Below, in pieces: positions 1 to 64,000 of a DNA stretch of 64,000 bases. Below the pieces are notes generated by a model that was not told the DNA's origin, made no database searches, and saw nothing but the letters and a program-made list of their open reading frames with translations. Source of the DNA: Burkholderiaceae bacterium. GTDB taxonomy: Bacteria; Pseudomonadota; Gammaproteobacteria; Burkholderiales; Burkholderiaceae_C. Position 1 is the first letter of the stretch, and the number at the start of each line of letters is the position of its first letter. The position numbers were made by a program, and so were the translations under genes. Location: contig JAGOPK010000001.1 of the NCBI GenBank assembly GCA_017992055.1, positions 310,001 through 374,000 of the forward strand, written 5' to 3'.

Positions 1-639
1 ACCGACCAGCACCATGGCGCAACCGCTGCTCTTGGCCGTGCGCGTGAGCTGGGCTGCGCACTCGCGCACCTGGGCCACGCTGCCGGGGGCGCTGGTGAGC
101 TGGTCGGAGTAAAGCGTCTGGATCGAGTCGATGACGCAGAAGGCCGGCTGCTCGCTGGCCAGCGCGGCCTGGATCTTCTCCAGCTGGATCTCGGCCAGCA
201 CGCGCAGCTGGCTGCCGGCCAGGCCCAGGCGGTGGGCGCGCAGCGCCACCTGGGCGCCGGATTCCTCGCCGGTGACGTACAGCACCTTGACCTGGGTCGA
301 CAGCGTCTCGGCCGCCTGCAGCAGCAGCGTGCTCTTGCCGATGCCGGGGTCGCCGCCGATCAGGGTCACGCCGCCCGGCACGATGCCGCCGCCCAGCACC
401 CGGTCCAGCTCGGCCTGGCCGGTGGGCGTGCGCTCGATCTCGGTGGCCTCGATCTCGGCCAGCGTGGCCACCGGCTGGGCCTTGGCCAGGCCCTGGTAGC
501 GGTGGCGGGCGCCGCCGCTGGCCTCGACCACGGTTTCTTCCAGCGTATTCCAGGCGCCGCAATGCGGGCACTTGCCCAGCCACTTGGGGCTCACGCCGCC
601 GCAGGCGGTGCAGCTGTACTGGGTCTTGTCCTTGGCCAT
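1..639 (-). CDS. radA: DNA repair protein RadA, N-terminal 213 codons (cut by window edge)
   Basis: RadA is a RecA-like, DnaB-type ATPase that drives branch migration of recombination intermediates. Read on the minus strand from ATG at 639, the protein opens with a four-cysteine zinc finger (C10, C13, C24, C27; CTAC and CPHC). The Walker A motif GGDPGIGKST follows near residue 102 and a Walker B-like strand ending VIDS further on. The KNRFG motif and the Lon-like C-terminal domain lie outside the window. It is divergent from the LysE gene across 49 bases. The family assignment is secure; only the C-terminus is unseen. Confidence 0.95.
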   Translation of the reverse strand, partial: MAKDKTQYSCTACGGVSPKWLGKCPHCGAWNTLEETVVEASGGARHRYQGLAKAQPVATLAEIEATEIERTPTGQAELDRVLGGGIVPGGVTLIGGDPGIGKSTLLLQAAETLSTQVKVLYVTGEESGAQVALRAHRLGLAGSQLRVLAEIQLEKIQAALASEQPAFCVIDSIQTLYSDQLTSAPGSVAQVRECAAQLTRTAKSSGCAMVLVG

Positions 640-688
640 CGTGGCATTGTCCATGGCCGGCCGGGGTGGCCATGCTCCAATACCGGGC

Positions 689-1321
689 ATGGAATGGCAT
701 GTGTGGACCACGTTTCTGATCGCGGCCATCGCGATCAGCCTGTCGCCGGGGCCCGGCGCCTTTGCCGCGATGAGCGCCGGCCTGGCCCATGGCCTGCGCC
801 GCGGCCAGCCCATCGCCTGGGGCCTGCTGGCCGGCGTGTGGACGCAGACCGCCGTGGTCGGTGCCGGCCTGGGCGCGCTGCTGGCCACCTCGGCCCTGGC
901 CTTCACGGTGGTCAAGTGGGTGGGCGCGGCCTATCTGGTGTGGCTGGGCGTGCAGCAGTGGCGGGCGCCGGCGCTGCCGTTGCAGCTGCCGGCCTCGGGC
1001 GATCCGGCCGCAACGCCGACCTGGCGCGCCCTGGTGCTGCGCGGCTGGGCGGTGAATGCGCTGAACCCCAAGGGCACGGTGTTCCTGCTGGCGGTGCTGC
1101 CGCAGTTCATCGACGCCGGCCGGCCGCTGGCGCCGCAGTACCTGGCCATCGGCGCCACCTTCGGCGTGGTCGAGATGCTGGTGATGAGCGGTTATGTGGC
1201 CCTGGCCGCGCGCCTGCTGCGCGGCCTGCGCTCGCCGCGCCAGCAGCGCTGGCTGAACCGCGGCTTCGGCGGCCTGTTCGTTGCCGCCGGTGCCGCGCTG
1301 GCGCTGTTCAAGCGGGCGTGA
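689..1321 (+). CDS. LysE/RhtB family amino-acid exporter
   Basis: A 210-residue inner-membrane protein with the LysE/RhtB signature near its start (AIAISLSPGPGAFAAMSAGL) and about six hydrophobic segments. The family exports amino acids or their derivatives; the substrate cannot be read from sequence. I chose ATG at 689 because it places the first membrane helix at the N-terminus; the open frame extends upstream without family likeness. A TCCAAT box ends 7 bases before this ATG and no Shine-Dalgarno is visible, so the transcript may be leaderless. The 3' end overlaps the convergent receiver gene by 14 bases. Confidence 0.88.
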   Translation: MEWHVWTTFLIAAIAISLSPGPGAFAAMSAGLAHGLRRGQPIAWGLLAGVWTQTAVVGAGLGALLATSALAFTVVKWVGAAYLVWLGVQQWRAPALPLQLPASGDPAATPTWRALVLRGWAVNALNPKGTVFLLAVLPQFIDAGRPLAPQYLAIGATFGVVEMLVMSGYVALAARLLRGLRSPRQQRWLNRGFGGLFVAAGAALALFKRA

Positions 1322-1721
1322 CCGGCTGCGCCTGCAGCAGCTGGCGCAGCGTCAGCACCATGTCCTTGACGCGGTAGGGCTTGAGCAGCAGGCGCCGGAT
1401 GTCCAGCGCCTTCAGGCGCACGGCCAGGCTGGCATCGCAGCGCACGGCGGTGACCGCCAGCGGCACCTGGGCGGCGCAGGCCAGGTGGTCGGCACGGATG
1501 TCGATCAGCAGGCGCAGCGCGTCGCCTTCGTCGTCCAGCGCCACCAGCAGCGCGTCCACGCGCTCGGTGCCGAGCAGGCGGCGCGCCAGGTCGACGCTGG
1601 CGGCCTCGTGCATGCGCGCCAGGCCCAGCTCGCGCACCACGCCGGCGACGGTGCGGCGCAGCAGGAAGTCGGGTTCGAGCACCAGCACCGACAGCGCCGG
1701 CTCGGGGCGTGCGGTGTTCAT
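1308..1721 (-). CDS. response-regulator receiver-like protein
   Basis: A 137-residue single-domain protein with a CheY-like layout: LVLEPDF near the N-terminus where the acidic pair sits, a Thr in LAVTAV and the conserved Lys in LLLKPY. At the usual phosphoacceptor position the strand reads DALLVALDDEGD, so the Asp is shifted or lost and this may be a pseudo-receiver. Its ATG overlaps the stop of the GAF gene (ATGA at 1718-1721), so the two are translationally coupled and probably form one signalling unit. There is no output domain. Partner kinase unknown. Confidence 0.72.
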   Translation of the reverse strand: MNTARPEPALSVLVLEPDFLLRRTVAGVVRELGLARMHEAASVDLARRLLGTERVDALLVALDDEGDALRLLIDIRADHLACAAQVPLAVTAVRCDASLAVRLKALDIRRLLLKPYRVKDMVLTLRQLLQAQPVTPA

Positions 1722-2218
1722 GCGGCCGCCGGCACGCCGGCCAGCAGTTCCTCGACCACCAGGTCGCGCAGCGCGCCCAGGATGGCCAGGTCGCAGTCGT
1801 CCAGCTGGCGTGGCCGGGTGTCGATCAGGCACAGCATGCCCACGCGGGAACCGTCGGGCAGCTGCAGCGGCGCGCCGGCGTAAAAGCGCATCGGCGGCGT
1901 GCCGGTGACCAGCGGGCTGTCGGCAAAGCGTGCATCGAGCCGGGCATCCTCGACCACGAAGACGCCGGCCTGCAGGATGGCATGGGCGCAGAACGAGGCG
2001 CGCCGCGGCGTCTCGCACTGCGGCAGGCCCAGGCGCGACTTGAACCACTGGCGGTCCGCGTCGACCAGGCTGATGGTCACCACCGGCATGTCGAACTCGG
2101 TGGCGGCAAAGGCCACGATGCGGTCGAAGCGCTGTTCGGGCGGGGTGTCGAGGATCAGCAGGGCGCGCAGCGCGGCCAGGCGCTGCTGCTCGTCGGCAGG
2201 CAGGGGAGCGGCGATCAT
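1718..2218 (-). CDS. GAF-domain protein
   Basis: A 166-residue protein that is essentially one GAF domain. It shows the typical N-terminal stretch (RLAALRALLILDTPPEQRFD), VTISLVDADRQWFKS, and the CAHAI and PLQLPDGSRVGMLCLID strands of the form that precedes GGDEF or kinase domains in larger proteins. GAF domains bind small ligands or sense redox state. No output domain is present, so it probably acts through the downstream overlapping receiver-like protein. It is the first gene of a two-gene unit. Ligand unknown. Confidence 0.82.
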   Translation of the reverse strand: MIAAPLPADEQQRLAALRALLILDTPPEQRFDRIVAFAATEFDMPVVTISLVDADRQWFKSRLGLPQCETPRRASFCAHAILQAGVFVVEDARLDARFADSPLVTGTPPMRFYAGAPLQLPDGSRVGMLCLIDTRPRQLDDCDLAILGALRDLVVEELLAGVPAAA

Positions 2219-2308
2219 GGGGGCGGGGTTGCCGCCTCGGAGCGGCGGCCTGCCCGGCTTATCGGCCTGCGCGACGCTTGACTGAAGTCAAGTCCGGGCC
2301 GGCGCCGG

Positions 2309-2788
2309 TCAGCCCTGGCGGGTGGCGCGCAGGCGCTGCTCCATCTCGCGGCGCAGCGCGCGCCGCACCTGGGCGGCATCAAAGCGGCGCTGCTCGTCGG
2401 GCGTGGCCGGCACGCGCGGCGGCACCGGCACCGAGCGGCCCTGGTCGTCCACCGCCACCATGGTGAAGAAGCAGCTGTTGGCATGGCGCACGACCTGGCT
2501 GCGGATGTTCTCGGCCACCACCTTGATGCCGACCTCCATCGACGAGCTGCCGGTGGCATTGACGCTGGCCAGGAAGCTGACCAGCTCGCCCACGTGGATG
2601 GGCTGGCGGAACATCACCTGGTCGACGCTGAGCGTGACCACATAGCGCTGGGCATAGCGGCTGGCGCAGGCATAGGCCACCTGGTCGAGCAGCTTGAGGA
2701 TGGTGCCGCCATGCACATTGCCGCTGAAGTTGGCCATGTCCGGCGTCATCAGCACGGTCATGGTCAGCTGGTGGGGAGGCAGGTCCAT
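2309..2788 (-). CDS. acyl-CoA thioesterase, hotdog fold
   Basis: A 159-residue hotdog-fold protein of the YciA/BACH type that hydrolyses acyl-CoA thioesters in the cytoplasm. The active-site segment is NFSGNVHGGTILKLLDQVA, with the family Asn/His and Asp, followed by the VTLSVDQVMF and FFTMVAVDDQG strands. The Arg-rich C-terminal tail is common in proteobacterial members. It lies 14 bases downstream of alr on the same strand and is likely co-transcribed with it. Chain-length preference cannot be inferred. Confidence 0.88.
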   Translation of the reverse strand: MDLPPHQLTMTVLMTPDMANFSGNVHGGTILKLLDQVAYACASRYAQRYVVTLSVDQVMFRQPIHVGELVSFLASVNATGSSSMEVGIKVVAENIRSQVVRHANSCFFTMVAVDDQGRSVPVPPRVPATPDEQRRFDAAQVRRALRREMEQRLRATRQG

Positions 2789-2802
2789 GGGGGTGCTCGG
2801 TG

Positions 2803-3918
2803 TCAGTCGTCGTGCACCGACACAGGCACGCGCCGTGCCAGCGCGCACATCAGCTCGTAGCCGAGGGTGCCGGCGGCATGGGCCACCTCGTCGATGGCCA
2901 GCACCGCGCCCTGGCTGGAACGGCCCCAGAGCACGACCTCGCTGCCCAGCTGGGCCGCCGGCACCGGGCTCAGGTCGACCGCCAGCATGTCCATCGACAC
3001 CCGGCCCACGGTGCTGCAGCGCACGCCGTCCACCAGCACCGGCGTGCCGGTGGGGCACAGCCGCGGGTAGCCGTCGGCATAGCCGCAGGCGACGATGCCG
3101 ATGCGCTGGGCCACCGGCGCGGTGTAGCGGCTGCCATAGCCCACGCTGTCGCCGGGCTGCAGCTGCTGCAGGCCGATCAGGCGCGAGCGCAGCGTCATCG
3201 TCGGCTGCAGGTCCCAGTCGGCGATGTGGTGCTCGGGATGGTCCGGCGCGCTGCCATAACAAAGGATGCCGGCGCGCACCCAGTCGTTGCGCAGCGCCGG
3301 CCGGCCGGCGGCCTCGGGCCCCAGGTGGCGCAGGATGGCGGCGCTGTTGGCCAGGCTGCGCTCGCCGGGCAGGTCGTGCGTGGCGGCCTCGAAGGCGGCC
3401 AGCTGGTGGGCGATGCCGCGCGGGCCATCGGCATCGCTGAAGTGCGTCATCAGCGAGATCTCGTCGACCTGGGGCAGAGCGTTCAGCCGCGCCCAGGCGC
3501 CGCGCAAGGCGGTGGCCGTGAAGCCCAGGCGGTTCATGCCGCTGTTCATCTTCAGGAATACGCGCTGCGGCTGCTGCGTCTTGTGCGCCGCCAGCCAGTC
3601 GATCTGCTGCTCGCAGTGCACCGCATGCCACAGGTTCAGCCGCGAGCACAGCTCCAGGTCGCGGGCCTCGAAGCAGCCCTCCAGCAGCAGGATCGGGCCG
3701 CGCCAGTCCAGGTCGCGCAGGCGCTGAGCCTCGGCCAGGTCGAGCAGGGCAAAGCCGTCGGCGCCGCGCAGCGCATCGAACACGCGCTCGATGCCGTGGC
3801 CGTAGGCATCGGCCTTGACCACCGCCCAGAGCCGCGCATCGGGCGCCTGCCGGCGTGCGCGCTCCAGGTTGTGGCGCAGGGCCGGGGCATGGATCAGCGC
3901 TTCGATCGGGCGGGGCAC
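2803..3918 (-). CDS. alr: alanine racemase
   Basis: PLP enzyme that interconverts L- and D-alanine for peptidoglycan. The protein is 371 residues, normal for the family. The PLP lysine is K35 in [11 protein letters not shown] and the second catalytic base is Y261 in [18 protein letters not shown] and VSMDML are further family motifs. Translation starts at GTG (3918), and no in-frame ATG fits better. It is divergent from lplT across 162 bases, an arrangement I know from other Burkholderiales. It may equally be called dadX, but no dadA is nearby. Confidence 0.95.
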
Positions 3919-3994
3919 GGCAGCAGCTCACACAGGCGGGTGGGCCGTGGATTCTGCCAGCCACCGCCATGCCGGCTGCGCAAGGGTCGCGTGC

Positions 3995-4000
3995 TATAAC
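3995..4000 (+). promoter_or_regulatory. putative -10 box upstream of lplT
   Basis: TATAAC lies 80 bases before the lplT start in the alr/lplT divergent region. It is close to the sigma-70 -10 consensus and is one of the few AT-rich hexamers here. I see no good -35 box at normal spacing. Confidence 0.4.
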
Positions 4001-4080
4001 CCCCGGCCCGGCAAGCACGGCGACGCGACACAAGACCGAAACTGAGATCAGATGGAGTTGGGGCAGGCCCCGGCCGGCGG

Positions 4081-5358
4081 ATGAAAAAAGGCTTCTACAC
4101 CATCATGTCGGCGCAGTTCTTCAGCTCGCTGGCTGATAACGCGCTGCTGGTCGCTGCGATCGAGCTGCTGCGCCAATCGCAGGCGCCGGCCTGGCAGGTG
4201 CCGGCGCTGACGCCGATGTTCGCGCTGTTCTATGTGCTGCTGGCGCCCTTTGTCGGCGCCTTTGCCGACGCCGTGCCCAAGGGCCGGGTGATGTTCGTCA
4301 GCAACTGGATCAAGGTCGCCGGCTGCCTGATGATGCTGTTCGGCGGCCATCCGCTGATGGCCTATGCGGTGGTGGGCCTGGGCGCGGCGGCGTACTCGCC
4401 GGCCAAGTACGGCATCCTCACCGAGCTGCTGCCGCCGTCGCAACTGGTCAAGGCCAATGGCTGGATCGAGGGCCTGACCATCGCCTCCATCATCCTGGGC
4501 ATCCTGCTGGGCGGCCAGCTGGTCGGGCCCAAGCTGTCGCCCTGGCTGCTGGGCCTGGACATGCCGGTGCTCAACACCGGCATCGACACCGCGCCCGAGG
4601 TGGCCATCGCCTGCATGGTCGGCGTCTACATCGTTGCCGCCATCTTCAACCTCTACATCCCGCGCACCGAGGCACCGCTGCAGCCGCTGTCGGCCAGCCC
4701 GCTGGTGCTGCTGCGCGACTTCACCGACTGCAATGCCCGGCTGTGGCGCGACAAGCTGGGCCAGATCTCGCTGGCCACGACCACGGTGTTCTGGGGCTTC
4801 GGCGGCAACCTGCGCATCATCGTCTTCCCCTGGGCCGCGGCGGCGCTGGGCTACAGCACCACCCAGGCCTCCAGCCTGGCCGGCGTGGTGTCGGTGGGCG
4901 TGGCCGTCGGTGCGGTGGTGGCCTCGATGCGCATGCGCCTGGACAAGGCCACCGGCGTGATCCCGCTGGGCATCGCCATGGGCCTGCTGGTGATCGGCCT
5001 GAACGCCATCCGCGACGTCTGGGTGGCCGTGCCCTTTCTGCTGCTGCTGGGCGCCGCCGGCGGCTACCTGGTGGTGCCGATGAATGCGCTGCTGCAGCAC
5101 CGCGGCCACAACCTGATGGGCGCCGGCCGCTCGATCGCGGTGCAGAACTTCAACGAGCAGGCCTGCATCCTGGGCCTGGGCGCCTTCTACACCGGCATGA
5201 CCAAGCTGGGCCTGTCGGCCTTCACGGCGATTACCGTGTTCGGCCTGGTGGTGGCCGGCGTGATGGAGCTGATCCGCCGCTGGCACTGCCGCAACCTGGT
5301 CAACGACCGCGACGAGGTCGAGCGCCTGCTGGCCATCGCGCGCAGCGACAAGCACTGA
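4081..5358 (+). CDS. lplT: lysophospholipid transporter LplT
   Basis: A 425-residue major-facilitator protein with about 12 membrane segments. It opens with the LplT-typical FYTIMSAQFFSSLADNALL and carries AAYSPAKYGILTELLPPSQL and LVKANGWIEG. LplT flips lysophospholipids across the inner membrane for re-acylation, in many bacteria by a partner Aas acyltransferase, which is not in the window. The start codon is followed by MKKGFYT as in other members. The next gene starts on the stop codon (TGATG), so the two are coupled. Confidence 0.92.
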   Translation: MKKGFYTIMSAQFFSSLADNALLVAAIELLRQSQAPAWQVPALTPMFALFYVLLAPFVGAFADAVPKGRVMFVSNWIKVAGCLMMLFGGHPLMAYAVVGLGAAAYSPAKYGILTELLPPSQLVKANGWIEGLTIASIILGILLGGQLVGPKLSPWLLGLDMPVLNTGIDTAPEVAIACMVGVYIVAAIFNLYIPRTEAPLQPLSASPLVLLRDFTDCNARLWRDKLGQISLATTTVFWGFGGNLRIIVFPWAAAALGYSTTQASSLAGVVSVGVAVGAVVASMRMRLDKATGVIPLGIAMGLLVIGLNAIRDVWVAVPFLLLLGAAGGYLVVPMNALLQHRGHNLMGAGRSIAVQNFNEQACILGLGAFYTGMTKLGLSAFTAITVFGLVVAGVMELIRRWHCRNLVNDRDEVERLLAIARSDKH

Positions 5359-6248
5359 TGGCCGGCGCCGCTGCGGCCGCCGCGCCCGGGCTGGCCGCGC
5401 TGGCCCTGGTGTTCAATGCCTTCACCTGGGGCGTCAGCTGGTGGCCGTTCCGCCAGATGCAGGGCCTGGGCCTGCATCCGCTGTGGCTGACCACCATCAC
5501 CTTCGTCGCCGCCACCGCCTTGCTGGTGCTGCGCCACCGCGGCGCCTGGACCGAGCTGCGCCGCACGCCGGTGCTGTGGGTGCTGGTGGCCGCCGCCGGC
5601 ACCACCAATGCCTGCTTCAACTGGGCGGTGAGCATCGGCGACGTGGTGCGCGTGGTGCTGCTGTTCTACCTGATGCCGCTGTGGACCGTGCTGCTGTCGC
5701 GCCTGCTGCTGGGCGAGCGCATCAGCGCCACCGGCGGCCTGCGCGTGGCCCTGGCCCTGGCCGGTGCGGCGGTGGTGCTGTGGCCGGCCGATGCGGCGGG
5801 CCTGGGCGGAGCGTCCCTGGGCCTGCCCGATGCGCTGGCCCTGGTTGGCGGCTTCAGCTTTGCGCTGAACAATGTGATGCTGCGCCGCGAGGCCCACCGC
5901 AGCGCCCCGGCGCGCGCGCTGGCCATGTTTGGCGGCGGCGCCCTGGTGGCCCTGCTGCTGGCCGCCGGCCTGACGCGGGCCGGCCTGGCCACGCTGCCCC
6001 CGCCACCGGCGCTGTCCTGGCTGGCCGGCGCGGCGCTGATGACGCTGTGGTTCCTGGCCGCCAACCTGGCGCTGCAGTACGGCGCCGCCCGCCTGCCGGC
6101 CAACACCACCTCGGTGATCATGCTCAGCGAGGTGGTGTTTGCCAGCCTGTCGGCCCTGGCCCTGGGCGCCGGCGTGCTGGACGGCCGCGTCGGCCTGGGC
6201 GCGCTGCTGATCGTGGGCGCGGCGCTGCTGGCGGCGCGGCGCGGCTGA
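5358..6248 (+). CDS. EamA-family (DMT) transporter
   Basis: A 296-residue membrane protein with ten predicted helices arranged as two EamA repeats. Motifs include FNAFTWGVSWWPFRQM in helix 1 and LPANTTSVIMLSEVVFASLSA near the end of repeat 2. Members of the drug/metabolite transporter superfamily mostly export metabolites or amino acids. Its ATG shares a base with the lplT stop codon. The substrate is unknown. Confidence 0.88.
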   Translation: MAGAAAAAAPGLAALALVFNAFTWGVSWWPFRQMQGLGLHPLWLTTITFVAATALLVLRHRGAWTELRRTPVLWVLVAAAGTTNACFNWAVSIGDVVRVVLLFYLMPLWTVLLSRLLLGERISATGGLRVALALAGAAVVLWPADAAGLGGASLGLPDALALVGGFSFALNNVMLRREAHRSAPARALAMFGGGALVALLLAAGLTRAGLATLPPPPALSWLAGAALMTLWFLAANLALQYGAARLPANTTSVIMLSEVVFASLSALALGAGVLDGRVGLGALLIVGAALLAARRG

Positions 6249-6254
6249 GGTGGG

Positions 6255-7331
6255 TCAGGCCGCCGGCTGCGGCCCGTCCGGGCTGCCGCCCAGGCCCAGC
6301 GGCACGGCGCTGACGAAGCCCAGGCCCTGCAGCACCGCGTCCAGCGCCTGCCGGTCCAGCGGCTTGCCGAGAAAGGCCTCGGCCCCGGCCAGCGTGCCAC
6401 GCACCCGGTCGACCGCGCCATGCTGCACCGACACCAGCACCACCGCCGGCGCCTCGCCGCCGGGGTGCAGGCCGTGGTGGCGGATGCGGTGACACAGGTC
6501 CAGGCCGTCCAGCGGGCTGTCCGGGCCCAGGTCCACGTCCATGAACACGATGCCGTAGGCCTGGCGCGCCAGCAGGTCCTGGGCGCGGTCGCTGTCGCGC
6601 GCGCAGTCGCAGGCCAGGCCATAGGGCGCCAGCACGCGGCGCAGGAAGTGCAGCGCCACCTCGCTGTCGTCGACCAGCAGGGCGCGGGGCGGCAGGCGCG
6701 GGCGCAGCGCCTCCAGCCGGCGGCGGCGGCGCTCCTCGATGGCCGCGCGGTCGCGCGCCAGCCGCGCCAGCGCGGCGCGTTCGCGCTGCTGCTCGCGGTC
6801 TTGCCGGGTCTCGGCAAGGGGCGGGCGGTCGTAGTCGCGGCGGCCTCCCAGGGCCAGGGCCTCGATGGTGCCGACGCTGCCGATGGTGCGCAGCGCCCCC
6901 GGCAGCGTGCGCTCGCCCAGCGGCGTCAGCGGCGCCGGCGCGGTGGGCGGGCCGTCGTGGAACAGGTCGCGGAAGACGTCGGGCTGGGTCGGCAGCTGGC
7001 TGTCGGGCGGCGGCTCGGCCGAGCGCCGCAGCTGCAGGCTGTCGAGCTGGCGCAGCACGCGCGCCGGGTCGATGGGCCGCATCATCCAGCCGGCGCCGGC
7101 ACCCGGGGTCTGGGCGCCGACGAAGACGGCATCGTCCACGCGGTCGATGCGCTGCAGCAGGGCCAGCACGCCGGGCTGGTCGGCATCGGCAATGATCAGG
7201 TCGGCATCGTCGATGGCCAGCACATGGCGGTAGCTGCGCTCGCGGCGCCAGGCCCGCTCCAGCTGCGAGGCCAGGGCGCTGCGCTCGAAATCGCTGAAAC
7301 CAAGGATGGCGATGCGGACCGGGGCGGTCAT
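6255..7331 (-). CDS. two-domain response regulator (degenerate plus canonical receiver)
   Basis: A 358-residue protein. The C-terminal receiver (about residues 215-335) has all expected residues: D221/D222 in LLVDDSE, phosphoacceptor D265 in IVFMDVDL, S301 and K323 in GKPL. The first 100 residues also look like a receiver (ILGFSD, DLIIADAD, then RPID in place of KP) but degenerate. Between them lies an Arg/Glu-rich, probably coiled linker (about 165-210). There is no DNA-binding or enzymatic output domain. It converges on the EamA gene with a 6-base gap. Partner kinase unknown. Confidence 0.78.
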   Translation of the reverse strand: MTAPVRIAILGFSDFERSALASQLERAWRRERSYRHVLAIDDADLIIADADQPGVLALLQRIDRVDDAVFVGAQTPGAGAGWMMRPIDPARVLRQLDSLQLRRSAEPPPDSQLPTQPDVFRDLFHDGPPTAPAPLTPLGERTLPGALRTIGSVGTIEALALGGRRDYDRPPLAETRQDREQQRERAALARLARDRAAIEERRRRRLEALRPRLPPRALLVDDSEVALHFLRRVLAPYGLACDCARDSDRAQDLLARQAYGIVFMDVDLGPDSPLDGLDLCHRIRHHGLHPGGEAPAVVLVSVQHGAVDRVRGTLAGAEAFLGKPLDRQALDAVLQGLGFVSAVPLGLGGSPDGPQPAA

Positions 7332-7484
7332 GGCGGCTGGCGGGAGGGGCCGGTGAGGTGGGCCGGGGCTGCGGGGGTGAGTGCTGGCTTGCAGCCATCG
7401 TGAGCGGCCTCCGCTGGAGCGTCAACCGGCGGCGCGAGCCGATCTAGGGATAGGATGGCCCACCCATTCCTGCATTCCACCGCC

Positions 7485-7979
7485 ATGCCGCACACGATCG
7501 CCGACTTCCAGGCCCAGGACATCACCGGCCAGACCCGCCAGCTGTCCGATCTGGCCGGCCAGGTGGTGCTGGTGGTCAACACCGCCAGCGCCTGCGGCTT
7601 CACGCCGCAGTTCGCCGGCCTGGAGCAGCTGTGGCAGAGCTACAAGGACCGTGGCCTGGCCATCATCGGCTTTCCCAGCAACGAGTTCGGCGGCCAGGAC
7701 CCGGGCAGCAACGACCAGATCGCCTCGTTCTGCCAGCTCAACTACGGCGTCAGCTTCCCGATGATGGCCAAGACCGAGGTCAATGGCGCGGGCGCCCATC
7801 CGCTGTTCCAGTGGCTGAAGTCCGAGGCCCCGGGCCTGCTGGGCACCCAGGCCATCAAGTGGAACTTCACCAAGTTCCTGGTCGGCCGCGACGGCCGCGT
7901 CATCAAGCGCTATGCGCCGCAGGACAAGCCGGCCGACCTGGCGGCCGACATTGAAAAGGCCCTGGCCCAGCCGGCCTGA
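7485..7979 (+). CDS. glutathione peroxidase family, thioredoxin-type 2-Cys peroxidase
   Basis: A 164-residue peroxidase that reduces hydroperoxides. Catalytic residues are C37 (NTASACGFTPQ), Q71 (SNEFGGQDPG) and the Trp of KWNFTKF. C83 in FCQLNYGVSFP sits at the spacing of the resolving cysteine in yeast Gpx3, so thioredoxin rather than glutathione is the likely reductant. An in-frame ATG at 7455 is possible, but it lies in a TAGGAT box that looks like a -10 element, and family alignment starts at 7485. The aminotransferase follows after 18 bases. Confidence 0.9.
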   Translation: MPHTIADFQAQDITGQTRQLSDLAGQVVLVVNTASACGFTPQFAGLEQLWQSYKDRGLAIIGFPSNEFGGQDPGSNDQIASFCQLNYGVSFPMMAKTEVNGAGAHPLFQWLKSEAPGLLGTQAIKWNFTKFLVGRDGRVIKRYAPQDKPADLAADIEKALAQPA

Positions 7980-7997
7980 AACCCTCCCGAGAGCCCC

Positions 7998-9194
7998 ATG
8001 TTCGAGCACATCACGCCCTATGCCGGCGATCCCATCTTCGCCGTCGTCCATGCCTTCATGGCCGATGCCCGGCCGCACAAGGTCAACCTGTCGATCGGCA
8101 TCTATTTCGACGAGGACGGCCAGCTGCCGGTGCTGCCCAGCGTGCAGCAGGCCGAGGCGCGCATCCTGGCCGAGGGCGGCCCCAAGCCCTATCTGCCGAT
8201 GGAAGGCGATGCGCGCTGCCGCGCCGAGGTGGCCAAGCTGCTGCTGGGTGATGGCCATCCGGCGATTGCCGCCGGCCGCGTGGCGACGATCCAGACCGTG
8301 GGCTCGTCGGGCGGGCTGAAGGTCGGCGCCGACTTCCTGAAGGCCTGGCTGCCCGGCGCCCAGGTCTGGGTCAGCGACCCGACCTGGGACAACCACCGCG
8401 CCATGTTCGAGGGCAGCGGCTTCCAGGTGAACAGCTACCCGTACTACGATGCCGCCAGCGGCAGCCTGCGCTTCGACGACATGCTGGCCACGCTGCGCGG
8501 CCTGCCGGCGCGCAGCATCGTGCTGCTGCATGCCTGCTGCCACAACCCCACCGGCGTGGACCTGACGGCCGCGCAATGGGATGCGCTGATCCCGGTGCTG
8601 CGCGAGCGCGAGCTGCTGCCCTATCTGGACCTGGCCTACCAGGGCTATGGCGACGGCATCGCCGAGGACGCCTATGCCGTGCGGGCGCTGGCCGATGCCG
8701 GGCTGACGTTTTTCATCGCCAACAGCTTCTCCAAGAGCATGAGCGTCTACGGCGAGCGCTGCGGCGCGCTCAGCGCCGTCTGCGCCAGCGCTGGCGAGGC
8801 CCAGCTGGTGCTGGGCCAGCTGGCCGCCACCGTGCGCCGCATCTATTCCAGCCCGGCCATCCATGCCGGCAAGCTGGTGGCCAAGGTGCTGGGCGAGCCC
8901 GACCTGCGTGCGCTGTGGGAGGCCGAGGTGGCGCAGATGCGCAGCCGCATCGCCGCCATGCGGCGCGCGCTGCACGACGCGCTGGCACCGCAGGTGGCGG
9001 GCCGCGACGTGGGCTATCTGCTCAGCCAGCGTGGCATGTTCAGCTACACCGGCCTGTCGCCCGAGCAGGTGCAGTGCCTGCGCGACGAGCATGCGGTGTA
9101 CCTGATCCGCTCGGGCCGCATGTGCGTGGCCGGCCTGAGCCGGGCCAATGTGGGCCGCGTCGCCGATGCGATGGCGGCGGTGATGCGCGGCTGA
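7998..9194 (+). CDS. aromatic/aspartate amino-acid aminotransferase
   Basis: A 398-residue class I, fold-type I PLP enzyme of the TyrB/AspC group that moves amino groups between aspartate or aromatic amino acids and 2-oxoacids. The Schiff-base lysine is K246 in NSFSKSMSVYGER. HACCHNPTGVDLT, LDLAYQGYGDG and the substrate-carboxylate Arg in VAGLSRANV are all present. Length is normal. The motifs favour TyrB-like over AspC-like, but substrate preference cannot be fixed. Probably co-transcribed with the upstream peroxidase. Confidence 0.9.
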   Translation: MFEHITPYAGDPIFAVVHAFMADARPHKVNLSIGIYFDEDGQLPVLPSVQQAEARILAEGGPKPYLPMEGDARCRAEVAKLLLGDGHPAIAAGRVATIQTVGSSGGLKVGADFLKAWLPGAQVWVSDPTWDNHRAMFEGSGFQVNSYPYYDAASGSLRFDDMLATLRGLPARSIVLLHACCHNPTGVDLTAAQWDALIPVLRERELLPYLDLAYQGYGDGIAEDAYAVRALADAGLTFFIANSFSKSMSVYGERCGALSAVCASAGEAQLVLGQLAATVRRIYSSPAIHAGKLVAKVLGEPDLRALWEAEVAQMRSRIAAMRRALHDALAPQVAGRDVGYLLSQRGMFSYTGLSPEQVQCLRDEHAVYLIRSGRMCVAGLSRANVGRVADAMAAVMRG

Positions 9195-9237
9195 GCCGCA
9201 TCCGCGGCCACGCGGTCCGCGTACAGATCGGCGGCGG

Positions 9238-9267
9238 TGTAAGAAACCGGCGCGCAGGGCGACTCAA
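9238..9267 (+). promoter_or_regulatory. possible ECF-sigma promoter of the bufferin operon
   Basis: TGTAAGAAACC (9238-9248) and CGACT (from 9260) are spaced roughly like the -35 and -10 boxes of an extracytoplasmic-function sigma promoter, about 60 bases before bufA. Bufferin operons are often under ECF sigma control, but no sigma gene is in this window. The assignment is by pattern only. Confidence 0.3.
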
Positions 9268-9327
9268 GCAGCGTGCCGGGTTTCGGCACCGCTGTTTGAC
9301 CCACCACCGATCTGAAAGGACCGCCCC

Positions 9328-9597
9328 ATGAGCACCCTCTCCCACAAGACCTCTGCCGGCGTGGCCATCGCCACCGCCGCCGCCGCGCTGTTTGCCACCG
9401 GCCTGATGGCCACGCCCACGGCCCAGGCCGCCGATGCCACCGTCAAGTGCGCCGGCACCAACAGCTGCAAGGGCAGCAGCGAGTGCAAGACCGCCAAGAG
9501 CGAGTGCAAGGGCCACAACGCCTGCAAGGGCCAGGGCTGGGTCACGGCCAAGTCGGCCAAGGAATGCACCGACCAGGGTGGCAAGGTCGTCAAGTGA
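9328..9597 (+). CDS. bufA: bufferin-type metallophore precursor (BufA2-like)
   Basis: An 89-residue secreted peptide. A signal peptide with an Ala-rich core ends near TAQA-ADAT (about residue 35). The mature part has six cysteines (C41, C47, C53, C60, C66, C80) in repeated CKG/ECK contexts and many lysines. This matches the bufferin family, periplasmic copper-binding RiPPs whose cysteines are modified by an MNIO enzyme. AAAGGA precedes the start. Its stop overlaps the GTG start of the MNIO gene. Metal and modification are inferred from the family. Confidence 0.85.
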
Positions 9598-10427
9598 TCC
9601 AGGGCTTCGGCCTGGGCCTGCGTACGGCGCACTATGCGGCGCTGCGCGAGGCCCCACCGCCCGGTCTGGACTGGCTGGAGATCGTCAGCGAGAACCACCT
9701 GGTGCCCGGTGGCTTGCCGATGCACCACCTCGACCGGCTGCGTGCCGACTGGCCGATGGTGATGCACGGCGTGGCGCTCAACATCGGCGGCTGCGACCCG
9801 CTGGACGTGGCCTACCTGGACGAACTGGACGCGCTGGCCCGGCGCGTGCAGCCGGCCTGGGTGTCGGACCACCTGTGCTTCACCGGCGTGGGCGGACGCA
9901 GCCTGCACGACCTGCTGCCGCTGCCGCTGACCGAGGCCATGCTGCGCCATGTGGCCGGGCGTGTGCAGCAGGTGCAGGACCGCCTGGGCCGGCGCCTGGT
10001 GCTGGAGAACGTGTCCAGCTACATCGCCTACGCCGCCGACGAGATGGCCGAGCACGAGTTTCTGGCCGAGCTGGCGCGGCGCAGCGACTGCCAGCTGCTG
10101 CTGGACGTCAACAACGTCTATGTCAGCAGCATCAACCACGGCTTCGATGCCCGCGCCTACATCGACGCCCTGCCGGCCGAGCGCGTGCTGCAGATCCACC
10201 TGGCCGGGCATTCGGCCGGCCCCGACGGCCTGCTGATCGACACCCACGACGCGCCGGTCTGCGACGCGGTGTGGGCGCTTTACCGCCACACCATCGCCCG
10301 CCTGGGACCGCGGCCGACGATGATCGAGCGCGACGACCACATCCCGCCGCTGGCCGAGTTGCTGGCCGAGCTGGACATCGCGCGGCGCATCACGGCCGAG
10401 GTTGCAGCGGCAGAGGTGGCGGCATGA
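9594..10427 (+). CDS. bufB: MNIO (DUF692) family bufferin-modifying enzyme
   Basis: A 277-residue TIM-barrel protein of the multinuclear non-heme iron oxygenase family. Likely metal ligands sit in [45 protein letters not shown] and IDTHDAPV. Family members convert peptide cysteines to heterocycles (5-thiooxazoles) in bufferins. Start chosen: GTG at 9594, overlapping the bufA stop, which puts the family N-terminus ([11 protein letters not shown]) at residue 4. The gene overlaps bufC by ATGA, so all three form one operon. Confidence 0.88.
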
Positions 10428-11224
10428 ACCTCACCGAACTGCGCCAGATGCAGCAGACGCTGCAGCAAGGCATCGCCGGCGACGCAGGCGACGCTGTGCG
10501 AGCCATCGCACTGCTGAGGCCCCGGCCCGGCGGTGGTGCGCCGGCGCTGCAGGTCTACCGCCAGGCCCATGGCGCACGCCTGGCCGCGGCCCTGGCCGAC
10601 AACCATGCGGTGCTGGTTCTAGCCCTGGGTGACGAGGGTTTTGCGCGGCTGGCCGCGGCCTATGTGGCGGCGCAGCCGTCGCTGACGCCGTCGATCCGCT
10701 GGTTCGGCCATCGCCTGGCGGAGTTCATGGACCAGGCCGGTGCCGATCTGGTGCCGCATCCGGCCCTGGCCGACTTGGCGCGCATGGACTGGGCGCTGCG
10801 TGCGGCCTTCGATGCCGGCGATGCCCAGGTGCTGGGGCGCGACGAGCTGCTGGGCCTGGCCGCCGCCGACTGGCCGGCGCTGCGTTTCGACCTGCATCCC
10901 TCGGTGCAGCGGCGGGCGCTGCGCTGGGCGGTGGAGCCGGTGTGGCAGGCGCTGGATGCGGCCGAGCCGGGTGCCGAACCCGACCTGCCCGAGCCGGTGG
11001 CCCAGGCGCACACCTTGCTGGTCTGGCGCCAGGGCCTGGCCACGCGCTGGCGCTCGCTGTCCGAGACCGAAGCCGGGCTGCTGCAGGCGCTGGACCAGGG
11101 TGCCGACTTCGCGGCGCTGTGCGCCCAGGCCGGCGATGCGGCCACGGCCGCCGGCCTGCTGGCGCAGTGGCTGGCCGACGGCCTGCTCAGTGCGGCCTTG
11201 CCGCAGCGCGCCGACCCAGGCTGA
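10424..11224 (+). CDS. bufC: bufferin partner protein (DUF2063/HvfC family)
   Basis: A 266-residue protein of the DUF2063 family that always accompanies MNIO enzymes and is thought to present the precursor peptide. The N-terminal half carries the family pattern [24 protein letters not shown] and the [19 protein letters not shown] segment. The C-terminal part resembles a partner or winged-helix-like module. It overlaps bufB by ATGA. Its last 38 bases overlap the 3' end of the convergent protease. No DoxX-like membrane gene follows, so this operon is a minimal three-gene version. Confidence 0.85.
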
Positions 11225-12887
11225 AGACACCGGCCAGGCCGACCAGCAGCAGCAGCGCCGATGCCGGCTCCGGCACCGCCGAGACGCTCCAGGCCAGGCC
11301 GAAGCTCTGCAGGCTGTTGCCCACCAGGTCGTAGCGCTCGCCCTTCCAGTCGACGACGATGAAGTACTCGCCCGCGGCGGCCAGGTCGAACGACAGGTGC
11401 TCGGTGTTCAGGTACTTGGCGTCCGACTCGGCCACCAGCACCGAGCTGCCCGGGCCGTTCTTGCGCCAGACCTGCAGGGCCAGGTCGGTGAAGAATTGAT
11501 CGCTGGCGGACAGGCTGCCGTCGTCCAGCACGCCCTCGTAGCTGCGGCCGACAAACCAGTTCAGCGTGGCGCTCAGGTGCTGGTTGGCCGACAGCGCCTG
11601 GCTGAAGCTGTAGACCACCTCGCCGTCCTGCGCGACGCTGGCGTAGTCCCAGCCCAGCTGGGAGATGCTGCCGCCGCCCAGGCCGGCCAGGTCGTGGTCG
11701 CCCGAGGCGAACTGGTCGAAGGCCGCGTTCAGGTCCAGCGCGCCGGCGCCGCTGGTCCAGTCCAGCGCCTGGCTGGTGCGCAGCACGCCGTCCCCACCCA
11801 GGCTCTGGCCGTTGTCCCAGCCTTCGATCTTGCGCGCCGAGTTCAGCAGCACGGCCTTGATGACCTGGCCGTTGCGGCTGGCTTGCGAGCCGGCGAAGCG
11901 GTCGTAGGCCAGGTCGTTGAGCAGGGCCACGCCACCGGCGACCATGGGCGCGGCGAAGCTGGTGCCCTCCGCGTCCCTGCGGTACCAGTTGTTGGCGCCG
12001 TTGCTGGGATCGCTGCCGCCGGCGTTGCCGCCGGTGGTGCCGCCGTAGTAGGCGGTGGTGATGTTGGTGCCGGGTGCCACCAGGTCGACGCGGGCGCGCA
12101 CACCGGCGACGAAGCCATCGGGCCCGCTGTAGTCGCTGGGCGAGCGGCTGGAGAGGCCGGCCACCTGCCGGTAGGCGTCCAGGTCGTTGCCCAGCGCGCC
12201 GACAATGATGCTGTTGTAGCCCGAGCCGGGCGAGTTCACGGTGTTGGTGGTCGGCCCGTTGTTGCCGGCGCTGAAGACCACGGTCTTGCCGCTGGCCCGG
12301 GCCATGCCGTCCAGCGCCAGCGAGAACGCGCTGTCCCCCGCCAGGGACCACCGGCCGCCCCAGCTGGAGTTGACCACATCGGCCTGGCGGCCGGCCACGC
12401 CGGTCAGCAGGGCCGTGGCATAGGGCTGGGTGAAGGCCCAGCCGCTGTTCCAGTTGAACGAGGTGCCCTGGCCGAAACTGGTGGCGATCGCGCCCGACCA
12501 GAGCTGCGCACCGTGGGCGATGCCCTGCTGGTAGCCCAGGCTGCCACGACCGGCGGCGACGGTCGCCACCATGGTGGCGTGATCGTCGAACTCGCCCATG
12601 CGCCCGGCATCCACCCCCAGGCCCTGGAGCAGTTGGCGGGCGTCCAGGAAGGTGCTGACCTGGCCCAGCGTCTCGTGTCCGCTCCAGACATGGCCGCCCT
12701 CGATGCTGGCGAGGACGCTGCGGCTGCCGGTGTAGCCCGCTGCATAGAAGCGGTTGGCGCCGATGAAGTCGTTCAGCGACATGCCGTCGAAGGCATTGGT
12801 GCCGGTGTTGCTGCTGACGATGGCGCCGGCCGTGCCGCTGATTCCGGCCGCTAGCAGGCCGATGATGGCGGACTTGTATGCACTCAT
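11187..12887 (-). CDS. S8 (subtilisin-like) serine peptidase with PEP-CTERM anchor
   Basis: A 566-residue exported protease: signal peptide (residues 1-22), an S8 domain with H103 (FDDHATMVATVAAG), oxyanion Asn N209 (SAGNNG) and nucleophile S310 (GTSFAAPMVAGG), then a C-terminal beta-type domain. The C-terminal sorting tag is VPEP at 538-541, a hydrophobic stretch and RR. The catalytic Asp is not visible; its place reads VLASIEGGHVW, with E63. PEP-CTERM proteins are processed by exosortase and linked to exopolysaccharide export; no exosortase is in the window. It is tail-to-tail with bufC, overlapping 38 bases. Confidence 0.87.
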   Translation of the reverse strand: MSAYKSAIIGLLAAGISGTAGAIVSSNTGTNAFDGMSLNDFIGANRFYAAGYTGSRSVLASIEGGHVWSGHETLGQVSTFLDARQLLQGLGVDAGRMGEFDDHATMVATVAAGRGSLGYQQGIAHGAQLWSGAIATSFGQGTSFNWNSGWAFTQPYATALLTGVAGRQADVVNSSWGGRWSLAGDSAFSLALDGMARASGKTVVFSAGNNGPTTNTVNSPGSGYNSIIVGALGNDLDAYRQVAGLSSRSPSDYSGPDGFVAGVRARVDLVAPGTNITTAYYGGTTGGNAGGSDPSNGANNWYRRDAEGTSFAAPMVAGGVALLNDLAYDRFAGSQASRNGQVIKAVLLNSARKIEGWDNGQSLGGDGVLRTSQALDWTSGAGALDLNAAFDQFASGDHDLAGLGGGSISQLGWDYASVAQDGEVVYSFSQALSANQHLSATLNWFVGRSYEGVLDDGSLSASDQFFTDLALQVWRKNGPGSSVLVAESDAKYLNTEHLSFDLAAAGEYFIVVDWKGERYDLVGNSLQSFGLAWSVSAVPEPASALLLLVGLAGVFSLGRRAAARPH

Positions 12888-12900
12888 GACGACTCCCCCC

Positions 12901-12922
12901 TCCGGCCGCGACTTCGGCCGGA
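12901..12922 (-). promoter_or_regulatory. hairpin in the leader of the S8 protease
   Basis: TCCGGCCG and CGGCCGGA form a perfect 8-bp stem with a 6-base loop, just upstream of the GA-rich Shine-Dalgarno region of the protease gene. It could modulate ribosome access or mRNA stability. Role inferred only from position. Confidence 0.4.
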
Positions 12923-12992
12923 CGTCATCATGTGTTACTTCCGTACCAAGCTGCGCCCGTCCTCTGGCTTTTCCCGGCCCCGGAGTCGGGGG

Positions 12993-13772
12993 TCAGATGC
13001 AGCGCCCGCCGTCCACTTCCATGCACACGCCGGTGACCATGCTGGCCTCGTCGCTGCACAGATAACACGCGGCATTGCCCAGGTCGTCGGGCTGGCTGAA
13101 GCGGCCGATGGGGATGGTGCTGAGGAACTTGGCGCGCATCTCGGGCGTGTCCTGGCCCATGAAGCTCTGCAGCAGCGGCGTCTCGCCGGCCACCGGGTTG
13201 AGCGCACAGACGCGGATGCCGAACGGCGCCAGTTCCACCGCATTGGCGCGGGTGGCGGTGATGACCCAGCCCTTGCTGGCGTTGTACCAGCCCAGGCGCG
13301 GCCGCGGGCTGACGCCGGCGGTGGAGGCGATGTTCAGCACCACGCCGCGGATGCCGCGGTGGCCCGGCGCATTGGCCTTGAAGCGCGGCACGACCTCGCG
13401 CATGGCGTGGTAAATAGCCTTTATGTTGACCGCCACCACGCGGTCGAAATCGGCCTCGCTGACCTCTTCCAGCGGCGCCGGCAGGTGCGTGACGCCGGCG
13501 TTGTTGACCAGGATGTCGAGGCGGCCGAAGTGCAGCTCGGCCGTCTCCATCATCAGCCGCACATCGGCGGCCTGGGTCACGTCGATCTTCAGCGCGCGGG
13601 CCGCGGCGCCCAGGCGCGCTGCCACGTCCAGGCCCTTCTCCAGGTCGCGGTCGGCGATCAGCACCTGGGCGCCTTCGGCGACGAACTTGGCGGCGATGCC
13701 CTCGCCAAAGCCCGAGGCCGCGCCTGTGACGATGGCCACCTTGCCGGCCAGTCTTCCTTGGGTGGTGCTCAT
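12993..13772 (-). CDS. SDR-family NAD(P)-dependent oxidoreductase
   Basis: A 259-residue classical short-chain dehydrogenase. It has the cofactor motif G17-x3-G21-x-G23 (TGAASGFGEG), D41 after strand 2 favouring NAD, NNAG, and the active site N116/S150/Y163/K167 (IASTAG, YNASK). The C-terminus CMEVDGGRCI is typical. It lies 9 bases downstream of an aldehyde dehydrogenase on the same strand, suggesting alcohol-to-aldehyde-to-acid oxidation of one substrate. The substrate is not identifiable. Confidence 0.9.
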   Translation of the reverse strand: MSTTQGRLAGKVAIVTGAASGFGEGIAAKFVAEGAQVLIADRDLEKGLDVAARLGAAARALKIDVTQAADVRLMMETAELHFGRLDILVNNAGVTHLPAPLEEVSEADFDRVVAVNIKAIYHAMREVVPRFKANAPGHRGIRGVVLNIASTAGVSPRPRLGWYNASKGWVITATRANAVELAPFGIRVCALNPVAGETPLLQSFMGQDTPEMRAKFLSTIPIGRFSQPDDLGNAACYLCSDEASMVTGVCMEVDGGRCI

Positions 13773-13781
13773 GCTGTCTCC

Positions 13782-15236
13782 TCAGTCGTGTTTGATGGCG
13801 ATGGTCTTCAGCGACGAGAAGCCGTACAGCGCCTCGAAGCCCTTCTCGCGGCCATGGCCCGAGTGCTTGACGCCGCCAAACGGCAGCTCGATGCCGCCGC
13901 CGGCGCCGTAGTTGTTGACGAAGACCTGGCCGCAGTGCAGCTTGCGCGCCATGCGCAGCGCGCGGCTGCCGTTTTCGGTCCACACGCCGGCCACCAGGCC
14001 GTAGTCGGTGCCGTTGGCAATGGCCAGCGCCTCGGCCTCGCCATCAAACGGGATCACCACCTGCACCGGGCCGAAGATCTCCTCGCGCGCCAGGCGGTGG
14101 TCGGGCGCGGCCGGCGCCAGCAGCGTGGGCAGCACATAACAGCCGCCGGCCGGCAGGTCGGCCGGGCGCGGCGCTTGCGCGGCCACGGCCAGACCGGTGC
14201 GCTCGGCCACCGCCAGGAAGCCGTCGACGATTTCCTGCTGCCGTGCCGAGATCACCGGGCCGACATCCAGGTCGGCGGTGGCCGGGCCCACGCGCAGCGC
14301 GCGGTAGCGCTCGGCCATGCGCGCGACCACCTGGTCGAACACCGGCCGCTCGACCAGGATGCGCGAGGCCGCCGAGCAGGTCTGGCCGCAGTTCTGGATG
14401 CCGGCATTGACCAGGAAGGGCAGGGCCGCATCGAGGTTGGCATCGGCGAACACGATCTGCGGGCTCTTGCCGCCCAGCTCCAGCGTGACCGGAATCGTGT
14501 TCTGCGCCGCCGCGGTCTGGATCAGCTGGCCCACGGCCACCGAGCCGGTGAAGGACAGGTGCGCCACGCCACGGTGCTGGCTGAGCGCGGCGCCGGCCTC
14601 CTCGCCCAGGCCGGTGACGATGTTGATGGCGCCGGGCGGAAAGCCCGCCGCCTCGGCGATGCGGCCGAAGGCCAGGGCGGTGAGGCAGGCTTCTTCGGCC
14701 GGCTTCAGCACCGTGGCATTGCCCATGGCCAGGGCCGCGCCCACCGAGCGGCCGATGATCTGCATCGGGTAGTTCCAGGGCACGATGTGGCCGGTCACGC
14801 CATGCGGCTCGCGCACCGTCAGCGCGGTGTAGCCGTTGGCGAACGGGATGGTCTCGCCATGCACCTTGTCGGCGGCGCCGCCGTAGAACTCCAGGTAGCG
14901 CGCCAGTGCCACCGCGTCGGCGCGGCCCTGCTTGACCGGCTTGCCCACGTCCAGCGCCTCCAGCCGCGCCAGCTCGTCGGCCTGCTCCAGCACCAGGGCG
15001 CTCATCTTCAGCAGCAGGCGGCCACGCTCGGCGGCGGTGAGTGCGCCCCAGGCGCCGTCGAGGGCCGCCTGGGCGGCGGCCACCGCGGCATCGATGTCGG
15101 CGGCGCCGCCACGGGCGATCTCGGCCAGCAGGCTGCCGTCGTTAGGGTTGATCAGGGGCAGGGTCTCGCCGCTGGCCGCGGCCTGCCAGCGGCCGGCGAT
15201 CAGCAGCTGGCGGGTATCGAATGAAAAGCCGGACAT
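13782..15236 (-). CDS. NAD(P)-dependent aldehyde dehydrogenase
   Basis: A 484-residue aldehyde dehydrogenase. N154 (PWNYPMQ), E253 (TLELGGKSP) and catalytic C287 (NCGQTCSAASR) are all present, and FTGSVAVGQ is the Rossmann glycine motif. It oxidises an aldehyde to the acid. It is upstream of and likely co-transcribed with the SDR gene. A GntR regulator lies 154 bases upstream on the same strand. It resembles betaine-aldehyde and gamma-aminobutyraldehyde dehydrogenases in general form, but I cannot assign a substrate. Confidence 0.9.
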   Translation of the reverse strand: MSGFSFDTRQLLIAGRWQAAASGETLPLINPNDGSLLAEIARGGAADIDAAVAAAQAALDGAWGALTAAERGRLLLKMSALVLEQADELARLEALDVGKPVKQGRADAVALARYLEFYGGAADKVHGETIPFANGYTALTVREPHGVTGHIVPWNYPMQIIGRSVGAALAMGNATVLKPAEEACLTALAFGRIAEAAGFPPGAINIVTGLGEEAGAALSQHRGVAHLSFTGSVAVGQLIQTAAAQNTIPVTLELGGKSPQIVFADANLDAALPFLVNAGIQNCGQTCSAASRILVERPVFDQVVARMAERYRALRVGPATADLDVGPVISARQQEIVDGFLAVAERTGLAVAAQAPRPADLPAGGCYVLPTLLAPAAPDHRLAREEIFGPVQVVIPFDGEAEALAIANGTDYGLVAGVWTENGSRALRMARKLHCGQVFVNNYGAGGGIELPFGGVKHSGHGREKGFEALYGFSSLKTIAIKHD

Positions 15237-15267
15237 GTCTGTCTCCTCGAAGTCATGGCCACCCCCA

Positions 15268-15333
15268 GGGCTGGGCTGAGCCCAGCCCGCCCCCCACGGG
15301 GGTCAAGCAAAGTGGCGGAGCCACATTTGCTTG
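15268..15333. repeat. cluster of three intergenic palindromes
   Basis: Three hairpins stand side by side: GGGCTGGGCT-G-AGCCCAGCCC (15268-15288), CCCCC-AC-GGGGG (15291-15302), and a near-perfect stem starting CAAGCAAAGTGGC and closing GCCACATTTGCTTG (15304-15333). They lie between the GntR gene and the aldehyde dehydrogenase. The cluster looks like a dispersed REP-like element of related genomes. It may also end or attenuate transcription, but no T-run follows. Confidence 0.6.
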
Positions 15334-15390
15334 GGTGCCGCGGAGATTATGGTGGCCGGCCCCCGCCGGCGCAGCGTGCGCGGCTGCCGC

Positions 15391-16107
15391 CTAGGCCTGC
15401 CGGCGCGCCCGGTACAGCGTGTCCAGCGTGATGTGGCGCACTTCGAGCTTGCTCTGCTCGATGTGGGCGCGCAGCAGGCGCTGGGCCTCGTCGGCGCGCC
15501 GCCGCGTGATGGCGCGCAGGATGCGCGCATGCTCGTCGTAGGTGGCCTCCACCCGCGCCGGCTTGGTGAAGTCGAGCCGGCGGATGATGCGGATGCGCTC
15601 GGTGATCTGGCGGTGCACACGCGCCATCTCGCGGTTGCCGCTGGCCTGCACCAGGCGGCTGTGGAAGTCTTCGTCGAGCTGGCCGACGGTGGCGCCATCG
15701 GCCTCGCGCTGCGCCGGCTCGACCTGCCAGATGGCGGCCAGCGCATCCAGGGCCGGCCGCTCCAGGGCCTGGGCCAGCAGCTGGGCCGCATGGCCTTCGA
15801 TCAGGATGCGCAGATCGTAGAGCTCGTCGAAGACATCGAAGTCGAGTGGCGCCACCTGCCAGCCCACCTTGGGCAGCACCTGCAGAAAGCCCTCGCGCTC
15901 CAGCCGCTGCAGGGCCTGGCGCAGCGGCGTGCGGCTGACGGCCAGGCGCTGGGCCAGCTCGCTTTCGCTGCAGCGCTCGCCGGGCATCAGCGCAAAGTCG
16001 AAGATCATGCGCTTGAGCTGGGCATAGGCCTGGTCGGCCAGGGTCAGCGGTTCGGCCTCGGGGCGTGCAGGGGTCAGGGCCAGGGCCAGGGGATTCGGGG
16101 ACGACAT
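15391..16107 (-). CDS. GntR-family regulator, FCD (FadR-type) domain
   Basis: A 238-residue transcription factor. A winged helix-turn-helix fills the N-terminal third (LADQAYAQLKRMIFDFALMPG, then SESELAQRLAVSRTPLRQAL), and the rest is an all-helical FCD ligand domain with likely metal-binding His/Asp residues (DLRILIEG, DEDFHSRL, EHARILRAI). ATG at 16107 is preferred over an upstream in-frame start because the extra 29 residues are low-complexity. It sits between the AtzH-like gene and the aldehyde dehydrogenase and could control either group. Confidence 0.85.
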   Translation of the reverse strand: MSSPNPLALALTPARPEAEPLTLADQAYAQLKRMIFDFALMPGERCSESELAQRLAVSRTPLRQALQRLEREGFLQVLPKVGWQVAPLDFDVFDELYDLRILIEGHAAQLLAQALERPALDALAAIWQVEPAQREADGATVGQLDEDFHSRLVQASGNREMARVHRQITERIRIIRRLDFTKPARVEATYDEHARILRAITRRRADEAQRLLRAHIEQSKLEVRHITLDTLYRARRQA

Positions 16108-16159
16108 GCGGGCTTGATGATACGCAGCGGGCCTGGCAGCGGGCTGAAGGCGCGGCCGC

Positions 16160-16591
16160 TCAGGCGCCGCCATCGGACCCGTCGGACCAGGCAATCATGC
16201 TGACATGGGCGGCGACGATCTTCCAGCCAGCGGCGCCCGGGCCTGGCCCCAGCCGCGCCCAGGTCTGGGTCTGGAAGCCACGCAGCGGCGTGTCGCTGCG
16301 CACAAACTCCACCTGGGCCATGGCCAGGTCGGGCCCGTAGCTGGTGATGCGCAGGTTCTCCAGCCGGCGCGTGAAGTCGGGCGCCGGCGTGGCGGCGCGA
16401 AAGGCCGCCATCTGTGCAAAGCCCAGCTGGCGGTCGGCGATGCCGTAGCGGGTGAGGCGCGCATCGTCCCAGAAGAAGGCGGTCAGCGTGGCCACGTCGT
16501 TGGTCATCAGCGCGCGCTCGTAGGCATGGAACAGCGCCGTGACCTCGGCCAGCACGGCGGGGTCGTCGATCAGGTGGGCGGACAGGGTCAT
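16160..16591 (-). CDS. atzH: AtzH-like (formerly DUF3225) NTF2-fold protein
   Basis: A 143-residue SnoaL/NTF2-like protein of the AtzH/HpxZ family, with HAYERALMTNDVATL, FFWDDARLTRYGI and FQTQTWARL. AtzH proteins act beside AtzF-type amidases and have been linked to dicarboxyurea hydrolysis in cyanuric-acid catabolism; HpxZ relatives accompany oxalurate amidases. Here it lies 15 bases downstream of the allophanate hydrolase and ends the eleven-gene run. The exact reaction is inferred from that context. Confidence 0.8.
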   Translation of the reverse strand: MTLSAHLIDDPAVLAEVTALFHAYERALMTNDVATLTAFFWDDARLTRYGIADRQLGFAQMAAFRAATPAPDFTRRLENLRITSYGPDLAMAQVEFVRSDTPLRGFQTQTWARLGPGPGAAGWKIVAAHVSMIAWSDGSDGGA

Positions 16592-16606
16592 GCTGGGTGC
16601 TGGCCT

Positions 16607-18460
16607 TCAGCGGCTGGCCATGTAGGCGCGCCAGCCGCCGTGGGCGCTGATGTCGGTGGCGCTGTCCAGCGCCGCGCCTTCGCAGATGAAGCCCTTGACC
16701 CAGCGTGGCCCATCCTCGCCGCCCAGGCCCGCTTCGAGTTCGATCGAGCCCAGGCCCAGCGGCGGCGGGATCAGCGCGAGGAACGAGCCCAGCTGGTCCA
16801 TCGGCAGGGCATAGACCTCGACCTCGATGCGGGCGCCGTCCTGGCGGCCCTCGGCCACGCGCGCCAGGCCGGGCTTGGGCGGCACGGTGCCGGGCAGGGC
16901 AAACAGCCGGTAGGCCGGCGCGGTGCGGGTGCGCGCCAGCAGGCGCGCGCCGCGCTCGACCAGCTGGCCGTGCAGCGGCATGCCCTGCAGATGGGCGCCC
17001 ACCACGGCCAGCGCCAGCGTGGGCGCGGCGGCCGGCGCCTGCGTCAGCCGGGGCTCGTCGGCCGGCGTGGCGCGCAGCCGGCAGCCCAGCGGCAGCTGGC
17101 GCGCCGCCTGCCAGCGCAGGCCCAGCCGGGCCAGGGCCGCATCGCTGCCGCCGGGGGCGATGAAGGTCACGCCAAAGGGCAGGCCGGCGGGCGTGAAGCC
17201 GCTGGGCAGGGCCAGCGCGGCCTGGCCCAGCAGGTTGACGAAGTTGGTGAAGCGGCCCAGCTCGCTGTTGCGCAGCACCGGCGCGGCGGCCACCGCGGCC
17301 CGCGTGGGATGGGTGGGCGCGGTGGGCACCATCAGCACATCGATCTGCGACCACAGCGGCGCGATGCGCTGGCGCAGCGCCTCCAGCGCATAACGGGCGT
17401 CGAAGGCATCGGTGGCGCTGTAGCGCTTGGCCGCGGCAATGACCTCGCGCACCGTCGGGTCCAGCGCACCGGGGCGTTGGTCGAGCAGCTCGCGCACCAC
17501 CGTGTGGCGCTCGGCCACCCAGGGGCCGTCGTAGAGCAGACGCGCCACCTCGTACAGCGGCGCCATGTCCACCGGCACCGGCGTCAGGCCCCAAGCGCGC
17601 AGCTGGGCCAGGGCCTGTTCCCAGGCGCGGTCGTAGCCCAGCTCGGCATCGCAGCCGGCCGCCATCGGCACGCCCACGCGCAGCGCTGCGGCGCCGCGGC
17701 CCAGCTCGGGTGGCTGCAGCAGCGGCTGCTGGAACAGCGGCTCGGCCGCGGCCGGGCCTTCGATCACCGACATCACGCGCGCCGCGTCGTCGACGGTCAG
17801 CGCAAACACCGACACCACGTCCAGCGTGCGGCAGGCCGGCAGCACGCCGGCCATGGGCACACGGCCCGGCGAGGGCTTCAGGCCCACCAGGTTGTTGAAG
17901 CCGGCCGGCACGCGGCCCGAGCCGGCGGTGTCGGTACCCAGCGCAAACGGCACCAGGCCACGCGCCACCACCGAGGCCGAGCCCGAGCTGCTGCCGCCGC
18001 TGACATAGGCGGGGTCGAAGCTGTTCGGCACCTCGCCATAGGGCGAGCGCGTGCCCACCAGGCCGGTGGCGAACTGGTCGAGGTTGGTCTTGCCGACCAG
18101 CACCGCGCCGGCATCGATCAGCCGCTGCACCGTGGCGGCATGGCGCCCGGGCGTGAAGGCGAAGGCCGGGCAGGCGGCGGTGGTGGGCAGGCCGGCGACG
18201 TCGATGTTGTCCTTCACCGCAAAGGGCACGCCGTACAGCGGCAGCTCGCGGGCACCGGGCCGGGCCTCCAGCTGCTCGATCTGGGCGGCGACAAAGCCCA
18301 GCTCGCAGCGGTGGATCCAGGCCGCATCGTCGGCGCTGGCGGCCAGCCGGGCCAGCAGCGGCGCCAGCAGGGCCTGGGGCGTGGCGCCCGCGGCATAGGC
18401 GTCGCGCCAGTCGGCCAGGGTCAGGGGGGAAGGGGCAGCGGTCATGGGCTCATCCAGCAT
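16607..18460 (-). CDS. atzF: allophanate hydrolase
   Basis: Hydrolyses allophanate to ammonia and CO2 (via N-carboxycarbamate). The 617-residue protein has an amidase-signature domain with triad K83 (AVKDNID), cis-Ser S157 (SGGSSSGSA) and nucleophile S181 ([13 protein letters not shown]). A distinct allophanate-hydrolase C-terminal domain starts around residue 450, with [17 protein letters not shown]. It is not fused to urea carboxylase. M1 (18460) overlaps the upstream hydrolase gene by 11 bases; M6 (18445) is an alternative start just past it. It is the central enzyme of this cluster. Confidence 0.92.
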
Positions 18461-19127
18461 CGCACAGGGCCGCCATCACCGCGGCGGCCGGCGCCGTCCA
18501 GCCGACGATGCCACCCTGGGCGGTGAGCATCGCCAGCGTGGCGGCCTTGAACTCGGGAAAGTAGCTCTCGGTGCAGTCTTCCACCAGCAGGCAGTCGTAG
18601 CCGCGGTCATTGGCCTCGCGCATCGTGGTCTGCACGCAGACCTCGGTGGTGACGCCGCCGATCAGCAGCTGGGTGATGCCGCGCGCCTGCAGCTCGGCCT
18701 GCAGCGGCGTGGCGTGGAACGCGCCCTTGCCGGGCTTGTCGATGACCAGCTCGCCGGCGATGGGCGCCACCTCGGGCACGATGGCATGGCCGGGCTCGCC
18801 GATCACCAGCACCCGACCCATGGGCCCAACATCGCCGATGCGCAGGCTGGGCGTGCCGCGGTCCCTTTTGGCCGGCGGGCAGTCGCTCAGATCGGGCGCA
18901 TGGCCTTCGCGGGTGTGGATCACGAAGCCGCCCGCCGCGCGCCAGGCCGACAGCAGGCCGGCGCAGCTGGGCAGGATGGCCTGCAGCCGCGTCACGTCGT
19001 TGCCCAGCGAGGCGCCAAAGCCGCCGGGCTCGACGAAGTCGCGCTGCAGGTCGATCAGCACCAGGGCCGCATGGGCCAGGTCCAGTGTGAACGGGAAGGG
19101 CTTGGCGCTGGCGATGGCGACGCTCAT
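18450..19127 (-). CDS. isochorismatase-like cysteine hydrolase (triuret/biuret hydrolase candidate)
   Basis: A 225-residue cysteine hydrolase with triad D26 (VLIDLQRDF), K131 ([10 protein letters not shown]) and C164 ([20 protein letters not shown]). It shares its motif order and spacing with the biuret hydrolase encoded at 23281-23964 but clearly differs elsewhere, for example QGGIVGW against QGGVFGAVS. The family includes biuret, triuret and ureidoacrylate hydrolases. Because a better biuret hydrolase is present, I propose triuret or another oligourea as substrate. It overlaps the ABC ATPase upstream by ATGA and atzF downstream. Confidence 0.8.
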
Positions 19128-20695
19128 GCCGCCTCCGCCGCGCTGCCGGCTGACGGTGCCGCCGATCCATGGCCCTTGCCACCCATGTGCGCACCCAGCT
19201 CATGCCGGTCGGCATTGGCCGCTGGCACGTCGTGCACGATGCGGCCCTCGCTGATGACCACGATGCGGTCGGCCAGCTGAAGCAGCTCGTCCAGATCCTC
19301 GCTGAGCAGCAGCACGGCGCAGCCACGCTGGCGGGCGGCCAGCAGGCGGCCATGGATCTCGGCCACCGCGGCGAAGTCCAGGCCGAACACCGGGTTGCTG
19401 ACCAGCAGCAGGCGTGCATCGCCCGACAGCTCGCGCGCCAGCACCGCCCGCTGCACATTGCCGCCGGACAGCGTGCGGATGGCCGCCTTCTCGCCGCGGG
19501 TCTTGACGCCGTACTCGTCGATCCACTCGCGCGCGCGGCGCGCCAGCCGGCCCCAGCGCACCCAGGCGCCGGTGGCTGCCGGCGTGGCATAGGGCGCCTC
19601 GTCGAACTGACGCAGCGCCATGTTCTGCGCCACGCTCAGCTCGCCCACGCAGGCGTTGTGCAGCGGCTCCTCGGGCAGGGCGCGCACCTTCAGGCGGCGA
19701 TTCTCGCGGCGCGTGGCGGCATAGGCCTGGCCGGCCACGCTGACCCGGCCAGCGGCGCGGGCACGCTGGCCGGTCAGGGCCTGCATCAGCTCGCGCTGGC
19801 CATTGCCCGAGACACCGGCCACGCCGACGATCTCGCCGCCGCGCACCTGCAGGCTGAAGCCCTGCACGGCCGGCTCGCCGCGGTCGCCGATGACCTGCAG
19901 GTCGGCGATGTCCAGCTGCACTTCGCCGGGCTGCTGGGCCTGGCGGGCCAGCGGCGCCGACAGGGTCTTGCCGGCGCCGACCATGGCCTGGGCCAGGCGC
20001 TGCGGCGAGGTGGCGGCCACCGCACCGGTCTCGGCCAGCTGGCCGCTGCGCAGCACGCTCACATCGTCTGCATGCTCGCTGACCTCGCGGAACTTGTGCG
20101 TGATCATGATGATGGAGCAGTCGCCGGCATGGGCGCGGTCGCGCAGCGCGCCCAGCACCTCGTCGGCCTCCTGGGGCGTCAGCACCGAGGTCGGTTCGTC
20201 CAGGATCAAGAGGCGTGGCTGCAGGAACAGCTGCTTCAGGATCTCCAGCTTCTGCTTCTCGCCGGCCGACAGGTCCAGCGGCGTGGCGTCCAGCGGCAGG
20301 CGGAAGGGCGCGGTGTCCAGAAAGGCCTCCAGCTCGGCGCGCAGCCGCCGCCAGGGCAGCACGGCCGGCAGGTGGCCGCGTGCCAGCAGCAGGTTCTCGG
20401 CCACCGTCATGCCCGGCACCACCGTGAAGTGCTGGTAGACCATGCCGATGCCCAGGTCGCGCGCAATGGTCGGGCTGGTGATGGCCTGCTCGCGCTGGTC
20501 GATCATCACCGCGCCGTCGTCGGGCCGGTAGTAGCCGACCACGCACTTGACGAAGGTGCTCTTGCCGGCGCCGTTTTCACCCAGCAGCGCATGCACGGTG
20601 CCGGGCCGCACGGTCAGCGACACGCCGTCTAGCGCGGTGAAGGCGCCAAAGCGCTTGGTCAGGTTGTAGGTCTCCAGATGCAGCGCTCGGTTCAT
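19124..20695 (-). CDS. ABC transporter ATP-binding protein, BMP/nucleoside type (two ATPase domains)
   Basis: A 523-residue double ATPase. Domain 1 has a full Walker A (GENGAGKST), signature [12 protein letters not shown] and Walker [10 protein letters not shown]. Domain 2 has the degenerate P-loop VSGNGQREL, signature [16 protein letters not shown] and a Walker B that reads VSNPVFGLD, as usual for this class. It powers BMP-family importers (nucleosides, purine-like compounds), so its partners are the permeases at 23991-26047, from which it is separated by another transporter. It overlaps both neighbours by ATGA. Confidence 0.9.
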
Positions 20696-21522
20696 GCGTT
20701 CATCTCCCGGCGGAAGACCTCCAGCGTGTGCGCCTTGACGCGCACGAACTCGGGGTCGGCCGTGTCCTCGGGCTTGCGCGGGCGCGGCAGGTCGAAGGGC
20801 ACGATCTCGGCGATGCGCGTGGGCCGGCGCGTCAGCAGCAGGATGCGGTCGGCCAGGAACACGGCGTCTTCCAGGTCGTGGCTGACGATGACCATGGTGG
20901 TGCCGGTGGCGATGTGCGCCTCCTGCAGCTTGGCGCGGATGAACAGCGTCATCTCGAAGTCGAGTGCGCTGAAGGGCTCGTCGAGGAACAGCACCTCGGG
21001 CCGCGTGGCCAGGCTGCGCATGATGCACACGGTCTGCATCTGGCCGCCCGACAGCTCATACGGATAACGCTTCAGGTCGAAGCGGATCTCGAACAGCTGG
21101 ACCAGCTCGTCCACCCGGGCCTTGACCTCGGCGGCCTTCATGCCCTTGCGCTTCAGCGGGTAGGCGATGTTGTCCCAGGCCGTGATCCACGGGAACAGCG
21201 CGTCGCGGTAGTTCTGGAACACATAGCCGATCTGGGTTTCGCGCAGCGTCTTGCCGTCGAACAGGATCTCGCCCGAGTCCACCGGCACCAGGCCGGCGAT
21301 CATGTTCATCAGCGTGCTCTTGCCGCAGCCGTTGGGGCCGAAGATCGAGACGATCTTGCTGCGCGGCAGGTCGAGGTGGAAGTTGGTGTACAGCGGCGCG
21401 CCGGCAAAGCTCTTGCACAGGCCGCGCACCGTGACATGGGTCTTGGGCGCGGCCGCCAGCTCGGTGACGCTGCGGATAGCGGGCGCGGGCGGCAGCACCG
21501 CCGCGGGAATCGGTCCACTCAT
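20692..21522 (-). CDS. ABC transporter ATP-binding protein, NitT/TauT type
   Basis: A 276-residue ATPase with Walker A FGPNGCGKST, Q-loop YVFQNYRDALFPW, signature ELSGGQMQTVCIMRSLA and Walker B VLFLDEPFSALD followed by an H-loop (SHDLEDAVFLADR). The pattern is that of SsuB/TauB/NrtD ATPases. About 30 residues precede the ABC domain. It overlaps the permease gene by ATGA upstream and the BMP-type ATPase gene downstream. The transported compound is inferred from the cluster to be a small ureido compound. Confidence 0.9.
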   Translation of the reverse strand: MSGPIPAAVLPPAPAIRSVTELAAAPKTHVTVRGLCKSFAGAPLYTNFHLDLPRSKIVSIFGPNGCGKSTLMNMIAGLVPVDSGEILFDGKTLRETQIGYVFQNYRDALFPWITAWDNIAYPLKRKGMKAAEVKARVDELVQLFEIRFDLKRYPYELSGGQMQTVCIMRSLATRPEVLFLDEPFSALDFEMTLFIRAKLQEAHIATGTTMVIVSHDLEDAVFLADRILLLTRRPTRIAEIVPFDLPRPRKPEDTADPEFVRVKAHTLEVFRREMNA

Positions 21523-22283
21523 GCTTTTCCACTCCAGTGAATCAGCTTCTTCTCGACCAGCAGAAAGCCCAGGTTCAGCAGATAACCCAGGGCGCCGGTG
21601 ACCAGGATGGAGCAGTACATCTCCTTGACGTTGAAGACCTGCTGCGCGTCGATGATGCGGTGGCCCAGGCCCAGCTCGCTGCCGATGAACATCTCGGCCA
21701 CGATGACGATCACCAGGGCCATGCTGACCGCGCTGCGCAGGCCCACGAAGGTCTGGGCCAGGCTTTCCATCAGCATCACGTCCTTGAACACATGCCAGCG
21801 GCTGACGCCCATGATCTGCGCCGCCATCACCCGCGTCTTCTTCGCGTTCATCACGCCATAGGCGCTGTTGAACAGCACGATCAGCATCGCGCCGAAGCTG
21901 GCGATGGCGATCTTGTTGATGTCGGTGATGCCGAAGATCAGCAGGAACAGCGGGATCAGCGCCGAGCTGGGCGTGGAGCGGAAGAAGTCGATCACGAACT
22001 CCACGCTGCGGTAGGCGCCTTCGCTGCTGCCCAGCATCACGCCCAGCGGCACGCCGATGGCCACGGCGATGGCAAAGCTGGCCAGCGTGCGGTACACGGT
22101 GGCCCACAGGTCGGGCAGGATGGCGCCGTTGGCAAACACGCCCACCATGTGGGCCAGGGTGTCGGCCGGTGGCGGCAGCAGCACGGCCTTGACCCACTGG
22201 GCCGAGATCATCAGCTGCCACACGGCCAGCAGCAGCAGCGGGCCGATGACGGGCAGCAAGCGCCGGTCGAGCAGGCGGGTCAT
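21519..22283 (-). CDS. ABC transporter permease, NitT/TauT type
   Basis: A 254-residue inner-membrane permease with about six helices and the binding-protein-dependent transport motif (MGVSRWHVFKDVMLMES, the EAA loop that docks on the ATPase). It belongs to the SsuC/TauC group. It overlaps both the substrate-binding protein gene (22280-22283) and the ATPase gene (21519-21522) by four bases, so these three form one tightly coupled importer. Confidence 0.9.
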   Translation of the reverse strand: MTRLLDRRLLPVIGPLLLLAVWQLMISAQWVKAVLLPPPADTLAHMVGVFANGAILPDLWATVYRTLASFAIAVAIGVPLGVMLGSSEGAYRSVEFVIDFFRSTPSSALIPLFLLIFGITDINKIAIASFGAMLIVLFNSAYGVMNAKKTRVMAAQIMGVSRWHVFKDVMLMESLAQTFVGLRSAVSMALVIVIVAEMFIGSELGLGHRIIDAQQVFNVKEMYCSILVTGALGYLLNLGFLLVEKKLIHWSGKA

Positions 22284-23266
22284 GCCGTGTACAGCAGCGA
22301 CTTGACGTCGAGCCGGCGGCTGAAGATCTTGCGCTCGGTGAACACGTCGAAGAACTTCTGGAAGTACTCGATGTCGGCGGGCTTGAACTCGTTGTACAGC
22401 GTGAAGCCGGACAGCGGCACCTCCTTGACCAGGGCCTCCTCGATGGCGGTGAAGCCGTCCATGTGCTTGCGCGATTCGTCGGGGTTCTTGCGCACCCAGT
22501 CCACCGCCTTGGCATAGGCCGCCACATAGCGCCTGGCCAGCTCGGGCCTGTCTTTCAGGAAGGCGGTGGTCACGCTGGCCGAGCCGCCGAACCAGGGCGC
22601 ATCGGCATTGCCTAGCACGTACTTGGCGATCACGCCGGGCTCCAGCACCCGGGTCAGGCCCTTCAGCCGGCCGGCCGTGCCGGTGGGTTCCAGTGTGTAG
22701 ACCGCGTCGATCTGGCCCGCGGCCAGCGCCGGCACATGCTGGCCGATGGGCAGCTCGGTGACCTGCGGGTTGGCGATGCCGTTCTTCTCCAGGATGATCT
22801 TGGCCAGCGTCACGTTCTGGATGCCGGGGCCCGAGGCCACCTTCTTGCCGGCCAGCTCGCTGATGGCCTTGATGGGCGAATCCTTGGGCACGACAAATTC
22901 GTCCAGCACCAGCAGGCGGTTGCTGGGGTTGCTGCAGATGATCTTGAACAGGTTGGGGCTGGTGATTTCGGCCAGGCCCAGGGCGGCGCTGGCCGTGCCG
23001 TTGGCACTGCCGTGGATGCGGCCGGCGATCATGGCCTCGGCCACCTGCTGGGCGCTGGCGAACTTGGCGCCTTCCACCTGCAGGCCGGCTTCCTTGAAGA
23101 TGCCGCGCTCCAGGCCCACGTACAGCGGCAGGCCCGAGGCGATGGGCCAGAAGCCGATCAGGATCTTGTCGTCGGCGGCGAGGGACTTGCGCGTCAGGCC
23201 CAGCAGGGCCGGCATGGCGATGCCGGCTTGGATCAGGCGGCGGCGGGACGGGGACGGGTGGCTCAT
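22280..23266 (-). CDS. ABC transporter substrate-binding protein, NMT1/THI5-like
   Basis: A 328-residue periplasmic binding protein of the NitT/TauT class. The N-terminus has a Tat-like signal (SRRRLIQAG, then a hydrophobic core ending near SLAADD). The body has IGFWPIASGLPLYVGLERGIFKEAGL, the standard first lobe for this family. ATG at 23266 is chosen so that the signal peptide is N-terminal. It lies 14 bases downstream of the biuret hydrolase gene. Substrate is inferred as biuret or a relative. Confidence 0.88.
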   Translation of the reverse strand: MSHPSPSRRRLIQAGIAMPALLGLTRKSLAADDKILIGFWPIASGLPLYVGLERGIFKEAGLQVEGAKFASAQQVAEAMIAGRIHGSANGTASAALGLAEITSPNLFKIICSNPSNRLLVLDEFVVPKDSPIKAISELAGKKVASGPGIQNVTLAKIILEKNGIANPQVTELPIGQHVPALAAGQIDAVYTLEPTGTAGRLKGLTRVLEPGVIAKYVLGNADAPWFGGSASVTTAFLKDRPELARRYVAAYAKAVDWVRKNPDESRKHMDGFTAIEEALVKEVPLSGFTLYNEFKPADIEYFQKFFDVFTERKIFSRRLDVKSLLYTA

Positions 23267-23280
23267 GGCGGGCTCCGGGG

Positions 23281-23964
23281 TCAGAACGTGGACAGCAGTT
23301 CCAGCACCGCGCTGGAGTCGGACACGGCGCCGAACACGCCGCCCTGCATCTGGATCATCTTCAGCGCGGCCTCGTGGTTGCTGTGGTCGGTGGCGCCGGT
23401 GCAGTCGCTGAGCATCACGCATTCGAAGCCGCGGTCATTGGCCTCGCGCATGGTGGTGTGCACGCACACGTCGGTGGTGATGCCGGTGAGGATCAGGTTG
23501 CGGATGCCGCGTACATGGAGGATCAGCTCCAGGTCCGTCGCGCAGAAGCTGCCCTTGCCCGGCTTGTCGATGATGGGCTCGCCGGCCGCCGGGTACAGCT
23601 CGGGAATGATGTCCCAGCCCGGCTCGCCACGCACCAGGATGCGGCCGCAGGGACCGGCGTCGCCGATGCCCGCGCCCATCTGCCGGCTGCGCCAGCGCTT
23701 GTTGGCCGGCAGGTCGGCCAGGTCGGGGCGGTGGCCTTCGCGGGTGTGGATCACGTGCAGGCCCACGCGACGCGCCTCGGCCAGCAGCTTCTTCAGTGGT
23801 TCGATCGGCGCCCGCGTATTGCTGAGGTCGTAGCCCATCTTGTCCACATAGCCGCCGACGCCGCAGAAGTCGGTCTGCATGTCGATGATCACCAGCGCGG
23901 TGTTCTTGGGCGTGAACTCGCCGTCGTAGGGCCAGGCATAGGGAACGGAACTCAGGGTCGGCAT
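23281..23964 (-). CDS. biuH: biuret amidohydrolase
   Basis: Isochorismatase-fold cysteine hydrolase that cleaves biuret to allophanate and ammonia. The 227-residue protein has triad D28 (VIIDMQTDF), K134 ([10 protein letters not shown]) and C167 ([19 protein letters not shown]). Long stretches, including the WPYDG start, [24 protein letters not shown]-like and [10 protein letters not shown] segments, match the characterised Rhizobium biuret hydrolase as I remember it. Its product is the substrate of AtzF in the same cluster. It is placed between two importer modules. The related enzyme RutB is less likely given those matches. Confidence 0.9.
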
Positions 23965-23990
23965 GGGGGCTCCGGTGTCGTGGTCGGGGT

Positions 23991-24911
23991 TCAGCGCGAG
24001 ACGCCCAGCTCCATCGGCGCGCCCTTGATGGCCCGCTGCGGCGAGCACGAGGCGACCAGGATCAGCAGGGTCAGCGCATAGGGCATGGCGTTGAACAAAT
24101 GCGTGCCGCCGCTGACGCCCACGCTCTGCAGCGCCGGGCCCACGGTGCCGGCACCGCCAAACAGCAGGGCCGCGCCCAGGCAGTGCCAGGGCCGCCAGCG
24201 GGCGAAGATCACCAGGGCCACGGCGATCAGGCCCTGTCCGCTGGACAGGCCTTCGTTCCAGCTGCCCGGGTAGTGCAGGCTCAAGCTGGCGCCGCCCAGG
24301 CCGGCGATGAAGCCGCCGGCCGTGGTGGCGGCGATGCGCACGCCGTTGACCGAATAGCCCAGGGCCCGTGCGGCATCGCTGGAATCCCCCGCCATGCGCA
24401 CCACCAGGCCCCAGCGGGTATGAACCAGTCCCCAGGCCAGCAGGCCGGCCAGGGCCACGCCGATCGGGAACAGCGCATTGATGGCCAGTGCGTTCTGCAC
24501 CCCGGGGCTGCTGCTCCAGGCGCCCAGCGGCACGGCCGGGATCTGCGGTGCTTGCGGCTGGATCAGGCCCTTGCCCAGGTAGAAGGCCAGGCCGGCACCC
24601 AGCAGCATCAGCGCGATGCCGGTGGCGATGTCCGACACCCGCTGCAGCGAGCACAGCAGGCCGTGCAGCAGGGCCAGGGCGGCGCCGCTGCAGCCGGCGG
24701 CCAGCACGCCGATCCAGGCCGAGCCCGTGAGGTAGGCGCCGCCGAAGCCGGCCATGGCGCTGAACACCAGCACGCCTTCCAGGCCCAGGTTGATGCGGCC
24801 GGACTTTTCGGTCAGGCACTCGCCCAGGCTGACGAACAGAAAGGGCGTGCCCACGCGCACCGCGCCGCCGACGATGGCCAGCAGCAGATCGAACCAGGCA
24901 TTGGCATCCAT
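23991..24911 (-). CDS. ABC transporter permease, BMP/nucleoside type (second permease)
   Basis: A 306-residue permease with about nine helices. The motif [21 protein letters not shown] near residue 35 and [15 protein letters not shown] are typical of the YufQ/NupQ-like permease of BMP-family importers. Its ATG shares one base with the stop of the preceding permease. It pairs with that permease, the binding protein at 26061-27176 and the ATPase at 19124-20695. Confidence 0.88.
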
Positions 24912-26047
24912 CAGGCCACTCCCCCACGCGCCACGGCCACCAGGCGCGGCTTGGCGCGCACCGGCAGGCGGATCTCGAACAGCCGCCCACGCAGCGCCTC
25001 GGCCGCGAGGATGGCCACGAAGGCAAAGCCCTGCAGCACCAGCACCGACGCATCGGGCAGGCCCATGCGCCGCTGCAGCAGGCTGCCGGCCGCGGCAAAG
25101 CCGCCAAACAGCAGGGCCACCGGCGGAATGGCCCAGGGGTTGTGGCGTGCGACAAAGCTGACCAGGATGCCGGTGTAGCCCAGGCCGGCGATCACCGAGG
25201 CATTGGCCGCCGTGTGCACGGCCGCCACCTCCAGCGCGCCGGCCAGGCCGGCGCTGGCGCCGCCCAGCGCGCAGGCCAGCACCAGCAGCGCGCCGGTGGG
25301 CAGGCCCACCAGGCGTGCCGCCCGGGCATTGCCGCCGACCACGCGCAGCGCAAAGCCCGAGGCGGTGAAGCTCAGCCACAGGCCGGCGGCCAGGCACAGC
25401 AGCACGCCGATGACCAGGCCCCAGTGCACATCGCCGAGCAGGCTGTCGGCGCTGATGGGGCCGATGCGCAGGCTCTCGGCCAGCGGGCGTGTGCTGGGCT
25501 TGTTCAGGCTGGCCGGGTCGCGCAGCGGGCCTTCGACGAAGTGCTTGAACAGCGCGATGGCGATGTAGCCCAGCAGCAGGCTGGAGATGGTCTCGTTGAC
25601 GCCGCGCCACTGGCGCAGTGCGCCGGCCAGCGCCACCCACAGCGCGCCCAGCAGGGCGCCGGCGGCCAGCACGGCCACGCTGCCGGTGATGCCGCTCAAG
25701 TTGGGCATCAGATAGGGCAGCACCGCGCAGCCCAGCGCCCCCAGCACCAGCGCGCCTTCACCGCCGATGACGGTGAGCCCGGCCCGCGCCGGCAGGGCCA
25801 CGGCCAGCGCGGTGAGCATCAGGGGCGCGGCGCGCTGCAGCGTGTTCTGCCAGCTGAAGGCATCGCCGAAGGCGCCCTTGAACAGCAGGCTCCAGGCCTC
25901 GGCCGGGCTGCCGCCGCCGAACCAGACGAACACGCCAAAGGCCAGCAGGGCCGCGGCCAGCGCGCCCAGCGGCAGCAGCACGGCCTCGGCCGGCGCCTGC
26001 CAGCCGTTGGAGGCCTCTTTGGGAGGGGAGACGAGGGCGGTGGCCAT
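24911..26047 (-). CDS. ABC transporter permease, BMP/nucleoside type (first permease)
   Basis: A 378-residue permease. It has [31 protein letters not shown] split over two helices, [12 protein letters not shown], and [15 protein letters not shown], the family's conserved loop (YufP/NupP-like). It lies 13 bases after the binding-protein gene and shares one base with the next permease gene. It is part of an importer for nucleoside-like or ureido compounds; the specific ligand is inferred from the enzyme neighbours. Confidence 0.88.
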
Positions 26048-26060
26048 GGCAGCGCCGGGC

Positions 26061-27176
26061 TCAGACCTTGCCGATCACGCCTTCGACCAGGTAGTTCATG
26101 CCCTCCAGCTCGACATCGGTCTGCTTGAAGACCTTGCCCTTGGGGATCACCAGCTTGCCGGTGTTGTCCTTCAGCTCGCCGGCAAAGATGTCGAAGCTGC
26201 CGGCCATCATCTTGGCGCGCACGGCCTCGGCGTTCTTGCGCGCGCCTTCCGAGACGGCGCTGCCATAGGGCGAGCTCTTGACGAAGCCGTCCTTGAGCCC
26301 GCCGCGCACGAAGTTGGGATGCGGCTTGCCACTTTGCGCGGCCTCGATGATCTGCTTGTAGGCGCTGATCCAGTTCCATTCGGCGCCGGTCAGATAGGCC
26401 TGGGGCGCCAGCTTGGCTTGGGAGGCGTGGTAGCCGCAGACGAACTTGCCGCGCTTGGCCGCGGTCTCGACGATGACCTTGGGCCCGTCCACATGCATGG
26501 TGAACACGTCCACGCCCTGGTCGGCCAGGCTGTTGGTGGCCTCGGCCTCCTTGACCGGCATGCTCCAGTCGCCGGTGAAGATCACCGTGGTGCTGATCTT
26601 CGGGTCCACCGAGCGCGCGCCCATGGTGAAGGCGTTGATGTTGCGCAGCACCTGCGGGATGGGCTTGGCGGCGATGAAGCCCAGCTTCTTGCTCTTGCTG
26701 GCATGGCCGGCGATGACGCCGTTGAGGTACTGGCCCTCGTCGATGTAGCCGAAGAAGCTGCCGGTGTTGGCCGGGTGCTTGCCTTGGGTCCACATGCCGC
26801 CGCAGTGGGCAAAGCGCACGCCGCCGTTCTTGCCGGCGACCGCCAGCATGTGCGGATCAAAGTAGCCGAAGCTGGTGGGAAACAGCAGCGCCGCGCCGTC
26901 CTGGGCGATCATGCCCTGCATGGTCTTCTGCACGCCGGTGGTCTCGGGCACGTTCTCCTCTTCCACCACCTTGATGCCGGCCATCTTCTTGACCAGGGCC
27001 ACGTTCTCGGCATGGGCCTGGTTGTAGCCATAGTCGTCGCGCGGACCCACATAGATGAAGCCCACGGTCAGCGGCTTCTGCGCCAGCACCAGCGGAGAGG
27101 TGCCTGCGGCGGCGGTCAGCGCGCCAGCGCCCTTGATCCAGTCACGACGGCTCCAGGCGTTGGGGCTCTTCGACAT
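26061..27176 (-). CDS. BMP-family ABC transporter substrate-binding protein
   Basis: A 371-residue periplasmic binding protein of the basic-membrane-protein (Med/PnrA) family. It has a clear twin-arginine signal (SRRDWIKGAG then an Ala-rich core ending VLAQK). Family landmarks are VGFIYVGPRDDYGYNQAH, FGYFDPH, and GYHASQAKLAPQAYLTGAEWNW near the C-terminal lobe. AAGGAG sits well placed before the start. It is the first gene of the long minus-strand run, so its promoter region (27177-27426) probably controls all eleven genes. Confidence 0.9.
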   Translation of the reverse strand: MSKSPNAWSRRDWIKGAGALTAAAGTSPLVLAQKPLTVGFIYVGPRDDYGYNQAHAENVALVKKMAGIKVVEEENVPETTGVQKTMQGMIAQDGAALLFPTSFGYFDPHMLAVAGKNGGVRFAHCGGMWTQGKHPANTGSFFGYIDEGQYLNGVIAGHASKSKKLGFIAAKPIPQVLRNINAFTMGARSVDPKISTTVIFTGDWSMPVKEAEATNSLADQGVDVFTMHVDGPKVIVETAAKRGKFVCGYHASQAKLAPQAYLTGAEWNWISAYKQIIEAAQSGKPHPNFVRGGLKDGFVKSSPYGSAVSEGARKNAEAVRAKMMAGSFDIFAGELKDNTGKLVIPKGKVFKQTDVELEGMNYLVEGVIGKV

Positions 27177-27229
27177 CTGCGCACTCCTTGAAAGACAAGC
27201 GTGGCCGCACCGGGCCGACGGTGGGGAAG

Positions 27230-27250
27230 CACCAGCGCGGCGCGCTGGTG
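27230..27250. promoter_or_regulatory. perfect 21-bp palindrome between two divergent operons
   Basis: CACCAGCGCG and CGCGCTGGTG flank a single central G. It lies 54 bases upstream of the BMP binding-protein start and would sit at the very 5' end of that transcript if the adjacent TATACC is the -10 box. It may be an operator or a 5' stabilising hairpin. Confidence 0.55.
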
Positions 27251-27257
27251 TGCATGT

Positions 27258-27267
27258 CGGTATACAA
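27258..27267. promoter_or_regulatory. GntR-like operator / -10 region of the biuret operon
   Basis: CGGTATACAA matches 8 of 10 positions of TTGTATACAA, a common operator for FCD-type GntR regulators. On the minus strand TATACC could also be the -10 box for the biuret operon. The cluster's own GntR gene (15391-16107) is a natural candidate to bind it. I see no strong -35 box. Confidence 0.35.
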
Positions 27268-27426
27268 GCAATCGACGGGCCAGGCCCAAGGCCGTTGCCA
27301 GCGGCCGGCAGCGGCCGATTCCTGCACCGGCGCTGTGCGTCGGCGGGGTGTGCGCGGCCGTTCGGTGCTGCCTTGGTGCATCGCGCGGCGGCCGGCGTGC
27401 AGCGGGCTTTGCGGCATCATCAAGAC

Positions 27427-28389
27427 ATGAGTGTTTTCCTGTTCAAGCGCGTGGCCACCCTGCTGGCCACGCTGGCGGTGGCCTCGGTGCTGGTGTTCGC
27501 GGTGCTGGAGCTGCTGCCCGGCAACGTGGCCCAGGTGATCCTGGGCGAGACGGCCACGCCCGAGGCCGTGGCCGCGCTGGAAAAGAAGCTGGGCCTGGAC
27601 CAGCCGCCGCTGCAGCGCTACCAGCACTGGATCGCCGGCCTGCTGCAGGGCCGCACGGCCGACAGCTACAGCTATGGCACGCCGACCTGGGAGCTGATCG
27701 CCGAGCGCCTGCAGGTCACCGTGCCGCTGGCCGCGCTGGCCATGGGCCTGACCACGCTGCTGGCCCTGGTGCTGGGCGTGTACGCGGCCTCGCGCCACAA
27801 CCGCATCGGCGATGTCGGCGTGATGGCGCTGAGCCAGGTCGGCATCGCCATCCCCAACTTCTGGTTCGCCATCCTGCTGATCCTGGTGTTTGCGGTGAAG
27901 CTGCAATGGGTCAGCGCCGGCGGCTTTCCGGGCTGGGTCGAGGACGATGGCGGTGGGCTGTGGGACGGCACCAAGGCCCTGCTGCTGCCGGCCGTGGCCC
28001 TGGCCGTGGTGCAGGCGGCGATCCTGGCGCGGGTCACGCGCTCGGCGGTGCTGGAGGTGATGCGCGAGGACTTCGTGCGCACCGCCCGCGCCAAGGGCCT
28101 GTCGCGCCGCGCCACGCTGTGGAAGCATGTGCTGCGCAACGCCATGATCCCGGTGCTGACCATCATGGGCCTGCAGTTCGCCAACCTGATCACCGGCACC
28201 ATCGTGGTCGAGAACGTCTTCGTGCTGCCCGGCATCGGCCGCCTGGTGTTCCAGGCCATCGCCAACCGCGACCTGGTGGTGGTGCGCGACGTGGTGATGC
28301 TGCTGGTGGCGGTGGTGGTGCTGGTCAACTTCGTCGTCGACCTGCTGTATGCCGCGGTCGACCCCCGGTTGAAGGCGAGCGACGCATGA
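27427..28389 (+). CDS. dppB: peptide-type ABC transporter permease (DppB-like)
   Basis: A 320-residue permease of the DppB/OppB class with six helices. LELLPGNVAQVILGE near residue 30 and RVTRSAVLEVMREDFVRTARAKGLS (the EAA loop) are diagnostic. It overlaps dppC by ATGA. The matching ATPases and binding protein are about 4 kb downstream. The gene is divergent from the biuret importer across 250 bases. The substrate may be di- or oligopeptides, or another amide given the amidase in the same group. Confidence 0.88.
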   Translation: MSVFLFKRVATLLATLAVASVLVFAVLELLPGNVAQVILGETATPEAVAALEKKLGLDQPPLQRYQHWIAGLLQGRTADSYSYGTPTWELIAERLQVTVPLAALAMGLTTLLALVLGVYAASRHNRIGDVGVMALSQVGIAIPNFWFAILLILVFAVKLQWVSAGGFPGWVEDDGGGLWDGTKALLLPAVALAVVQAAILARVTRSAVLEVMREDFVRTARAKGLSRRATLWKHVLRNAMIPVLTIMGLQFANLITGTIVVENVFVLPGIGRLVFQAIANRDLVVVRDVVMLLVAVVVLVNFVVDLLYAAVDPRLKASDA

Positions 28390-29267
28390 GCGGCACCGTG
28401 ATCGCCGGCGTGCCGGCCGCCCGCAGCGCCTTGCCCGGCTTCTGGGCGCGGGCCGCCCGCCATCCCAGCTTTCTGATCGGCGCCGTGCTCAGCGCGCTGC
28501 TGGTGGCCGCGGCCGTGCTGTCGCTGTTCTGGTCGCCTTATCCGCCGGCCGACATCGACATCCCCAACAAGCTGGCCGCACCGTCGGCCGCGCACTGGCT
28601 GGGCACCGACAGCCTGGGCCGCGACATCGCCAGCCAGCTGCTGGTGGGGGCGCAGAACAGCATCGTGGTCGGCATCGTCGCCGTGGGCATCGGCGTGCTG
28701 GTCGGTGTGGGCCTGGGCGCCCTGGCCTCGGCGCGGCGTGGCTGGGTGGAGGAGCTGGTGATGCGCTTCGCCGACTTCACCTTCGCCTTCCCGGCGCTGC
28801 TGACGGCCATCATGCTGGGCGCGATCTACGGCCCCGGCCTGATGACCGGCATCGTCGCCATCGGCATCTTCAACATCCCGGTGTTTGCGCGCATCACGCG
28901 CGGCGCGGCCAATGCGGTGTGGGCGCGTGAATACGTGCTGGCCGCGCGCGCGGCGGGCTTCGGCCCCTGGCGCATCACGCTGGACCATGTGCTGCCCAAC
29001 ATCGCCAGCGTGCTGATCGTGCAGGCCACGATCTCGTTCGCCACCGCCATCCTGGCCGAGGCCGCGCTCAGTTATCTGGGCCTGGGCACCCAGCCGCCCC
29101 AGCCCAGCTGGGGCCGCATGCTCAACGAAGCCCAGACCCAGCTGTTCCAGGCGCCGCTGCTGGCGGTGTGGCCGGGCCTGACCATCGCCCTGAGCGTGCT
29201 GGGTCTGAACCTGATGGGCGATGGGCTGCGGGATCTGCTGGATCCGAAGCTGGCGCGGCGGCGCTGA
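28386..29267 (+). CDS. dppC: peptide-type ABC transporter permease (DppC-like)
   Basis: A 293-residue permease of the DppC/OppC class. LGTDSLGRDIASQLLVGAQNS is the family hallmark, and the EAA loop reads EYVLAARAAGFGPWRITLDHVLPN. It starts inside the dppB stop codon, so the pair is translationally coupled. A convergent Bug-family gene follows after 62 bases, so the dpp transcript probably ends here. Confidence 0.88.
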   Translation: MSGTVIAGVPAARSALPGFWARAARHPSFLIGAVLSALLVAAAVLSLFWSPYPPADIDIPNKLAAPSAAHWLGTDSLGRDIASQLLVGAQNSIVVGIVAVGIGVLVGVGLGALASARRGWVEELVMRFADFTFAFPALLTAIMLGAIYGPGLMTGIVAIGIFNIPVFARITRGAANAVWAREYVLAARAAGFGPWRITLDHVLPNIASVLIVQATISFATAILAEAALSYLGLGTQPPQPSWGRMLNEAQTQLFQAPLLAVWPGLTIALSVLGLNLMGDGLRDLLDPKLARRR

Positions 29268-29329
29268 GCCCGGCAGGCGCGGCGCGCCAGGCCGGCGACC
29301 GCGGCGCAGCCGCCCCGGCTTAAGGTGAG

Positions 29330-30331
29330 TTACTGCGGCTTGAACCCGCTGGCCGAGATGATGCGCTGCCACACCGCCGAGTAGGCGCGCTCGCGCGTGG
29401 CCAGCTGGGTGCCGCTCTGGAAGCCGACGGACAGGCCCATGGCGGTCAGGCGGTCCTTCACATCGGGCATGGCGATGACCTTGGCCACGGCGGCCGCGGT
29501 GCTGTCCAGCGCCGCCTTGGGCGTGCCGGCCGGGGCGAAGATGCCGTAGTAGGGCAGCTCGTCGAAGCCGGCCAGGCCCAGCTCGCCCAGCGTGGGCACG
29601 TCGGGCAGCAAGGCCATGCGCTGCGCGCCCATCACCGCCACCACGCGCAGCTTGCCGGCGCGGTGGTTCTCGATGAAGTCGGGGATGGAGCCGATGCCGG
29701 CGGCGATCTGGTTGCCCAGCATGTCGGCCATCATCGGCGCGCTGCCGCGGTAGGGCGCCGACACCAGGTCCAGGCCGAACTTCTGCGCCACCACGCCGAC
29801 CATGAACTCGGGCACCGAGGCCGGCGCCGGCACGCCCACCGCGCTCTTGCCGCCCTGGGCGCTCTTCACCCAGGCCGCATAGTCGGCCAAGCCCTTGGCC
29901 GGCGTGCCGCCGGACAGCGCGATGGCGTTCGGAAAACTGGCGAAGCCGGCCACCGGCACAAAGTCCCTGGCCGAGTCGTAGCCCGGGTTCTTGACCACCA
30001 GCGGCAGGATGGAGATGGTGTGGTCGTGGCTCAGGAACAGCGTATTGCCGTCGGCCGGCGCGGCCTTCAGCGCCTGCGCCGCCAGCTGGCCGCCGGCGCC
30101 GGCCTTGTTCTCGACGATCACCGCATGGCCCAGCTCGGCCTTCAGCTTCTCGGCCAGCAGCCGGGCGATGGCGTCGGTGCCGCCGCCGGCCGGAAAGCCC
30201 ACCAGCAGCTTGATGGTCTTGTCGCCCTGGGCCTGGGCCGCGGGCAGGCCCAGCAGACCGGCCAGCGCGACCGCCGCCAGGGCCTGCAGACCGCGCCGGC
30301 GACCGGACTGGCGGGGGAAGAGAACGCTCAT
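29330..30331 (-). CDS. Bug-family (TctC-like) periplasmic solute-binding protein
   Basis: A 333-residue exported protein. An Arg-rich signal peptide ends near PAAQAQG, followed by the Bug pattern KLLVGFPAGGGTDAIARLLAEKL and VENKAGAGGQLAAQAL. Such proteins bind carboxylates and are very abundant in Burkholderiales, usually far from their TctAB membrane partners; none is here. ATG at 30331 starts the signal peptide. Orientation opposes the dpp genes around it. Ligand unknown. Confidence 0.9.
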   Translation of the reverse strand: MSVLFPRQSGRRRGLQALAAVALAGLLGLPAAQAQGDKTIKLLVGFPAGGGTDAIARLLAEKLKAELGHAVIVENKAGAGGQLAAQALKAAPADGNTLFLSHDHTISILPLVVKNPGYDSARDFVPVAGFASFPNAIALSGGTPAKGLADYAAWVKSAQGGKSAVGVPAPASVPEFMVGVVAQKFGLDLVSAPYRGSAPMMADMLGNQIAAGIGSIPDFIENHRAGKLRVVAVMGAQRMALLPDVPTLGELGLAGFDELPYYGIFAPAGTPKAALDSTAAAVAKVIAMPDVKDRLTAMGLSVGFQSGTQLATRERAYSAVWQRIISASGFKPQ

Positions 30332-30367
30332 CTGAATACTCCTGTGCGCAAAGTGGAACGAAAAGAC

Positions 30368-30373
30368 TAGAAT
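30368..30373 (+). promoter_or_regulatory. putative -10 box for infA
   Basis: TAGAAT lies in the Bug/infA divergent region, 190 bases before infA. It is the best -10-like hexamer there; no clear -35 is seen. It would give infA a long structured leader. Confidence 0.35.
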
Positions 30374-30440
30374 CGCGGGTTCGGTGCGTGTGTCTGGGAG
30401 AGCCGACACGCCCTGACACTCCTGGACACTCCCATTCAGC

Positions 30441-30475
30441 ACCCACACTGTCCTGGGGATGCCCCGATTGTGGGT
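30441..30475 (+). promoter_or_regulatory. stem-loop in the infA leader
   Basis: ACCCACA and TGTGGGT form a 7-bp outer stem around an inner GGGG-ATG-CCCC hairpin, about 90 bases before infA. Upstream of it (from 30412) there is an imperfect 10-bp direct repeat, CCTGACACT then CCTGGACACT. Function not known; it could mediate autoregulation or temperature response. Confidence 0.4.
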
Positions 30476-30563
30476 CTTCCGCCGCCCGAGCCGTGCGCCT
30501 TGCGCCGCTCGCCCGACGGACCCTGTCACCGCAGATCGAACTGCACGAGAGAAGAATCCGTCA

Positions 30564-30791
30564 ATGGCCAAGGAAGAACTGATCGAAATGCGCGGCACCG
30601 TCACCGAGGTGCTGCCCGACTCGCGCTACCGCGTGACGCTGGAGAACGGTCACGAGCTGATCGCCTATTCGGCCGGCAAGATGAAGAAGAACCACATCCG
30701 CATCCTGGCGGGTGATGCCGTGTCGCTGGAGCTGTCGGCCTACGACCTGACCAAGGGGCGGATCACCTTCCGCCACCTGGAACGCCGCTGA
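30564..30791 (+). CDS. infA: translation initiation factor IF-1
   Basis: IF-1 binds the A site of the 30S subunit during initiation. The 75-residue OB-fold protein has every expected motif: [38 protein letters not shown] and [11 protein letters not shown]. It stands outside the ribosomal-protein operon, as the second infA copy of many Burkholderiales does. A long leader with a stem-loop precedes it and a long hairpin overlaps its stop codon. Confidence 0.96.
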
Positions 30792-30839
30792 TCCGCCGCC
30801 GCTTCGGTTTTCGCAACCGCAGCGGCTTGCGCCGGATCA
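30789..30839 (+). terminator. long nested hairpin at the end of infA
   Basis: Outer stem TGATCCG/CGGATCA (30789-30795 and 30833-30839, including the infA stop codon), then CCGCT/AGCGG and innermost CGGTT/AACCG. The total is 17 bp with small internal loops. There is no T-run, so it may be a weak terminator or a stability element for the infA mRNA. Confidence 0.5.
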
Positions 30840-30905
30840 AGCCCGGCGCGGCGCTGGCCGGCCACCGGGCCGGCTGGTGTCAACGGGGCGTGGTATCAAT
30901 CCACC

Positions 30906-32690
30906 ATGTCCCCGCCCTCCTCGCTCCCCGCGACCCCCCTCTTTCCCGACCGGGCCGCCGCCCAGCGCTTTGACGGCGCCCTGCATGCGGCGGCCGCGCC
31001 GCTGTGGGCCGGCCTGTCGCCGATCACGCTGGCCCTGGCCGGCGTCGACTGGGGGCTGCACCTGGCCACCCAGCCGGCCCAGGCCGGCCGCCTGGCCCTG
31101 GCGGCCCAGCAGCTGGCCCTGCAATGGTGGGTGGATTGCGCCAGCCGCCAGGACCTGTGCGATCCGGCCGGAGCCCATGCGGCCGATCTGCGCTTCTCCC
31201 ACCCGGCCTGGCACCACTGGCCCTATGCGCCCTGGGCGCGGGCCTACCTGGCCAGCGAGGCCTGGTGGCGCGAGGCCACGGCGCTGCGCGGTATGCAGCC
31301 GCACCACCAGGAGGTGACCAAGGTCTTCGCCCGCCAGTGGCTGGACGCCTTCAGCCCGGCCAACGCCGGCCTGGCCAATCCCGAGGTGCTGCAGCGCACC
31401 CTGGCCAGCGGCGGCCGCAACCTGCAGCAGGGCCTGGCCCATGCGCTGGACGACTGGCGCCGCCGCCAGGGCCTGGCACCGCTGCAACCGCCCGAGCAGC
31501 CGTTCCAGCCCGGCGTCGACGTGGCCATCACGCCCGGCGAGGTGGTGCACCGCAATGCCCTGGTCGAGCTGATCCAGTACGCGCCCGATCCGGCCACCAC
31601 CACGGTGCAGGCCGAGCCGGTGTTCATCGTGCCCAGCTGGATCATGAAGTACTACATCCTGGACCTGTCGCCGCACAACTCGATGGTGCGCTGGCTGGTC
31701 AGCCAGGGCCACACGGTGTTCATCCTGTCCTGGCGCAATCCCGACGCCGACGACGCGCTGCTGGGCATGGACGACTACCTGGAGCTGGGCGTGTTCGACA
31801 GCCTGGCGGCGATCGCCCGACGCGTGCCGGGCGAGGCCGTGCACTGCGCCGGTTACTGCCTGGGCGGCACGCTGCTGGCCATCGCGGCGGCGGCATTGGC
31901 GCGGCCGCAGCAGGTGCAGGGCGCCGACGCGCTGCCGGCCATCGCCAGCCTGTCGCTGCTGGCCGCCGAGACCGATTTTTCCGAGCCCGGCGAGATGGGC
32001 GTGCTGATCGACGAAAGCCAGGTCACGCTGCTGGAGGAAATGATGGCCGAGCGCGGCTATCTCACCGGCCCGCAGATGGCCGGCAGCTTCGCCTTCCTGC
32101 ACTCGCGCGAGCTGATCTGGAGCGCCACGCTGCGCGAGATCTGGCTGGGCGAGCGGCTGCGGCCCAACGACCTGATGGCCTGGAATGCCGACGTCACGCG
32201 CATGCCGGCGGCCATGCACAGCCAGTACCTGCGCCGCTGCTACCTGCGCAACGAGCTGGCCGAGTCGCGTTATCCGGTGGAGGGCGCGCCGGTGTCGCTG
32301 GCCGACATCCGCTGGCCGATCTTCCTGGTCGGCACCGAGAAGGACCATGTGTCGCCGTGGAAGTCGGTCTACAAGCTGCACCGCCTGGCCTCGGCCGCGC
32401 CGATCACCTTCGTGCTGTGCAGCGGTGGCCACAACGCCGGCATCGTCAGCGAGCCCGGCCATGCCGGCCGCAGCTACGCGCTGCGCAGCCAGCCGGCCGA
32501 TGCCGCCTGGGTGCCGCCCGAGGCCTGGCGCGAGGGCGCCGAACCGCACGAGGGCTCGTGGTGGCCGGCCTGGCACGACTGGCTGCTGGCCCGCGGCAGC
32601 GGCCGCCAGGTGGCGCCGCGGGCCGTGGCTGCCGCCGACAGCCTGGGCGCCGCGCCGGGCGGCCATGTGCAGCAGCGCTGGCACGACTGA
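30906..32690 (+). CDS. phaC: poly(3-hydroxyalkanoate) synthase, class I type
   Basis: Polymerises 3-hydroxyacyl-CoA to PHA granules. The 594-residue protein has the modified lipase box GYCLGG with nucleophile C318, D480 (GTEKDHVSPW) and H509 (SGGHNAG), nearly the same numbering as the Cupriavidus necator enzyme (C319, D480, H508). PHA-synthase motifs include IVPSWIMKYYILDLSPHNS and FILSWRNPD. It is not next to phaA/phaB. A TATCAAT box ends 5 bases before the ATG with no Shine-Dalgarno, suggesting a leaderless mRNA. PhaM is encoded at 49763-50533. Confidence 0.92.
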   Translation: MSPPSSLPATPLFPDRAAAQRFDGALHAAAAPLWAGLSPITLALAGVDWGLHLATQPAQAGRLALAAQQLALQWWVDCASRQDLCDPAGAHAADLRFSHPAWHHWPYAPWARAYLASEAWWREATALRGMQPHHQEVTKVFARQWLDAFSPANAGLANPEVLQRTLASGGRNLQQGLAHALDDWRRRQGLAPLQPPEQPFQPGVDVAITPGEVVHRNALVELIQYAPDPATTTVQAEPVFIVPSWIMKYYILDLSPHNSMVRWLVSQGHTVFILSWRNPDADDALLGMDDYLELGVFDSLAAIARRVPGEAVHCAGYCLGGTLLAIAAAALARPQQVQGADALPAIASLSLLAAETDFSEPGEMGVLIDESQVTLLEEMMAERGYLTGPQMAGSFAFLHSRELIWSATLREIWLGERLRPNDLMAWNADVTRMPAAMHSQYLRRCYLRNELAESRYPVEGAPVSLADIRWPIFLVGTEKDHVSPWKSVYKLHRLASAAPITFVLCSGGHNAGIVSEPGHAGRSYALRSQPADAAWVPPEAWREGAEPHEGSWWPAWHDWLLARGSGRQVAPRAVAAADSLGAAPGGHVQQRWHD

Positions 32691-32737
32691 CGCGCATGCC
32701 TGCGGGCCGGTGCGGCAAATCCCCCACAATCAGCCGC

Positions 32738-33262
32738 ATGCCCGCCAATGTCGAGATCAAGGCCCGCATCTCCAGCGTCGCCGACCTGCTGCCCCTGGCC
32801 ACTGCGCTGGGTGATGACGAACATGCGCAGCGCATCGTCCAGGACGACACCTTCTTCGCCGTGCCGCCCGGCCATGGCCGGCTCAAGCTGCGCGTGTTTG
32901 GCGACGGCTCGGGCGAGCTGATCCACTACACGCGCACCGATGTGCTGGGCCCCAAGCGCTCGGACTATCGGCTGACGCCGGTGGCCGAGCCCGAGAGCCT
33001 GCGCGAGGTGCTGACCCGCGCCTGCGGCCTGCTGGGCCGGGTGCGCAAGGAGCGGCTGCTGGTGCTGGCCGGCCAGACGCGCATCCACCTCGACCGCGTG
33101 GAGGGCCTGGGCGAGTTCCTGGAACTGGAGGTGATGCTGCGCGACGACCAGAGCGAGGCCGACGGCCAGGCCATCGCCGAGCAGCTGATGGCCCGCCTGG
33201 GCGTGGCACCCGAGGCCCTGCTGCGCGGCGCCTACCTCGACCTGCTGCAAGCCCAGCGGTGA
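32738..33262 (+). CDS. CYTH-domain protein (class IV adenylate cyclase-like)
   Basis: A 174-residue triphosphate-tunnel (CYTH) protein. It starts with NVEIKARI, the shortened ExK form seen in class IV cyclase-like proteins, then [40 protein letters not shown] and a C-terminal AYLDLL. Such enzymes act on triphosphates such as ATP, ThTP or PPPi; which one is not predictable. CACAAT ends 7 bases before the ATG. Its stop overlaps the start of the ABC ATPase dppD (TGATG), an unusual pairing. Confidence 0.85.
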
Positions 33263-34265
33263 TGGCGGCACCCCTGCTGGAGGTGGCCGACCTGCGCGTG
33301 ACGCTGCCCACGTCGCGCGGCCCGGCCCAGGCCCTGCGCGGCGTGGACTTCACGCTGCATCGCGGCCAGACCCTGGGCCTGATCGGCGAGTCGGGCTGCG
33401 GCAAGAGCCTCACCGCGCTGGCCCTGATGGGCCTGCTGCCCGATGCCGCCCGCGTCAGCGGCTCGATGAAGCTCGACGGCCGCGAGCTGGTCGGCCTGGC
33501 CGAGGACGATTGGTGCGATCTGCGTGGCAACCGCCTGGCGATGGTGTTCCAGGAGCCGATGACGGCGCTGAACCCGCTGCACACCATCGCCCGCCAGATC
33601 GGCGAATCGCTGCGCCTGCACAAGGGCCTGTCGGGCGCGGCGGCCCGCGCCGAGGCCCTGCGCCTGCTGGAGCGGGTGCAGCTGCCCGACGCGCGGCGCC
33701 GGCTCGACGCCTATCCGCACCAGCTGTCGGGCGGTCAGCGCCAGCGTGTGGTGATCGCCATCGCGCTGGCCTGCGGGCCCGACCTGCTGATCGCTGACGA
33801 GCCGACCACGGCGCTGGACGTGACCATCCAGCGCGAGGTGCTGGACCTGATCAACCAGCTGGTCGACGAGGACGGCATGGCCCTGCTGCTGATCAGCCAC
33901 GACCTGGGCGTGATGGCCCAGACCGTGCAGCGCATGCTGGTGATGTACGGCGGCGTGGTGGTCGAGCAGGGCGCCACCGAGGCGGTGTTCTCGCGCCTGG
34001 CCCATCCGTACACACGCGGGCTGTTCGCGGCGCGGCCGCGCCTGGGCCAGCGTGGCGGCCGGCTGGCCACCATCCCGGGCCGCGTGCCCGAGCTGGCCGA
34101 CCTGCCGGCCGGCTGCGGCTTTGCCGAGCGCTGTGCGCTGGCGGTCGAGGCCTGCCGCGCCGCGCCACCGCCGGTCAGCGTGGTGGACGGTGCGGTCGAT
34201 GGTGCGGTGGACGGCCAGCATGCCGTGCGCTGCCTGCGCTGGCAGGACGGACTGGAGGCGCGGGC

Positions 34266-34269
<4 letters not shown>
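33262..34269 (+). CDS. dppD: peptide-type ABC transporter ATP-binding protein (DppD-like)
   Basis: A 335-residue ATPase with Walker A GESGCGKS (residues 42-49), signature [15 protein letters not shown], Walker [13 protein letters not shown] and H-loop ISHDLGVM. The C-terminal oligopeptide/dipeptide extension contains [14 protein letters not shown], which usually holds an iron-sulphur or Cys cluster. GTG at 33259 is an alternative start. It overlaps the CYTH gene and dppF. A short [11 protein letters not shown] repeat lies near the C-terminus. Confidence 0.9.
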
Positions 34270-35288
<1,019 letters not shown>

Positions 35289-35336
35289 CATGGCCGCACC
35301 GCCTTCCTGTCCATCGTCACCGCAAGGAACACCGAG

Positions 35337-36836
35337 ATGACGCACATCCGCCGCCGCAGCCTGGCCCAGGCCGCCGCCCTGCTGGCCCTGCCGCTGTCCG
35401 CCCACCAGGCCCTGGCCCAGCGCAGCAAGGACACCGTGGTGCTGGGCATGGTGCTGGAGCCGCCGGGCCTGGACCCGACCATGGCGCCGGCCGCGGCCAT
35501 CGGCGAGATCGTGCACTACAACATCCTCGAAGGCCTGACCAAGATCGGCCCCGGCGGTGCGGTCACGCCGCTGCTGGCCGCCGACTGGAGCAGCGATCCC
35601 GACGGCAAGGTCTACAGCTTCAAGCTGAAGAAGGGCATCCGGTTCCAGGACGGCACGCCTTTTGATTCGGCCGCCGTCAAGTTCAGCTTCGAGCGCGCCA
35701 AGGCGCCGGGCAGCACCAACAAGGCCAAGAAGCAGGTGTTCGACAACATCAGCTCGGTGGTCACGCCCGATGCCGAGACGGTGATCCTGACGCTGAACAC
35801 CGCCGATCCGACGCTGCCCTTCCGCCTGGGTGAAAACACCGCGGTCATCCTCAGCCCCAAGAGCGCCGACAGCACGGCCACCAACCCGGTGGGCACCGGC
35901 CCCTACAAGCTGGAAGGCTGGCAGAAGGGCACGGCGGTGACGCTGAGCAAGTGGGACGGCTTCCGCGATGCCGGCAGCATCAAGATCCGCCGCGCCACCT
36001 TCCGCTTCATCAACGACAACGCGGCCCAGGTGGCGGCCCTGCTGGCCGGTGACATCGACGGCATGCCGCGCTTCGGCGCGGTGGACGCGCTGGCGCAGTT
36101 CCGCGCCGACAAGCGCTTCACGGTCGAGCTGGGCACCACCGCCGGCAAGGGCCTGCTGGCCATCAACAACAAGCGCAAGCCGCTGGACGATGTGCGCGTG
36201 CGCCGCGCCATCGCCCATGCCATCGACCGCCAGGCCTTCATCGACGGCGTGCTGCAGGGCCTGGGCAAGCCCATCGGCAGCCATGCCGCGCCCACCGACG
36301 TGGGCTATGTGGACCTGACCGGCGTCTACCCCTTCAACCCCGACAAGGCGCGCGCCCTGTTGAAGGAAGCCGGCGTGGCCACGCCGCTGAACCTGACCCT
36401 GACCCTGCCGCCGCCGAGTTATGCGCGCAAGGGCGGCGAGGTCATCGCGGCCATGCTGTCCAAGGTGGGCATCAACGCCAAGATCGAGAACGTCGAATGG
36501 GCGCAGTGGCTGTCGGGGCCGTTCAAGGGCAGCTTCGACCTGACCATCATCAACCATGTCGAGCCGCTGGACTATGTGCAGTACGCCAACCCCGACTACT
36601 ACTGGGGCTACCGCAGCAAGGCCTTCGACGAGCTGGTGAAGAAGCGCGCCGAGGCGCCACGCGGCCGCATCCAGAACCAGCTGTATGCCGACATCCAGCG
36701 CATGCTGGCGCAGGACGCGGTCAATGCCTGGATCTTCAACCCGGCCCAGGTGTCGGTGGCCAAGCGCGGCCTGCGCGGGCTGTGGATCAACTCGCCGATC
36801 TTCGCCAACGACCTGTCGCTGCTGAGCTGGCAGTGA
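35337..36836 (+). CDS. dppA: peptide-type ABC transporter substrate-binding protein (DppA/SBP family 5)
   Basis: A 499-residue periplasmic binding protein of SBP family 5. A signal peptide with RRR and an Ala/Leu core ends near ALAQ-RS. Family landmarks: [44 protein letters not shown] split over two motifs, and [19 protein letters not shown] precedes the ATG. It serves the dppBCDF system. Because an amidase lies downstream, the ligand may be an amide rather than a peptide; this is inference. Confidence 0.9.
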
Positions 36837-36856
36837 AACCCCTGGGAGAGGCTGCG

Positions 36857-37231
36857 ATGAATCCCCAACTCGCCGACGAGCTGCGCGCGCTGGAAGAGCG
36901 GCTGATGGACCCGGCCGTGCGCGCCGATCCCGAGCAGGTGGCCGGCCTGCTGGCGCCCGAGTTCACCGAGTTCGGCGCCTCGGGCACGGTGTTCGACCGC
37001 GCCGCCATCGTCGCCTCGCTGGCCGCCGAGGGCCGGCCGCTGGGCCGGCGGATGCGCCAGTTCAGGCTGCGCGCGATGGGGCCGGACATGGCCCTGACCA
37101 CCTGCCGCGTCACGCTCAGCGACGGCCGCGAGACCCTGCGCTCCAGCGTCTGGCAGCGCCGCGACGGGCGCTGGCTGATGGTCTTCCACCAGGGCACGCT
37201 GGCCGCCGGCGCCGACGAGGGCACGCTGTAG
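36857..37231 (+). CDS. NTF2-like protein (DUF4440 type)
   Basis: A 124-residue NTF2-fold protein with the pattern [25 protein letters not shown], a middle [12 protein letters not shown] strand and the terminal [22 protein letters not shown]4440 proteins may be small enzymes or binding partners. It sits 4 bases before an amidase gene, echoing the AtzH-like/AtzF pair at 16160-18460. Function not assigned. Confidence 0.82.
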
Positions 37232-37235
37232 ACCC

Positions 37236-38645
37236 ATGAGCGATCTCCACCAACTCGACGCCCAGCAGCTGGCCGACGGCTATGCCCGCGGCGACTTCAC
37301 GCCCAGCGAGGCCACCGAGGCCGTGCTGGCGCAGATCGGCCGCCGCGAGCCGCAGCTGGGCGCGCTGTATGCCTTCGATGCCGAGGCCGCGCGCGAGCAG
37401 GCAGCGGCCAGCAGCGCACGCTGGCGGGCTGGTGCGCCGCTGTCGCCGCTGGACGGCGTGCCCGGCACGCTGAAGGAAAACATCGCCACCCGCGGCTGCC
37501 CGATGCCCGCCGGCACCGCCGCCACCGAGTTGCTGCCGCAGCCGGCCGATGCGCCGCCGGCCGCGCGCTGGCGCGAGGCCGGCCTGGTGCTGCTGGCCAA
37601 GACCACCATGCCCGACTGGGGCATGCTGTCCTCGGGCCTGTCCAGCTTTCACCAACTGGCGCGCAACCCCTGGGACCCACGCTTCAACCCCGGTGGCTCC
37701 AGCGCCGGTGCTGGCACCGCGGCGGCGGCCGGTTACGGCCCGCTGCACCTGGGCACCGACATCGGCGGCTCCATTCGCCTGCCGGCCGGCTGGTGCGGCC
37801 TGGTCGGCCTGAAGCCCAGCGCCGGCCGGCTGCCGATCAAGCCGCCCTATGTGGGCCGCGTCGCCGGGCCGATGACGCGCAGCGTGCGCGATGCGGCCTG
37901 GATGATGGCCTTGCTGGCGCGCCCCGATCCCGAGCAGCGCGATCCCACGGCCCTGCCGCCGGCCGACATCCCCTGGCTGGACCTGCAGGCCGAGCGCGAT
38001 CCCGCCGAGCTGCTGCGCGGCCTGCGCCTGGGCCTGCAGCTGGACGCCGGCTGGGGCCTGCCGGTCGAGCCAGAGACGCGCAACGCCATCAGCGCCGCCG
38101 CGCGCACGCTGGCCGCCGCTGGCGCCACCGTGGTCGAGGTCAAGCCCTTCAGCACGCGCGAGATGATGGACGGGCTGGACCGCTTCTGGCGCATGCGCAG
38201 CTGGCTGGACTTCCAGGCCCTGCCGGCCGAGCGCCGCGCCAAGGTGCTGCCCTACATCCAGCGCTGGGTGGAGCCGGCCGCGGCCTTTGGCGGCCCCCAG
38301 GTGTTCCATGGCTTCAGCCAGATCGCCGCCTTCCGTGATGCCGCGCTCGGCGCCATCCAGGGCCTGGACTTCGTGCTGTCGCCGACCAGCCCGGTGCCCA
38401 GCTTTCCGGCCGAATGGGCCGGCCCGACCAACGACCCCGAGCAGCCGCTGGAGCACATCGCCTTCACCGTGCCCTACAACATGAGCGAGCAGCCGGCGGT
38501 GAGCATCCACGCCGGCTTCACGTCCAGCGGCTTGCCGATCGGCCTGCAGATCGCCGGCCAGCGCTTCGACGACCTGGGCGTGCTGCGCCTGGCCGCGGTG
38601 TGGGAACGGCTGCGGCCGGCGATGCCGGCCTGGCCGATGGGCTGA
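37236..38645 (+). CDS. amidase-signature hydrolase
   Basis: A 469-residue amidase of the GatA/AS family with a complete triad: K80 (GTLKENI), cis-Ser S155 (NPGGSSAGAG) and nucleophile S179 (GTDIGGSIRLPAG). The K-S-S spacing (75 and 24) equals that of FAAH. It hydrolyses a carboxamide of unknown identity. It is the last gene of the dppDFA group, so it likely acts on what the importer brings in. AtzE-like activity is possible but not shown; no AtzG-like small partner is adjacent. Confidence 0.87.
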   Translation: MSDLHQLDAQQLADGYARGDFTPSEATEAVLAQIGRREPQLGALYAFDAEAAREQAAASSARWRAGAPLSPLDGVPGTLKENIATRGCPMPAGTAATELLPQPADAPPAARWREAGLVLLAKTTMPDWGMLSSGLSSFHQLARNPWDPRFNPGGSSAGAGTAAAAGYGPLHLGTDIGGSIRLPAGWCGLVGLKPSAGRLPIKPPYVGRVAGPMTRSVRDAAWMMALLARPDPEQRDPTALPPADIPWLDLQAERDPAELLRGLRLGLQLDAGWGLPVEPETRNAISAAARTLAAAGATVVEVKPFSTREMMDGLDRFWRMRSWLDFQALPAERRAKVLPYIQRWVEPAAAFGGPQVFHGFSQIAAFRDAALGAIQGLDFVLSPTSPVPSFPAEWAGPTNDPEQPLEHIAFTVPYNMSEQPAVSIHAGFTSSGLPIGLQIAGQRFDDLGVLRLAAVWERLRPAMPAWPMG

Positions 38646-38719
38646 CGCAGCGCTGCGCGCAGCGGCCGCCGGCCCAGCGCCGGGCCGCCCCAAGCGGGCC
38701 GGCGACCCGCCCGGCGGGT

Positions 38720-38739
38720 GGCGCCGGTACTCCGGCGCC
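38720..38739. terminator. hairpin between convergent genes
   Basis: GGCGCCGG-TACT-CCGGCGCC is a perfect 8-bp stem with a 4-base loop between the amidase and the aldo/keto reductase ends. Position suggests a bidirectional terminator, but neither side has a T-run. Confidence 0.45.
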
Positions 38740-38750
38740 GGGTGCTCCAG

Positions 38751-39731
38751 TCAGCGGCTGGGTGTGGCGCCCGGCTCGTGGCTGGCGGCATCCAGCGCGG
38801 CGATCTCATCGGCCGCCAGCTGCAGCTGGGCGGCGCCGGCCAGCTCGGCCCATTGCGTGATGCGCGTGGCGCTGGCGATCGGCGCGGTCAGGCCCGGGCG
38901 GGCCATCTGCCAGGCCAGCGCCACCTGGGCCGGCGTGGCATGGCGGCCGGCGGCGATCTCGTCCAGCGCCGCCAGCACTGCATAGCCGCGTGGGTTGAGG
39001 TAGGCCTTGACGCCGCCGCCGCGTGGGCTCTGGCCCAGGTCGGCCTCGCTGCGGTACTTGCCGGTCAGAAAGCCGCGCGCCAGGCCGTAGAAGTTGATCA
39101 CGCCCACCTGCTGCTCGCGGCACAGCGGCTCCAGCTCGGCCTCGTAGGCGGCGCGGTCCATCAGGTTGTACAGCGGCTGCAGGCTCTCGTAGCGTGGCAG
39201 CCCCAGCTCGGCGCTGACCGCCAGCGCCTGCGCCAGCCGCGGCGCCGTGTGGTTGCTGGCGCCGATGGCGCGCACCTTGCCTTCGGCGATCAGCTCGGCA
39301 AAGGTGGACAGCGTTTCCTCCAGCGGCGTGCCGGCATCGTCGTCGTGCGACTGGTAGAGGTCGATGCGGTCGGTGCGCAGCCGGCGCAGCGAGTCCTCGA
39401 CCGCCTGGCGTATCCACAGCGGCGACAGGCCGACGCGGCCGTCGCCCATGTCCTTGCCGACCTTGGTGGCGATCAGCACCTGGTCGCGCTTGGCGGCATT
39501 GCCGGGCAGGGACAGCCATTCGCCGATCAGCGTCTCCGATTCGCCGCCGGCATGGCCCGGCACCCAGCGCGAATAGACGTCGGCGGTGTCGATCAGGTTG
39601 AAGCCGGCGTCGACAAAGGCGTCGAGCAGGGCGAAGCTGGTGCCGCGGTCGGCGGTCCAGCCGAAGACATTGCCGCCAAAGGCGATGGGCGCCACTTTCA
39701 GGCCGGAGCGGCCCAGTTCTCGCAACTGCAT
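38751..39731 (-). CDS. aldo/keto reductase
   Basis: A 326-residue NADPH-dependent oxidoreductase with the full AKR tetrad: D48, Y53 (LIDTADVYS), K90 (LIATKVG) and H129 (LYQSHDDD). LGRSGLKVAPIAFGGNVFGW at the N-terminus is typical of the YajO/Tas-like branch. ATG at 39731 matches the family start. It reduces aldehydes or ketones of unknown identity. Monocistronic by layout: convergent with the amidase, divergent from a small membrane-protein gene. Confidence 0.9.
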   Translation of the reverse strand: MQLRELGRSGLKVAPIAFGGNVFGWTADRGTSFALLDAFVDAGFNLIDTADVYSRWVPGHAGGESETLIGEWLSLPGNAAKRDQVLIATKVGKDMGDGRVGLSPLWIRQAVEDSLRRLRTDRIDLYQSHDDDAGTPLEETLSTFAELIAEGKVRAIGASNHTAPRLAQALAVSAELGLPRYESLQPLYNLMDRAAYEAELEPLCREQQVGVINFYGLARGFLTGKYRSEADLGQSPRGGGVKAYLNPRGYAVLAALDEIAAGRHATPAQVALAWQMARPGLTAPIASATRITQWAELAGAAQLQLAADEIAALDAASHEPGATPSR

Positions 39732-39863
39732 GCAGGATCTCCCGGGGTCGGACTCAGGCGGCCATGGTCGCACAGCCCGGTCCGTCCGGTCGGCCGTGGC
39801 GGCATTTCACGCCGCCGGATGACGTTCCGTCGCAGCCGGCTCGCGCCCTGCGCAGGCCCTGCC

Positions 39864-39869
39864 TACAGT
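39864..39869 (+). promoter_or_regulatory. putative -10 box of the small membrane protein
   Basis: TACAGT, 38 bases before the ATG at 39908, in a 176-base divergent gap. A GGCGGC/GCCGCC inverted repeat (39798-39816) lies upstream. No clear -35. Confidence 0.3.
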
Positions 39870-39907
39870 GCGTTCACGGTCGAGATGACCGGCAGAGGAG
39901 AGACCCC

Positions 39908-40261
39908 ATGAACCCGCTGAAGACGCTGTTGCGCCCCGTGCACGATCTGACCCAGGCCGTGCTGCTGCCGTTCAAGGCGCTGTTCGTGGTGGGCCTGTGC
40001 TTCATGATCAACTGGATGACCAGCCCCGGCCACTGGTGGTTCAAGTGGGTGGCATTCGGCATGGGCATCGCCGTGCTGGTGGCTTGGGCGCGGGCCGCCA
40101 GGACCCTGCTGACGCTGGCCCTGGTGGCTTTTGTCGGCTGGTGGATCTGGCGCCGCTACGGCGACGACGCCCGCCGCCAGTTCGACGGCTGGGTGCAGCG
40201 CACCCGCCCGCAGCAGGCCGAGCTGCTGAACGTGCTGCGTGGCGCGCCGACGGCGGGCTGA
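39908..40261 (+). CDS. small membrane protein of unknown function
   Basis: I do not recognise this 117-residue protein. It has three hydrophobic segments (around LPFKALFVVGLCFMINW, WVAFGMGIAVLVAWA and LLTLALVAFVGWWIW) and a charged C-terminal tail (RRYGDDARRQFDGW). A good AGGAG lies before the ATG. Similar short proteins with an N-terminal helix and a PGHWWFKW-like motif occur in Burkholderiales, so it is likely real and conserved. Confidence 0.7.
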   Translation: MNPLKTLLRPVHDLTQAVLLPFKALFVVGLCFMINWMTSPGHWWFKWVAFGMGIAVLVAWARAARTLLTLALVAFVGWWIWRRYGDDARRQFDGWVQRTRPQQAELLNVLRGAPTAG

Positions 40262-40303
40262 AGGCCCGCCTGCCCCTGCCCGGCCGGCAGGTAGCATGCC
40301 GGG

Positions 40304-41272
40304 ATGTTGCAGGGAAGCCTTTACGCGCTGGCCGCGGGATTGATGTGGGGCCTGGTGTTTGCCGGCCCGCAGATGCTGCCGGACTATCCGGCGGCGCTGC
40401 TGAGCTTTGGCCGCTATGTGGCCTTCGGCCTGATTGCGCTGCCGCTGGCCTGGTGGGACCGCCAGCGCCTGCGCGAGCTGAGCCGCGACGACTGGCTGGA
40501 GGCCACCAAGCTGGGCCTGATCGGCAACATCATCTACTACCTGTTCCTGGCCAGCGCCATCCAGCTGGCCGGCGGGCCGCTGCCGACCATGATCATCGGC
40601 ACGCTGCCGGTGGTCATCGCCATCTGCAGCAATCTGCGCGATGCCCGGCGCGACGGCAAGCTGCCCTGGCTGCGGCTGGCGCCGTCGCTGCTGCTGATCG
40701 CCATCGGCATCGCCTGCGTCAACCAGGCCGAGCTGGCCCATCTGCGCGCCGACCCGGCGGCCGACCTGGGGCGTTATGCGCTGGGCGGCCTGCTGGCGGT
40801 GGGCGCGGTGGCCTGCTGGACCTGGTATCCGATCCGCAATGCCGACTGGCTGCGCGACCACCCGGGCCGCTCGCCACGCGCCTGGGCCACGGCCCAGGGC
40901 CTGGCCACGCTGCCGCTGGCCCTGGTGGGCTATGCGCTGTATGCGGTGTTCAACAGCGCCAGCGGCGCGGCCTTCGACATGCCGCTGGGCCCGCGGCCTG
41001 GCGCCTACCTGGCGCTGATGCTGGCCATCGGCCTGTTTGCCAGCTGGCTGGGCACGCTGTGCTGGAACGAGGCCAGCCAGCGCCTGCCCACCACCCTGGT
41101 CGGCCAGCTGATCGTGTTCGAGACGCTGTCGGCCCTGGCCTATTCGTTTGTGCTGCGCGGCCAGGCGCCCGATGCGGTGACGCTGGCCGGCATCGCCCTG
41201 CTGGTGGCCGGCGTGCTGTGGGCGCTGCGCGTGCGGCCCGAGCCGCTGGCCGCCGAGGGCCACGCCGGCTGA
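40304..41272 (+). CDS. EamA-family (DMT) transporter
   Basis: A 322-residue membrane protein with ten helices in two EamA repeats: LAAGLMWGLVFAGPQML at the start, IYYLFLASAIQLAGG, and WNEASQRLPTTLVGQLIVFETLSA in repeat 2. It probably exports a small metabolite. TAGCAT ends 6 bases before the ATG and no Shine-Dalgarno is seen. Substrate unknown. It is not closely similar to the EamA protein at 5358-6248. Confidence 0.87.
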   Translation: MLQGSLYALAAGLMWGLVFAGPQMLPDYPAALLSFGRYVAFGLIALPLAWWDRQRLRELSRDDWLEATKLGLIGNIIYYLFLASAIQLAGGPLPTMIIGTLPVVIAICSNLRDARRDGKLPWLRLAPSLLLIAIGIACVNQAELAHLRADPAADLGRYALGGLLAVGAVACWTWYPIRNADWLRDHPGRSPRAWATAQGLATLPLALVGYALYAVFNSASGAAFDMPLGPRPGAYLALMLAIGLFASWLGTLCWNEASQRLPTTLVGQLIVFETLSALAYSFVLRGQAPDAVTLAGIALLVAGVLWALRVRPEPLAAEGHAG

Positions 41273-41281
41273 AGGTCGGGC

Positions 41282-42118
41282 CTAGCCGCGCAGCCGCAGC
41301 GCGCCGCTGACGGCGAAGTGGTCGGATGCCGGCCCGTCGGCGCCGGGCCTGTGGTCGTGCAGGCTGGCTTGCAGCGGCTCGAAGCGGTCGGGCGGGTACA
41401 GCAGGTGGTCGATCTGCGCCGGCGCATGGCCCAGCGCCGTGTCCAGCGTGCTGCGCCGGGCCTGCTGCGGCTGCAGCCGGGCCAGCAGCGACTCGAAGTG
41501 CGGCGGCCGCAGCAGCGCCATGCCGGCGTCGTCCAGCGTGGCATTGAAGTCGCCCATCAGCAGCCGCGGCACGGCGCCGGGCGGGCCCAGCCAGTCGAAC
41601 AGGTCGGCCAGCTGGCGTGCGCGGATGGCGCCGCCGCCGGGCGTGTGGTGCAGATGGGTGTTGACCACGTCCACCGGCCGGCCGTCCAGCAGCACACGCA
41701 GGCGCTGCGCGCAGCGGTAGTCGTCCAGCGGCGCCAGCTTCTTCCAGTCCTGCTCGACCACCGGCAGCCGCGTCAGCAGCGCATTGCCATAGCGGCGCGG
41801 CCGCTGCTCGTCGTCCACCGAGGCAAAGTGCCAGCGGTAGCCCAGGGCCTGGGCCAGCGTGTCGGCCTGGTTGGGCAGCTGGCGGGCCGGGTCCTGCAGC
41901 ACCTCCTGCAGCGCGATCACGTCGGCATCGGCGGCGCGCAGCAGCGCCAGCACGCGCGGCAGGCGGCGCGGCCAGTCGCCCATGTCGTGCCAGATGTTGA
42001 AGGTGGCCAGGCGCAGCCGGGGCCCCTGGGTGGGCGGGGCGCTGGAGCAGGCGGCCAAGCCCAGACCGGCCAGACCGATCAGCGCATGGCGGCGGTCCAT
42101 CGGCGGGCCGGCCTTCAT
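41282..42118 (-). CDS. endonuclease/exonuclease/phosphatase-family lipoprotein
   Basis: A 278-residue protein with a lipoprotein signal (lipobox GLAAC, Cys24) and an EEP fold: LATFNIWHD, VIALQEVL (metal-binding Glu), VVNTHLHH, LLMGDFNAT and the final SDHFAVSG. The fold hydrolyses phosphodiesters of nucleic acids or lipids. ATG at 42118 overlaps the stop of the preceding hydrolase; ATG at 42100 is an alternative. It is the last gene of the glc operon. Substrate unknown, probably extracytoplasmic. Confidence 0.85.
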   Translation of the reverse strand: MKAGPPMDRRHALIGLAGLGLAACSSAPPTQGPRLRLATFNIWHDMGDWPRRLPRVLALLRAADADVIALQEVLQDPARQLPNQADTLAQALGYRWHFASVDDEQRPRRYGNALLTRLPVVEQDWKKLAPLDDYRCAQRLRVLLDGRPVDVVNTHLHHTPGGGAIRARQLADLFDWLGPPGAVPRLLMGDFNATLDDAGMALLRPPHFESLLARLQPQQARRSTLDTALGHAPAQIDHLLYPPDRFEPLQASLHDHRPGADGPASDHFAVSGALRLRG

Positions 42119-43323
42119 GGGTTGAGCCGCGCCAGCCGGTCCAGCCAGCGTGGCCAGACCACCTGGCCATGCGAGCGGCCCAGGCGCACGACCACGGTCT
42201 GCGTCTCGGGCACGACCACGATGTACTGGCCATGCAGGCCCTGGGCGAAGAAGCTGCCGCCCGGGCGCAGGGCCTCGGCCGGCGTGGCGGCCGGCGCCGG
42301 CTCGGGCAGGCGCCGCCATTGCCAGGCATAAAAGGCCGCGCGCAGCGTGCCCGGGCGCTCGAGGTTCAGCCGCGCCGCCGCGTCGGCGCCGGGCAGTCCG
42401 TCCTGGGCGCGGGTGCTGGCGCGCACCCAGTCGGCCGGCACGACCTGGCGGCCGCCGACGGCACCGCCATCCAGGAACAGCTGGCCGAAGCGCGCATAGT
42501 CCAGCGCGCGCGCGTTCAGGCAGCAGAAGCCGCGCGCCACGCCGCCGGCGGCGCTGTCCAGGCTCCAGCTGGCGTCGAAGCCGGCACCCATGGGCTGCCA
42601 CAGGCGCTGCTGCACCAGGGCCGCGAACGGCGCGCCCATCGCCCGCTCGACCACCATGGACAGCAGCTGGGTGTCGCCGCTGCTGTAGTGGTAGGCCTGG
42701 TCGGGCGGGCCGGCGATCTCCAGCCGGGCCACCTGGGCCTTCAGGTCGGGGCCGAGGTAGAAGTAGGCGGCTTCCGAGAACGGGTTGCCATAGCTCTCGT
42801 TGAAGCGGATGCCGCTGCGCATGCTGAGCAGGTGGCGCAGACGGATCTGGGCGAAGCGCGCATCGCGGGCGGCCAGCTCGGGCAGCCAGCGTGTCACCGG
42901 CTCGTCGACGCCGGCGATGCGGCCCTCGCCGATGGCGATGCCGAGCATGGCCGAAACCACCGACTTGGCGACCGAAAACGACTCCACCGCGCGCTCGCGG
43001 TCGTAGCCGTTGAAATAGCGCTCGTAGACCAGCTCGCCGCGGCGCAGCACCACCAGGGCCACCGTGTCCTGCTCGGCCAGCCAGGCTTCCACCGACTCGC
43101 TGGCCCAGTCGCCGGGCCAGCGCAGCGTCACCGGCTGGGCCGGCGCCGGCAGCGGCCGCGGCGTGGCCGAGCGGGCGATGCTCGCATTGTCGAAATGCCG
43201 CGCATCACCCAGGCCCGAGCGGCCCTGCACGATCATCCAGCCGGGCAGGGTGCTGCAGCCGGCCAGCAGGGACAGGCACAGGGACAGGGCCAGCGTGGCC
43301 GCGGGTGTGCACAGGCGCTTCAT
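42115..43323 (-). CDS. serine hydrolase lipoprotein, class C beta-lactamase fold
   Basis: A 402-residue envelope lipoprotein (lipobox LLAGC, Cys23). It has the SxxK motif S117-V-A-K120, a YSSGD segment in place of YxN, and a C-terminal HGQYIVVVPETQTVVVRLG in the KTG region. Such proteins are esterases or DD-peptidase-like enzymes rather than true beta-lactamases. It overlaps glcF upstream and the EEP gene downstream by ATGA. Its place in a glycolate oxidase operon is unexplained. Confidence 0.87.
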   Translation of the reverse strand: MKRLCTPAATLALSLCLSLLAGCSTLPGWMIVQGRSGLGDARHFDNASIARSATPRPLPAPAQPVTLRWPGDWASESVEAWLAEQDTVALVVLRRGELVYERYFNGYDRERAVESFSVAKSVVSAMLGIAIGEGRIAGVDEPVTRWLPELAARDARFAQIRLRHLLSMRSGIRFNESYGNPFSEAAYFYLGPDLKAQVARLEIAGPPDQAYHYSSGDTQLLSMVVERAMGAPFAALVQQRLWQPMGAGFDASWSLDSAAGGVARGFCCLNARALDYARFGQLFLDGGAVGGRQVVPADWVRASTRAQDGLPGADAAARLNLERPGTLRAAFYAWQWRRLPEPAPAATPAEALRPGGSFFAQGLHGQYIVVVPETQTVVVRLGRSHGQVVWPRWLDRLARLNP

Positions 43324-44567
43324 GCGAGTTGTTGGTCCAGCCATTCGATCCAGTGCATCACCGGCGTGGCGCTGCCGCTTTGCAGGTGCTGGATGCAGCC
43401 GATGTTGCCCGACAGGATGGCCTGGGGCTGCAGCTCGCCCAGGTGGCCCAGCTTGCGGTCGCGCAGCTGGTGGCTGAGCTCGGGCTGCAGCACGCTGTAG
43501 GTGCCGGCCGAGCCGCAGCACAGGTGCGACTCCTGGGCCGCCACCGCGATGTCCAGGCCCAGCTCGCGAAACGCCGCCTCGACACCGCCCTTGAGCTGCT
43601 GGCCATGCTGCAGGGTGCACGGCGGGTGGTAGGCCAGGCGCCCGGCGGCCGGCCGGGCGCCCAGCCTGGACTTCAGCGTCGGCAACAGCTGCGGCAGCAG
43701 CTCGCTCACATCGCGCGTCAGGGCGCTGATGCGCGCGGCCTTGTCGGCATAGTCGGGGTCGTCGCGCAGCGCATGGCCGTAGTCCTTGACGGTGACGCCG
43801 CAGCCGCTGGCGTTCATCACGATGGCCTCCACCGGCGGCTGCTCGCCCAGGCCGGCCACCTGCGGCCACCAGGCGTCGATGTTGCGCCGCATGTCGGCCA
43901 GGCCGCCGTCGTGGTCGTTCAGGTGCAGGCGGATGGCGCCGCAGCAGCCAGCCTCGTCGGCGACCAGGGTCTGGATGCCGCAGGCGTCGAGCACACGCGC
44001 GGTGGCCGAGTTGATGTTGGGCAGCATGGCCGGCTGCACGCAGCCCATCAGCATCAGCATGCGCCGCGGGTGCTCGCGCTGCGGCCACTGGTCGGCGCGG
44101 GGATGGCGCCGGCCCGGCACCTTGTCCTTCAGCGTCGCCGGCAGCAGCGGGCGCACGGCCCGGCCCAGGGCCATGGCGGTGCCGAACAGCGGGCTGGTCA
44201 GGCCTTCCTTGAGCAGCCAGCGCACGGCGCGCTCGCTGGCCGGCCGCTCGACCTTGCGCTCGACGATGGCGCGGCCGATGTCGACCAGGTGGCCGTACTG
44301 CACGCCCGAGGGGCAGGTGCTCTCGCAGTTGCGGCAGGTCAGGCAGCGGTCCAGGTGCTGCTGGGTGGCGCGCGTGGGCGTGGCGCCTTCCAGCACCTGC
44401 TTCATCAGGTAGATGCGGCCGCGCGGCCCGTCCAGCTCGTCGCCCAGCAGCTGGTAGGTGGGGCAGGTGGCGGTGCAGAAGCCGCAGTGCACGCACTTGC
44501 GCAGGATGGCCTCGGCCTCGCGGCCTTCGGGCGTGTGGGCAAATTCGGCGACGAGCTGGGTTTGCAT
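43320..44567 (-). CDS. glcF: glycolate oxidase iron-sulphur subunit
   Basis: Electron-transfer subunit of glycolate oxidase. The 415-residue protein has two [4Fe-4S] ferredoxin motifs (CVHCGFCTATCP and CLTCRNCESTCP) and two C-terminal CCG domains (GCCGAIRLH and CCGSAGTY contexts). Start at 44567 (MQTQLV) is the family start. It is separated from glcE by a methyltransferase gene and overlaps the serine hydrolase gene by ATGA. Confidence 0.93.
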   Translation of the reverse strand: MQTQLVAEFAHTPEGREAEAILRKCVHCGFCTATCPTYQLLGDELDGPRGRIYLMKQVLEGATPTRATQQHLDRCLTCRNCESTCPSGVQYGHLVDIGRAIVERKVERPASERAVRWLLKEGLTSPLFGTAMALGRAVRPLLPATLKDKVPGRRHPRADQWPQREHPRRMLMLMGCVQPAMLPNINSATARVLDACGIQTLVADEAGCCGAIRLHLNDHDGGLADMRRNIDAWWPQVAGLGEQPPVEAIVMNASGCGVTVKDYGHALRDDPDYADKAARISALTRDVSELLPQLLPTLKSRLGARPAAGRLAYHPPCTLQHGQQLKGGVEAAFRELGLDIAVAAQESHLCCGSAGTYSVLQPELSHQLRDRKLGHLGELQPQAILSGNIGCIQHLQSGSATPVMHWIEWLDQQLA

Positions 44568-44574
44568 GTTCTTG

Positions 44575-45243
44575 TCAGGCCAGCGTGTAGGCGAGCATCC
44601 AGTAGTGCGTGTGCGCGATCCACTGCGCATCGCGGGCGCGTGGGCCGAGGCGGGCGATGGCCTCGTCGGGCGTGGGAAAGTTCTTCAGCACCTCGTGCTG
44701 CGAGCCGTCGTCCAGCGTGCGCAGCTGGTAGCTGTTGCCCTGGTCGTCGTGGCGGCTGATCGGCGTGCTGCTGGTCTGCACGAAGCTGTTGTCCAGCATC
44801 ACCACGCGCGCGCCGGGTTCCAGCCGCTGGTGCAGGCTGTCCAGCCAGGCCTCCAGCCGCTGCAGCGGCACATGGCTCCACCAGCAGCCGGCAAAGGCGG
44901 CATCGAACGGACCGGACAAGGCCTGGCCGTCGATCTGCGCAAAGCTGTAGGCATCGACCTCGGCGAAGCGCACGCAGGCCGGCAGCGGCTTGGCGCGGGC
45001 CACGGCCAGGGTCTCGGCATTCAGGTCGGTGGCCAGCCAGTGCGTGGCGTCGCGTGCGCCATGCGGCGTCCACCAGCCGGTGCCGCAGGCCACTTCCAGC
45101 ACATGGCGGCCGGCAAACTGCGTGGGCAGCCAGGCCTCCATGGCGCGCAGATCGGTCTGGCGCTCGGGCTTGTGATAGACGCGCTCGTAGTAGGCCGCGC
45201 GCTGGCGGTAGTAGGCCGCCATGTCGGCATTGACGCCGCTCAT
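44575..45243 (-). CDS. class I SAM-dependent methyltransferase
   Basis: A 222-residue methyltransferase. Motif I is VLEVACGTGWWT, followed by WLATDLN (motif II), FAEVDAY and the loop FDAAFAGCWWSHV. YYRQRAAYYERVYHKPERQ at the N-terminus resembles small-molecule or sterol/quinone-type enzymes. It sits between glcE and glcF, overlapping glcE by ATGA. The substrate is unknown; the position suggests co-expression with glycolate oxidation. Confidence 0.85.
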   Translation of the reverse strand: MSGVNADMAAYYRQRAAYYERVYHKPERQTDLRAMEAWLPTQFAGRHVLEVACGTGWWTPHGARDATHWLATDLNAETLAVARAKPLPACVRFAEVDAYSFAQIDGQALSGPFDAAFAGCWWSHVPLQRLEAWLDSLHQRLEPGARVVMLDNSFVQTSSTPISRHDDQGNSYQLRTLDDGSQHEVLKNFPTPDEAIARLGPRARDAQWIAHTHYWMLAYTLA

Positions 45244-46367
45244 GCGGTCTCCGGCAGCAGCCGTCCGCGGTTGAACAGGCCGTCGGGATCGAAGCTGGCC
45301 TTCAGGCGCTGGTGGATGGCGGCCACGGCCGGGGCCAGCGGCTCGAACACGCCCTCGGACTTGTCGCCGCGGAACACCGTGGCATGGCCGCCGGCACGGC
45401 GGGCGATGTCGCGCAGCGTGGCCACCGGCGCGGTGGTCACCACCCAGCGCTGGCCGCCGCCCCATTCGACCAGGTGCTCGCCGGGCAGCGGCAGCGCCGG
45501 CGCCGTGGGCGGCAGCGACAGCCGCCACAGCCGCGCGCCACCGGCCGAGGCCACGGCATTGCGCGCGCCGATGAAGAACTCGTCGCTGTGGTCGCGCAGG
45601 CCCTGCCAGAACGGCGCGGCCAGGGCCTCGTCCACCACCTCGCCGCCCAGCCGCGTGGCGGCCGACTGCACGGCGGCGCTGGCGCCGGCCAGGCGCAGCA
45701 CCAGCATGCCGCTCCACCAGGCGCTGGCATGCAGCGGCAGCGGCTGGCCGGCCCATTCATTGAGCTTCTTCAGCGCCGTGGCCTCGTCCCACTCAAAGCG
45801 CAGCGTGCGCTGGGCCGGCGGGCGTGGCAGCACCTTCAGGCTGACTTCGCAGATCACGCCCAGCTCGCCCATCGATCCGGCCAGCAGCCGGCTGACGTCG
45901 TAGCCGGCGACGTTTTTCATCACCTGGCCGCCGAAGCTGAGCAGCTCGCCGCGGCCGTTGAGCAGGCTGGCGCCCAGCACATGGTCGCGCACGCCGCCGG
46001 CCGTCGCACGCGCCGGCCCGGCCAGGCCGGCGGCGACCATGCCGCCCACCGTGCCGCCCGGGACCAGGCCCTCGGCAAAGCGCGGCGGCTCGAAGGCCAG
46101 GCACTGGCCCTGCTCGGCCAGCGCCGCCTCCAGCTCGGCCAGCGGCGTGCCGGCGCGCACGGTCACCACCAGCTCGCTGGGCTCGTAGGCGCTGATGCCG
46201 GCCAGCGGCCGCACATCCAGCGGCAGGCCACGCACCGCGCCGCCGTAGAAGGCCTTGCTGCCGCCGCCGGTGATGGCCAGCGGCGTGCGGTCGTGGCGCG
46301 CGCCACGCACCTGGTCGACCAGGCGGCGCAGCGCGGCATCGCGGAGGGTGTCGTTCACGGCGGCCAT
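45240..46367 (-). CDS. glcE: glycolate oxidase FAD-binding subunit
   Basis: A 375-residue FAD-binding (PCMH-type) subunit of glycolate oxidase. Motifs: PLAITGGGSKAFYG, PSELVVTVRAGTPL, GGTVGGMVAAGLAGP, GQVMKNVAGYDVSRLLAGS and the C-terminal FDPDGLFNRGRL. Start at 46367 follows the glcD stop by one base. Part of the glcDE-(methyltransferase)-F unit that oxidises glycolate to glyoxylate at the membrane. Confidence 0.93.
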   Translation of the reverse strand: MAAVNDTLRDAALRRLVDQVRGARHDRTPLAITGGGSKAFYGGAVRGLPLDVRPLAGISAYEPSELVVTVRAGTPLAELEAALAEQGQCLAFEPPRFAEGLVPGGTVGGMVAAGLAGPARATAGGVRDHVLGASLLNGRGELLSFGGQVMKNVAGYDVSRLLAGSMGELGVICEVSLKVLPRPPAQRTLRFEWDEATALKKLNEWAGQPLPLHASAWWSGMLVLRLAGASAAVQSAATRLGGEVVDEALAAPFWQGLRDHSDEFFIGARNAVASAGGARLWRLSLPPTAPALPLPGEHLVEWGGGQRWVVTTAPVATLRDIARRAGGHATVFRGDKSEGVFEPLAPAVAAIHQRLKASFDPDGLFNRGRLLPETA

Positions 46368-46368
46368 C

Positions 46369-47862
46369 TCAGAAGCGCTCGAGTTCGGGGAAGGGCAGCA
46401 GGCCCTTCTTGACATGCATCTTTCCGTACTCGGCGCAGCGCTGCAGGGTCGGGATGACCTTGCCGGGGTTCAGCGTGCCAGCCGGATCGAAGGCGCGCTT
46501 CAGGCCTTCCATCTGCGTACGTTCCTCGGGGCTGAACTGCACGCACATGCTGCTGAGCTTTTCCACGCCCACGCCATGCTCGCCGGTGACCGTGCCGCCC
46601 ATGGCCACGCTGGTCTCCAGGATGTCGGCGCCAAACTGCTCGCAGCGGTGCATCTGGTCGGGGTCGTTGGCATCGAACAGGATCAGCGGATGCAGGTTGC
46701 CGTCGCCGGCATGGAAGACGTTGCAGCAGCGCAGGCCGTACTTCTGCTCCATCTGCTGGATGGCGATCAGGATGTCGGCCAGGCGCTTGCGCGGGATGGT
46801 CGAGTCCATGCACATGTAGTCGGGGCTGATGCGGCCGCTGGCCGGAAAGGCGTTCTTGCGCCCGCTCCAGAACTTCAGCCGCTGGGCCTCGCTGTCGCTG
46901 ACCGTCAGCTGGGTGGCGCCGCAGCCGCGCAGCACGTCCAGCATGCGGCCGATTTCTTCTTCCACCTCTTCCGGCGTGCCGTCGCTTTCGCACAGCAGGA
47001 TGGCCTCGGCCGCCAGGTCGTAGCCGGCGTGCACGAAGTCTTCCACCGCGGCGGTCATCGGCTTGTCCATCATCTCCAGCCCGGCCGGGATGATGCCGGC
47101 GGCGATGACCTCGGCCACCGCGGCGCCGGCTTTGCGGATGTCGTCGAAGCTGGCCATGATGCAGCGCGCCAGCTGCGGCTTGGGCGTGAGCTTGACCGTG
47201 ACCTCGGTGACCACGGCCAGCATGCCCTCGCTGCCCACCACCGCGGCCAGCAGGTCCAGGCCCGGCGCATCGAGTGCATCGCCGCCGAAGGTGATGGCCT
47301 CGCCCTCGGCGGTGTAGCCGCGCACCTTCAGCACGTTGTGCACCGTCAGCCCGTACTTCAGGCAGTGCACGCCGCCGGAGTTCTCGGCCACGTTGCCGCC
47401 GATGGTGCAGGCGATCTGGCTGCTGGGATCGGGCGCGTAGTACAGGCCGTGCGGCGCCGCGGCCTCGCTGATGGCCAGGTTGCGCACGCCGCACTGCACG
47501 ACGGCGGTGCGGCTGAAGGCATCGACCTTCAGGATGCGGTTGAACTTGGCCAGCGCCAGGGTCACGCCCAGCGCATCGGGCATGGCACCACCCGACAGGC
47601 CGGTGCCGGCGCCCCGCGCCACCACCGGCACGCCCAGGCCATGGCAGGCCTTCAGCACCGCGGCCACCTGGTCCTCGGTCTCGGGCAGGGCCACGGCCAG
47701 CGGGCGCTGGCGGTAGGCGGTGAGGCCGTCGCACTCGTAGGGGGTGGTGTCCTCGTCCTGCCACAGCAGGGCATGGGCCGGCAGCACCGCCGACAGCGCG
47801 CTCACCACCTGGCGCTGGCGGCTGGCACGGTCGGAGGTCGGGGTCGGCAGGGGAGCGTTCAT
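46369..47862 (-). CDS. glcD: glycolate oxidase catalytic subunit
   Basis: The FAD-linked oxidase that converts glycolate (also D-lactate) to glyoxylate. The 497-residue protein has PVVARGAGTGLSGGAMP, YYAPDPSSQIACTIGGNVAENSGG split over two motifs, and GDGNLHPLILFD plus GEHGVGVEK near the active site. ATG at 47862 is chosen over an upstream in-frame start with no homology. First gene of a six-gene minus-strand operon. No glc regulator gene is visible nearby. Confidence 0.93.
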   Translation of the reverse strand: MNAPLPTPTSDRASRQRQVVSALSAVLPAHALLWQDEDTTPYECDGLTAYRQRPLAVALPETEDQVAAVLKACHGLGVPVVARGAGTGLSGGAMPDALGVTLALAKFNRILKVDAFSRTAVVQCGVRNLAISEAAAPHGLYYAPDPSSQIACTIGGNVAENSGGVHCLKYGLTVHNVLKVRGYTAEGEAITFGGDALDAPGLDLLAAVVGSEGMLAVVTEVTVKLTPKPQLARCIMASFDDIRKAGAAVAEVIAAGIIPAGLEMMDKPMTAAVEDFVHAGYDLAAEAILLCESDGTPEEVEEEIGRMLDVLRGCGATQLTVSDSEAQRLKFWSGRKNAFPASGRISPDYMCMDSTIPRKRLADILIAIQQMEQKYGLRCCNVFHAGDGNLHPLILFDANDPDQMHRCEQFGADILETSVAMGGTVTGEHGVGVEKLSSMCVQFSPEERTQMEGLKRAFDPAGTLNPGKVIPTLQRCAEYGKMHVKKGLLPFPELERF

Positions 47863-47961
47863 CGCATCGTTCTCGCCAGCTTCGGGGATCGCCCGGTGTC
47901 TCGGTCCGGGACCGGTCACTGTACCGTGGCCCGGCTGAGCAACGGCTGAAGGCCGGGCACT

Positions 47962-47990
47962 GCGGCGGTCAACAGACTTTTGACCGCCGC
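47962..47990 (-). terminator. 11-bp perfect hairpin downstream of the GNAT gene
   Basis: GCGGCGGTCAA and TTGACCGCCGC form a perfect 11-bp stem with a 7-base loop, 4 bases after the GNAT stop and upstream of glcD. It is the likely terminator of the phaM-FIST-GNAT operon, insulating glcDEF. There is no clear T-run. Confidence 0.6.
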
Positions 47991-47994
47991 TGAC

Positions 47995-48564
47995 TCAATC
48001 GGCCGACGGCGTGGTGTAGAGCAGGTGGCGCTGCAGCGCGTGGCCGGCCAGGCGCGGGTGGTCGAACTCGCCGGCCGGCTGCAGGCCGATGCGCCGCATC
48101 ACCGCCGCCGAGCGCTGGTTGCTCCAGGCGGTGAACGAGACCACCCGCTCTTGCCGCAGCACCCGCTGGGCGAAGTCCAGCGCCAGCATCGCGCCCTCGC
48201 CGGCATAGCCCAGGCCCCAGGCGGGGCGCGCCAGGCGCCAGCCGATCTCCAGCTGCGGCCCGTCAAAGCCCGGCAGCGGCAGCTCGAACGGCACCCGCGC
48301 CAGGCCGACGAAGCCGGCGAAGGCCAGCTCGGGCGTCTGCAGCGCCCACAGGCCCCAGCCCTGCTCGGCCATGCGCTCGCGCACGCGCCCGGCCAGGGCA
48401 TCGCTTTGCCCGCGGTCGAGCATGGCGGGAAAGTGGCGCATCACCTCGGCATCGGCATTCAGCGCCGCAAACGGCGCCAGGTCGTCGTCGGTCCAGGGCC
48501 GCAGCGTCACGCGCGGGCCGTGCAGCCAGACCTGGGCCGTGGGCCGGGTGTCGCCGGGGCTCAT
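47995..48564 (-). CDS. GNAT-family N-acetyltransferase
   Basis: A 189-residue acetyltransferase of the RimJ/RimL-like group. VTLRPWTDDDLAPFAALNAD at the start, the acetyl-CoA loop RPAWGLGYAGEGAM, and FTAWSNQRSAAVMRRIGLQ are family marks. It modifies an amine of a protein, amino acid or small molecule; the acceptor is unknown. It overlaps the FIST gene by ATGA. Confidence 0.87.
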   Translation of the reverse strand: MSPGDTRPTAQVWLHGPRVTLRPWTDDDLAPFAALNADAEVMRHFPAMLDRGQSDALAGRVRERMAEQGWGLWALQTPELAFAGFVGLARVPFELPLPGFDGPQLEIGWRLARPAWGLGYAGEGAMLALDFAQRVLRQERVVSFTAWSNQRSAAVMRRIGLQPAGEFDHPRLAGHALQRHLLYTTPSAD

Positions 48565-49766
48565 GCCGGGCTGGTGAACACCGTCAGCACGCCGGTGTAG
48601 CCGACCAGGGCGTCGCGGGCGATCTCGCCGGCGGCGAAGAAGCCGACCAGGGGCACCTCGCCCAGCGCATGCTGGACGATCAGCGCCTCGGCCGAAGGCC
48701 CGCCGAAATGCGGCCCGCCGCGGCCCGAGCACGAGACATAGACGGCGCCGGCAATGCGTCGCGCCGCCGGGGCCTCGGCCTCCAGCTCGTCGCGGATCTC
48801 GGTGCAGATGCGCACCAGGTCGCGGCGCGCGGCCTCGGTGTCGCGGCGACAGAAGGCCAGGGCCTGGCCTTTGTGCACCAGGTCGGCAATGGCCACGCCC
48901 TGGCGTGCCGGGTCGATGCCGATCAGGTGGCGCACGCGGGTGTGCTCGCCGAACTGGCCGCCGCGGCCCAGCAGCGGCGTGGCGGCCTCGCCGCTGCCTT
49001 CGTCGCCGTCGTCTGCGGCAGCGGGGTCGCCCAGGCCGGCCAGCGTGGCCCGCAGCACGGCCACCGCCTGCTGAGGCCGGTCCAGCGTGAGCCCCAGGTC
49101 GGCCAGCAGCAGCGGCAGCGCCGGCTGGCCGTCCAGCGCCAGCACCAGGTTGCCGTCGCAGTCGCTGATGCGCCGTGCCGGGCCCACCGGCTGGCAGCCC
49201 TGGGTCACGCGCGACAGCAGCGGCACGCCGGCATCGAAGGCCACGCCCGACAGCCCGCCCTGGAACACGCCGTCGGCGATGTGCAGGCTGCGGCTGCGGC
49301 TGGCGGCCAGGCCGCCGAACAGCACGCCCGAGCCGGTGCGGCCGGCCAGCTCGTCGATCAGCTCGGCCAGGTCGGGCGTGGCCGGGTCGGCATGCACCAG
49401 GGCCGTGTGGGCCAGGCGCGCATCCATGGGCTGGCGGCCGTTGAACAGCCTGAACTGCGCCGCCGGCAGGTCCAGCAGCAGCAGGGCCAGCGCCGGCTCG
49501 TCGAGGTATTCGACGCCGCTGGCGATGACGCCGATGCCCACGCAGCCGGCCCATTGCACGCCGGGCCAGCGCTGGCGCGCATCGGCCAGCAGGGCCTCGG
49601 CCTGGTCGGCGCAGCGGTCGCTGAGGTAGAGCAGGCCCAGCGTGGGCTCGAACGGCGCGCCGCCGGCTGGCACCGCGGCGCGCCGGGCCTCGATCTGCGC
49701 CGCCGCCAGGGCCAGCGCCATGCGCGCATCGGGATGGGTGGCGTGGGCCGCCAGGGCCGTGGTCAT
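48561..49766 (-). CDS. FIST-domain protein (FIST N and C domains)
   Basis: A 401-residue protein with FIST N (about residues 30-210) and FIST C (about 215-385) domains. Typical stretches: LLYLSDRCADQAEALLADARQ split over motifs, GCVGIGVIASGVEYLD, LFGGLAASRSR, and VYVSCSGRGGPHFG near the end. FIST domains bind small ligands, perhaps amino acids, usually in front of signalling modules; here the protein stands alone. It overlaps phaM and the GNAT gene by four bases each. Confidence 0.88.
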   Translation of the reverse strand: MTTALAAHATHPDARMALALAAAQIEARRAAVPAGGAPFEPTLGLLYLSDRCADQAEALLADARQRWPGVQWAGCVGIGVIASGVEYLDEPALALLLLDLPAAQFRLFNGRQPMDARLAHTALVHADPATPDLAELIDELAGRTGSGVLFGGLAASRSRSLHIADGVFQGGLSGVAFDAGVPLLSRVTQGCQPVGPARRISDCDGNLVLALDGQPALPLLLADLGLTLDRPQQAVAVLRATLAGLGDPAAADDGDEGSGEAATPLLGRGGQFGEHTRVRHLIGIDPARQGVAIADLVHKGQALAFCRRDTEAARRDLVRICTEIRDELEAEAPAARRIAGAVYVSCSGRGGPHFGGPSAEALIVQHALGEVPLVGFFAAGEIARDALVGYTGVLTVFTSPA

Positions 49767-50533
49767 CGTGGCGGGCGCTTGGCGGCGGTCTTCACGGCGG
49801 CCTTGGTGGTCTTGGCGGGGGTCTTGCCGGCGGCACCGCGCGGCCGGCTCTTGGCGGCCGCACGGGCCTCGCCCTTTGCGGCCCCGGAGGCCTGGGCGGC
49901 GGCCGCCTGCTGGGCCATGCCGGCGGCGGTGCGCGCCATCTCGGCCGGCATGGCGGCGGCCTTCTTCAGCGTCTCGCCGGCGGCGTCCAGGCCCTGGCGC
50001 ACCATGCTGCGGGCGGTGTCGCCGGCGCCGTCGTTCAGCGCCTGGCTGGCGATGCTGGCGAACTGCTGGGTCAGCGCGCCCCACCACTGCATCGGGTCGA
50101 TGACGCCGGGCGGCACCTGGGCCGCGGCCGGCGGCGCCGTGCCGTCGCCGGCGCTGGCCTCGGGTTGCGGTGCGGGTGCGGGGGCAGGCGCTGCTGCGGG
50201 CGAAGGGGCGGGGGCCGGCGCGGCGGGCTCGGGCACGCGGATCTTCAGCGATTCGGTCAGGTCGCCCAGCGACACGTTCATGGTCTTCAGCGTGGACAGC
50301 GTCATGCGCTGCACTTCCAGCGCCTGGATGGTCGTGCCCAGCAGTTTGGCGTTCTGTTCCAGCCAGAACTGCACCGTGCGCAGCTCCTGGATGCGCTTGT
50401 CCAGCTCCTGCGGGTCCAGCGTCGGCGCCACCCACTGGCCGACGCCGGGCAGGGCCGCACCGGCGTTTTTCACCAGGCCCTGCAGGAAGTCGAAGCCGGG
50501 CACCATCTTGGCAAAGGACAGCGGGTCGGACAT
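49763..50533 (-). CDS. phaM: PHA granule-associated regulatory protein PhaM
   Basis: PhaM activates PHA synthase and tethers granules to the nucleoid. The 256-residue protein has the conserved N-terminal block (DPLSFAKMVPGFDFLQGLVK, LQELDKRI-like and LRTVQFWLEQNAKLLGTTI segments), a long Pro/Ala-rich linker (about residues 100-140) and a Lys/Ala-rich histone-like C-terminus (KTPAKTTKAAVKTAAKR) for DNA binding. It probably works on the PhaC encoded at 30906-32690. First gene of the operon with FIST and GNAT. Confidence 0.88.
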   Translation of the reverse strand: MSDPLSFAKMVPGFDFLQGLVKNAGAALPGVGQWVAPTLDPQELDKRIQELRTVQFWLEQNAKLLGTTIQALEVQRMTLSTLKTMNVSLGDLTESLKIRVPEPAAPAPAPSPAAAPAPAPAPQPEASAGDGTAPPAAAQVPPGVIDPMQWWGALTQQFASIASQALNDGAGDTARSMVRQGLDAAGETLKKAAAMPAEMARTAAGMAQQAAAAQASGAAKGEARAAAKSRPRGAAGKTPAKTTKAAVKTAAKRPPR

Positions 50534-50585
50534 GGGGGTCTCCGGAACGGGATGCGGCGTAGTGCGTGGTGGGATGGTAGCCCGC

Positions 50586-51068
50586 TCAAGGGGCGGGCGG
50601 TGCCAGCCGCAGCACGCCGTCGCGCTGGCTGAAGTGCAGCCGGCCCAGCAGGTCCATGCCCAGCAGCGGCGCGCCCAGCGCCGGCAGCACCGTCACCGGC
50701 AGGCGCTCGGCCTGCAGGCCGCCCTGCAGGCGCAGATCGGCGCGCGCCTGCCAGCCCTGCACCGTGCCGCCGGCGGTGGCCGACTGCACCCGGCCCTCGG
50801 GCTGCAGGCCGGCGCGGCGGGCCAGCGATTCGGGCAGGGCGGTGCGCGTGGCGCCGGTGTCGACCAGAAAATCCACCGGCACGCCGTTGACCTCGCCCGG
50901 CCAGTGGAAGTGGCCGTCGGCGCCGCGCCGCAGCTCGATCACGCCATCGGCCAGGCGCACGCGGCTGGCCTGCTGCTGGCGCTGCCAGGCCAGCACGGCG
51001 AGGAACACGGCCGTGCCCAGCAGCAGCCAGACGGTGAGGTGCTTCAGCGAGCGGGGCAGGTCGGACAT
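50586..51068 (-). CDS. retropepsin-like aspartic protease, membrane-anchored
   Basis: A 160-residue clan AA protease (TIGR02281-like). One N-terminal membrane helix (HLTVWLLLGTAVFLAVLAW) is followed by a retropepsin fold with active Asp in VDFLVDTGATRTALP and the closing LLGMDLLGRLHF. One DTG per chain means it should act as a dimer. MSDLPRS (51068) is preferred over an in-frame start 10 codons upstream. Substrate unknown, probably periplasmic. Confidence 0.85.
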   Translation of the reverse strand: MSDLPRSLKHLTVWLLLGTAVFLAVLAWQRQQQASRVRLADGVIELRRGADGHFHWPGEVNGVPVDFLVDTGATRTALPESLARRAGLQPEGRVQSATAGGTVQGWQARADLRLQGGLQAERLPVTVLPALGAPLLGMDLLGRLHFSQRDGVLRLAPPAP

Positions 51069-51098
51069 CGGTCGCAGCGGGCCAGCCGGGCGCCGCAC

Positions 51099-52097
51099 TC
51101 AGTCGTCGGCGTCGTGGCCGGGCCCGCTGACGCGCTGGTCGATGGCGCCAAACAGGCTCTGGCCGTCGCGGCCCGGCATCTCGATGCGCACCCGGTCGCC
51201 AAAGCGCAGGTAGGCGGTGCGTGGCGCGCCATGCTCCACCGTCTCCAGCGCGCGCTGCTCGGCCACGCAATGCCAGCCGCGCGAGCGCTGGTCATTGCTG
51301 ACCGTGCCCGAGCCGACGATGCTGCCGGCGCGCACATTGCGCGTCTTGGCCAGGTGGGCGATCAGCTGCCCGAAGTGGAAGTGCATCTCCGGTCCGGCCT
51401 CGCACTGGCCGACCAGGCGCTCGTTCCAGTGCGTGTGCAGCTTCAGGTGCACGCGGCCGCCCTGCCAGGCCTCGCCCAGCTCGTCGGGCGTGATGGCCAC
51501 CGGGCCGAAGGCCGTGGCCGGCTTGCCCTGCACGAAGCCGAAGCCCTTGGCCAGCTCGTCGGGGATCAGCTCGCGCAGGCTCCAGTCGTTGGCCAGCATC
51601 AGCAGGCGCACGCCGTCCAGGCCCTGCTCGGCGCTGGCGCCCATGGCCACGTCGCCGGTGATGACGGCGATCTCGGCCTCGAAGTCGATGCCCCAGGACT
51701 CGGCGCCGAACCAGGCGTCGTCGCAGGGGCCGAGAAAGTCGTCGCTGCCGCCCTGGTACATCAGCGGATCGTGCAGCAGGCGCTCGGGCATCTCGGCGCC
51801 GCGGGCGCGCCGCACCAGGGCCACATGGTTCAGATAGGCCGAGGCATCGGCCCATTGGTAGGCGCGGGGCAGCGGCGCCATGCACTGGCGTGGATCGAAG
51901 GCAAAGGCATGGCGCGCCTTGCCCTGGTTCAGCGTCACGTACAGGTCCTGCAGCTGCGGCGACAGGAAGTTCCAGTCGTCCAGCACCTGCTGCAGCCGGC
52001 TGGCGATGCCGTTGGCGAAATGGGCGGTGGCCAGGTCGCGCGAGACGACGACCAGCTGGCCATCGCGCGAGCCGTCCTTGAGGGTGGCGAGTTTCAT
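51099..52097 (-). CDS. fumarylacetoacetate hydrolase-family protein
   Basis: A 332-residue FAH-fold protein. Metal ligand motifs are present: FEAEIAVITGD, LLMLANDWSLREL, and GPEMHFHFGQLIAHLAKTRN; GTVSNDQRSRGW closes the site. It has the extra N-terminal domain of fumarylacetoacetase-like proteins from proteobacteria. It likely cleaves a C-C bond or hydrolyses or tautomerises a 2-oxo or acylpyruvate compound. No homogentisate genes are nearby, so the pathway stays open. Confidence 0.88.
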   Translation of the reverse strand: MKLATLKDGSRDGQLVVVSRDLATAHFANGIASRLQQVLDDWNFLSPQLQDLYVTLNQGKARHAFAFDPRQCMAPLPRAYQWADASAYLNHVALVRRARGAEMPERLLHDPLMYQGGSDDFLGPCDDAWFGAESWGIDFEAEIAVITGDVAMGASAEQGLDGVRLLMLANDWSLRELIPDELAKGFGFVQGKPATAFGPVAITPDELGEAWQGGRVHLKLHTHWNERLVGQCEAGPEMHFHFGQLIAHLAKTRNVRAGSIVGSGTVSNDQRSRGWHCVAEQRALETVEHGAPRTAYLRFGDRVRIEMPGRDGQSLFGAIDQRVSGPGHDADD

Positions 52098-52168
52098 CGT
52101 GCGGGCTGGGGAGCGTGGACGCCGCCCGGGTGTTGGTGCGGCGCTTGGTGGGGACTATTGTCGGTGCG

Positions 52169-53227
52169 ATGGCCCGCGCCGCCGCCACGCGACACCGGCC
52201 GCCGTGGCCAGCCGCCCGGCGGCTGGGCGGGGCGCTGGCCGTGGTGCTGCTGGGCCATGGCCTGCTGATCGAGCGGCTGGTGCCCGCACCGCCGCCCCCG
52301 CCGGGTCCGGCCGCGCGGCCGGCCGTGCTGCTGCGGCCGCCCCTGCCGCCGCCCGTCCCGCCGCCCGCTTTGGCGCTGGAACCGCCGCCGACGCCCCCGC
52401 CACCACGCGTTCGGCCCCCGGCGCCCCAACCCGAGCCGGCTGTCCCTGTCCCTGTCCCTGTCCCTGTCGCTGTCGCAGCCACTTCCTCGCCGGCCCCGCA
52501 GGCCGAGCCCATGGCCGCCGCCGCCGAGCCGCTGCCGGTGTATGCCACCCGGCCGCCGCCGCCGGTGCGCCTGCGCTACCGGCTGCAGCTGCGGGATGCC
52601 GCCGGCGTGCGCGACGGCGAGGCCTGGCTGGACTGGTGGCACGACGGCCAGCGCTACCGGCTGACGCTGCAGGCGCAACTCAACGGCCAGGCCGCCGGCC
52701 GGCCCTGGCTGCAGCAGTCCAGCGAGGGTCGCCTCGACGCCGCCGGCCTGGCGCCCGAGCGCTTTGTCGACCGGCGCGGCGGCCGCAGCGCCCAGGCGGC
52801 CAACTTCCGCCGCGACGACGGGCCGCCGCGCATCGCCTACTCGGGCCACGACGGCCAGCAGCCGCTGCCCGCCGGCGCGCAGGACCGGCTGAGCTGGATC
52901 GCCCAGCTGGCGGCCATTGCCGCGGCGGCCGAGGCCGTCGCGCCCGCCCGCCTGAGCCTGTGGGTCAGCGATGCCCGCGGCTGGGCCGAGACCTGGCACT
53001 GGCAGCCGCCCGGCGAGGCCGCACCGCCGCCCGGCGCGGACCCGCTGCCACCGGCCACCTGGCAGCGCCAGCCCGAGCATCCCGACGGCCTGCAGCTGTG
53101 GCTGTGGCCGCAGGCCGGGCCCGGGCTGGCCCAGCACTGGCCGGCACGGCTGTTGCAACAGCGCGCCCGGGGCGCCCCGGCGCTGTGGCTGGAGCTGGCC
53201 GAGGCCCTGCCGCCCATGCCGCCGTGA
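52169..53227 (+). CDS. DUF3108-domain protein with N-terminal helix and Pro-rich linker
   Basis: A 352-residue envelope protein. One N-terminal membrane helix (LGGALAVVLLGHGLLIERLV) is followed by a TonB-like Pro-rich stretch (about residues 38-115) and a DUF3108 domain (RLRYRLQL, GEAWLDWWHDGQRYRLTLQAQL). The Pro-rich part includes a VPVPVPVPVAVA run encoded by a hexamer repeat. ATG at 52169 is favoured; 52115 is an in-frame alternative. Its stop codon lies in an 11-bp tandem repeat. Function unknown. Confidence 0.8.
   Translation: MARAAATRHRPPWPAARRLGGALAVVLLGHGLLIERLVPAPPPPPGPAARPAVLLRPPLPPPVPPPALALEPPPTPPPPRVRPPAPQPEPAVPVPVPVPVAVAATSSPAPQAEPMAAAAEPLPVYATRPPPPVRLRYRLQLRDAAGVRDGEAWLDWWHDGQRYRLTLQAQLNGQAAGRPWLQQSSEGRLDAAGLAPERFVDRRGGRSAQAANFRRDDGPPRIAYSGHDGQQPLPAGAQDRLSWIAQLAAIAAAAEAVAPARLSLWVSDARGWAETWHWQPPGEAAPPPGADPLPPATWQRQPEHPDGLQLWLWPQAGPGLAQHWPARLLQQRARGAPALWLELAEALPPMPP
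52441..52476 (+). repeat. six-copy hexanucleotide tandem repeat
   Basis: Four copies of TGTCCC followed by two of TGTCGC, in frame within the DUF3108 gene, encoding Val-Pro and Val-Ala pairs. Copy-number change would lengthen or shorten the Pro-rich linker by two residues per unit without a frameshift. Confidence 0.75.
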
Positions 53228-53253
53228 TGCCACCGTGAAGCCACCGTGATGCC
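53221..53253 (+). repeat. three-copy 11-bp tandem repeat
   Basis: CCGTGATGCCA, CCGTGAAGCCA and CCGTGATGCCG stand head to tail across the stop codon of the DUF3108 gene. Each unit carries a TGA, in successive frames. Confidence 0.7.
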
Positions 53254-53304
53254 GCCTTGAACAGCCGGGCCACGGCCCCAACTGAGCCACCAAGGAGTGA
53301 TGTG

Positions 53305-53595
53305 ATGCAGATGCTCTACAACTCGGACCAGTACGTGGTCGTGGCCTTTGAAGGCCTGGTGCTCGAACCCGCGGCCGGCGCGGCGGGCGGTGGCCATGTG
53401 CCGGTGCTGTCGCGCGGTGGCTTCGAGATCGTCGACAAGCATGCTGGCCGCGAGATCTTCATCGAGGGCGCGGTGGCCGAATCCTTCCACCTGGGCGTGC
53501 AGGCCCTGGTGGAGCAGGGGCCGGACACCGAGGCGCTGGACGAATTCATCGGCCGCTACACCGCGCTGGCCCAGCAGCCGGTGGTGTTGCACTGA
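53305..53595 (+). CDS. DUF3567-family protein
   Basis: A 96-residue conserved betaproteobacterial protein: [32 protein letters not shown] and [15 protein letters not shown]. The strong AAGGAG at 53292-53297 fixes the ATG at 53305. Function is unknown. In related genomes it tends to lie before metH, as here, with only 19 bases to the next gene. Confidence 0.85.
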
Positions 53596-53601
53596 ACTTT
53601 C

Positions 53602-53607
53602 TACAAT
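53602..53607 (+). promoter_or_regulatory. putative -10 box directly before metH part 1
   Basis: TACAAT ends 7 bases before the ATG of the methyltransferase gene. If used, transcription would begin at or next to the start codon, giving a leaderless mRNA. No Shine-Dalgarno is seen. No -35 at normal spacing. Confidence 0.4.
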
Positions 53608-53614
53608 CCGGGCG

Positions 53615-54673
53615 ATGAACCCCGTCGCCCGTTCCGCCTACACCCGCGCTGCCGCGCTGCCCGACACGCTGCGCCAGCGCATCGTCATCATCGACGGCGC
53701 CATGGGCACGATGATCCAGCGCTACAAGCTGGGCGAGGCCGACTTCCGCGGCCCGCGCTTTGCCGAGCATGGCAAGGACCTGAAGGGCAACAACGACCTG
53801 CTGGTGCTGACCCGGCCCGACGTGATCGCCGAGATCCACGAGCAGTACCTGGCCGCCGGCGCCGACCTGATCGAGACCAATACCTTCGGCACCACGTCCA
53901 TCGCGCAGGAGGACTATGGCCTGGGCCACCTGGCGCGCGAGATGAACGTGGCCGCCGCCCGCCTGGCGCGCGCCGCCTGCGACAAGTACAGCACGCCCGA
54001 GCACCCGCGCTACGTGGCCGGCGCCCTGGGCCCGACGCCGCGCACCGCCAGCATCAGCCCCGATGTCAACGACCCCGGCGCGCGCAATGTCGACTTCGAC
54101 ACCCTGCGCGCGGCCTACCGCGAGCAGGCCGAGGGCCTGCTGGAAGGCGGCTGCGACCTGTTCCTGGTCGAGACCATCTTCGACACGCTCAATGCCAAGG
54201 CGGCCATCTTCGCGCTGGACGAGCTGATGGAAGACACCGGCGAGCGCCTGCCGGTGATCATCAGCGGCACCGTCACCGATGCCTCGGGCCGCATCCTCAG
54301 CGGCCAGACCGTGCCGGCCTTCTGGCACAGCGTGCGCCATGCGCGGCCGCTGGCCGTGGGCCTGAACTGCGCGCTGGGCGCGGCGGTGATGCGGCCCTAC
54401 ATCGAGGAGCTGAGCAAGGTGGCCGGCGACACCTTCATCAGCTGCTACCCCAATGCCGGCCTGCCCAATCCGATGAGCGACACCGGCTTCGACGAGACGC
54501 CCGAGGTCACCGCCGGCATGCTGGCCGAGTTCGCCCAGGCCGGCTTCGTCAACATCGTCGGCGGCTGCTGCGGCACCACGCCGGCGCACATCGCCGCCAT
54601 CGCCCAGCGCGTGGCCAGCTACCGCCCGCGCCACAAGGCCGATCCGCTGTTCAGCAGCCTGCTGGCCGCCTGA
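53615..54673 (+). CDS. metH1: methionine synthase homocysteine-binding part (MetH N-terminal module as separate protein)
   Basis: Homocysteine S-methyltransferase barrel, the first module of cobalamin-dependent methionine synthase. The 352-residue protein has [11 protein letters not shown] at the start and zinc ligands C252 (GLNCALG) and C318/C319 ([10 protein letters not shown]). E. coli MetH carries this as residues 1-350 of one chain; here it ends with a proper stop and the remainder is encoded at 60111-62846. The two proteins must associate. It follows the DUF3567 gene by 19 bases. Confidence 0.93.
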
Positions 54674-54698
54674 GCGGCGCGCCGGCCGTTTCGTGACG

Positions 54699-59063
<4,365 letters not shown>

Positions 59064-59090
59064 AGGCCGCGCTGCCGGGGTGGCGCGGCC

Positions 59091-59834
59091 TCAGGTCATG
59101 CTGCCGGTCTGCAGCATGCGGTCACGCGAGGGGGCCGGGCTGGCCGCCGGCATGGCCTCGTTGGACGGCTGCAGGCCGCCGCCGTCCACCGTCACGCGCT
59201 GGCCCACGGCCCAGGCCTCGCTGCGGGTGAAGCTGCGCAGCGTGCCATCGTCCATGCGCACCTTGACCTGGTAGACGGTGCTGGCGCGCTGGCGCTTCTC
59301 GATCTCGTTGCCGGCCATGCCGCCGCCGATGGCGCCGATCACCGTCATCGCGGTGCGGCCATTGCCCTTGCCCATCTGGTTGCCCAGCAGGCCGCCGACC
59401 ACGCCGCCGGCCACCGCGCCCACGCCCGAGCCGTCGCCCTGGCGGGTCTGGGCCTGCACCGACTCGACCACGCCGCAGCTGGCGCAGACCTCGACGGCGC
59501 GCGCCGGCCGCGTGTCCAGCGGCGTGCGCGATTCGGCACCGCTGTGGCGCGGCTCGGCCGAGGCCTGCTGGCGCGGCTGCGGCTTGGCCGCGGCCTTGGC
59601 CGGCGCGGTCTCGGCCGACGTGCCACGGGCCTGCGCCTCGGGCGCCAGTGCGGCAACGGGCTGGGCCTCGGCCACCGGCGCCGCGTTGTGGCGGCCGATC
59701 AGCACGCCGGCACTGGCGCCGACGGCGACCAGCACCGCGGCGGCCAGCGGCAGCAGCCAGGGGCGGTGGCTGCGGGTGGGGATGACGTGCGGCGCACCGC
59801 GCATCGCGGGGGAAGGGGTGTTGAGCGTGTCCAT
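59091..59834 (-). CDS. glycine-zipper 2TM-domain envelope protein
   Basis: A 247-residue protein. An N-terminal membrane anchor (PWLLPLAAAVLVAVGASAGV) is followed by an Ala/Pro-rich spacer, a CASCG motif and a glycine zipper (GVGAVAGGVVGGLLGNQ, IGAIGGGMAGNEIEK). The C-terminal domain reads VYQVKVRMDDGTLRSF. It resembles the outer-membrane SlyB/OsmB-like family. ATG at 59834 is followed by a short cytoplasmic head. Convergent with the SNF2 gene and divergent from metH part 2. Function unknown. Confidence 0.83.
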   Translation of the reverse strand: MDTLNTPSPAMRGAPHVIPTRSHRPWLLPLAAAVLVAVGASAGVLIGRHNAAPVAEAQPVAALAPEAQARGTSAETAPAKAAAKPQPRQQASAEPRHSGAESRTPLDTRPARAVEVCASCGVVESVQAQTRQGDGSGVGAVAGGVVGGLLGNQMGKGNGRTAMTVIGAIGGGMAGNEIEKRQRASTVYQVKVRMDDGTLRSFTRSEAWAVGQRVTVDGGGLQPSNEAMPAASPAPSRDRMLQTGSMT

Positions 59835-59938
59835 GGCCAGCAGTCTGCGCGCCCGCCCGGGGGCGGGCTGTCGGACCAGCGCGCAAAACGGCCGGCATGG
59901 TGTCCTACATCCACCGAGCGGCCGCGCGCCAGCGCCTC

Positions 59939-59944
59939 TAAAAT
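59939..59944 (+). promoter_or_regulatory. putative -10 box of the metH part 2 transcript
   Basis: TAAAAT lies 9 bases before the first base of the SAH riboswitch, so the transcript would start just ahead of the aptamer. No -35 match at 16-18 bases. Confidence 0.5.
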
Positions 59945-59953
59945 ACGAGTTTT

Positions 59954-60043
59954 CCCGAGGAGCGTTGCGACGGCGGTTCGAGCCCGAACCCGCCGCCAGG
60001 CTCGGGACCGCGAAGCTGCTTCGCGTTGGCAACGGCGCTCACC
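59954..60043 (+). promoter_or_regulatory. S-adenosylhomocysteine (SAH) riboswitch
   Basis: RNA element that raises expression of SAH-recycling genes. P1 is CCCGAG (59954-59959) with CTCGGG (60001-60006). P2 is a GC-rich hairpin (CGGCGG with CCGCCG, and TTCG with CGAA). The conserved GAGGAGCG and GCCAGG segments flank it. A separate CGCGAAG/CTTCGCG hairpin (60009-60025) follows. The pseudoknot pairs GAGCG and TTGC (59960-59968) with GCAA (60029-60032) and CGCTC (60036-60040). It sits directly upstream of metH part 2, a known SAH-riboswitch target in this order. Confidence 0.92.
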
Positions 60044-60076
60044 CCACGCTGTACCCCTTCAGCGTCCCGGGTGAGC
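60037..60076 (+). promoter_or_regulatory. stem-loop competing with the riboswitch 3' strand
   Basis: GCTCACCC (60037-60044) pairs perfectly with GGGTGAGC (60069-60076). Inside, ACGCTG (60046-60051) pairs with CAGCGT (60060-60065). The 14-bp structure uses bases needed for the aptamer pseudoknot, so the two folds exclude each other. A second CTCACC (60095-60100), close to the start codon, could also pair with GGTGAG. This is the likely expression platform; it is inferred, not known. Confidence 0.55.
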
Positions 60077-60110
60077 CGGGGCGCGTCGTGAGTCCTCACC
60101 GCCTGCTGCC

Positions 60111-62846
60111 ATGACCGCTTCTTCACTGCCCTCCGTCGAGCCGATGCGCCTGTCCGGCCTGGAGCCCGTGTCCATCGCCGCCGGCACGCTGTTCGTCAAC
60201 ATCGGCGAGCGCACCAATGTCACCGGCAGCCGGGTGTTCGCCAAGATGATCCTCGAGGGCCGCTTCGAGGACGCGCTGAGCGTGGCGCGCCAGCAGGTGG
60301 AAAACGGCGCCCAGGTCATCGACATCAACATGGACGAGGCCATGCTGGACAGCCAGGCGGCGATGGTGCGCTTCCTGAACCTGATCGCCGGCGAGCCCGA
60401 GATCGCGCGCGTGCCGATCATGATCGACTCGTCGAAGTGGAGCGTGATCGAGGCCGGCCTGAAGTGCATCCAGGGCAAGGGCATCGTCAACTCCATCAGC
60501 CTGAAGGAGGGCGAGGCCGAGTTCAAGCGCCAGGCCACGCTGGTGCGCCGCTACGGCGCGGCCACCGTGGTGATGGCCTTCGACGAGACCGGCCAGGCCG
60601 ACACCTACCAGCGCAAGATCGAGATCTGCCAGCGCGCCTACCGCATCCTGGTCGACGAGGTGGGCTTCCCGGCCGAGGACATCATCTTCGACCCCAACAT
60701 CTTCGCCATCGCCACCGGCATCGAGGAGCATGCCAACTACGCGGTGGACTTCATCGAGGCCACGCGCTGGATCAAGCAGCACCTGCCCGGCGCCAAGGTC
60801 TCGGGCGGCGTGTCCAACGTGAGCTTCAGCTTCCGCGGCAACGAGCCGGTGCGCGAGGCCATCCACACGGTGTTCCTGTACCACGCCATCCAGGCGGGCA
60901 TGGACATGGGCATCGTCAATGCCGGCATGGTGGGCGTCTACGACGACATCCCGGCCGACCTGCGCGAGCGTGTGGAAGACGTGGTGCTGAACCGGCGCGA
61001 CGATGCCACCGAGCGCCTGCTGGAGGTGGCCGAGAGCGTCAAGGGCGCGGCCAAGGACGACAGCGCCAAGCTGGCCTGGCGCGCCGGCAACGTGGACGAG
61101 CGCCTCAGCCATGCGCTGGTGCACGGCATCACCGACTTCATCACCGTCGACACCGAAGAATGCTGGCAGGCCATACGCGCCACGGGCGGCCGGCCGCTGC
61201 ATGTGATCGAAGGCCCGCTGATGGCCGGCATGAACATCGTCGGCGACCTGTTTGGCGCCGGCAAGATGTTCCTGCCGCAGGTGGTCAAGTCGGCCCGCGT
61301 GATGAAGCAGGCCGTGGCCCATCTGCTGCCCTACATCGAGGAAGAAAAGCGCCAGCTCGAAGCCGCCGGCGGCGACGTCAAGGCCAAGGGCAAGGTGGTC
61401 ATCGCCACCGTCAAGGGCGATGTGCACGACATCGGCAAGAACATCGTCACCGTGGTCCTGCAGTGCAACAACTTCGAGGTCGTGAACATGGGCGTGATGG
61501 TCCCGTGCCAGGACATCCTGGCCAAGGCCAAGGTCGAAGGCGCCGACATCATCGGCCTGTCGGGCCTGATCACGCCCAGCCTCGAAGAGATGCAGCACGT
61601 GGCCGCCGAGATGCAGCGCGACGACTGGTTCCGCATCAAGAAGATCCCGCTGCTGATCGGCGGCGCCACCTGCAGCCGTGTGCACACGGCGGTGAAGATC
61701 GCGCCGCACTACGAAGGCCCGGTGGTCTATGTGCCCGATGCCAGCCGCTCGGTGGGCGTGTGCTCCGACCTGCTGAGCGATGCGCGCGCCACACGCTTCA
61801 TCGACGAGCTGAAGGCCGACTACGAGCAGGTGCGCCAGCTGCATGCGAACAAGAAGGCCACGCCCCTGGTCACGCTGGCCCAGGCGCGGGCCAACAAGAC
61901 GCCGATCACCTGGAGCGGCTACACGCCGCCGGCGCCGAAGTTCATCGGCCGCCGCGTGTTCCGCAACTACGACCTGTCCGACCTGGCCGCGGCCATCGAC
62001 TGGGCGCCGTTCTTCCAGACCTGGGACCTGGCCGGCAAGTTTCCGGACATCCTGCGTGACGACATCGTCGGCAGCGAGGCCCAGCGTGTGTTCAGCGATG
62101 GCAAGCGATTGCTGCAGCGGGCCATCGACGGCCGCTGGCTGCAGGCCAATGGCGTGGTCGGCTTCTGGCCGGCCAACACCGTGGACGACGACACCATTGC
62201 CATCTACACCGACGAGTCGCGCAGCCAGGTGCTGATGCACTGGCGGCCGCTGCGCCTGCAAAGCGAGCGGCCGGTGGTCGACGGCGTGAAGCGGCCCAAC
62301 CGCAGCCTGGCCGACTTCATCGCGCCGGCCGGCGTGGCGCCGGACTACATCGGCCTGTTCGCGGTCACTGCCGGCATCGGCGCCGACAAGAAGACGGCCC
62401 AGTTCGAGGCCGACCACGACGACTACAGCGCCATCATGCTCAAGGCCCTGGCCGACCGCCTGGCCGAGGCCTTTGCCGAGCGCCTGCACCAGCGCGTGCG
62501 CACCGAGCTGTGGGGCTATGCAAGCGACGAGGCGCTGAGCAACGAGGAACTGATTGCCGAGAAGTACCGCGGCATCCGCCCGGCGCCGGGCTATCCGGCC
62601 TGCCCCGACCACAGCGTCAAGCGCGCGATGTTCCAGGCCCTGCAGGCCGACGACATCGGCATGGGCCTGACCGACAGCCTGGCCATGACGCCGGCGGCCT
62701 CGGTCAGCGGCTTCTACCTGGCGCATCCCGAGGCCACGTATTTCAACGTCGGCCGCATCGGCGACGACCAGCTGGCCGCCTGGGCCGCGGGCGAGGCGCT
62801 GGACGAGGCCAGCGCGCGCCGCTTGCTGGCACCGGTATTGGGCTGA
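60111..62846 (+). CDS. metH2: methionine synthase, folate/cobalamin/activation part (MetH C-terminal modules)
   Basis: Transfers the methyl group of 5-methyl-tetrahydrofolate to homocysteine via cobalamin. The 911-residue protein has a pterin-binding barrel (about 25-290; [16 protein letters not shown]), B12-binding cap (about 320-400), Rossmann B12 domain with D437-x-H439-x-x-G442 ([11 protein letters not shown]; the His ligates cobalt), and a SAM-binding activation domain (about 580-900; [12 protein letters not shown]). The homocysteine module is separate at 53615-54673. An SAH riboswitch precedes it. Start ATG has no strong Shine-Dalgarno. Confidence 0.95.
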
Positions 62847-62856
62847 CTTCGGCGCT

Positions 62857-63741
62857 TCACAAGGCCGCGATGGCGCGGCGGTAGGCCTCGACAAAATGGG
62901 CCACCGGCGCGGCCATCGGCCGCGACTGCAGCCACAGCGCCTTGACGGCCAGCGAGGTGGCCGGCTCGATGGGCAGCACGGTCAGCGCCTGGCTGAAGCG
63001 CGCGGCGCTGAGGTCGTCGACCACGGCCACGCCCAGGCCGCTGGCCGCGAAGTCCAGCGCCACCTGGTGGGTCTTGACCGCCAGCCGGGCCGGAAACGGC
63101 CAGCCATGGCGCTCGGCCAGCGTGGCCACCATGCGGCCCACCGGATCACTGCCCAGCACCTCGATCAGCGGCATCGAGCGCATCTGGTCGGCCGACACCT
63201 GGCCGGCCTGGGCAAACTTGCCCAGCACCTCGGGCCGCCCGGCGCACACCAGGCGGCGGCGGCCCAGGTCCAGCACCTCCAGCGCCGGATGCAGCGGCGG
63301 CTCCAGCGCAATGCCCACGTCGATCTCGTGCATGCGCAGCCATTCGAGCAGGGTGTCGTAATGGCCGGTGGAGAACTCCCAGCGTGGCGCGCCGGCCAGC
63401 CGCGGCAGGCCCTGGAAGGCCTGCGGCAGGGCCCCGGCCATCGACAGCACGATGCCCACGCGCACCGTGGCCGTGCTGCCCGAGCGCAGGTTGTGCGCGG
63501 CCCGGCGCACATCGTCCAGGCCGTCGAAGGTCAGGCGCAGCAGCGGCGCCAGGTGCTGCAGCTCCGGCGTGGGCCGCAGGCGGCCGCCGCGGCGCAGAAA
63601 CAATGGATAGCCCAGGCTCTGCTCGGCATGCTGCAGCGTGCGCGTGGCCGCCGGCTGGGTGATGTTGAGCAGGCGCGCCGCGGCGCTGAGCGAGCCGGTT
63701 TGCACGACCGCATGGATCAGTTCGACATGGCGCAGCTTCAT
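62857..63741 (-). CDS. LysR-family transcriptional regulator
   Basis: A 294-residue LysR protein. The N-terminal winged HTH reads LRHVELIHAVVQTGSLSAAARLLNITQPAATR split over its helices, and a substrate-binding domain (about 90-290) follows with RVGIVLSMAGALP and FAASGLGVAVVDDLS. It resembles the branch that regulates amino-acid or opine use. ATG at 63741; GTG one codon upstream is an alternative. It converges on metH part 2 (10-base gap) and is divergent from the secreted-protein gene. Targets unknown. Confidence 0.88.
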   Translation of the reverse strand: MKLRHVELIHAVVQTGSLSAAARLLNITQPAATRTLQHAEQSLGYPLFLRRGGRLRPTPELQHLAPLLRLTFDGLDDVRRAAHNLRSGSTATVRVGIVLSMAGALPQAFQGLPRLAGAPRWEFSTGHYDTLLEWLRMHEIDVGIALEPPLHPALEVLDLGRRRLVCAGRPEVLGKFAQAGQVSADQMRSMPLIEVLGSDPVGRMVATLAERHGWPFPARLAVKTHQVALDFAASGLGVAVVDDLSAARFSQALTVLPIEPATSLAVKALWLQSRPMAAPVAHFVEAYRRAIAAL

Positions 63742-63856
63742 CACGTGTTTGCGGGGGAGCCATGACCGGGGAGCATGGGCAGGCCCGGACTATGCATGAC
63801 CACCACCGCGGCACGCTCCTAGACTGGATGAAAGCAGTCACCTCTGGAGTCGTTCG

Positions 63857-64000
63857 ATGGGATTTGTCACGCGATGCGGCGCTGCCGCCGTCCTGGGCCT
63901 GGCCGCGCTGTCGGCCCAGGCCGCTCACATCAGCAGCCAGTTCACCGCGCTGGGCACCGGGCAGTGGCGCCTGGACCTGACGCTGCAGGCCGAGCCGGGC
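63857..64000 (+). CDS. secreted protein, N-terminal 48 codons (cut by window edge)
   Basis: The visible part is a signal peptide (RCGAAAVLGLAALSAQA, cleavage near residue 23) and the start of a mature domain (HISSQFTALGTGQWRLDL). TGGAG lies 7 bases before the ATG. The style fits PEP-CTERM proteins, as with the protease at 11187-12887, but the C-terminus that would prove this is outside the window. Confidence 0.65.
   Translation, partial: MGFVTRCGAAAVLGLAALSAQAAHISSQFTALGTGQWRLDLTLQAEPG

Follow-up and report, generated by a model that had tools for sequence, protein, structure and literature searches.

A probable triuret and biuret nitrogen-scavenging operon with a nested second importer in a Burkholderiaceae genome

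Triuret and biuret reach soils as impurities of urea fertilisers, and triuret is also a product of uric acid oxidation (PMC7948467). Operons containing TrtA, BiuH, and AtzF, together with the route leading from triuret through biuret to allophanate, were published in 2020 (PMC7948467), and in 2025 a BMP-type transporter was reported beside trtA, biuH, and atzF in nitrifier genomes (PMC12625717). The term "little-described", which a first-pass annotation had applied to the locus presented here, is not supported in view of these two reports. The enzymes are known, but the carboxybiuret step has been loosely assigned.

The locus lies in a window of 64,000 nucleotides, that is, the whole stretch of DNA that was analyzed, from assembly GCA_017992055.1 (99.09% complete, 40 contigs). 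As the first-pass annotation had stated, eleven tightly spaced genes are found on a single strand, namely the minus strand from position 27176 to 16160, with gaps ranging from -11 to +26 nt (13, -1, 26, 14, -4, -4, -4, -4, -11, and 15 nt in order of transcription). Its account of the gene content is likewise backed by Pfam and NCBIfam: an isochorismatase-fold biuret hydrolase, a second isochorismatase-fold hydrolase, an allophanate hydrolase, an AtzH-like protein, and importers of the BMP type (importer 1) and the NMT1 type (importer 2). A twelfth gene, encoding a GntR-family regulator (15391..16107, minus strand), is positioned 52 nt downstream of the cluster and adjoins it in many relatives; its best NCBIfam match is phnR_burk with 117 bits, below the cut-off of 271.5. 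A strict sigma-54 promoter pattern is absent upstream of the first gene in the window and present in two of 16 relatives examined. The cluster genes would be co-transcribed and regulated together.

It is quite probable that these genes form one operon for scavenging nitrogen from triuret and biuret. In the proposed pathway, importer 1 would take up the oligourea, and TrtA would convert triuret to carboxybiuret and ammonia. The AtzH-like protein would most likely decarboxylate carboxybiuret to biuret, a reaction that also proceeds slowly and spontaneously. BiuH would then yield allophanate from biuret, and AtzF would release ammonia and CO2 from allophanate. The GntR protein probably controls the operon, and importer 2 probably brings in a carboxylated ureide.

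The first hydrolase (23281..23964) is a biuret hydrolase. It matches the NCBIfam equivalog NF050097 with 416 bits (cut-off 370), it matches the solved Rhizobium leguminosarum BiuH (6AZO) with 392 bits, and it displays 13 of 13 BiuH-type residues, including Y, Y, S, D, T, and V at the positions that discriminate TrtA from BiuH (6/6). The second hydrolase (18450..19127) falls below the same equivalog cut-off with 249.5 bits. Its nearest solved relative is the Herbaspirillum BH-1 TrtA (6XIX, 65% identity), with a score of 311 bits versus 229 and 198. In the numbering of PMC7948467, the catalytic triad and substrate residues D24, F29, E72, K129, K132, C162, and Q202 are as in TrtA (7/7), and the specificity residues F35, N41, A134, E160, Y187, and I205 are all of the TrtA type (6/6). 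Judged by its sequence, the protein is the triuret hydrolase TrtA. The ureidoacrylate hydrolase RutB was rejected as an identity for either enzyme, given TIGR03614 scores of 117.9 (BiuH) and 84 bits (TrtA) against a cut-off of 378. The allophanate hydrolase AtzF (16607..18460) is full-length, with 751.6 bits for TIGR02713 (cut-off 511), 157.6 bits for the C-terminal AH_C domain PF21986, and 4GYR as its best solved relative. Across 80 relative loci fetched by TrtA similarity, TrtA-type residues occur in 79 of 81 well-covered TrtA matches, position 134 aside and one stop-containing row left out, and BiuH-type residues occur in 67 of 70 BiuH matches, one of them changed at 134. The exceptions are paralogues with 30-39% identity.

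The first-pass annotation had also proposed a search for the same gene order in other genomes. In 64 of the 80 loci, all six core genes (binding protein, permease, permease, BiuH, ATPase, and TrtA) are present, and thus the grouping is not a matter of chance. Importer 1 is a conserved partner of BiuH and TrtA. Several of the remaining 16 loci are short or cut contigs, and six with long flanks hold TrtA without the core (L026, L028, L031, L034, L040, and L081). In the window, importer 1 consists of a BMP/PnrA-type binding protein related to AtzT (26061..27176; PF02608, 130.5 bits; best solved relative AtzT, 6PI5, 212 bits), permease A (24911..26047; PF02653, 95 bits), permease B (23991..24911; PF02653, 99 bits), whose start at 24911 overlaps the permease A stop by 1 nt, and a two-domain ATPase (19124..20695). 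In relatives the ATPase follows BiuH; here both BiuH and importer 2 come between it and the permeases. The best NCBIfam match of the ATPase, obtained for a version with a shortened start (19124-20614), is a B6 ABC ATPase with 398 bits, below the cut-off of 670. The guanine-ligand positions of AtzT, Y45, S97, F98, E165, W194, N218, and N220, are occupied in the window binding protein by Y, S, F, Q, W, H, and D. The full AtzT ligand set is thus not matched, and the His and Asp are also found in 3S99. At the Glu165 position, 58 of 65 cluster-type binding proteins have Gln and seven have Ser or Thr. The Glu is present in AtzT, 3S99, and four other BMP proteins, and this purine-type residue is also retained in L031 and L040, where a BMP protein is encoded close to a TrtA.

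Importer 2 is inserted after BiuH and ahead of the ATPase of importer 1, and is formed by an NMT1/SsuA-type binding protein (22280..23266; PF09084, 62.6 bits), a permease (21519..22283; PF00528, 65 bits), and an ATPase (20692..21522; PF00005, 112.7 bits). The solved relatives of the binding protein are all remote. Its AlphaFold model has a mean pLDDT of 76.5 (54-60 for the other four models) and, among the matches listed, resembles SsuA, TauA, THI5, and related proteins with query TM values of 0.54-0.67 and rmsd values of 4.2-8.5. Naming the ligand from the structure was abandoned, since these matches point to none.

The AtzH-like protein (16160..16591; PF11533, 138 bits), a putative carboxybiuret decarboxylase, is the sole match of its kind in the genome. 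Its pocket contains Tyr22 and Arg46, with a Thr at the position of Arg66. No AtzE over the cut-off is present in the same genome (best match 295 bits, cut-off 426), nor anywhere in the genomes of five of five relatives with AtzE-less clusters (L008, L020, L022, L071, and L085). A class-wide search gave AtzH-like matches in only eight of 369 genomes and was followed by an order-wide search with matches in 77 of 399, 68 over the cut-off; the order-wide set was used without the window's own match and without those scoring no more than 59 bits. Arg66 is found in 0 of 28 proteins from TrtA/BiuH clusters without AtzE, in 63 of 64 beside AtzE, and in 22 of 22 elsewhere, counts for which two proteins without the Arg (L199 and L208) were reassigned post hoc from "other" to the cluster class with the residue already seen. 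Before that reassignment the counts were 0/26, 63/64, and 22/24. Four rows first dropped also fit the pattern, and the single AtzE-adjoining protein without Arg66 (L219) has a Cys instead. The switch requires five changes on the best tree but only two when supported branches alone are counted, a number with which an independent-pairs test cannot reach significance. For the Pseudomonas ADP AtzH, the reduced variants reported in the portion of the study available (PMC6219798) include neither Arg66Ala nor Arg66Lys, and thus Arg66 is not essential for the usual AtzH substrate. The Arg66 pattern suggests that the window protein decarboxylates carboxybiuret. A carboxybiuret decarboxylase has been published as TrtB, a name that would extend to the window protein if the two belong to one family.

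Other readings of the enzymes can be weighed against this pathway. Guanylurea hydrolases are close relatives (PMC9800807); yet, in a comparison covering TrtA, BiuH, and RutB, it is most improbable that the second hydrolase belongs with these or with other isochorismatase-fold amidases, given the 65% identity and the 13 of 13 key residues that it has in common with TrtA, several of which matter by mutagenesis (PMC7948467), and its low RutB score. The cluster could also be the lower part of s-triazine breakdown with AtzD located elsewhere, cyanuric acid breakdown having been the setting of the first BiuH studies (PMC5806882), importer 1 resembling AtzT, and AtzD being located within the same cluster or close to it in seven of the 80 relatives. 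That prospect is very slim. No AtzD match (PF09663) exists in the window, where the first-pass annotation had also seen no AtzD, or in the whole assembly, while two control genomes (G250 and G251) were positive and 14 standard controls were silent; the genomes of three relatives contain none either. A cyanuric acid origin was set aside on these grounds, and with TrtA a ring-opening enzyme is unnecessary. The earlier view that the pathway starts from triuret or biuret rather than from an s-triazine ring is thereby upheld. It is conceivable, although on balance doubtful, that the AtzH-like protein is vestigial or acts on dicarboxyurea or an oxalurate-like compound, with carboxybiuret decarboxylating by itself. 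The half-life of carboxybiuret is ∼20 min in vitro (PMC7948467), and the decarboxylation step may be dispensable because none of AtzE, AtzH, and cupin is seen in seven of the 64 core loci (none of the 80 loci combines the cupin with AtzH or with AtzE). An oxalurate-type role is conceivable, the score against HpxZ (NF033625) being 134.3 bits with a cut-off of 135. However, the window protein and all of the first-set proteins (42/42) retain Tyr22 and Arg46, the genome has no AtzE over the cut-off to make dicarboxyurea, and Arg66 has disappeared from the proteins of TrtA/BiuH clusters without AtzE but persists nearly everywhere else.

With regard to the importers, a purine cargo for importer 1, which would tie the enzymes to it only via purine oxidation products, is in keeping with the guanine bound by AtzT, its closest solved relative (PMC6834077), and with the label bmpA-nupABC nucleoside transporter given to the corresponding genes in 2025 (PMC12625717). 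We regard it as unlikely, for all cluster-type proteins (65/65) carry another residue in place of Glu165, a guanine ligand in AtzT, and retain Trp194 and Ser97. A dedication of both importers to triuret and biuret, which the first-pass annotation held, is also rather improbable. In the window and in five of the 80 loci, importer 2 sits inside the operon, and in 21 more it is located upstream, but it is unseen by the test used in 54, some owing to contig or flank ends, and it is missing from an Ideonella plasmid operon. Among 250 genomes of the order it occurs in ten. Five of these ten contain neither a P0002 match at E≤1e-50 nor a BiuH over the cut-off, and in them it adjoins AtzF or AtzE; therefore it is probably not dedicated to biuret. 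Two genomes (G108 and G184) have it beside AtzF, and in these BiuH, urea carboxylase, and AtzE are all missing over the cut-off. Of the two importers, then, the first is tied to BiuH and TrtA, and the dedication of the second is doubtful. Importer 2 would be a captured module, originating in the branch of ureide metabolism that involves AtzF and AtzE, and its probable cargo is a carboxylated ureide and not biuret.

A broader proposal, put forward tentatively and with slightly less than even confidence, is that the AtzH/HpxZ family is split by Arg66. Members beside AtzE would keep it for a two-carboxylate substrate, and those of AtzE-less triuret clusters would have lost it repeatedly as carboxybiuret decarboxylases. 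The BMP receptor with its changed Glu165 would belong to a purpose-built triuret/biuret importer, accompanied by a nested importer for a carboxylated ureide. A search of the open literature, outside which most subscription papers fall, revealed neither a report of the Arg66 split nor a ligand-tested oligourea importer. With the residue patterns, triuret-type AtzH proteins and BMP binding proteins might be told apart from their purine and triazine relatives by simple inspection of the sequence. Such tests would sharpen annotation, the current names including HpxZ, nucleoside transporter, and isochorismatase family hydrolase, and would open both steps to direct testing.

The locus can be compared with four known systems. 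In the operon of Herbaspirillum sp. BH-1 and Rhizobium leguminosarum 3841 (PMC7948467), TrtA, BiuH, and AtzF occur together with the same active-site and specificity residues as in the window; in a Herbaspirillum frisingense relative (L085), importer 2 is located upstream, whereas in the window it occupies a nested position, with BiuH before it and the ATPase of importer 1 after it. The nitrifier trtA-biuH-atzF genes with bmpA-nupABC (PMC12625717) similarly place a BMP-type importer, there termed a nucleoside transporter, beside the three enzymes, and a GntR gene is named in the legend to the synteny figure; unlike the window, no second importer is described in the available portion of that report. 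Pseudomonas sp. ADP, with atzDGEHF and AtzT (PMC6219798, PMC6834077), has AtzF, an AtzH homologue, and an AtzT-type importer in common with the window, whose genome, in contrast, has no AtzD match and no AtzE over the cut-off, and whose proteins differ at Arg66 of AtzH and at Glu165, Asn218, and Asn220 of AtzT. The Ideonella dechloratans plasmid NZ_CP088082.1 has the order of the window (BMP binding protein, two permeases, hydrolase, ATPase, hydrolase, atzF, hpxZ, and GntR) but no nested second importer, and its hydrolases and importer are annotated only generally. Relative to the published pathway, what is new is a second importer nested in the operon and an AtzH-like protein whose altered pocket suggests a different substrate.

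The cluster proposed in the first-pass annotation, an eleven-gene system for oligourea (biuret-type) uptake and hydrolysis, is indeed present; all eleven genes lie on the minus strand with intergenic gaps of -11 to +26 nt, and their families were assigned by Pfam and NCBIfam. It opens with the BMP-type binding protein (27176-26061), permease A (26047-24911) and permease B (24911-23991) of the first ABC importer (importer 1), followed by the biuret hydrolase, BiuH (23964-23281). The binding protein (23266-22280), permease (22283-21519) and ATPase (21522-20692) of an NMT1-type importer (importer 2) precede the double ATPase of importer 1 (20695-19124). The remaining genes encode a second hydrolase (19127-18450), the allophanate hydrolase AtzF (18460-16607) and an AtzH-like protein (16591-16160), with a GntR gene 52 nt further on. 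As judged by eye, both binding proteins start with twin-arginine-like signal sequences (27129-27152 and 23228-23248, minus strand). Diverging from the operon are two dipeptide-type ABC permease genes (about 27427-29267, plus strand), the first called by eye and the second scoring 255 bits to GsiD, which is under the cut-off; no neighboring gene for a binding protein or an ATPase was seen.

The key gene of the cluster is that of the second hydrolase, which by its sequence is the triuret hydrolase TrtA. Among proteins of solved structure, the triuret hydrolase from Herbaspirillum sp. BH-1 is the closest (311 bits, 65% identity), versus 229 and 198 bits for biuret hydrolases, and the NCBIfam cut-off for BiuH is passed by BiuH and failed by TrtA. 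At catalytic and specificity positions named in PMC7948467, the second hydrolase is identical to TrtA in 13 of 13 cases, and the BiuH of the window is likewise identical to that from R. leguminosarum. With position 134 left aside, the pattern is kept in 79 of the 81 TrtA and 67 of the 70 BiuH well-covered matches, one row with a stop being omitted; given that the loci (the best 80 of 545 candidates from one scan of named genomes) were picked by TrtA similarity, this count is a consistency check on a biased sample. The exceptions are paralogues with 30-39% identity. Together with AtzF, which also exceeds its NCBIfam cut-off, these enzymes make up the published route from triuret through carboxybiuret, biuret and allophanate to ammonia and CO2 (PMC7948467). 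A search for the cyanuric acid hydrolase AtzD, which detected it in two control genomes and was silent in 14 standard controls, found none in the window or in the whole genome. The initial interpretation was thus right as to substrate class, an oligourea with no s-triazine ring, but not in regarding the pathway as little described, for the triuret route had already been published.

The same gene order, suggested as a check in the first-pass annotation, does occur elsewhere. Six core genes (those for the BMP-type binding protein, the two permeases, BiuH, the double ATPase and TrtA) are all found in 64 of the 80 loci, most of which belong to Burkholderiales or Alphaproteobacteria and one to Ectothiorhodospiraceae. 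Permease B and BiuH are separated by a formamidase gene in 31 of the 80, among them L008 (NF009803, 552 bits, cut-off 406), L009, L010 and L020. Four loci (L060, L065, L074 and L080) contain a cyanuric acid hydrolase gene between BiuH and the double ATPase (573 bits in L060, cut-off 360); it fills the slot of the window's importer 2 and, in some genomes, connects the cluster with the breakdown of s-triazines. In three more it is placed otherwise (L044, cut; L086, upstream; L058, farther off). Neither gene is in the window. These slots reveal a modular cluster, with a fixed importer-BiuH-TrtA core and interchangeable steps for entry and exit.

The most useful result is a pair of residue signatures, by which both the carboxybiuret step and the ligand of the importer become testable. 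A single AtzH-like gene is present in the window genome, where no AtzE scores over the cut-off; nor does any in the five searched relatives having AtzE-less clusters. In a first set of proteins, Arg66 (AtzH numbering) is found in 23/23 AtzH-like proteins beside AtzE and in 0/19 without it; four rows dropped for a stop near the end fit this pattern too. Another 74 loci, drawn from order-wide and class-wide matches and from the Ideonella plasmid, form a second set; the 71 with a match have Arg66 in 40 of 41 proteins beside AtzE (the sole exception, L219, has Cys), in 0 of 6 that adjoin TrtA but no AtzE, and in 22 of 24 that adjoin neither. The two non-Arg proteins of the last group (L199 and L208) adjoin BiuH or importer 1 genes; with these reassigned post hoc to the cluster class, after the residue had been seen, the totals are 0/28 for clusters without AtzE (window included), 63/64 beside AtzE and 22/22 elsewhere. 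Column 66 is the most discriminating in the alignment (115 rows, one a duplicate), followed by 53 and 71, 70 and 72. Within Variovorax the residue tracks AtzE, being Leu in L013, L017, L036, L037 and L058 and Arg in L018, L027, L038 and L042. The tree of AtzH-like proteins has five class changes, only two of which are forced by supported branches, and thus the independence of the Arg66 switches is limited.

Dicarboxyurea has two carboxylates and carboxybiuret one, so that carboxybiuret would fit as the substrate of the AtzE-less AtzH-like proteins; against this, Arg66 variants of ADP AtzH were not reported as impaired (PMC6219798). The AtzH-like protein may itself be TrtB, the carboxybiuret decarboxylase already published: the gene directly after TrtA in Herbaspirillum frisingense (L085) is AtzH-like, over the HpxZ cut-off. 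Within the stretch examined, the 64 core loci contain AtzE and AtzH (23), AtzH alone (18), a cupin (15), AtzE alone (1) or none of these (7), and a cupin accompanies AtzE or AtzH in 0 of the 80 loci. Where neither AtzH nor AtzE is present, the gene immediately following TrtA encodes this small, ChrR-like cupin (L039, 10528-10995; 14 further core loci have matches), a possible unrelated substitute for the carboxybiuret step. In Aquibium carbonis (L062), TrtA and the AtzH-like gene have between them a gene (10674-11447) for a protein of 257 residues that has no match in NCBIfam.

The second signature lies in the importer 1 binding protein, whose closest solved relative is AtzT, for which guanine ligands are listed in PMC6834077. 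The position of Glu165 (AtzT numbering) is occupied by Gln in 58 and by Ser or Thr in seven of 65 cluster-type binding proteins. AtzT, 3S99 and four further BMP proteins retain the glutamate; of the four, L031 and L040 are near a TrtA, yet at just 34% identity. All 65 keep Trp194 and Ser97 and have Tyr or Trp at position 45, which makes a flat ligand with different hydrogen bonds likely; triuret or biuret would fit. His at 218 and Asp at 220 are shared with 3S99 and hence little informative.

In five of the 80 loci (L008, L009, L010, L020 and L071) importer 2 is nested, flanked by BiuH and the double ATPase, and in 21 it lies upstream; the test used shows none in 54, in some cases because the contig or flank stops short or BiuH is missing. 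In a six-protein tree, which omits L020, the nested state is confined to one 13-row set with Sphaerotilaceae members, window included, and requires at least four gains or losses. The rows nearest the window (L022, L016 from Roseateles cellulosilyticus, and L023) are without it. Across 250 genomes of the order, the importer 2 binding protein occurs in 10 (E<=1e-60) and P0002 matches, counting BiuH-like ones, in 40 (E<=1e-50). Five of the ten (G108, G138, G152, G184 and G237) are outside these 40 and have no BiuH over the cut-off; importer 2 there neighbors AtzF (G108, G184), AtzE (G138, G237) or both (G152). It is in or adjoining a TrtA cluster in G000, G049 and G178, adjoins importer 1 genes in G158, and is near a gamma-glutamyltransferase gene over the cut-off in G240. 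On the simplest reading, importer 2 would belong to the AtzF/AtzE side and carry a carboxylated ureide. In G108 and G184, genomes of about 2 Mb, AtzF, the NMT1-type importer and GntR are consecutive (L136, 7155-12370; L137, 7175-12354). Neither genome has a urea carboxylase or AtzE over the cut-off, and the arrangement suggests that the importer feeds allophanate hydrolase directly.

The Ideonella dechloratans plasmid carries an otherwise complete operon that lacks importer 2. The cluster in the window is a variant, itself new, of an already known pathway.
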